Shown here: positions 1 through 20,680 of the stretch, one piece after another
Numbering within the stretch: the stretch's first letter is position 1
How the letters are laid out: each line of letters begins with the position of its first letter
Source of the DNA: Bacillota bacterium
Lineage (GTDB): Bacteria > Bacillota_A > Clostridia > DSM-8532
Assembly: GCA_023424865.1 (NCBI GenBank)
Contig: JAFADM010000374.1
Location: forward strand, 1 to 20,680
Length of the DNA stretch: 20,680 bases
Reading direction: 5' to 3'
Notes under the pieces: model-generated
Databases searched by the model: none
The model's input: only the letters and a program-made list of their open reading frames with translations
Told to the model about the DNA's origin: nothing
Made by a program: the position numbers and the translations under genes

Positions 1-374
1 AAGCGGCGGAAATCGACGGCTGCAGCAATACACGCTACTTCTTCTCCATTGCCCTGCCGCTTTCAAAATCGGTCATTGCCGTACTGGCCCTTTACTATGG
101 CGTATCCGAGTGGAATGAGTTTTTCTCGTCGCTGCTGTACCTGAGCGATGAGAAAAAATACCCGCTCCAGCTCATTCTTCGTGAAATTCTCATTCAATCC
201 CAGAACAACAGCTCCATGACAGGTGATCTGGTGGAAGCTGAGAAGCTTACCCGAATTGCGGAGATTATCAAATACGCCCTCATTGTTGTTGCCAGCTTGC
301 CCATGCTCATGCTGTACCCCTTTATTCAAAAGCATTTTGTTAAAGGTGTTATGATTGGCTCCGTAAAGGGCTGA
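1..374 (+). CDS. Carbohydrate ABC transporter permease, C-terminal part (LplC/YtcP type), partial
   Basis: An open frame enters from the left edge (first full codon at position 3) and ends at the TGA at 372-374, giving the last 123 residues. It contains the conserved transmembrane stretch after the EAA-type loop (IALPLSKSVIAVLALYYGV), the WNEFFSSLLYL segment, a last membrane helix (about nt 270-325, YALIVVASLPMLMLYPF), and the tail QKHFVKGVMIGSVKG. That tail is typical of MalG-like permeases of the LplC/YtcP group, which form the inner-membrane channel of carbohydrate importers. The binding-protein gene follows 157 bp downstream on the same strand, so the two probably form one uptake system; the partner permease would lie off the left edge. 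The assignment to the family is firm, but the substrate cannot be read from this fragment. Confidence 0.92.
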   Translation, partial: AAEIDGCSNTRYFFSIALPLSKSVIAVLALYYGVSEWNEFFSSLLYLSDEKKYPLQLILREILIQSQNNSSMTGDLVEAEKLTRIAEIIKYALIVVASLPMLMLYPFIQKHFVKGVMIGSVKG

Positions 375-500
375 GCCTTTGTTTTTGCGGCACTGGGGTT
401 AAGATCCTTTGTGCCTGTAATAAACTTTCATTATTGCCTTATAGCTGAGAAGTACCAATAAAAATCAAATGGTTTCATGGTGCTTCGTCTCTATTGGGTT

Positions 501-515
501 GCGGGCATAGCCCGC
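501..515 (+). other. Short GC-rich hairpin just before the binding-protein ribosome site
   Basis: GCGGGC (501-506), loop ATA, GCCCGC (510-515) forms a perfect 6-bp hairpin ending about 5 nt before the GGAGGAG ribosome site of the lipoprotein gene. It has no T-run, so it is not a typical terminator. In solute-binding-protein operons such intercistronic hairpins often protect the downstream message and help explain binding proteins being made in excess over permeases. That role is inferred here. Confidence 0.45.
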
Positions 516-531
516 TTTGAGGAGGAGAAAA

Positions 532-2178
532 ATGAAAATCAGTAAAATCTTATCGCTGTTTCTCACTGTTCCTATGGCCATAGGGGTTCTCGCAGGATGC
601 GGGAGCAGTACAAGCATGCAGACGCAGTCCCCTTCCAGTTCACCCACAGGCAGCGCCGCGGCGCAGAAAACCGAGGAAGAATTGCGGCTTGAGAAACTTT
701 CCGCACCTGGTGAATTTCCCGTAACCACCGAAGATATTACTCTTACGGTTATGGGGGCCAAGGGCGGTTCCCAGGGTGAATGGGCCGAAATGAAGCTCTT
801 CAAGGTATGGTCGGAATTAACCGGTATTAAGCTGGAATTCACTACCGCACCCAAGGATAACTGGGACGAAAAGAAGAATCTGGCCTTTGCGTCAGGAAAT
901 CTTCCGGATTTTTTCTTTGCCGGTTACCTTTCTGAGAACGATGAGATGAACTTCGGAAAGCAAGGGCTGCTTATACCTCTGGGTGATCTCATTGAAACCC
1001 ATGCACCTAATCTCACAGCTCTTTTTGAAAAGGATGAAACCATTAAAAAGTCCATAACCACACCTGACGGCAATATTTATGCCACACCCTATATTGATGA
1101 CATGGAGCGCAATTTGACCCAGAAATACTGGATTAATAAGGTATGGATGGATCAATTGGGGCTTTCCGTACCCACTACAACGGATGAACTGTACCAGGTG
1201 CTTAAAGCCTTTAAGGAAAGGGATCCCAACGGCAATAATAAAGCCGACGAAATTCCCGCAAGCTGGACGGAGAACGGCTTTAGAAAGACACTCTCATGGT
1301 GGGGCCTTAATGTCAATTCGGATACCTACCTTGGAAACAATGACGGCAAGGTGTTCTATGCACCCATAGAAGCAGCCTACAAGGATTATCTCATCTACTA
1401 CAATAAGCTCTTTACCGAAAAGCTTATTGACTCGGAAGCTTTTACCCAGCCCACCTCCCAGCTTAAAGCAAAGGGCAAGGAGGACACTTTGATCCTGGGT
1501 TCCTTTTTTGAGGCAGGACCGTTTGTTGTGGTGAACAACGAGTACAATGAGGACTACATTGCTCTTTCCCCTCTCAAGGCTCCTGACGGTACACAGGAAT
1601 GGACCAAGCAGTCCGGTATAAAAAGAGGCACCTTTGCCATAACAAAGGATAACAAGTATCCGGAAGCAACAATAAAAATGATTGACTGGATTTACAGCAA
1701 AGAAGGCTCCCTGACTGCAATGCGCGGTGTTGCGGATGAGGACTTCAAATACACTAATGCGGATAAAACCGAATGTGAGCTCATTATTCCGGAGGGCTTC
1801 TCCAATTTTGAAGAGTACCGTGCTAAAATGCTGACGCCCAATTCCGGATCCCAGACACCCGGTATCGGCGGAGGCACTCTGCCTGTGGTGGTAAATCCCC
1901 TCAACAGCTACATTGATTTGCAGGTAAAGGAAAACCTCATGCCTTACTGGAAAGAGCCGTATCCTCTGACTTACCTGCCTTCCGCGGCGCAGAAAGAGGT
2001 CGCAACCATCAGCGCGGATATAAACAACTACACCTTGGAAACAACAGCCCGTTTTATCACCGGTGACCTTTCCATAGAAAAGGAATATGACAATTTCATC
2101 AGTGAGCTTAAGAAAATGGGTGTGGAGCGCTATGTTCAAATTTACCAGGAGGCCTACGATTCCTGGGCGGCAAACTAA
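532..2178 (+). CDS. Extracellular sugar-binding lipoprotein of an ABC importer (LplA type)
   Basis: A 548-residue protein. The chosen start is the ATG at 532, which sits 6 nt after GGAGGAG; a longer in-frame TTG at 517 lies upstream of that ribosome site. Residues 1-23 are a lipoprotein signal: basic KISK, a hydrophobic core, then lipobox L-A-G-C with the lipidated Cys at 23. A Ser/Thr/Ala-rich linker follows and then the mature family 1 solute-binding fold (for example EWAEMKLFKVWSELTGIKLE, NLPDFFFAG and the WMDQLGL segment). Length and layout match the ~550-residue LplA-like binding proteins that deliver oligosaccharides to LplB/LplC-type permeases. It follows the permease fragment directly. 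The ligand is unknown; the neighbouring glycosidase operon suggests plant-type oligosaccharides, which is inference. Confidence 0.93.
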   Translation: MKISKILSLFLTVPMAIGVLAGCGSSTSMQTQSPSSSPTGSAAAQKTEEELRLEKLSAPGEFPVTTEDITLTVMGAKGGSQGEWAEMKLFKVWSELTGIKLEFTTAPKDNWDEKKNLAFASGNLPDFFFAGYLSENDEMNFGKQGLLIPLGDLIETHAPNLTALFEKDETIKKSITTPDGNIYATPYIDDMERNLTQKYWINKVWMDQLGLSVPTTTDELYQVLKAFKERDPNGNNKADEIPASWTENGFRKTLSWWGLNVNSDTYLGNNDGKVFYAPIEAAYKDYLIYYNKLFTEKLIDSEAFTQPTSQLKAKGKEDTLILGSFFEAGPFVVVNNEYNEDYIALSPLKAPDGTQEWTKQSGIKRGTFAITKDNKYPEATIKMIDWIYSKEGSLTAMRGVADEDFKYTNADKTECELIIPEGFSNFEEYRAKMLTPNSGSQTPGIGGGTLPVVVNPLNSYIDLQVKENLMPYWKEPYPLTYLPSAAQKEVATISADINNYTLETTARFITGDLSIEKEYDNFISELKKMGVERYVQIYQEAYDSWAAN

Positions 2179-2214
2179 ATGGCTGCAATTGATTATTAAA
2201 TAACGTCGGCATAA

Positions 2215-2252
2215 GGACAGCATGGCTTGGTGAAAATCAAGGCATGCTGTCC
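2215..2252 (+). terminator. Long hairpin after the binding-protein gene, possible terminator or 3' stabiliser
   Basis: GGACAGCATG (2215-2224) pairs perfectly with CATGCTGTCC (2243-2252), and the stem continues inward with CTTG/CAAG after one mismatch, leaving a loop of about 8 nt. It lies 36 nt after the stop codon at 2178 and before the next promoter at 2321, as expected for the end of the uptake operon. No T-run follows (GTGAAATAATT), so it may be a Rho-assisted end or a 3' stability element, not a classic intrinsic terminator. Confidence 0.55.
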
Positions 2253-2320
2253 TGTGAAATAATTCCGGCAAACAGCTTTTTCGGCATGAAGCGGCACCCT
2301 GCTCTATAAATTCGCAAAAA

Positions 2321-2349
2321 TTGACAAAACCTGCTGAAATGGCTATAAT
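2321..2349 (+). promoter_or_regulatory. Sigma-A promoter for the AraC-type regulator gene
   Basis: TTGACA at 2321-2326 and TATAAT at 2344-2349 are separated by exactly 17 nt, a consensus housekeeping promoter. Transcription would begin near 2356, giving a leader of about 108 nt before the TTG start at 2464. Such a strong core promoter suggests that the regulator is transcribed separately from the transporter genes upstream. Confidence 0.85.
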
Positions 2350-2463
2350 TAAAGCTATACGCGAGTTATCTCTGTCCCCAAACGCAGTCTGAACTGGATT
2401 GACCCCCAATAATAATATGTTTTCAGCAAGTTCATAATTTTCTATGCGAGGGGTTTGTTCTTT

Positions 2464-4758
2464 TTGCGCATATTTGATAACAAGATTCCTATACCCAAAC
2501 TCAAAGGGTTTGGTTTGAAAAAGAAGCCGTCTTCCTTTCTGACTAAATTTTTATTTGTGCATCTTATTCTTGTTTTGATGCCGATTTTTTTAGTTATTCA
2601 GTTTGCCTTTGACGGTTTTATAGGATTGATAGAAAAAGAGATTACCGGCAGCGTCTCCAATATGATTGGGCAGGTTAGCCGGGTAGTTGACAAGGAAATG
2701 GCCGAAATTGATGAAATTGCGGTCAATATTGCCTTAAACGGAAATCTGCTGCCCTATGAGGTTACGCAGAATAATTACCGTGCGTTAAAAACCTGTCAGG
2801 AAATTCGGCGCTATAAAGCCGGCATAGGCTTCCTTCATGAAATTCTTTTCTATGTAAGAGGGAATCCCCTTTTATACGGAAGCAGCAATACTTTTCCCGC
2901 GGAACGATTTATCGACAAGTACTACCTTTACCAGGGTCTTAAACAGGATGAATTTCAGGATCTTTTGGAAAATGTCGCGTCACCCACGCTGCTGCCCGCC
3001 CGAACCGTTCATATGAATAATACGGATTACCGTCTGATTACCTATTTCGTGCCCATCCATTCCGGCGGAGAGGCTTATGCCACTGCCGTTTTCATCATAG
3101 ATGAGGCGGCAATTACCAACATTGTTCAGGAGATATTCGGAGCCCATGCAGGAAACACGGCTGTTTTCGGCATGGACGGCGAGCCCCTGCTTACTCTGAA
3201 AAAGGGAGAGTATGAGCTTCTCCAGCAGATTTATACCAAACTAAACCAGGAAGGAAGCTCAAAGGGTGCTCTGGAAATTGACGGTCAGGAATACTTAATC
3301 ACCACAGCCTCCGGATCCCGGGGCTGGAGCTATCTCTCCTATTGCAAAACAGAGGACATTATGGGCCCAGTTGTAGGGGTTCGCTATATGGTGGGCGTTC
3401 TGGTTGTTATTATACTCGTTTTCGAAATGCTGGTGGTATGGTTTTCCTTCAGTGTTAACTATCTGCCTATCAAACGTATTTTCAGGAAGCTGGAATTCAA
3501 AACCGAAAACCGGGGAGCAAACGACATACAGGATTTTGATATGGCCATTGATTCATTGCTGACGGACAATCTCCATTTGCGCGAGTATCAGGAGGAAACC
3601 CGGGATACCCGGATACAGCGCTTTGTCCGTGATCTTTTCAGCGGAGATATTCAGGATGCCGATCAATGCAAAGCGCTGGAGAAGAAAAACAAAATGGTTC
3701 TCAGCGGCAGGTATCTGGCTACGGTCCTTTTATGCATCGAGGGTGGTCAAAGGAAGCTGCAGCAGCTTGCCGGCAGAATACAGGAGGCCGCAAATACCCT
3801 CAGGCCCCATCAAATCCAGCTCTATCCCATAGATACAACGGGAGTTGATACCATACCCGTGCTTCTTGTCTTTGAAGAGCAAAGCCTGCTGGAACAGGCT
3901 GTAAAGACCTTGTTCCAACAGGCTGCCGACGGCAATATGGATGTGACCGTGGGTGTTTCCCCGGTCTATGATGACCCGCTGGATATATCTATGTCCTTCT
4001 CACAGGCCTGCCAGGTTCTGAATTACCGCTTTATAAGGGGAAAGAATACCATTCTCCATTATAAAGAGCTTGTTACAGCGGAACGCAAGCAGGTTTGGTA
4101 CCCTAAGTATGAAATGGAAGAGCTTGTGAAAAATGTAAGCGGCGGGAATATTGAAGGCATCAACCGGAATGTCCGCAGCGTCATTGAGCATATCAAAAAG
4201 GACGATATGGATATCTTTGCGGCCCGCTGTCTTTGTTATGATCTTATCAACACCATTGTGAAGTTTGTTTCGGAGCTGAATATTGAGGCGGATGAAATGT
4301 ACGCCCACCTGAACAGTGTGATAAGCTTTACGGAAATCGAAGTCATCGATGAGCTGGGGGAGTGCCTGGACAAGTTTTGTGTAAAGCTGTCCCGGCTCAT
4401 TGTGGAGAATAAGTGCACTCAGGCCGAGGAGCTTGTGGATTATGTGAAGAAGCACTATACGGATAAGGATTTCTCCGTGCGAAGCATGTCTGAGGACGTA
4501 CACATGTCCTATTCCTATATGAGCAAATTTTTCAGGATTAAAACCGGCTATACCATTTTGGACTATGTAACAATGCTCCGTTTTGAAAAAGTGAAATACA
4601 TGCTGGCCAACACCAATGAAACAATTAAGGAAGTTATTCTGGCGGCCGGTTATGTGGACATCCCCAATTTTTGCAGAAAATTTAAGCAGCGGGAGGGTGT
4701 GAGCCCCAGCCAATACCGTGAAAACAAGGGCAAGCCGCCCAGCTCCCTATTGCCTTAA
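2464..4758 (+). CDS. Membrane-anchored AraC-family transcriptional regulator with extracytoplasmic sensor
   Basis: A protein of 764 residues. I place the start at the TTG at 2464, ten nt after GAGGGG (2448-2453); an in-frame TTG at 2455 is too close to that site. Membrane helix 1 is encoded at about 2545-2620 (FLFVHLILVLMPIFLVIQF). An extracytoplasmic sensor of about 240 residues follows, with a Cache-like layout. Helix 2 is encoded near 3385-3450 (VGVLVVIILVFEMLVVWF), then a cytoplasmic linker with the predicted coiled/HAMP-like segment, and a C-terminal double helix-turn-helix AraC domain at about 4440-4725 (DFSVRSMSEDVHMSYSYMSKFF and IKEVILAAGYVDIPNFCRKFK). This architecture is known from one-component regulators beside LplA/LplC-type transporters, which sense a glycan outside and activate uptake or hydrolase genes. 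Its targets are not shown by the sequence. The gene is convergent with the glycosidase operon. Confidence 0.9.
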   Translation: MRIFDNKIPIPKLKGFGLKKKPSSFLTKFLFVHLILVLMPIFLVIQFAFDGFIGLIEKEITGSVSNMIGQVSRVVDKEMAEIDEIAVNIALNGNLLPYEVTQNNYRALKTCQEIRRYKAGIGFLHEILFYVRGNPLLYGSSNTFPAERFIDKYYLYQGLKQDEFQDLLENVASPTLLPARTVHMNNTDYRLITYFVPIHSGGEAYATAVFIIDEAAITNIVQEIFGAHAGNTAVFGMDGEPLLTLKKGEYELLQQIYTKLNQEGSSKGALEIDGQEYLITTASGSRGWSYLSYCKTEDIMGPVVGVRYMVGVLVVIILVFEMLVVWFSFSVNYLPIKRIFRKLEFKTENRGANDIQDFDMAIDSLLTDNLHLREYQEETRDTRIQRFVRDLFSGDIQDADQCKALEKKNKMVLSGRYLATVLLCIEGGQRKLQQLAGRIQEAANTLRPHQIQLYPIDTTGVDTIPVLLVFEEQSLLEQAVKTLFQQAADGNMDVTVGVSPVYDDPLDISMSFSQACQVLNYRFIRGKNTILHYKELVTAERKQVWYPKYEMEELVKNVSGGNIEGINRNVRSVIEHIKKDDMDIFAARCLCYDLINTIVKFVSELNIEADEMYAHLNSVISFTEIEVIDELGECLDKFCVKLSRLIVENKCTQAEELVDYVKKHYTDKDFSVRSMSEDVHMSYSYMSKFFRIKTGYTILDYVTMLRFEKVKYMLANTNETIKEVILAAGYVDIPNFCRKFKQREGVSPSQYRENKGKPPSSLLP

Positions 4759-4779
4759 ACGAAAACGATTCATTATACC

Positions 4780-4834
4780 AGCTACAGGCCTGCTCCTATT
4801 CCCTTCACAAAGGAAAATGAGCAGGCCTGTAGCT
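4780..4834 (+). terminator. Bidirectional-type hairpin between converging genes
   Basis: AGCTACAGGCCTGCTC (4780-4795) and GAGCAGGCCTGTAGCT (4819-4834) are perfect 16-bp inverted arms, and the interior can pair further (TTCCCTT with AAGGAA). On the + strand TTT follows directly, a weak tract. It lies 21 nt after the regulator stop codon (4758) and beyond the minus-strand terminator at 4846-4867, so it probably ends the regulator transcript and backs up termination from the other side. Confidence 0.75.
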
Positions 4835-4845
4835 TTAGCCTGGGG

Positions 4846-4867
4846 AAAAAGCCCTGCTGCCAGGGCT
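4846..4867 (-). terminator. Intrinsic terminator of the glycosidase operon
   Basis: Read on the minus strand, AGCCCTG, loop GCAG, CAGGGCT is followed at once by TTTTT then CCCC. The 7-bp GC-rich stem plus T-run is a textbook intrinsic terminator. The first arm begins inside the TAG stop codon of the GH106-like gene (4866-4868), so the operon ends immediately at its last codon. Confidence 0.8.
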
Positions 4868-7800
4868 ATAGGCGGTTTTCCTCCATAATGAGGCGTGGCG
4901 CTTGACAAAGGCCATAGGGCTGCACGTTGTAATTGGAAGTATGCTCTCTGCCTCGGGTACGGAAGGCGGCATCATTGGTGGTGCGCTTTTTTCCCGATGC
5001 CAGGTGGAAGGGGCCAAGAAGGTTGCGGGGGCTGGAGAATACCTCAATAACAAGGGTATTTTCCCCCGGCTTTAAGCTCTCATGGATATCCAGGGGTTCC
5101 TCTGTGTGCCAGGGCAGGGCATAGCTGTCTTCGTTCACGTCCACCCGCAGGCAGGTTGCCAGGAAGGCGGGAATTTGAAGCTTGACCCTGATGCCCTCCT
5201 TGGGCTTATGATAATAGCAGTAGCGATAGCGCATGGAACCGGCGTAATGAAAATACCCCTGAAGGGTCCAGTCTCCTAAAGAAAGGCGGGGTATTTCTTT
5301 TTTGATGCGGCGTTCCGTATCCACATGGAAAGCCCCGATAAGGTAACAGTCCTCAATTTCCATGGCATTTAAATACCGGCAGGAAAGCTCCAGCGTATTT
5401 TTCCCGGTGATAACCAGAGGCAGGGAAAGAACGCTAAACGCTTTGTCCAGAAAATGGCCCTTTGGATGAGAGGTGACGGGTATTCCGTTAAGGGAAGCGG
5501 AAAAGTGGGATGCTTCCTCCAAAACCAGCTCCAAAGGCTTATCCGGAATTTCCTCCACCTCAAACTCAAAACGTATGTTAACAAGGTGTCCGTCACCGGG
5601 ATGGGAAATGGAGGCCCATCTGTAACGCTGCTCCTGCCCGTTCATTTCAATGGGGGCCATGTTAAGCCCGTCACGTACCCTTCGCTGCATTTCCCACACG
5701 TAGAGGGGCTCGGACCAGGGGCCGTTATCCAGGCTGTAGCGGCAAACATCCAGAATGAGAGAGTTGGGCAGTGTTCTTTCGATGGGGACGGTGGAAGGAA
5801 AAACATGCCCTGTTTCCCTTTTAGGCGGGTGGAGAGCCGGGGACACTTGGGGCTGAGCCTTAGTATCGATGACATAAAGCTTTGAGCCCGTCCTGTCCAG
5901 GATTTCAGGAAGATAAAGGCCCTGGCTGTCTCTGAGAAGAACACGGGGAATTTTTTTGCCTGTTAAAAGGTCCCATTCTTCCACTGCGCCAAAGTCCTCA
6001 AAGCGGATCTTTACCTCCTGGGGATGCTCACGATCGTTGTTAACCACAAACAGGACACGAATATCTTCAATTTTTCGAAGCATGCAGAGTACCCGGATGT
6101 TTTCCAGGCCCAGTTCATCGGTAATGGAAATACGTCTGGGGAGGACAGCTTCCAGTGCGCAGACCGCTTCACCCGCACTGTCCCGTACCATGCAATTGGG
6201 GTGAGCGAACAGAGCTGCAAGGAAAGGAGAGGGGGCCCCCTCTGTCATTGTAGGAGTGGGCGTCAGAGCGATGACTTTTCCGCCTGCCTCCATAAAACCC
6301 ATGAGCTTTTCACGGGTGGAATCAAAAAGGGTATCGCAGGCTGGAATAATTACCGCTTTGTAGACAGCCTGATTCACTGCAAAAAGTCTGCCTTCAATTC
6401 GGGCGTGTTCAGAAAGAATGGTTTCATCACCCAGATCTGCGTCATAATGTATGCCGGTCAGATGCTTTAAAAAACGGTTAACGGTATAGCCGTACCGGTT
6501 AATGGCTTCGATATCCCGTTCCGCCCCCCTTACCGGGTTTCCATAGGGACTGGTGCCCAGCCGGGCCCAGGCGGTGCTCATGGGATGAAGGACCAGCACG
6601 TCCCTCACAACCTTCCCCTGAGTCAGGACTGCACCTAAACGCGCAAAATAGTCCTCCACGATTTTGTTTTGATTCCACCAGGTGGTATTGTAATTGAAGC
6701 TGGGAGGATAATCTCTTTTGCGGCACCCCTTAAGGCTGTAGAAGGCCAGATGGGGGCTCCTTATTGTTACGCCCAGAACATACTGCCAGTCCCCGATCCA
6801 TTTTTGCCCCTCAAAGGAGAATTCCCAGCCGGTACAGCCGTAGGTTTCGGTGAGCACCTCCTGCTTGCCGAACTGGTTGGCTACGCTGGCGCACTGCTTG
6901 ACGGTCATATATTCATCGGTCTGCTCTGCCAGCAAATCGATGCCCGGTACATGCTGGCAGACGTAGTGGGGCATAATGGAGCCGTTCACCCGGGCAGAGA
7001 GCCCCAGCTTGTCTTCCTGCAGGAAGTGGCCCGTATATGCGATGCGGTTTTCCCCGCACCAGGCTCCGATAACCTTTGAATAGGCTTCAACAAAACGTTG
7101 GGATACGGTATGCCAGTAATCGTGACGGATCTTGGGGCTCTTTTCATGATTGAAATACAGGCAGGGAAGGGTGTCGAAAACGCAGTAGCCCCGCTTTTGG
7201 AAGAAATAATCTTCAAAGCCTGTGGTCCATGGAATCCAGCTGCGTTTGGGGTGAAAGGAGGCGTGCCTGTCGGCCAGGCTGGCTTCGTCCGTAAAGATTC
7301 CCGGAACCGTAGTACCCAAGGTGCCGCCCAGGACGGCCTTGTATTTGTCGTGGGTGGATTCCAAAAAGCGCTTTACGGAGCGGGGATTCAGATTATCCGG
7401 CGGAGTTTCGTGATTAAACCAGGTGGATTTGCCGGAAACCTCAAGGCGCAGAACCAGGATGCATTCCTCCCGGGACAGGACGGGAGCGGATTTTGGATCA
7501 ATTCTTATGATCTCCGAAGCGGTGTGACCGTCCACAGCAGCGCGGTACACTGCCAGAACATTGGGTTCCTGAAGGTAAGCGGTATTGCCGTCGGTAATCA
7601 CCTCAAGAGTGGCCCCTTTAAGCCGGGAATCATCTCCAAAACGCGCAGGCAGCGTACCTCCGGCTGTACCTGAGGGCCAGCGGTCCTCGTCGTACAGCCA
7701 TGCCTGGAGGCCCAAAAGCCTGGCTTCATCTACGGCTGCCCGAATGCAGTCCATCCATTCCTTACCCATGTACTCGGTCTCCAGGCCTTCCCTGGAATGC

Positions 7801-7952
7801 ATAAAAAATCCGCCGACACCGTTTTCCTTCATTAAACGTATTTGCCGTCGGATTTCTTCAACATCAAGCTTTTCATTCCACGCCCAGAATAAGAGGGAGC
7901 GGTGTTCCGCCCCCGGATGATCAAAGGCCTGGGTTAATAATTTCCTGCTCAT
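4866..7952 (-). CDS. GH106-like glycoside hydrolase (putative alpha-L-rhamnosidase family)
   Basis: A 1028-residue protein. The start is the ATG at 7950-7952, preceded by GGAGGAG (7957-7963) at ideal distance; a longer in-frame ATG at 7979 has no such site. There is no signal peptide, so it should act in the cytoplasm on imported oligosaccharides. The N-terminal barrel begins with FWAWNEKLDVEEIRRQI, then GVGGFFMHSREGL and the strongly family-typical WLYDEDRWPSGTAGG. A later LTETYGCTGW segment with glutamate resembles the active-site region of GH106 and its relatives. The last ~250 residues look beta-rich, like the galactose-binding-type modules of this family. GH106 enzymes remove alpha-L-rhamnose, but many related bacterial proteins are uncharacterised, so the sugar removed is unsure. 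It is the last gene of the operon, 57 bp after the sialidase-like gene. Confidence 0.82.
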   Translation of the reverse strand: MSRKLLTQAFDHPGAEHRSLLFWAWNEKLDVEEIRRQIRLMKENGVGGFFMHSREGLETEYMGKEWMDCIRAAVDEARLLGLQAWLYDEDRWPSGTAGGTLPARFGDDSRLKGATLEVITDGNTAYLQEPNVLAVYRAAVDGHTASEIIRIDPKSAPVLSREECILVLRLEVSGKSTWFNHETPPDNLNPRSVKRFLESTHDKYKAVLGGTLGTTVPGIFTDEASLADRHASFHPKRSWIPWTTGFEDYFFQKRGYCVFDTLPCLYFNHEKSPKIRHDYWHTVSQRFVEAYSKVIGAWCGENRIAYTGHFLQEDKLGLSARVNGSIMPHYVCQHVPGIDLLAEQTDEYMTVKQCASVANQFGKQEVLTETYGCTGWEFSFEGQKWIGDWQYVLGVTIRSPHLAFYSLKGCRKRDYPPSFNYNTTWWNQNKIVEDYFARLGAVLTQGKVVRDVLVLHPMSTAWARLGTSPYGNPVRGAERDIEAINRYGYTVNRFLKHLTGIHYDADLGDETILSEHARIEGRLFAVNQAVYKAVIIPACDTLFDSTREKLMGFMEAGGKVIALTPTPTMTEGAPSPFLAALFAHPNCMVRDSAGEAVCALEAVLPRRISITDELGLENIRVLCMLRKIEDIRVLFVVNNDREHPQEVKIRFEDFGAVEEWDLLTGKKIPRVLLRDSQGLYLPEILDRTGSKLYVIDTKAQPQVSPALHPPKRETGHVFPSTVPIERTLPNSLILDVCRYSLDNGPWSEPLYVWEMQRRVRDGLNMAPIEMNGQEQRYRWASISHPGDGHLVNIRFEFEVEEIPDKPLELVLEEASHFSASLNGIPVTSHPKGHFLDKAFSVLSLPLVITGKNTLELSCRYLNAMEIEDCYLIGAFHVDTERRIKKEIPRLSLGDWTLQGYFHYAGSMRYRYCYYHKPKEGIRVKLQIPAFLATCLRVDVNEDSYALPWHTEEPLDIHESLKPGENTLVIEVFSSPRNLLGPFHLASGKKRTTNDAAFRTRGREHTSNYNVQPYGLCQAPRLIMEENRL

Positions 7953-8009
7953 GACTCTCCTCCGCTTTATTTGTCGCACTTTAGTCCAAAAACAAGCTTC
8001 TGTCAGGGA

Positions 8010-9041
8010 TTAAAGCTTGTCGAAGCAAAATTTCGCATAGGCAATTCGCTCGCGCTTCCAGGTGTAAGCGACATGAAGCTCATTATTGTCTATGGCAACA
8101 ATGGCAGGATAAGAAAAGCCTCCGGGGCCGTCCTCCAGCACATAGAGCTCCTGCCAGGTTTCTCCGTTATCGGCCGAGGAGTAAAGACTTAAGGGAGTAC
8201 GCGGGCCTTTATAGTAATTGGGCAGGTTAGGCGCGGGATTTAGGGCCACCACCAGAGCGCCCGAAGGGAGCCGGACAAGATCGAGACCGCTGTTGTTGTT
8301 GGGAAGACCTGTGGCATAGGCGGTAGACCATGTCCTTCCGCCGTCGGAGGAATCGCTTTTAAAGACGGCGGAGCTGGTGCTGCGAAGCAGCATATGAACC
8401 TTACCGGCCTCATCCTCCCACAGGGTGGGCTGGATAACTCCCTTTCCGTAACAGAAGTACTTGCTTTGGGGCCGGTGGAGGGTCTCGGCCTTGTAGCCTA
8501 CCCGGCGCAGTGGAACCAGTGTGCTTTTGCTCCAGGTTTTTCCATTATCCTCAGAGATGTCCGCAAAAGCATCCCAAAGCTCCCCTTCATAGGATGCCGG
8601 TGCAAGGATATTACCGTTTTTCAGGCGGATGGGCTTGTTTTTAACCGGTCCCCTCCCACCGGAAGTGTCCCCCGGTACCAGCTCCTGGGGAGCGGTCCAA
8701 TTTTGTCCATTGTCATGGGACAGGATGAAAAAGGTTTTCCATTCGGAGATAGCAGCACCGCATTTGTAATAGAGGACAAGGGTCTTTTCGTCCAGGCTGA
8801 AGAGTACGGGATTCCACAGTGCTGTACCCCGGGCATCCGCCACCTTCCTTGGGCGCTCCCAGCTGCCGTTTTGACGAAGGGATACCCATATTGCCACATC
8901 GGGTGCCTTTTCCCAGCTTCCGGCGAACCAGGCAGCCAGTACCCGATCTCCCGGCAAGGGGAGGAGGGTAGCGGCGTGGGCGCTGTCGAAATCCCGATCT
9001 TCTTCTATTATGTACTCTCTGGTAACTGAGGTTATTTTCAT
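8010..9041 (-). CDS. Sialidase-fold (BNR/Asp-box) exo-glycosidase-like protein
   Basis: A 343-residue protein with no signal peptide; its ATG (9039-9041) is preceded by GGAGAG. Four Asp-box motifs (S-x-D-x-G-x-x-W) are visible: SHDNGQNW (108-115), SEDNGKTW (163-170), SSDGGRTW (231-238) and SADNGETW (289-296). They mark a six-bladed beta-propeller of the BNR_2 group of predicted neuraminidases. Other family features are GPVKNKPIRLKNG, LLRST and NNNSGLDLVRLPSG. The FRIP/YRIP arginine motif of true GH33 sialidases is not seen, so cleavage of sialic acid is doubtful. Relatives often sit among plant-glycan hydrolases, and the substrate here is more likely an unusual cell-wall sugar (inference). 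It lies 85 bp after the cupin gene and 57 bp before the GH106-like gene. Confidence 0.8.
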   Translation of the reverse strand: MKITSVTREYIIEEDRDFDSAHAATLLPLPGDRVLAAWFAGSWEKAPDVAIWVSLRQNGSWERPRKVADARGTALWNPVLFSLDEKTLVLYYKCGAAISEWKTFFILSHDNGQNWTAPQELVPGDTSGGRGPVKNKPIRLKNGNILAPASYEGELWDAFADISEDNGKTWSKSTLVPLRRVGYKAETLHRPQSKYFCYGKGVIQPTLWEDEAGKVHMLLRSTSSAVFKSDSSDGGRTWSTAYATGLPNNNSGLDLVRLPSGALVVALNPAPNLPNYYKGPRTPLSLYSSADNGETWQELYVLEDGPGGFSYPAIVAIDNNELHVAYTWKRERIAYAKFCFDKL

Positions 9042-9098
9042 GGTATTCTCTCCTTATCTTTTATCTTTTTCAGATACATGCCGTCTGTTTGACAGGCA

Positions 9099-9118
9099 TA
9101 CCCTCACATGTGGGGATA
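9099..9118. promoter_or_regulatory. Operator-like palindrome between the cupin and sialidase-like genes
   Basis: TACCCTCACATGTGGGGATA is an imperfect palindrome centred on CACATGTG: TA and CC pair outward around the 8-bp core, with one C/A mismatch and one G-T wobble. It lies in the 85-bp gap just upstream of the sialidase-like gene. It has no loop and no T-run, so it looks more like a protein-binding site than a terminator. No regulator is linked to it by the sequence. Confidence 0.3.
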
Positions 9119-9126
9119 CCGCCTTT

Positions 9127-9477
9127 TTACACCTCGTATTCCGGACGCATGGGAGAAAAGACCTCGATGAACTCGGTATCCTCCAGAGCTTCTGTGCTGT
9201 GATATTCCATGGAATCCCAGACATAGCCTCCACCGGGACCGATTTCTCCTTCCTCGTAAACCTTTTTGTCCGAATCGGCCAGCTGGTATTTCAGCCTGCC
9301 CGAGAGCACGTACCCGTTCTGCACGGCTTTATGGTTGTGGATCTCAAGTTTGGATCCCTTTTTCATGGTGAAATGGCACAGCATGGTTTCGTTATTATAG
9401 GAAAGGTTGGTCTTCACAAGGCCGGGGCGCATCTCGATTTGTTTTTCAAGGGTCAGATTTGTAATCTTGCGGCTCAT
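9127..9477 (-). CDS. KdgF-like small cupin protein
   Basis: A 116-residue single-domain cupin. Motif 1 carries H47-x-H49-x3-Q53 followed by GYVLSG, motif 2 carries H93 (MEYHSTE), and the protein ends IEVFSPMRPEYEV. The two His, Gln and later His agree with the metal site of KdgF, and the closing FSPMR resembles the KdgF C-terminal active-site segment; its usual Asp two residues before that Phe is Glu105 here. KdgF opens 4,5-unsaturated uronates released from pectin or alginate to the linear keto form. The similarity suggests a role on an acidic or unsaturated sugar, but small cupins are hard to place and the exact reaction is uncertain. The ATG overlaps the stop of the transaldolase-like gene by 4 nt (ATGA), implying coupled translation. 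Confidence 0.7.
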   Translation of the reverse strand: MSRKITNLTLEKQIEMRPGLVKTNLSYNNETMLCHFTMKKGSKLEIHNHKAVQNGYVLSGRLKYQLADSDKKVYEEGEIGPGGGYVWDSMEYHSTEALEDTEFIEVFSPMRPEYEV

Positions 9478-10529
9478 AATCCCATTTCCTCCTTAAGGGC
9501 TTCAATTTCCCGGATAAGGCTGTCCCAGCCTTCAATAAACAGGCTGCGGAAAAGCGCTACCGGGGCAAAATTGGCATAATCCCCGGGGCTCAGGCCGTCG
9601 GCGCAGTAAGCACGCTTAAAATCAGGAACTTGCCGCATGAGCTCGTCAAAAACGTATTCCGCAGCCGATGTGTCCATGCGGTTGATAACAGGAGTGTCCT
9701 TAGCAATAAGCGTATGGGCATCCTTCCAGTTGAGGGTGATATGGACATGGCCACCTACGAACTCGGTAAAGTGATGGGGGCCTCTGGCGCCTCCGCCCAG
9801 AAGGATTCCCGGATATCCCTGCCTGCCCATAAGGCGGTATTGTCTTCGAGTGAGCAGGGTGCCGGCCTGGAAGAGAATATCCGGCTCGATGTTTATTTCA
9901 CCCCGATCGTACTGCATTCTCAGGCACTGGTCAAAGATACCCGCGATGCAGGTGACAAAGAAGGGCGGGGTTTTGCCTGATAAAGAGGAAGAGGATTTGT
10001 AAGTTTCGCAGGCTGCAACCACCTGGGACATACTCATGATTTCGGTGGCGATGATGGGAATATCCCGGCGCACCAGCTCGTCAATGGCCGTCAGACCCGC
10101 TTGGGTAACCGGTATTTTTGCAAGGTAGTTAGGCCCGAGGGAAATGCCTGCAAGGGCTTCGTTAACAATGCAGTCCGGATCCTCCTCTGCATAGGGATCC
10201 CCCTGGAGGGAAACCAGTCCGGCACGCCCTCGGGAGTCCTGGAACAGGGAAGAAAAGTGGCCCATTAAATTTTCTACGGCGCTTCTTTGAGCAAGAACCG
10301 CTGCCTTCCTTACATCGCCTGTGGTGTGAAGGGCCTGCTGCAGCCATTTAAGAGCTTTGGGCCGCATTTTTGGAGCTGCAAGCATTTTGGCCGTGTAGGT
10401 GGGGTTTGTGGTGCAGTGAACGGCGCCGTGGTTAATAGCCAGGCTAGCCTCCTCATCGGTAGGATTATTAATCCAGAAGCGGGTGGGGGTATAATCATGC
10501 ACCCTGTGAAAGTAGCTTTTCCTTTCCAT
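9474..10529 (-). CDS. Divergent transaldolase / fructose-6-phosphate aldolase-like protein
   Basis: A 351-residue protein of the TAL/FSA family. It starts at the ATG 10527-10529, preceded by GGAG. Visible family features are TTNPT (40-44), the Schiff-base lysine K138 in AKIPVTQAGLTAIDEL, IIATEIMSMSQ (about 159-169), and LLGGGARGPHHF near the C-terminal phosphate/acid-binding region. The K138 segment is closest to fructose-6-phosphate aldolases. The aspartate that begins the family (D in LDTSD of FSA or ADTGD of TalB) appears as Asn21 in FWINNPTD, and the TalB glutamate of STEVD is Gln109 (VSLQGD), as in FSA. The protein is longer than FSA (220) and TalB (317). It lies 12 bp after the transketolase C-half and overlaps the cupin gene by 4 nt. 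It probably makes or breaks a C-C bond in an unusual sugar; its substrate is unknown. Confidence 0.78.
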   Translation of the reverse strand: MERKSYFHRVHDYTPTRFWINNPTDEEASLAINHGAVHCTTNPTYTAKMLAAPKMRPKALKWLQQALHTTGDVRKAAVLAQRSAVENLMGHFSSLFQDSRGRAGLVSLQGDPYAEEDPDCIVNEALAGISLGPNYLAKIPVTQAGLTAIDELVRRDIPIIATEIMSMSQVVAACETYKSSSSLSGKTPPFFVTCIAGIFDQCLRMQYDRGEINIEPDILFQAGTLLTRRQYRLMGRQGYPGILLGGGARGPHHFTEFVGGHVHITLNWKDAHTLIAKDTPVINRMDTSAAEYVFDELMRQVPDFKRAYCADGLSPGDYANFAPVALFRSLFIEGWDSLIREIEALKEEMGL

Positions 10530-10541
10530 TGAATGTCTCCT

Positions 10542-11471
10542 TTAAATTTCGGCTGCAGCCCTGAGTATTGCATCCGGGCCAAGGCCGTATTTCAGTAAAA
10601 GCTCATTTCCGAAGCCGGACTCGGGATAGCAATCCTTAAGCCCCAGCCGAGTAACCCGGCAGGGATAATGCTCCGAGGTAAGTTCGCATACTGCGCTTCC
10701 CAGTCCGCCGATAATGTTGTGATCCTCCACGGTTACAATACGGCTGCAACGGCGTATAAGGGGAAGCAGCGTATCACAGTCAAGAGGCTTTATGGTGCTG
10801 ACATTTACAAGTGTTACACCCACACCCTGCTCAATAAGGGCCTTTGCAGCCGTAAGTGTATTGGCCAGCACGCTTCCGCAGGCCAATAGCAGCACATCGT
10901 CGCCCTGGGAAAGGAGAACGTCGGCATTAAGCGCATCGGGTGCTTCCTGACTATAAATAACAGGATCACGGCCGCTTCCAATGCGGACGTAGACAGGACC
11001 TGGAGTTAAGTAGGCAGCCTGCACAGCCTTTTTGGTCTGCTTTGCGTCGGCAGGAGCAAGGACTCTGATGCCTGGTATACTCCTTAAAATTCCTAAATCC
11101 TCAAAAAACTGGTGTGTAACACCCTCTCTTTCACCTGCCGACATGCCTGCATTTGCACCGAAAAATTTAACATTCAAACCGGGATAGGCAACAAAGGTGC
11201 GCATTTGCTCGCATGCCCGCATAACGGCAAAGCCCGCGTAGGTGCAAACATAGGGAACCATGCCAGCGGAGGCAAGCCCCGCTGCTGTCATGACGGCATT
11301 CTGCTCGGCGATACCGACCTCAATGACCCGGCCGGGGAATTCCGCCTGTAGTTCCTGAGCCCGGAAAACAGCGATAGAATCCGCACTGACCATCACTACC
11401 CTTGGATCCTGCCGCATCAGCTCTATGAGACCGGCGGTAAAAAAAATCCTTGTGCTTTCAAATTCAGTCAT
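10542..11471 (-). CDS. Transketolase, C-terminal (pyrimidine-binding) subunit
   Basis: A 309-residue protein that matches the second half of a split transketolase. It carries the catalytic glutamate E56 in EVGIAEQN, which activates thiamine diphosphate in the family. Other features are the helix PYVCTYAGFAVMRACEQMR, the substrate loop GVTHQFFEDLGILRSIPG (H120), and a C-terminal Rossmann-like domain. The start ATG (11469-11471) follows AGGAGG by 8 nt and overlaps the N-half gene by 8 nt, so the two subunits are made together and should assemble as an alpha2beta2 enzyme. Split transketolases of this kind are commonly specialised, for example in apulose-4-phosphate or sulfofructose routes, whereas housekeeping transketolase is usually one chain. 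The ketose transferred here is unknown. Confidence 0.9.
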   Translation of the reverse strand: MTEFESTRIFFTAGLIELMRQDPRVVMVSADSIAVFRAQELQAEFPGRVIEVGIAEQNAVMTAAGLASAGMVPYVCTYAGFAVMRACEQMRTFVAYPGLNVKFFGANAGMSAGEREGVTHQFFEDLGILRSIPGIRVLAPADAKQTKKAVQAAYLTPGPVYVRIGSGRDPVIYSQEAPDALNADVLLSQGDDVLLLACGSVLANTLTAAKALIEQGVGVTLVNVSTIKPLDCDTLLPLIRRCSRIVTVEDHNIIGGLGSAVCELTSEHYPCRVTRLGLKDCYPESGFGNELLLKYGLGPDAILRAAAEI

Positions 11472-12288
11472 GCAGCATACCTCCTAAGGCGTTGACGGCG
11501 TCGGCATATTCCTCTTTGGTGGGTGTACGCTTATGCCAGGCGTTGTTATGCTCCATAAAGGGGACGCCCTTACCCTTTATTGTGCGGGCAATGATGCAGG
11601 TGGGCGTGTCCTCGCAGGCCCGGGCCTTCTCGGCCGCATCCAAAATGGCAGCGTAATCGTGCCCGTCTATGGAAAGCACATTCCATCCGAAGGCCTGAAA
11701 CTTTTCGGGGATATTGATAATTCCGCCCACGGCCTCAACCGTTCCTCCCGACTGCATGCCATTGTTGTCAATAAAGAGAGTGAGGGAACCCAGACGGTAT
11801 TTAGGTGCTGCCTGGGCGGCTTCCCAGAGCACGCCCTCCCCCAGCTCACCGTCCCCGCACAGAACATAGGTGCGGTAGTCTTTTCCGGTGAGCCTTCCTG
11901 CCATAGCCATACCGAAACCGGCACCCAGGCCATTGCCCAGAGAACCGGTGGTCATATCCACTCCGGGGGTTTTCTTCATATCGGGGTGCCCCTGCAGCAG
12001 GGAATCCATTTTGCGAAGGCTGGGGTATTCCTCTTTTGAGAAAAAGCCCTTCATGGCAAGTGCCGCATAGAGGGCGGGGCAGGCATGCCCTTTGGAGAGA
12101 ATGAAACGATCCCTGTCCGCCCACCGGGGATTTTTCGGGTCCACCTTCATTATCTTGAAATAAAGTGTTGTAATAATATCCGCCGCCGAAAGGCTTGGGC
12201 CAAGATGCCCGTCACCGCTGCGGTATACCATTTCGATGGCATCCAGGCGCAGCTGGGCAGCGGTACCGGAGAGTTCACAGGGAGTCAT
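11464..12288 (-). CDS. Transketolase, N-terminal (diphosphate-binding) subunit
   Basis: A 274-residue protein covering the diphosphate-binding half of transketolase. It has H28 in GDGHLGPSLS, KGH (66-68), the thiamine diphosphate/magnesium motif starting GDG at 145-147 and closing with DNN (174-176), and the glycine-rich GSLGNGLGAG before it. The ATG (12286-12288) follows AGGAGG at good spacing. It overlaps the racemase-like gene by 14 nt and the C-half gene by 8 nt. With its partner it would move a two-carbon ketol unit between sugars. No full-length transketolase is present in the window, so a dedicated enzyme for this operon is the simplest reading. Confidence 0.9.
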   Translation of the reverse strand: MTPCELSGTAAQLRLDAIEMVYRSGDGHLGPSLSAADIITTLYFKIMKVDPKNPRWADRDRFILSKGHACPALYAALAMKGFFSKEEYPSLRKMDSLLQGHPDMKKTPGVDMTTGSLGNGLGAGFGMAMAGRLTGKDYRTYVLCGDGELGEGVLWEAAQAAPKYRLGSLTLFIDNNGMQSGGTVEAVGGIINIPEKFQAFGWNVLSIDGHDYAAILDAAEKARACEDTPTCIIARTIKGKGVPFMEHNNAWHKRTPTKEEYADAVNALGGMLHD

Positions 12289-12979
12289 AGTTTGCCTCCT
12301 CCGAGAGTTTTTCGACTATTTTTTGAATGTCCAAAGCACCGTAACGGGGACTGGAATAGACAGGCTTTCCCGTGGCAAGGGAGATAGCCTTTTCACAACC
12401 TGCCATGGAGCCCTGAGCCAAAAGGAAGCAGTCCACCCTATCGCTTAAGGGTAGGGCTCTGGCCACCAGCAGTTCCTCCAGCTGTTGGGCTGAAACACCG
12501 AATGCGCCTTCTGCCAGCGTATCGACAAGTGTTACGTTCCGGCCTTCCTGTTCGGCCATATTCCTTATAAGCCTTTTGGTGGGCTCCAGGGTGGCGGAAA
12601 GCGTAGCGATTACGCAAATCGTTCTGTGCTCTCCCACCGCAGCCCGGGCCATGCCTTCATCGATACGGACAAAGGGAATCTGCATTTTTTCAAAAAGGGG
12701 TTTTGCTGCGTCTGCAATATCACCTACGGAGGAGCAGGCGTTGTAAACAATATGGGCTCCCTGCTGCACCGCGTGAAGGTAGAGTGCCGAAAGCCGGCGC
12801 ACCGCCGGTGGGGACGGGCTCCCGTTGACAATGGCATCTTCAATAATGTCCGGGGCGCTGAATGAAAGAAATGTGACCGGACGGTCGATGAGAACCTGTT
12901 TTATGGAACTTTCCACCAGGTTCACCAAACTTGTGGGCATGCCGGTATAAACCACGGCAATTTTCAGAGGTTTCAACAT
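12275..12979 (-). CDS. Asp/Glu racemase superfamily protein, function unknown
   Basis: A 234-residue protein. The start ATG (12977-12979) follows AAAGGAG; a longer open frame reaches back into the GntR gene and is not used. The fold is indicated by the beta-strand start LKIAVVYTGMPT, the first-half cysteine C82 in VYNACSSVGD, a central IPFVRIDEGMARAA, and ICVIATLSATLEPT in the second half. This superfamily includes amino-acid and hydantoin racemases, maleate isomerases and arylmalonate decarboxylase, which use one or two cysteines. Here the second canonical cysteine position is in LLAQGSMAG and lacks Cys, so a two-base racemase mechanism is unlikely. A one-cysteine isomerase, epimerase or decarboxylase is possible. 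Its place directly before the split transketolase ties it to the same pathway. Confidence 0.72.
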   Translation of the reverse strand: MLKPLKIAVVYTGMPTSLVNLVESSIKQVLIDRPVTFLSFSAPDIIEDAIVNGSPSPPAVRRLSALYLHAVQQGAHIVYNACSSVGDIADAAKPLFEKMQIPFVRIDEGMARAAVGEHRTICVIATLSATLEPTKRLIRNMAEQEGRNVTLVDTLAEGAFGVSAQQLEELLVARALPLSDRVDCFLLAQGSMAGCEKAISLATGKPVYSSPRYGALDIQKIVEKLSEEANYDSL

Positions 12980-13095
12980 AAGCTTTAACTCCTTTATCCT
13001 TTCCTTTTCCGGTAATCGTTTTCTTAAAAAGGAATGAGTCTTATATACCAGATGGCGATTGTGGAGTGCGGGAGCCAGGCGGCAAGCTTCAAAGA

Positions 13096-13833
13096 TCAGC
13101 TTTCGGAGTGCTCTTCCCTTTTGCCCTCGCTCCACATATCGTAGTGGTCGTTTATGGTTTCCAGAACACGCTCGCTTTGCCGGTTGATGATGACATCGGC
13201 CAGCAAGCGGTGGCAATCGATAAAGTATTGTACATTGCCTGCCTCCATACCCCTTCGAATGGTCTCTCTCCTGCTGGGGATGGTGAGCTTGGTGATAACC
13301 TGGCTCAGATTGGGGAGCAGGGCATTATGAGCTGCCGCTTCAATGCTGCGGTGAAAGTTTATATCGCACTGGAGCAGAATTTCCAAATTACCGTTGAAAT
13401 GCTGCAATTGGTGAATAAACTCTTCACATTGGCTGCGGATGTTTTCCATATCCTTTTCCGTGCCCTTGGCTATGGCCAGCTGGGCTACTCCCTGATCAAA
13501 AACCCGGCGCACTTCAATAAGATCCTCCAATGCACTCTGCTCCACAATCATTCCGTAAAGTACAGGATTAAACATGCGCTCGGAATAGGTACCGGCAACA
13601 TAGGTTCCTTCCGCCCGCCGTATTTCCAGTACGCCCAGGGCTACCAGTACCTTTACCGCCTCACGCACCGGGTTTCGTCCAACGCCAAGAGCCTCCGAAA
13701 GCTGCTCCTCCGTGGGGATTTTATCACCCGGCTTGTACTGCCTGCTGAGGATTGCGTCAGTAATACGCTCCATTACAAGATCCACCACAGAGCGGTTATT
13801 TATGGGCTTCATTCCAAACTCATTCTTATCCAT
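13096..13833 (-). CDS. GntR-family transcriptional regulator, FCD (FadR) subfamily
   Basis: A 245-residue protein starting at the ATG 13831-13833, preceded by AAAGGA; a longer open frame to 13971 overlaps the GH127 gene and has no better signal. Residues ~14-80 are the winged helix-turn-helix, with the hallmark KPGDKIPTEEQLSEALGVGR and PVREAVKVLVALGVLE. Residues ~100-235 form the all-helical FCD ligand domain. Its metal-site residues are visible as D157 and H161 (DINFH), H208 (DCHRL) and H230 (NDHYD). FCD regulators usually sense organic acids or uronates and are often local repressors. It lies inside the operon, 95 bp after GH127 and 116 bp before the racemase-like gene, which suggests autoregulation of the whole set. 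Confidence 0.92.
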   Translation of the reverse strand: MDKNEFGMKPINNRSVVDLVMERITDAILSRQYKPGDKIPTEEQLSEALGVGRNPVREAVKVLVALGVLEIRRAEGTYVAGTYSERMFNPVLYGMIVEQSALEDLIEVRRVFDQGVAQLAIAKGTEKDMENIRSQCEEFIHQLQHFNGNLEILLQCDINFHRSIEAAAHNALLPNLSQVITKLTIPSRRETIRRGMEAGNVQYFIDCHRLLADVIINRQSERVLETINDHYDMWSEGKREEHSES

Positions 13834-13928
13834 GTCTGTTCGTCCTTTCCTTATTGCCAATGGGTTACTTCGTAAAAACAACCGATCAAAGGGATACTTT
13901 TTTACTATTCTGCCGGGTGAAAAGGGCT

Positions 13929-15908
13929 TTAGGCCGACGGTAATTCCAGTTGATAATGTATGGGCATCCAAATACGCATCTCCCCGAAGCCCCGGTTATC
14001 CCAGGCGAAATAGGGGATCAGGCGAAGAGGGACTTTTTGAAGGCCTCCAACCTTGAGGGGCTGATACAGGGCATCGGGCCGGTATTGTGTTTTATGCAGG
14101 CAGGCTCCTTCTGTTTCAAGTGCAATCATATGCTTACCCGAAAGCTCAATGGGAACCTCTGCAAAACCGGCATTGGACAACAGGAACAAATCGTCAAGGG
14201 TGTTCACGGATGCGTCAGGGCTTTCAAGACAGTAGACCAGGGGGCCTCTTTCCACACAGACCTGATTGGCATCCTCTTCAACCAGAGGATGGGCCACAGT
14301 GTACCGGGCCGGCATATCCAAAAAAAGCTCAACGGAAGCATCCTTGGGATGCTCAATATAAACCTCGGCGTACTGCCCCGCATCAGCGGCGCCAAGGTCC
14401 CTTTGACGGCCGTTCCAGGAAATATACCCCTTTTCCATCCAGGCAGGAATGCGGAGCTTGAGGGTAAACCCCTTATCAGAAGCGGCTTGTGTGACGGTAA
14501 AACGAATCGCTCCCTGCCAGGGATAGTCGGTTTCCTGACACAGGGTAAAATCTGCGCCGTTTTTCAGCTGAAAACGGGCCTTGCTGGATCCGTACAGTCC
14601 CGTCCAGACAGTATCGTCGGTTTGCATATAACAGTATTCTATAACCTGCATGAGGCTGCGGGACAAATTCGTTGGGCAGCAGAAACAATGGAAGGTGTCT
14701 GTCCGCTCAAGAGGCCACATGAGGGGGTAATCCAGCTTTCTGGCCCGGCGCAGGGTGTTTTCGTAGAAGTATTTGCTGCCGTCAAGGCTCACGGCGGCCA
14801 GGGCCAAATTAAAGGTAGCACGCTCAATAAAATCAAAATATTGGGCATCCGGTTTGATGGCAAACATTCGAAGAGCCCAAAAAATACTTCCAAGGGTTGC
14901 GCAGGTTTCATTGTAAGCCGTGACATTTGGCAGCTGGTATTCATAACCGAAGGCCTGATGGACATACTGGGCTTTTGTAAACAGTCCGAAGGGGGATGTG
15001 CCGGTATAAAGGGCACCGCACCCGCCTGTGATGTAAAGCTTTTTTGTGCAAAGGTTTTCCCAGCAGCTTTCCAGAACTGGAAGGAGAGTTTCGTCTCCGG
15101 TTTCCAGGTAGAGATCCGCAACTCCAGCGTAAAGATAAGTGGAGCGGACACCATGGCCTACAATGGTGCGGTGCTCACGCAGCGGAAGGCGGTCCTGGTT
15201 GTCATCGGTGCCGTTTTTAACCATATCGCGAAGGTCAATGGCTGTTATGGCCATGTCGAGGTATTTTTTTTCTCCTGTTGTCCGGTACAGCTCCACAAGC
15301 CCCATGTAATGGGAGGGGCACACTGCGGTCCAGGCCTTGCTGTTGGCCAGTATGTCCTCATAGGTGCGTTCAAGGTAGGCGGCGCACCGGATGGCGACCT
15401 CTAAGAAATTATCCTTGCCCGTAATACGTTTGTGGGCGCAGGCCGAGGTAAACAGATGTCCGAAATTGTATTCCTCAAAATCATTAATATCCCCGTGGCG
15501 CTTGACGCCGTTCGATACTTTTTCTCCAATAATCTGCTTGGTGGAGATATAGCCGTCGTCCAACTGAGCCAGGGCAATAAGACTGATGAATTCATCCAGC
15601 TTCAGGTCGAGCTTTTCATTCCGGCTTTTGGCATAGTCATAAACCATACCTTCCATGAGCTTGTAAAAATCCCCGTCGCCGTAAGGGGTGCCTCGAAATT
15701 GGCCCTCGCTCAGTCCCGCGGCGATGCGGAAATTCTCCACCTGATGAAAGAAGCTGTCCCTGTCGTCAAATATACTCAGCACATGGGGAATGGTAATCTG
15801 GGCGCAGTCATTGAACCGGTCCTTCCAAAAACCGTCCAGCCAGTCAATGCTGGCAAGAGGCAGCGGCACGGCTTGAGCAAACGCGCTGTTGCGGGTATCG
15901 ATAAGCAT
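13929..15908 (-). CDS. GH127-family beta-L-arabinofuranosidase-like glycoside hydrolase
   Basis: A 659-residue protein with no signal peptide, so probably cytoplasmic. The start ATG (15906-15908) follows GGAGGTAG; an in-frame ATG further upstream has no such site. The N-terminal alpha/alpha-barrel is marked by GFWKDRF, GTPYGDGDFYKLMEG and LAQLDDGYIST. The metal and nucleophile segment characteristic of the family is present: YNETCAT (E334, C336) and HCFCCPTN (C408, C410, C411), matching the zinc-thiolate centre in which one cysteine attacks the substrate in HypBA1-type enzymes. The glutamate that precedes YxLPN in the family (acid/base) seems to be Gln in HQAFGYEYQLPN. GH127 enzymes release beta-L-arabinofuranose or related sugars. 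It is the first gene of the operon, directly behind the minus-strand promoter. Confidence 0.88.
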   Translation of the reverse strand: MLIDTRNSAFAQAVPLPLASIDWLDGFWKDRFNDCAQITIPHVLSIFDDRDSFFHQVENFRIAAGLSEGQFRGTPYGDGDFYKLMEGMVYDYAKSRNEKLDLKLDEFISLIALAQLDDGYISTKQIIGEKVSNGVKRHGDINDFEEYNFGHLFTSACAHKRITGKDNFLEVAIRCAAYLERTYEDILANSKAWTAVCPSHYMGLVELYRTTGEKKYLDMAITAIDLRDMVKNGTDDNQDRLPLREHRTIVGHGVRSTYLYAGVADLYLETGDETLLPVLESCWENLCTKKLYITGGCGALYTGTSPFGLFTKAQYVHQAFGYEYQLPNVTAYNETCATLGSIFWALRMFAIKPDAQYFDFIERATFNLALAAVSLDGSKYFYENTLRRARKLDYPLMWPLERTDTFHCFCCPTNLSRSLMQVIEYCYMQTDDTVWTGLYGSSKARFQLKNGADFTLCQETDYPWQGAIRFTVTQAASDKGFTLKLRIPAWMEKGYISWNGRQRDLGAADAGQYAEVYIEHPKDASVELFLDMPARYTVAHPLVEEDANQVCVERGPLVYCLESPDASVNTLDDLFLLSNAGFAEVPIELSGKHMIALETEGACLHKTQYRPDALYQPLKVGGLQKVPLRLIPYFAWDNRGFGEMRIWMPIHYQLELPSA

Positions 15909-15930
15909 GGTTCTACCTCCATAAGATACT

Positions 15931-15941
15931 ATGTACAACAT
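15931..15941. promoter_or_regulatory. Candidate operator downstream of the operon promoter
   Basis: ATGTACAACAT is an inverted repeat (ATGT/ACAT around a 3-nt centre). It lies between the predicted transcription start (about 15953) and the ribosome site of the GH127 gene, where a repressor would block transcription. Its size and ATGT/ACAT arms are compatible with FCD-type GntR operators, and a GntR gene is in the operon. The pairing of regulator and site is inferred only from proximity. Confidence 0.3.
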
Positions 15942-15959
15942 CCTACGTTCCATGTATCA

Positions 15960-15988
15960 AGTATATGCTTCCGATTTGATATTTACAA
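15960..15988 (-). promoter_or_regulatory. Promoter of the glycosidase/transketolase operon
   Basis: On the minus strand, TTGTAA (15983-15988) and TATACT (15960-15965) are separated by exactly 17 nt. Transcription would start near 15953, about 45 nt before the GH127 start codon. No other good core promoter is seen in the short gaps between the following genes, supporting a single long transcript. Confidence 0.7.
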
Positions 15989-16293
15989 GAGTATTAGGAA
16001 TACTAGGTTTGAATTCTTTCAGATATTTTATTTAAGGCTATTTAAGGCCTGGGCAAAGCGGCTGAAACCTGTTCCGGTTAACTAAACTACCCCTTAATCG
16101 GAGGACAGTGGTTGAAAGCGGTAGCTTTTCTTCCGGCAGCTGTGGGTTGCAAGTATCAGGGCAATGGTTTGTTGGGTTGTTCCGCCATGCGTCCCTTCAG
16201 GAAGAAAACCGGGTGTTTTTGGAGGGAACAGAAAAAGCCATTTTGGTTTCTTTTCTCCAAATGAGATTCACGAGCAATAACAGATTATGGCCC
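15989..16293. other. Unassigned gap between the divergent operon and SRP RNA promoters
   Basis: No convincing gene, tRNA or repeat is seen. Open frames in this stretch run into the SRP RNA and have no ribosome site. The main structure is an imperfect hairpin at 16069-16108 (CTGT, TCCG and TTAA arms pairing with TTAA, CGGA and ACAG, around a loop rich in C and A) without a T-run. A tRNA-Ser, common before this RNA in Clostridia, is not present. Confidence 0.5.
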
Positions 16294-16322
16294 TTGCACG
16301 ATCGTATGAAATGCTATATAAT
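16294..16322 (+). promoter_or_regulatory. Promoter of the SRP RNA gene
   Basis: TTGCAC (16294-16299) and TATAAT (16317-16322) are separated by 17 nt. The expected start, about 7 nt after the -10, falls on 16329-16330, which matches the 5' end deduced from RNA pairing. Confidence 0.85.
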
Positions 16323-16329
16323 ATGGCTT

Positions 16330-16600
16330 ACTGTGCTAGGTGGGGAGGTAGCGGTGCCCTGTATCCGCAATCCGCTGTAGCGGGATCGAATTCCTGCCCG
16401 AGGCCTATGCGTGTAAAGTCCGTCATGCGGCAAGGTACAATGATGATTGGGTCTTGCGCAATTCAGAACTGTGAACCCCGTCAGATCCGGAAGGAAGCAG
16501 CGGTAAGCGGATCCTCTGGGTGTGCCGCAGGTTTACCTGGTTGGAGTATACTTACGCATAGCACGTTTATATTTGTAGGTCGACGGCAGGTGCACAGTTT
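16330..16600 (+). ncRNA. ffs: Signal recognition particle RNA, long form with Alu domain (ffs/scr)
   Basis: The RNA scaffolds the signal recognition particle, which delivers nascent membrane and secreted proteins to the membrane. The S-domain tip is unmistakable: GATCCGGAAGGAAGCAGCGG with its asymmetric loop and GGAA-type tetraloop region, bound by Ffh. The 5' part (GTGCTAGGTGGGGAGGTAGC... with CTGTATCCGCAATCCGCTGTAG) is the Alu-type domain with its two loops. Long-range pairing closes the molecule: CCTGCCCGAGGCC with GGTCGACGGCAGG, TATGCGTGTAAAG with TATACTTACGCATA, and ACTGTGC at the 5' end with GCACAGT (16592-16598). The length of about 270 nt fits the long Bacillota form, not the ~115-nt proteobacterial 4.5S RNA. 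TTTT after 16597 ends it as an intrinsic terminator. The 3' end is known to within a few nt. Confidence 0.95.
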
Positions 16601-16742
16601 TATTCTTGCAATTTAGCGTAAAAAGCATTTATTGGATTTCATTTATAACGATTTTTATTTAAGTAACATTCGAGAAATCCTTTTTATAATTTTCTGATGA
16701 ACCCATCGAAACGGCTCACCATGGAAGGAATGGATACGTCCT

Positions 16743-18443
16743 ATGGCTCATACGGCCCTGTATCGCAAATGGAGACCACTTACCTTTGAGGATGTAGTTG
16801 AGCAGCAGCATATTGTGGCTACCCTGAAAAACAGTATAAAAAGACACTCCATTTCCCACGCCTATTTATTTTGCGGCACACGGGGAACGGGTAAAACCAC
16901 ACTGGCCCGAATATTCGGAAGAGCCATTAACTGTCTGACGCCCAATGAGGGAAGTCCCTGCAATCAATGCAGTGTTTGCAAGGCCTTAATGGAAGGTGCC
17001 GTTACCGATGTCATTGAAATTGATGCCGCTTCCAACAATGGTGTGGACGATGTCCGCGAAATTAAGGAAGCAGTGATGTATGTCCCGGTACTGGCAAAAT
17101 ATAAGGTTTATATCATCGACGAAGTTCACATGCTTTCTACAGGTGCATTCAACGCGCTTTTAAAGACCTTGGAGGAGCCTCCTGCCAAGGTTGTATTCAT
17201 ACTTGCCACTACTGAGCCCCACAAGCTGCCTGCCACTGTGCTTTCCCGCTGCCAGCGCTATGATTTCAGGCGTTTCTCAGGAGAAGGCATCGTTTCCAGG
17301 CTCAAAATCATTGCCGACGACTGCCGTGCTCATTTTGAGGACAGTGCTTTAAAGCTTATTGCCAGGCTGTCGGAAGGCGGTATGCGCGACGCTATCAATC
17401 TTCTGGATCAGTGCATTTCCATGGGCCTTACTGAAATTACCCGGGAGGACGTTCTGAAAATTGCAGGGCTGACCTCTTCGGAAACGGTTGATGCCCTGGC
17501 CCTGGCACTGGCGGCAGGCGATTCACTGGCAGCTGTTATGCTCATTGATAAGGCCATGGACGAAGGCCGGGATTTGGTGCCTCTTTGCGGACAGCTCATT
17601 GAGTGGTTCAGGGATTTAATGCTTTATCTTACCGGCGGTGAAGCCAGAAGGCTACTAACCCGGGATGAGGAAGGGCTTGGACCTTTGAAAGAGGGTGCCA
17701 ATTATTTAAATTACGATCAAACCGTTTATTTATTAAAGGAGCTTTCTGAAGCCGAAGGGCGTTTAAAATGGTCGGAAAGTCCCCGTTTTTTTATGGAAAT
17801 GACCATGGTAAGGCTTTGCACGGCTAAATCCTCCGCTGCATACAATGATATTGTCCGCATTGAAAACAAAAATACGGGGGAAAATGTGGAGGCCTTACTG
17901 GAAGCGCGAATTGCCCGGCTTGAAAAAGCACTTGCAGAGGCTCTTTCCGGACAAAGCAGCAAGAAAATAGAAAACGCTTCTCACTCCAAAAGCGAAAAAG
18001 CTCAGGAAATAAAGGAGACAGTTGTTAATGCAGCTTCTGAAAAGGTTAAGGCAGAAGTGCAAAAAGCTGAACAAAAGGAGCCTTATTTAGGACAGGATTT
18101 AAAGGAATGGCCTCAGGTTGTGGAGGACATACGTAATTCGGGCAAAATGAAAATTTATGCCTATCTTTTGGATACCCGCTGTGTATTAAGAGGTGAAAAT
18201 CAAGCCTTGGTGGTTGTCGGCGCAGAAGATGGCCTTAAAAAAACCGTGTTGGCCAGAAACGACAGTATTGAGGCTATTCAGGGATCACTGCACACTGTCA
18301 CGGGAAGAGATTTTAAAGTGAAAATTGCCGATCTTTCAGCCTTAACCGATGAGGTATCAAAAGAAGAGCCCACAGACCCTGTTCTTGATAACCTTAAAAA
18401 ATTTGCTACGGAAAACAATATTAAACTGGATGTTTATACTTGA
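16743..18443 (+). CDS. dnaX: DNA polymerase III subunits gamma/tau
   Basis: A 566-residue clamp-loader ATPase that opens the sliding clamp and organises the replicase. It begins ALYRKWRPLTFEDVV, a family signature. Residues 45-52 are the Walker A motif GTRGTGKT. The zinc site uses C64, C73, C76 and C79. Walker B is YIIDEVHM (123-130), sensor 1 is ATTEP, and the SRC arginine finger is in LSRCQRYDFRRF. The middle domain III has LKWSESPRFFMEMTMVRLC, and a charged, coiled linker leads to a tau-like C-terminus. No convincing slippery heptamer for a gamma frameshift is seen in the usual region. The ATG at 16743 lies 13 nt after AAGGA, a little far, but no better in-frame start exists. SRP RNA directly upstream is the usual Clostridia order. 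Confidence 0.97.
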   Translation: MAHTALYRKWRPLTFEDVVEQQHIVATLKNSIKRHSISHAYLFCGTRGTGKTTLARIFGRAINCLTPNEGSPCNQCSVCKALMEGAVTDVIEIDAASNNGVDDVREIKEAVMYVPVLAKYKVYIIDEVHMLSTGAFNALLKTLEEPPAKVVFILATTEPHKLPATVLSRCQRYDFRRFSGEGIVSRLKIIADDCRAHFEDSALKLIARLSEGGMRDAINLLDQCISMGLTEITREDVLKIAGLTSSETVDALALALAAGDSLAAVMLIDKAMDEGRDLVPLCGQLIEWFRDLMLYLTGGEARRLLTRDEEGLGPLKEGANYLNYDQTVYLLKELSEAEGRLKWSESPRFFMEMTMVRLCTAKSSAAYNDIVRIENKNTGENVEALLEARIARLEKALAEALSGQSSKKIENASHSKSEKAQEIKETVVNAASEKVKAEVQKAEQKEPYLGQDLKEWPQVVEDIRNSGKMKIYAYLLDTRCVLRGENQALVVVGAEDGLKKTVLARNDSIEAIQGSLHTVTGRDFKVKIADLSALTDEVSKEEPTDPVLDNLKKFATENNIKLDVYT

Positions 18444-18469
18444 CAAATATGACGGGAAATTGATATATT
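18440..18469 (+). promoter_or_regulatory. Promoter for rho overlapping the dnaX stop codon
   Basis: TTGACA at 18440-18445 contains the dnaX TGA stop (18441-18443). TATATT at 18464-18469 follows after 18 nt. It would give rho its own start and a leader of about 225 nt. The leader is AT-rich and carries a small hairpin, AGCAT-TTTTT-ATGCT (18584-18598), with outer GCC/GGC arms. Confidence 0.6.
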
Positions 18470-18702
18470 TTATGGGTCAAGTGATGTTCATATCTTTTGA
18501 TAACTCCCTGCAAGCCACATTAAAATGTATATTTTATGAATAGGATGATTTCAATCTGTAGCGTTTGTCTGTTGCCAGGCCGAAGCATTTTTTATGCTGT
18601 GAGGCGGGTTAATAATTATTAAATTTTCTTTCTTATACCCTTTAAATTTCTTATATCTTAGTAAATTCAAGATTATTTTTAAATAACACAAGGCGGTGTT
18701 TT

Positions 18703-20680
18703 ATGGAAGAAAGGTCAATTCTAGAGGGGAAATCGCTTGAGGATTTGCGCTATATAGCAAAAATGCTCGGGATGAAAAATCTGATGCGTCTTAGAAAATC
18801 CGAATTGGTTGACGGAATTATTGCGCAAGGTATTTCCTCTGCTGGAGTGCTGGAACAAAATATTTCGGCCCGCAGTGCCGTGAAGGAAGAGGAGAGTCCG
18901 GCAGTACCTGCTGTTAAGGTTAAGGCTGCCGATGCCGTAGCGGATAATGTCAAAACCGATGAAGGCAAGAACAGCTCTTTACCCCAAGAGGCTCCGGTGT
19001 CCAGGAAAAAAAGTGTGACAGCATCATCTGAAGCCGATGAAGCCGGTTCCAAAAAAAGAGGGAGACCCAAGGCTTCTCCTGCAAAAGAGCAAAAAGAGAC
19101 AGTGGAAGCTGCTACAAAGGAACCTGTGGAAAGCCTTCCGGCAGCGGAAGCTTCAAAGGATGCGGAAAAAGTCTCTACGGATGTAAAGCCACCGGCAAGA
19201 AAATCTCAGTTCGGTAAGGATGCGGAAATGGTTCGAGGAATTAAAAAAGCCGATAAAAAAGAACCGTCTGTGCCTGTCACATCTTCTAAAAAATCCACTG
19301 ATAAAGCTGAAAAAGAAGATAAAAAAGCTTCTTCACATAAAAAAGCACAGCCTGCATCCAAGGAGCCTTTGGCTTCCAAGGCTCAGGAGCATGAACCCAT
19401 AGCCGCAGCTCCTGAAAAGCCATTGGTAAAGGACGCTGCCGAAGCTGTAAGTGAGACTGCAGTTAAAGAAGTGCCGTCTGCTCCAGAAGAAGCTGTAAAA
19501 ATTCCTGAGAGCCAGGCTCCGAAAGCGGATGAAAAGGCCGTTTCTTCTGAAGCACAAAAGTCAGGTACAGCAAGCCCGGTAAGAACGGGCCTGAAAAAGC
19601 ATGATGACGATGGTGTAAGCATCCGTGTTCGCCCTCGTCGCAAGCCTCAGAAGGAAGAGGAGGGGGCCCTGAATTCACAGCCTCTTGCAGGCGAACTGGC
19701 GTCTGAAGCTCAAAATGCACCTCAGGTGACCGTACAGGAGCCTAAGGCACCCGAGGTTCGAATTCAAGCGGGTAAGCCGGAAGCCCGTGTTCCGGAAACC
19801 CGGAATTCTGAAGCCCGTGTTCCGGAAGCCAGGAATCCGGAAGCCCGTGTTCCGGAAGAAAAGCCTCAGGGCCAGGTTCATAGGCCGGAAGAGACAAAAC
19901 CCCGGAGCTTCCATCTGCGTGAAAGAACGGAGCCCCAAAGGCAGGAGGGCACTCAAAGGGGCGCAGCTTTTCAGGCCGATACCTCTGAGGTCAGAGAGAA
20001 GCCCGGTGAAAAAAACGTGCCCGTTCAGGAAGCCGGCGGCGTAAGCTATCCGTCCGACCCTGTTGAGACAATTGAAGGTGAAGCTGTTCCTGAAGCCGAC
20101 AGAGGGGATGAAAACGGTTCTTCCGAAAACGGGACTGGAGACAGCCGCTTTGCCAACCGCTATCAGAAAAACAAGGAGCTTTACAAGCTTGAAAGCGATA
20201 ATCCCGTCAACGGTATATTAGAGGTACTGCCAGATGGTTACGGCTTTTTGAGAGGCCATAATTACCTCTCGGGACCCAAGGATATCTATGTTTCGCCCTC
20301 ACAGATTCGCCGCTTTAATTTAAAGACCGGTGACAAAATTGTGGGCAAGGGACGTATTCAAAAAGAGGGAGAAAAGTTTCAGGCCCTGCTCTATGTTTCC
20401 AGCGTCAACGGAGACACACCGGATTTTGCTCTTCGCAGAAGGCCCTTTGAGCAGCTGACTCCCATTTATCCCAATGAGCGTATTACGCTGGAAATGGAGC
20501 CCAAGGAGCTTTCCACCCGGCTTATCGACCTCATTGCACCTATCGGAAAGGGGCAGCGCGGACTTATTGTATCGCCGCCCAAGGCCGGTAAAACCATACT
20601 CCTTAAAAAGATTGCCAATTCCATCACAAGCAAGCACCCGGAAATTGAGGTCATTGTTCTTTTAATTGATGAGCGTCCTG
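18703..20680 (+). CDS. rho: Transcription termination factor Rho with large disordered insert, partial (runs off right edge)
   Basis: An uninterrupted frame of 659 codons from the ATG at 18703, preceded by AAGGCGGTG, to the window end. Residues ~1-45 ([29 protein letters not shown]) are the Rho N-terminal helical domain. Residues ~46-495 form a Lys/Ala/Glu/Pro/Ser-rich, probably disordered insert, with a KKRGRPK AT-hook-like patch and a 10-residue tandem repeat at 359-388. From ~500 the cold-shock RNA-binding domain follows ([34 protein letters not shown]), then PPKAGKT (625-631), the ATPase P-loop, and LLIDERP at the edge. Compared with E. coli Rho the P-loop is about 450 residues later. Rho is a hexameric RNA translocase that ends transcription. 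The rest of the ATPase domain lies outside the window. Confidence 0.95.
19777..19866 (+). repeat. Three 30-bp tandem repeats inside rho
   Basis: Units at 19777-19806, 19807-19836 and 19837-19866 encode [20 protein letters not shown] and [10 protein letters not shown]. The shared core GAAGCCCGTGTTCCGGAA is identical in all three at the DNA level, showing recent duplication. Copy number may vary between strains. Confidence 0.9.

What the first reader, a model, noticed from the sequence alone, without database searches (positions are those of the whole stretch)
9127..12979. Five-gene module with split transketolase, FSA-like aldolase, one-Cys racemase-like protein and KdgF-like cupin, but no kinase
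Five genes overlap or nearly touch (14, 8, 12 and -4 nt) between glycosidase genes. No kinase, aldose isomerase or dehydrogenase is present, so the module does not match the apiose or pentose routes I know. Split transketolases and transaldolases are known to act on sugars in which sulfonate replaces phosphate (sulfo-TK and sulfo-TAL pathways). By analogy, a carboxylate sugar could be used directly here. The KdgF-like cupin would open an unsaturated or acidic sugar and the FCD-type regulator would sense an acid. This proposed uronate-type ketol/aldol shuffle is inference.
Basis: partly seen in the sequence, partly recalled or inferred. Interest (0 to 1): 0.75.

Follow-up and report, generated by a model that had tools for sequence, protein, structure and literature searches.

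The report
Candidate kinase-free aceric acid catabolic operon
A bacterium carries, beside an enzyme that probably frees the rare plant sugar aceric acid from pectin, a set of genes that looks like a way to break that sugar down without first phosphorylating it, a sugar for which my searches turned up no described breakdown route.

Summary
In detail: five tightly packed genes (one-Cys Asp/Glu-racemase-like RAC, split transketolase TKN+TKC, FSA-like aldolase TAL, small cupin), no kinase. The uronate reading does not hold. The nearby GH127 is nearest the aceric acid hydrolase family, though below its cut-off, and 21 of 25 loci with such a GH127 have RAC within 100 nt of it. Over 83 loci RAC is combined with alternative downstream sets: DUF1537 kinase + BKACE, TAL + BKACE, TK with or without TAL, or (Paenibacillus) RuBisCO-like protein + kinase, closest to OiaX/OiaK of apiose catabolism. 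TAL and kinase never co-occur (0/11 vs 53/72). The TK is one clade without the usual phosphate-orienting Ser and His. Model: RAC isomerises aceric acid to a branched ketose, a beta-keto acid homologous to 3-oxo-isoapionate; here TK and TAL cleave it unphosphorylated, as in sulfo-TK/sulfo-TAL. Substrate and reactions are inferred. Against: of four GH127-clade genomes not chosen for RAC, three gave no RAC hit (one has a divergent, N-interrupted frame), and 56 of 83 RAC loci lack GH127.

The parts
12275..12979 (-). RAC: one-Cys Asp/Glu-racemase-like protein, proposed aceric acid aldose-ketose isomerase
   Evidence: PF01177 37.2 bits; AF2 model pLDDT 96.6, nearest PDB folds Glu, allantoin, hydantoin and Asp racemases, with arylmalonate decarboxylase and maleate isomerase lower in the list; Cys82 invariant, Gln189 in place of the second catalytic Cys. 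Isomerase activity inferred.
11464..12288 (-). TKN: thiamine diphosphate-binding subunit of split transketolase
   Evidence: PF00456 194.5 bits
10542..11471 (-). TKC: pyrimidine-binding and C-terminal subunit of split transketolase, with R8, V35, N107, R163 at the sugar-head positions
   Evidence: PF02779/PF02780; nearest solved chain split TK of Carboxydothermus 6yaj, 226 bits; motif; clade
9474..10529 (-). TAL: FSA/transaldolase-family Schiff-base aldolase with Gln109 where transaldolase has Glu
   Evidence: PF00923 59.2 bits; AF2 pLDDT 95.4; transaldolase folds; Lys138 and Gln109 by alignment
9127..9477 (-). Small cupin; proposed ring-opening, isomerisation or decarboxylation helper (uncertain)
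   Evidence: 72.6% identical cupin after TAL in L002
13096..13836 (-). GntR/FCD regulator
   Evidence: PF00392 and PF07729
13929..15953 (-). GH127 cysteine-glycosidase, aceric acid hydrolase clade (substrate inferred)
   Evidence: NF049879 742.7 bits vs cut-off 950; PDB best 5mqo 559.9 bits vs 340.9 or less for other GH127 chains; clade residues
8010..9041 (-). BNR_2 (sialidase-fold) protein, possibly an RG-II ulosonic acid hydrolase
   Evidence: PF13088 256.5 bits; 68% identical protein in RG-II-like locus L046
4866..7979 (-). GH106-like protein, probable alpha-L-rhamnosidase
   Evidence: PF17132 70.5 bits; 45% identical protein in L046
517..2178 (+). ABC transporter solute-binding protein
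   Evidence: PF01547
3..374 (+). ABC sugar permease, cut by the window edge
   Evidence: PF00528
2455..4758 (+). AraC-type regulator of the transporter
   Evidence: PF12833

Best explanation
The operon breaks down L-aceric acid (3-C-carboxy-5-deoxy-L-xylose), a sugar of side chain B of rhamnogalacturonan-II. GH127 frees it. RAC isomerises the aldose to the 2-ketose HOCH2-CO-C(OH)(COO-)-CH(OH)-CH3, which is a beta-keto acid and a methyl homologue of 3-oxo-isoapionate. The ketose, before or after loss of CO2 (cupin here, a TIM barrel protein in relatives, or spontaneous), is cleaved without phosphorylation. The split TK moves the two-carbon unit to an aldose acceptor and releases a three- or four-carbon product (lactaldehyde, or 3-hydroxy-2-oxobutanoate if the carboxylate is still there). 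TAL cleaves the next bond to give acetaldehyde and dihydroxyacetone. Shown by sequence: the gene set, its recurrence, the swap with kinase-dependent sets, and the altered active-site residues. Inferred: the substrate, every reaction and their order.
For: (1) GH127 is closest to 5mqo (559.9 bits; next GH127 chain 340.9); RAC-linked GH127s score 564-786 on the aceric acid hydrolase model (9 proteins) while the GH127s outside this clade score at most 530. 5mqo shares 20 of 31 residues that separate 28 clade sequences from 38 other GH127s. (2) RAC lies within 100 nt of such a GH127, same strand, in 21 of 25 loci. (3) RAC was found strongly in 0 of 37 genomes with only other GH127s (2 weak matches near 1e-15). 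(4) RAC loci carry either GH127 or a TRAP acid importer: TRAP in 2 of 27 with GH127 vs 29 of 56 without, p=7e-5; L014 has both by ORF clustering. (5) Downstream sets swap: TAL and kinase 0/11 vs 53/72; TK and kinase 0/8 vs 53/75; TK and BKACE 0/8 vs 52/75. (6) In 10 of 10 Paenibacillus loci RAC is followed by a RuBisCO-like protein and a DUF1537 kinase; for L080 their best named families are OiaX (470 bits, cut-off 700) and OiaK (495, cut-off 700), which act on 3-oxo-isoapionate and its phosphate. (7) TK residues for the sugar head group: Ser to Val/Ala and His to Asn in 8 of 8; apiose-type TKs keep Ser and have Ser for His. (8) TAL has Lys138 and Gln109, invariant in 10 TALs of RAC loci. (9) L135 has the surroundings of L001 and keeps GH127 but lacks the block RAC-TIM barrel-TKN-TKC-GntR-TAL.
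Against: No GH127 here reaches the 950-bit cut-off. Of four clade genomes not picked through RAC, only G606 gave a RAC hit; G189, G484 and G540 did not, G540 having a divergent RAC-like frame broken by a run of N. 56 of 83 RAC loci have no GH127 nearby. BKACE normally needs a hydrogen on the carbon between the two carbonyl groups (recalled), which the proposed intermediate lacks. L036 and L052 have RAC and TK but no TAL, cupin or TIM barrel gene in the stretch seen. A sugar isomerase in the Asp/Glu racemase fold is unknown to me. The tree-corrected test of TK/TAL against kinase had only 4 pairs, p=0.125.
Confidence: 0.6

Rival explanations
1. The operon serves the same substrate, aceric acid, but RAC is not the isomerase: it is a decarboxylase or epimerase in the arylmalonate decarboxylase manner, and the cupin (or the TIM barrel protein) is the isomerase.
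For: One-Cys relatives of this fold include arylmalonate decarboxylase, which is in the fold list. Cupins and xylose-isomerase-like barrels are common sugar isomerase folds (recalled); the barrel's best named match is 5-keto-L-gluconate epimerase, weak (25.5 bits, cut-off 300).
Against: Cupin and barrel were found only in TK loci (cupin in 2 and barrel in 4 of 83), so kinase-type RAC loci would lack the isomerase. In Paenibacillus the OiaX-like protein already fits the decarboxylase role. RAC keeps the first Cys; arylmalonate decarboxylase keeps the second (recalled).
Confidence: 0.2
2. The substrate is another acidic sugar (for example another RG-II acid or a uronate derivative), and the GH127 link reflects a shared RG-II regulon only.
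For: 56 of 83 RAC loci lack GH127; some GH127-clade genomes lack RAC.
Against: Tight RAC-GH127 adjacency (21 of 25), 8 changes of GH127 linkage on the RAC tree, so the link was made or lost repeatedly, and the OiaK/OiaX-like partners.
Confidence: 0.15
3. An ordinary pentose- or apiose-phosphate pathway whose kinase is encoded elsewhere in the genome.
For: No whole genome is held for the window, so an unlinked kinase cannot be excluded. Apiose genes sit near RAC in other loci.
Against: The TK clade is separate from the kinase-linked apiose TKs (100/99) with other residues. Of the four TK-route draft genomes scanned for DUF1537 kinases, G003, G004 and G606 have none, G002 has one about 50 kb away on the same contig. 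FGGY kinases were not scanned genome-wide.
Confidence: 0.05

Closest known systems
Sulfo-TK / sulfo-TAL sulfoquinovose pathways, including the bifurcated Faecalicatena cluster (PMC11659671: abstract, sections 3.3 part 1 and 3.4)
   Same: Split TK plus transaldolase-family enzymes act on a ketose carrying an acid group instead of phosphate; Ser and His of the RSFHR phosphate motif are replaced; the second Faecalicatena transaldolase candidate also has Gln (Q111) in the catalytic triad.
   Different: Here the motif has Val/Ala and Asn, not Ala and Asp; no SQ isomerase or sulfoquinovosidase was hit; RAC and GH127 are present instead; TAL has Asn at position 21 where that candidate has Asp23 (match of positions by offset, not by alignment).
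D-apiose catabolism (transketolase route, and the OiaK/OiaX route; Carter et al. 2018, paper not held, recalled; RLP activity seen in a passage of PMC6302742)
   Same: Branched RG-II sugar; split TK in one route; a beta-keto acid, kinase and RuBisCO-like decarboxylase in the other, whose relatives sit beside RAC in Paenibacillus.
   Different: The window has no FGGY kinase or fucose-isomerase-like gene, and its TK is a separate clade.
Aceric acid hydrolase BT1003 (5mqo; identity of the entry recalled) and RG-II degradation
   Same: Nearest solved GH127 and shared clade residues. RG-II breakdown is reported to need GH127 aceric acid hydrolases, GH78 and GH33 (passage of PMC11214529).
   Different: Below the NCBIfam cut-off; what becomes of the free sugar is not covered by the passages I saw.
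Asp/Glu/hydantoin racemase superfamily (arylmalonate decarboxylase, maleate isomerase, allantoin racemase)
   Same: Fold and first catalytic Cys.
   Different: Second Cys replaced by invariant Gln; operonic partners are sugar enzymes.

Membership tests
NCBIfam NF049879 aceric acid hydrolase (GH127 gene) | Score at or above the curated cut-off of 950 bits | tested here: not met
   742.7 bits
GH127 cysteine glycosidase | Catalytic domain and Glu/Cys/Cys-Cys zinc motif | tested here: met
   PF07944 295.6 bits; ETC at 349 and CFCCP at 423
Split transketolase | Separate ThDP-binding and pyrimidine/C-terminal subunits, adjacent genes | tested here: met
Sulfo-TK (sulfofructose transketolase) | RAFDR head-group motif with SQ isomerase partner | tested here: not met
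   V/A and N at the Ser and His positions; no sugar isomerase hit in the window proteins
Apiose transketolase pathway | Isomerase and FGGY kinase beside the split TK | tested here: not met
   None in the window; separate TK clade
Asp/Glu racemase (two-base) | Two catalytic cysteines | tested here: not met
   Cys82 kept, second replaced by Gln189
Arylmalonate decarboxylase | Single Cys at the second position | tested here: not met
   RAC keeps the first position and has Gln at the second; the rule for AMDase is recalled
Transaldolase / FSA family | Schiff-base Lys | tested here: met
   Lys138 aligned to the KxPxT Lys of Neisseria transaldolase
Transaldolase (transferase type) | Catalytic Glu (Glu93 in Neisseria) | tested here: not met
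   Gln109 at that column, 10 of 10 TALs in RAC loci
KdgF | Sequence match to KdgF better than to other cupins | tested here: not met
   5fq0 E=0.012 against 1.5e-10 for 9bwf
Aceric acid catabolic enzymes | Activity on aceric acid | not testable with these tools
   Needs enzymology

The most novel reading that the evidence does not exclude
A catabolic pathway for aceric acid, in which a member of the Asp/Glu racemase superfamily works as a sugar aldose-ketose isomerase and the resulting carboxylated ketose is handled by interchangeable ends, one of them a kinase-free transketolase class of its own. The GH127-linked, TRAP-linked and Paenibacillus RuBisCO-like versions would all be forms of one pathway.
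Probability: 0.45. Interest if true: 0.85.

Novelty: new variant of a known kind. Interest (0 to 1): 0.72.

Why it matters
RG-II is called the most complex plant polysaccharide, and its hydrolases are known, but I saw no account of what becomes of aceric acid. If right, this names candidate genes for it, gives a racemase fold a new job in sugar isomerisation, and adds a second acid-sugar case to kinase-free transketolase/aldolase catabolism. It also gives a marker (RAC beside GH127) for RG-II use by Firmicutes, where most work has been on Bacteroides (recalled).

Tried and rejected
Apiose route: rejected for the window because the isomerase and FGGY kinase are absent and the TK falls outside the kinase-linked TK clade. 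Sulfosugar route: motif and partners differ. Uronate/KdgF route: cupin matches KdgF only weakly and is not conserved in relatives. Housekeeping split TK: L061 scored about equally to the window TK and the apiose TK and has the ordinary Ser and His, so I moved it out of the TK group before the counts. First counts missed the Paenibacillus kinase because of a bit threshold; one search adds it from the ORF clusters. Rows left out: L032 (short GH127) and five duplicate loci (L086, L115-L118); L137 from the RAC tree (N run); truncated loci only in the second set (55 of 83, same direction). The window's own genome is not held, so linked genes beyond the window could not be checked.
Full report
1. 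Observation. Pfam gives Asp/Glu racemase (RAC), Transketolase_N (TKN), Transket_pyr + Transketolase_C (TKC), TAL_FSA (TAL) and a borderline cupin. Neighbours are GntR/FCD, GH127, a BNR_2 protein and a GH106-like protein on the same strand, then an ABC permease, solute-binding protein and AraC regulator on the other strand; dnaX, an SRP RNA and rho lie to the right. No kinase, isomerase or dehydrogenase family was hit by the 14 proteins scanned. No tRNA was found. No whole genome is held for the window.

2. The GH127 clue. The GH127 gene's only NCBIfam match is 'aceric acid hydrolase', 742.7 bits, below the cut-off of 950. Its best solved relative is 5mqo with 559.9 bits, far above the next GH127 chain at 340.9; that 5mqo is BT1003 is recalled. 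Nine GH127s from RAC-type loci score 564-786, the lowest being the fragmentary one of L002. Identity to the window splits the same way: 28 clade sequences (window included) at 48-60% against 38 others at 28-35%. Forty-three columns separate the groups; of the 31 that I could check, 5mqo has the clade residue at 20. Among them, a His present in 38 of 38 other GH127s is Phe in 28 of 28; by its HxxY motif it should be His142 of HypBA1, a substrate-binding residue (passage of PMC10850190); the assignment is mine. RG-II breakdown is reported to need GH127 aceric acid hydrolases, GH78 and GH33 (passage of PMC11214529).

3. RAC neighbourhoods. Twenty-five loci (of 82 searched) hold both RAC and a clade GH127; in 21 they are at most 100 nt apart on the same strand (RAC first, except in L002, where GH127 is first). 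On the RAC tree GH127 linkage changes at least 8 times and the TK route 4 times (the window's own RAC is a long branch). GH127 and TRAP importers tend to exclude each other: TRAP in 2 of 27 GH127 loci against 29 of 56 others (p=7e-5); a third GH127 locus, L014, has TRAP genes by ORF clustering. This fits one acid, either freed inside the cell or imported as such.

4. Swappable ends. Over the 83 loci (L061 moved out of the TK group, see Tried and rejected): TAL with kinase 0 of 11 against 53 of 72 (p=3e-6); TK with kinase 0 of 8 against 53 of 75; TK with BKACE 0 of 8 against 52 of 75; RuBisCO-like with BKACE 0 of 10 against 52 of 73. The same directions hold in the 55 loci with 5 kb on both sides. 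Five loci pair TAL with BKACE (L016, L040, L050, L070, L071). The TIM barrel gene (PF01261) was found in four loci, all of the TK group; the cupin only in the window and L002. These are counts over related loci; a tree-corrected test had only 4 independent pairs and cannot reach significance (p=0.125). Sixteen loci had neither kinase nor TK nor TAL in view, several of them short.

5. Whole-genome checks. Of 44 GH127-bearing genomes searched for RAC, 7 have a clade GH127: G002, G003, G004 (found through RAC) and G606 have RAC; G189, G484 and G540 gave no hit. G540 has a divergent RAC-like frame, broken by a run of N, between DUF1537 and BKACE genes beside GH127. The other 37 genomes gave 2 weak matches (3e-16, 2e-14) and no strong one. 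In 391 genomes RAC was found in 4 (G003, G004, G606, G664) and clade GH127 in 5 (G003, G004, G484, G540, G606); without the two seeds that is 2 and 3 with one in common. G484's locus L135 shares surroundings with L001, keeps GH127 and lacks the block RAC-TIM barrel-TKN-TKC-GntR-TAL, plus two further genes; gain or loss cannot be told. DUF1537 kinases: none in G003, G004, G606; one in G002, about 50 kb from RAC; two in G540.

6. The Paenibacillus version. In 10 of 10 such loci RAC is followed by a RuBisCO-like protein and a DUF1537 kinase. For L080, the one scanned, their best families are OiaX, 3-oxo-isoapionate-4-phosphate decarboxylase (470 bits, cut-off 700), and OiaK, 3-oxo-isoapionate kinase (495, cut-off 700). 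RuBisCO-like proteins acting on 3-oxo-isoapionate-4-phosphate are described in a passage of PMC6302742. The ketose of aceric acid is the methyl homologue of 3-oxo-isoapionate (chemistry from knowledge), which is why I place RAC as the isomerase that makes it. L080 has separate apiose genes next door.

7. Active sites. TK: the residues that orient the phosphate in ordinary TK are RSFHR, and RAFDR in sulfo-TK (PMC11659671 section 3.4). By alignment the window TK and seven relatives have R, Val/Ala, Asn, R; L061, an ordinary split TK, has Ser and His; apiose-type TKs have Ser and Ser (two rows lack the Ser column). The nine TKs of this kind form one clade (100/99), apart from nine kinase-linked apiose-type TKs. 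TAL: Schiff-base Lys138; Gln109 at the place of Glu93 of Neisseria transaldolase, and N21, N22, Q109, K138, G197, R249 the same in 10 of 10 TALs of RAC loci. Gln there is the FSA-type residue (recalled), so TAL is more likely an aldolase than a transferase. RAC: confident model (pLDDT 96.6) of the racemase fold, Cys82 kept, second Cys replaced by Gln189, so a two-base racemase is unlikely.

8. Model and doubts. Aceric acid, RAC to a branched beta-keto acid ketose, then either kinase + RuBisCO-like/BKACE, or kinase-free TK and TAL. The Faecalicatena cluster, where a split TK and transaldolases are co-expressed on sulfoquinovose (PMC11659671 abstract and section 3.3), is the working precedent. 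Doubtful points: whether CO2 leaves before TK acts, what cupin and TIM barrel do, how BKACE handles a carbon without hydrogen, and why L036 and L052 show no TAL. I give 0.6 to the model as a whole; the substrate is firmer than the order of steps.

9. Literature. Searches 'aceric acid' with catabolism (6 papers), rhamnogalacturonan (56, 40 listed), rhamnogalacturonan II + transketolase (0), Bacteroides (14), isomerase (4), and a six-term search (17, 15 listed) showed, in titles and abstract starts, no aceric acid catabolic pathway. Only open-licence papers are held; the RG-II and apiose papers that matter most (Ndeh 2017, Carter 2018; recalled) are not. So novelty is claimed only within these searches.

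Noticed in passing
L063:8227-9951, L064:916-2712, L066:8178-9902, L067:819-2552, L074:8240-9964, L075:8090-9814, L077:1093-2850, L079:3-1202, L080:8219-9943, L058:19383-20660: A family of about 574 aa in 9 of 10 RuBisCO-like-type RAC loci and in L058; the L064 member has no Pfam or NCBIfam match, but the family has conserved ETC and CC motifs like the zinc-cysteine site of GH127/GH146. Possibly an unrecognised cysteine glycosidase that stands in for GH127.
   Followed up: partly
L137:11800-12620: A divergent RAC-like frame between DUF1537 and BKACE beside GH127, interrupted by a run of N.
   Followed up: partly
L071, L016, L040, L050, L070: TAL together with BKACE and no kinase in view: a further combination in RAC loci that my model explains only loosely.
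   Followed up: partly
window 16331-16597 +: Bacterial large SRP RNA, 193.4 bits, upstream of dnaX.
   Followed up: no
window 8010-9041 -: BNR_2 protein, 68% identical to one in L046, a locus that also has an apiosidase-like, GH106-like and GH78 gene; possibly an RG-II ulosonic acid hydrolase.
   Followed up: no
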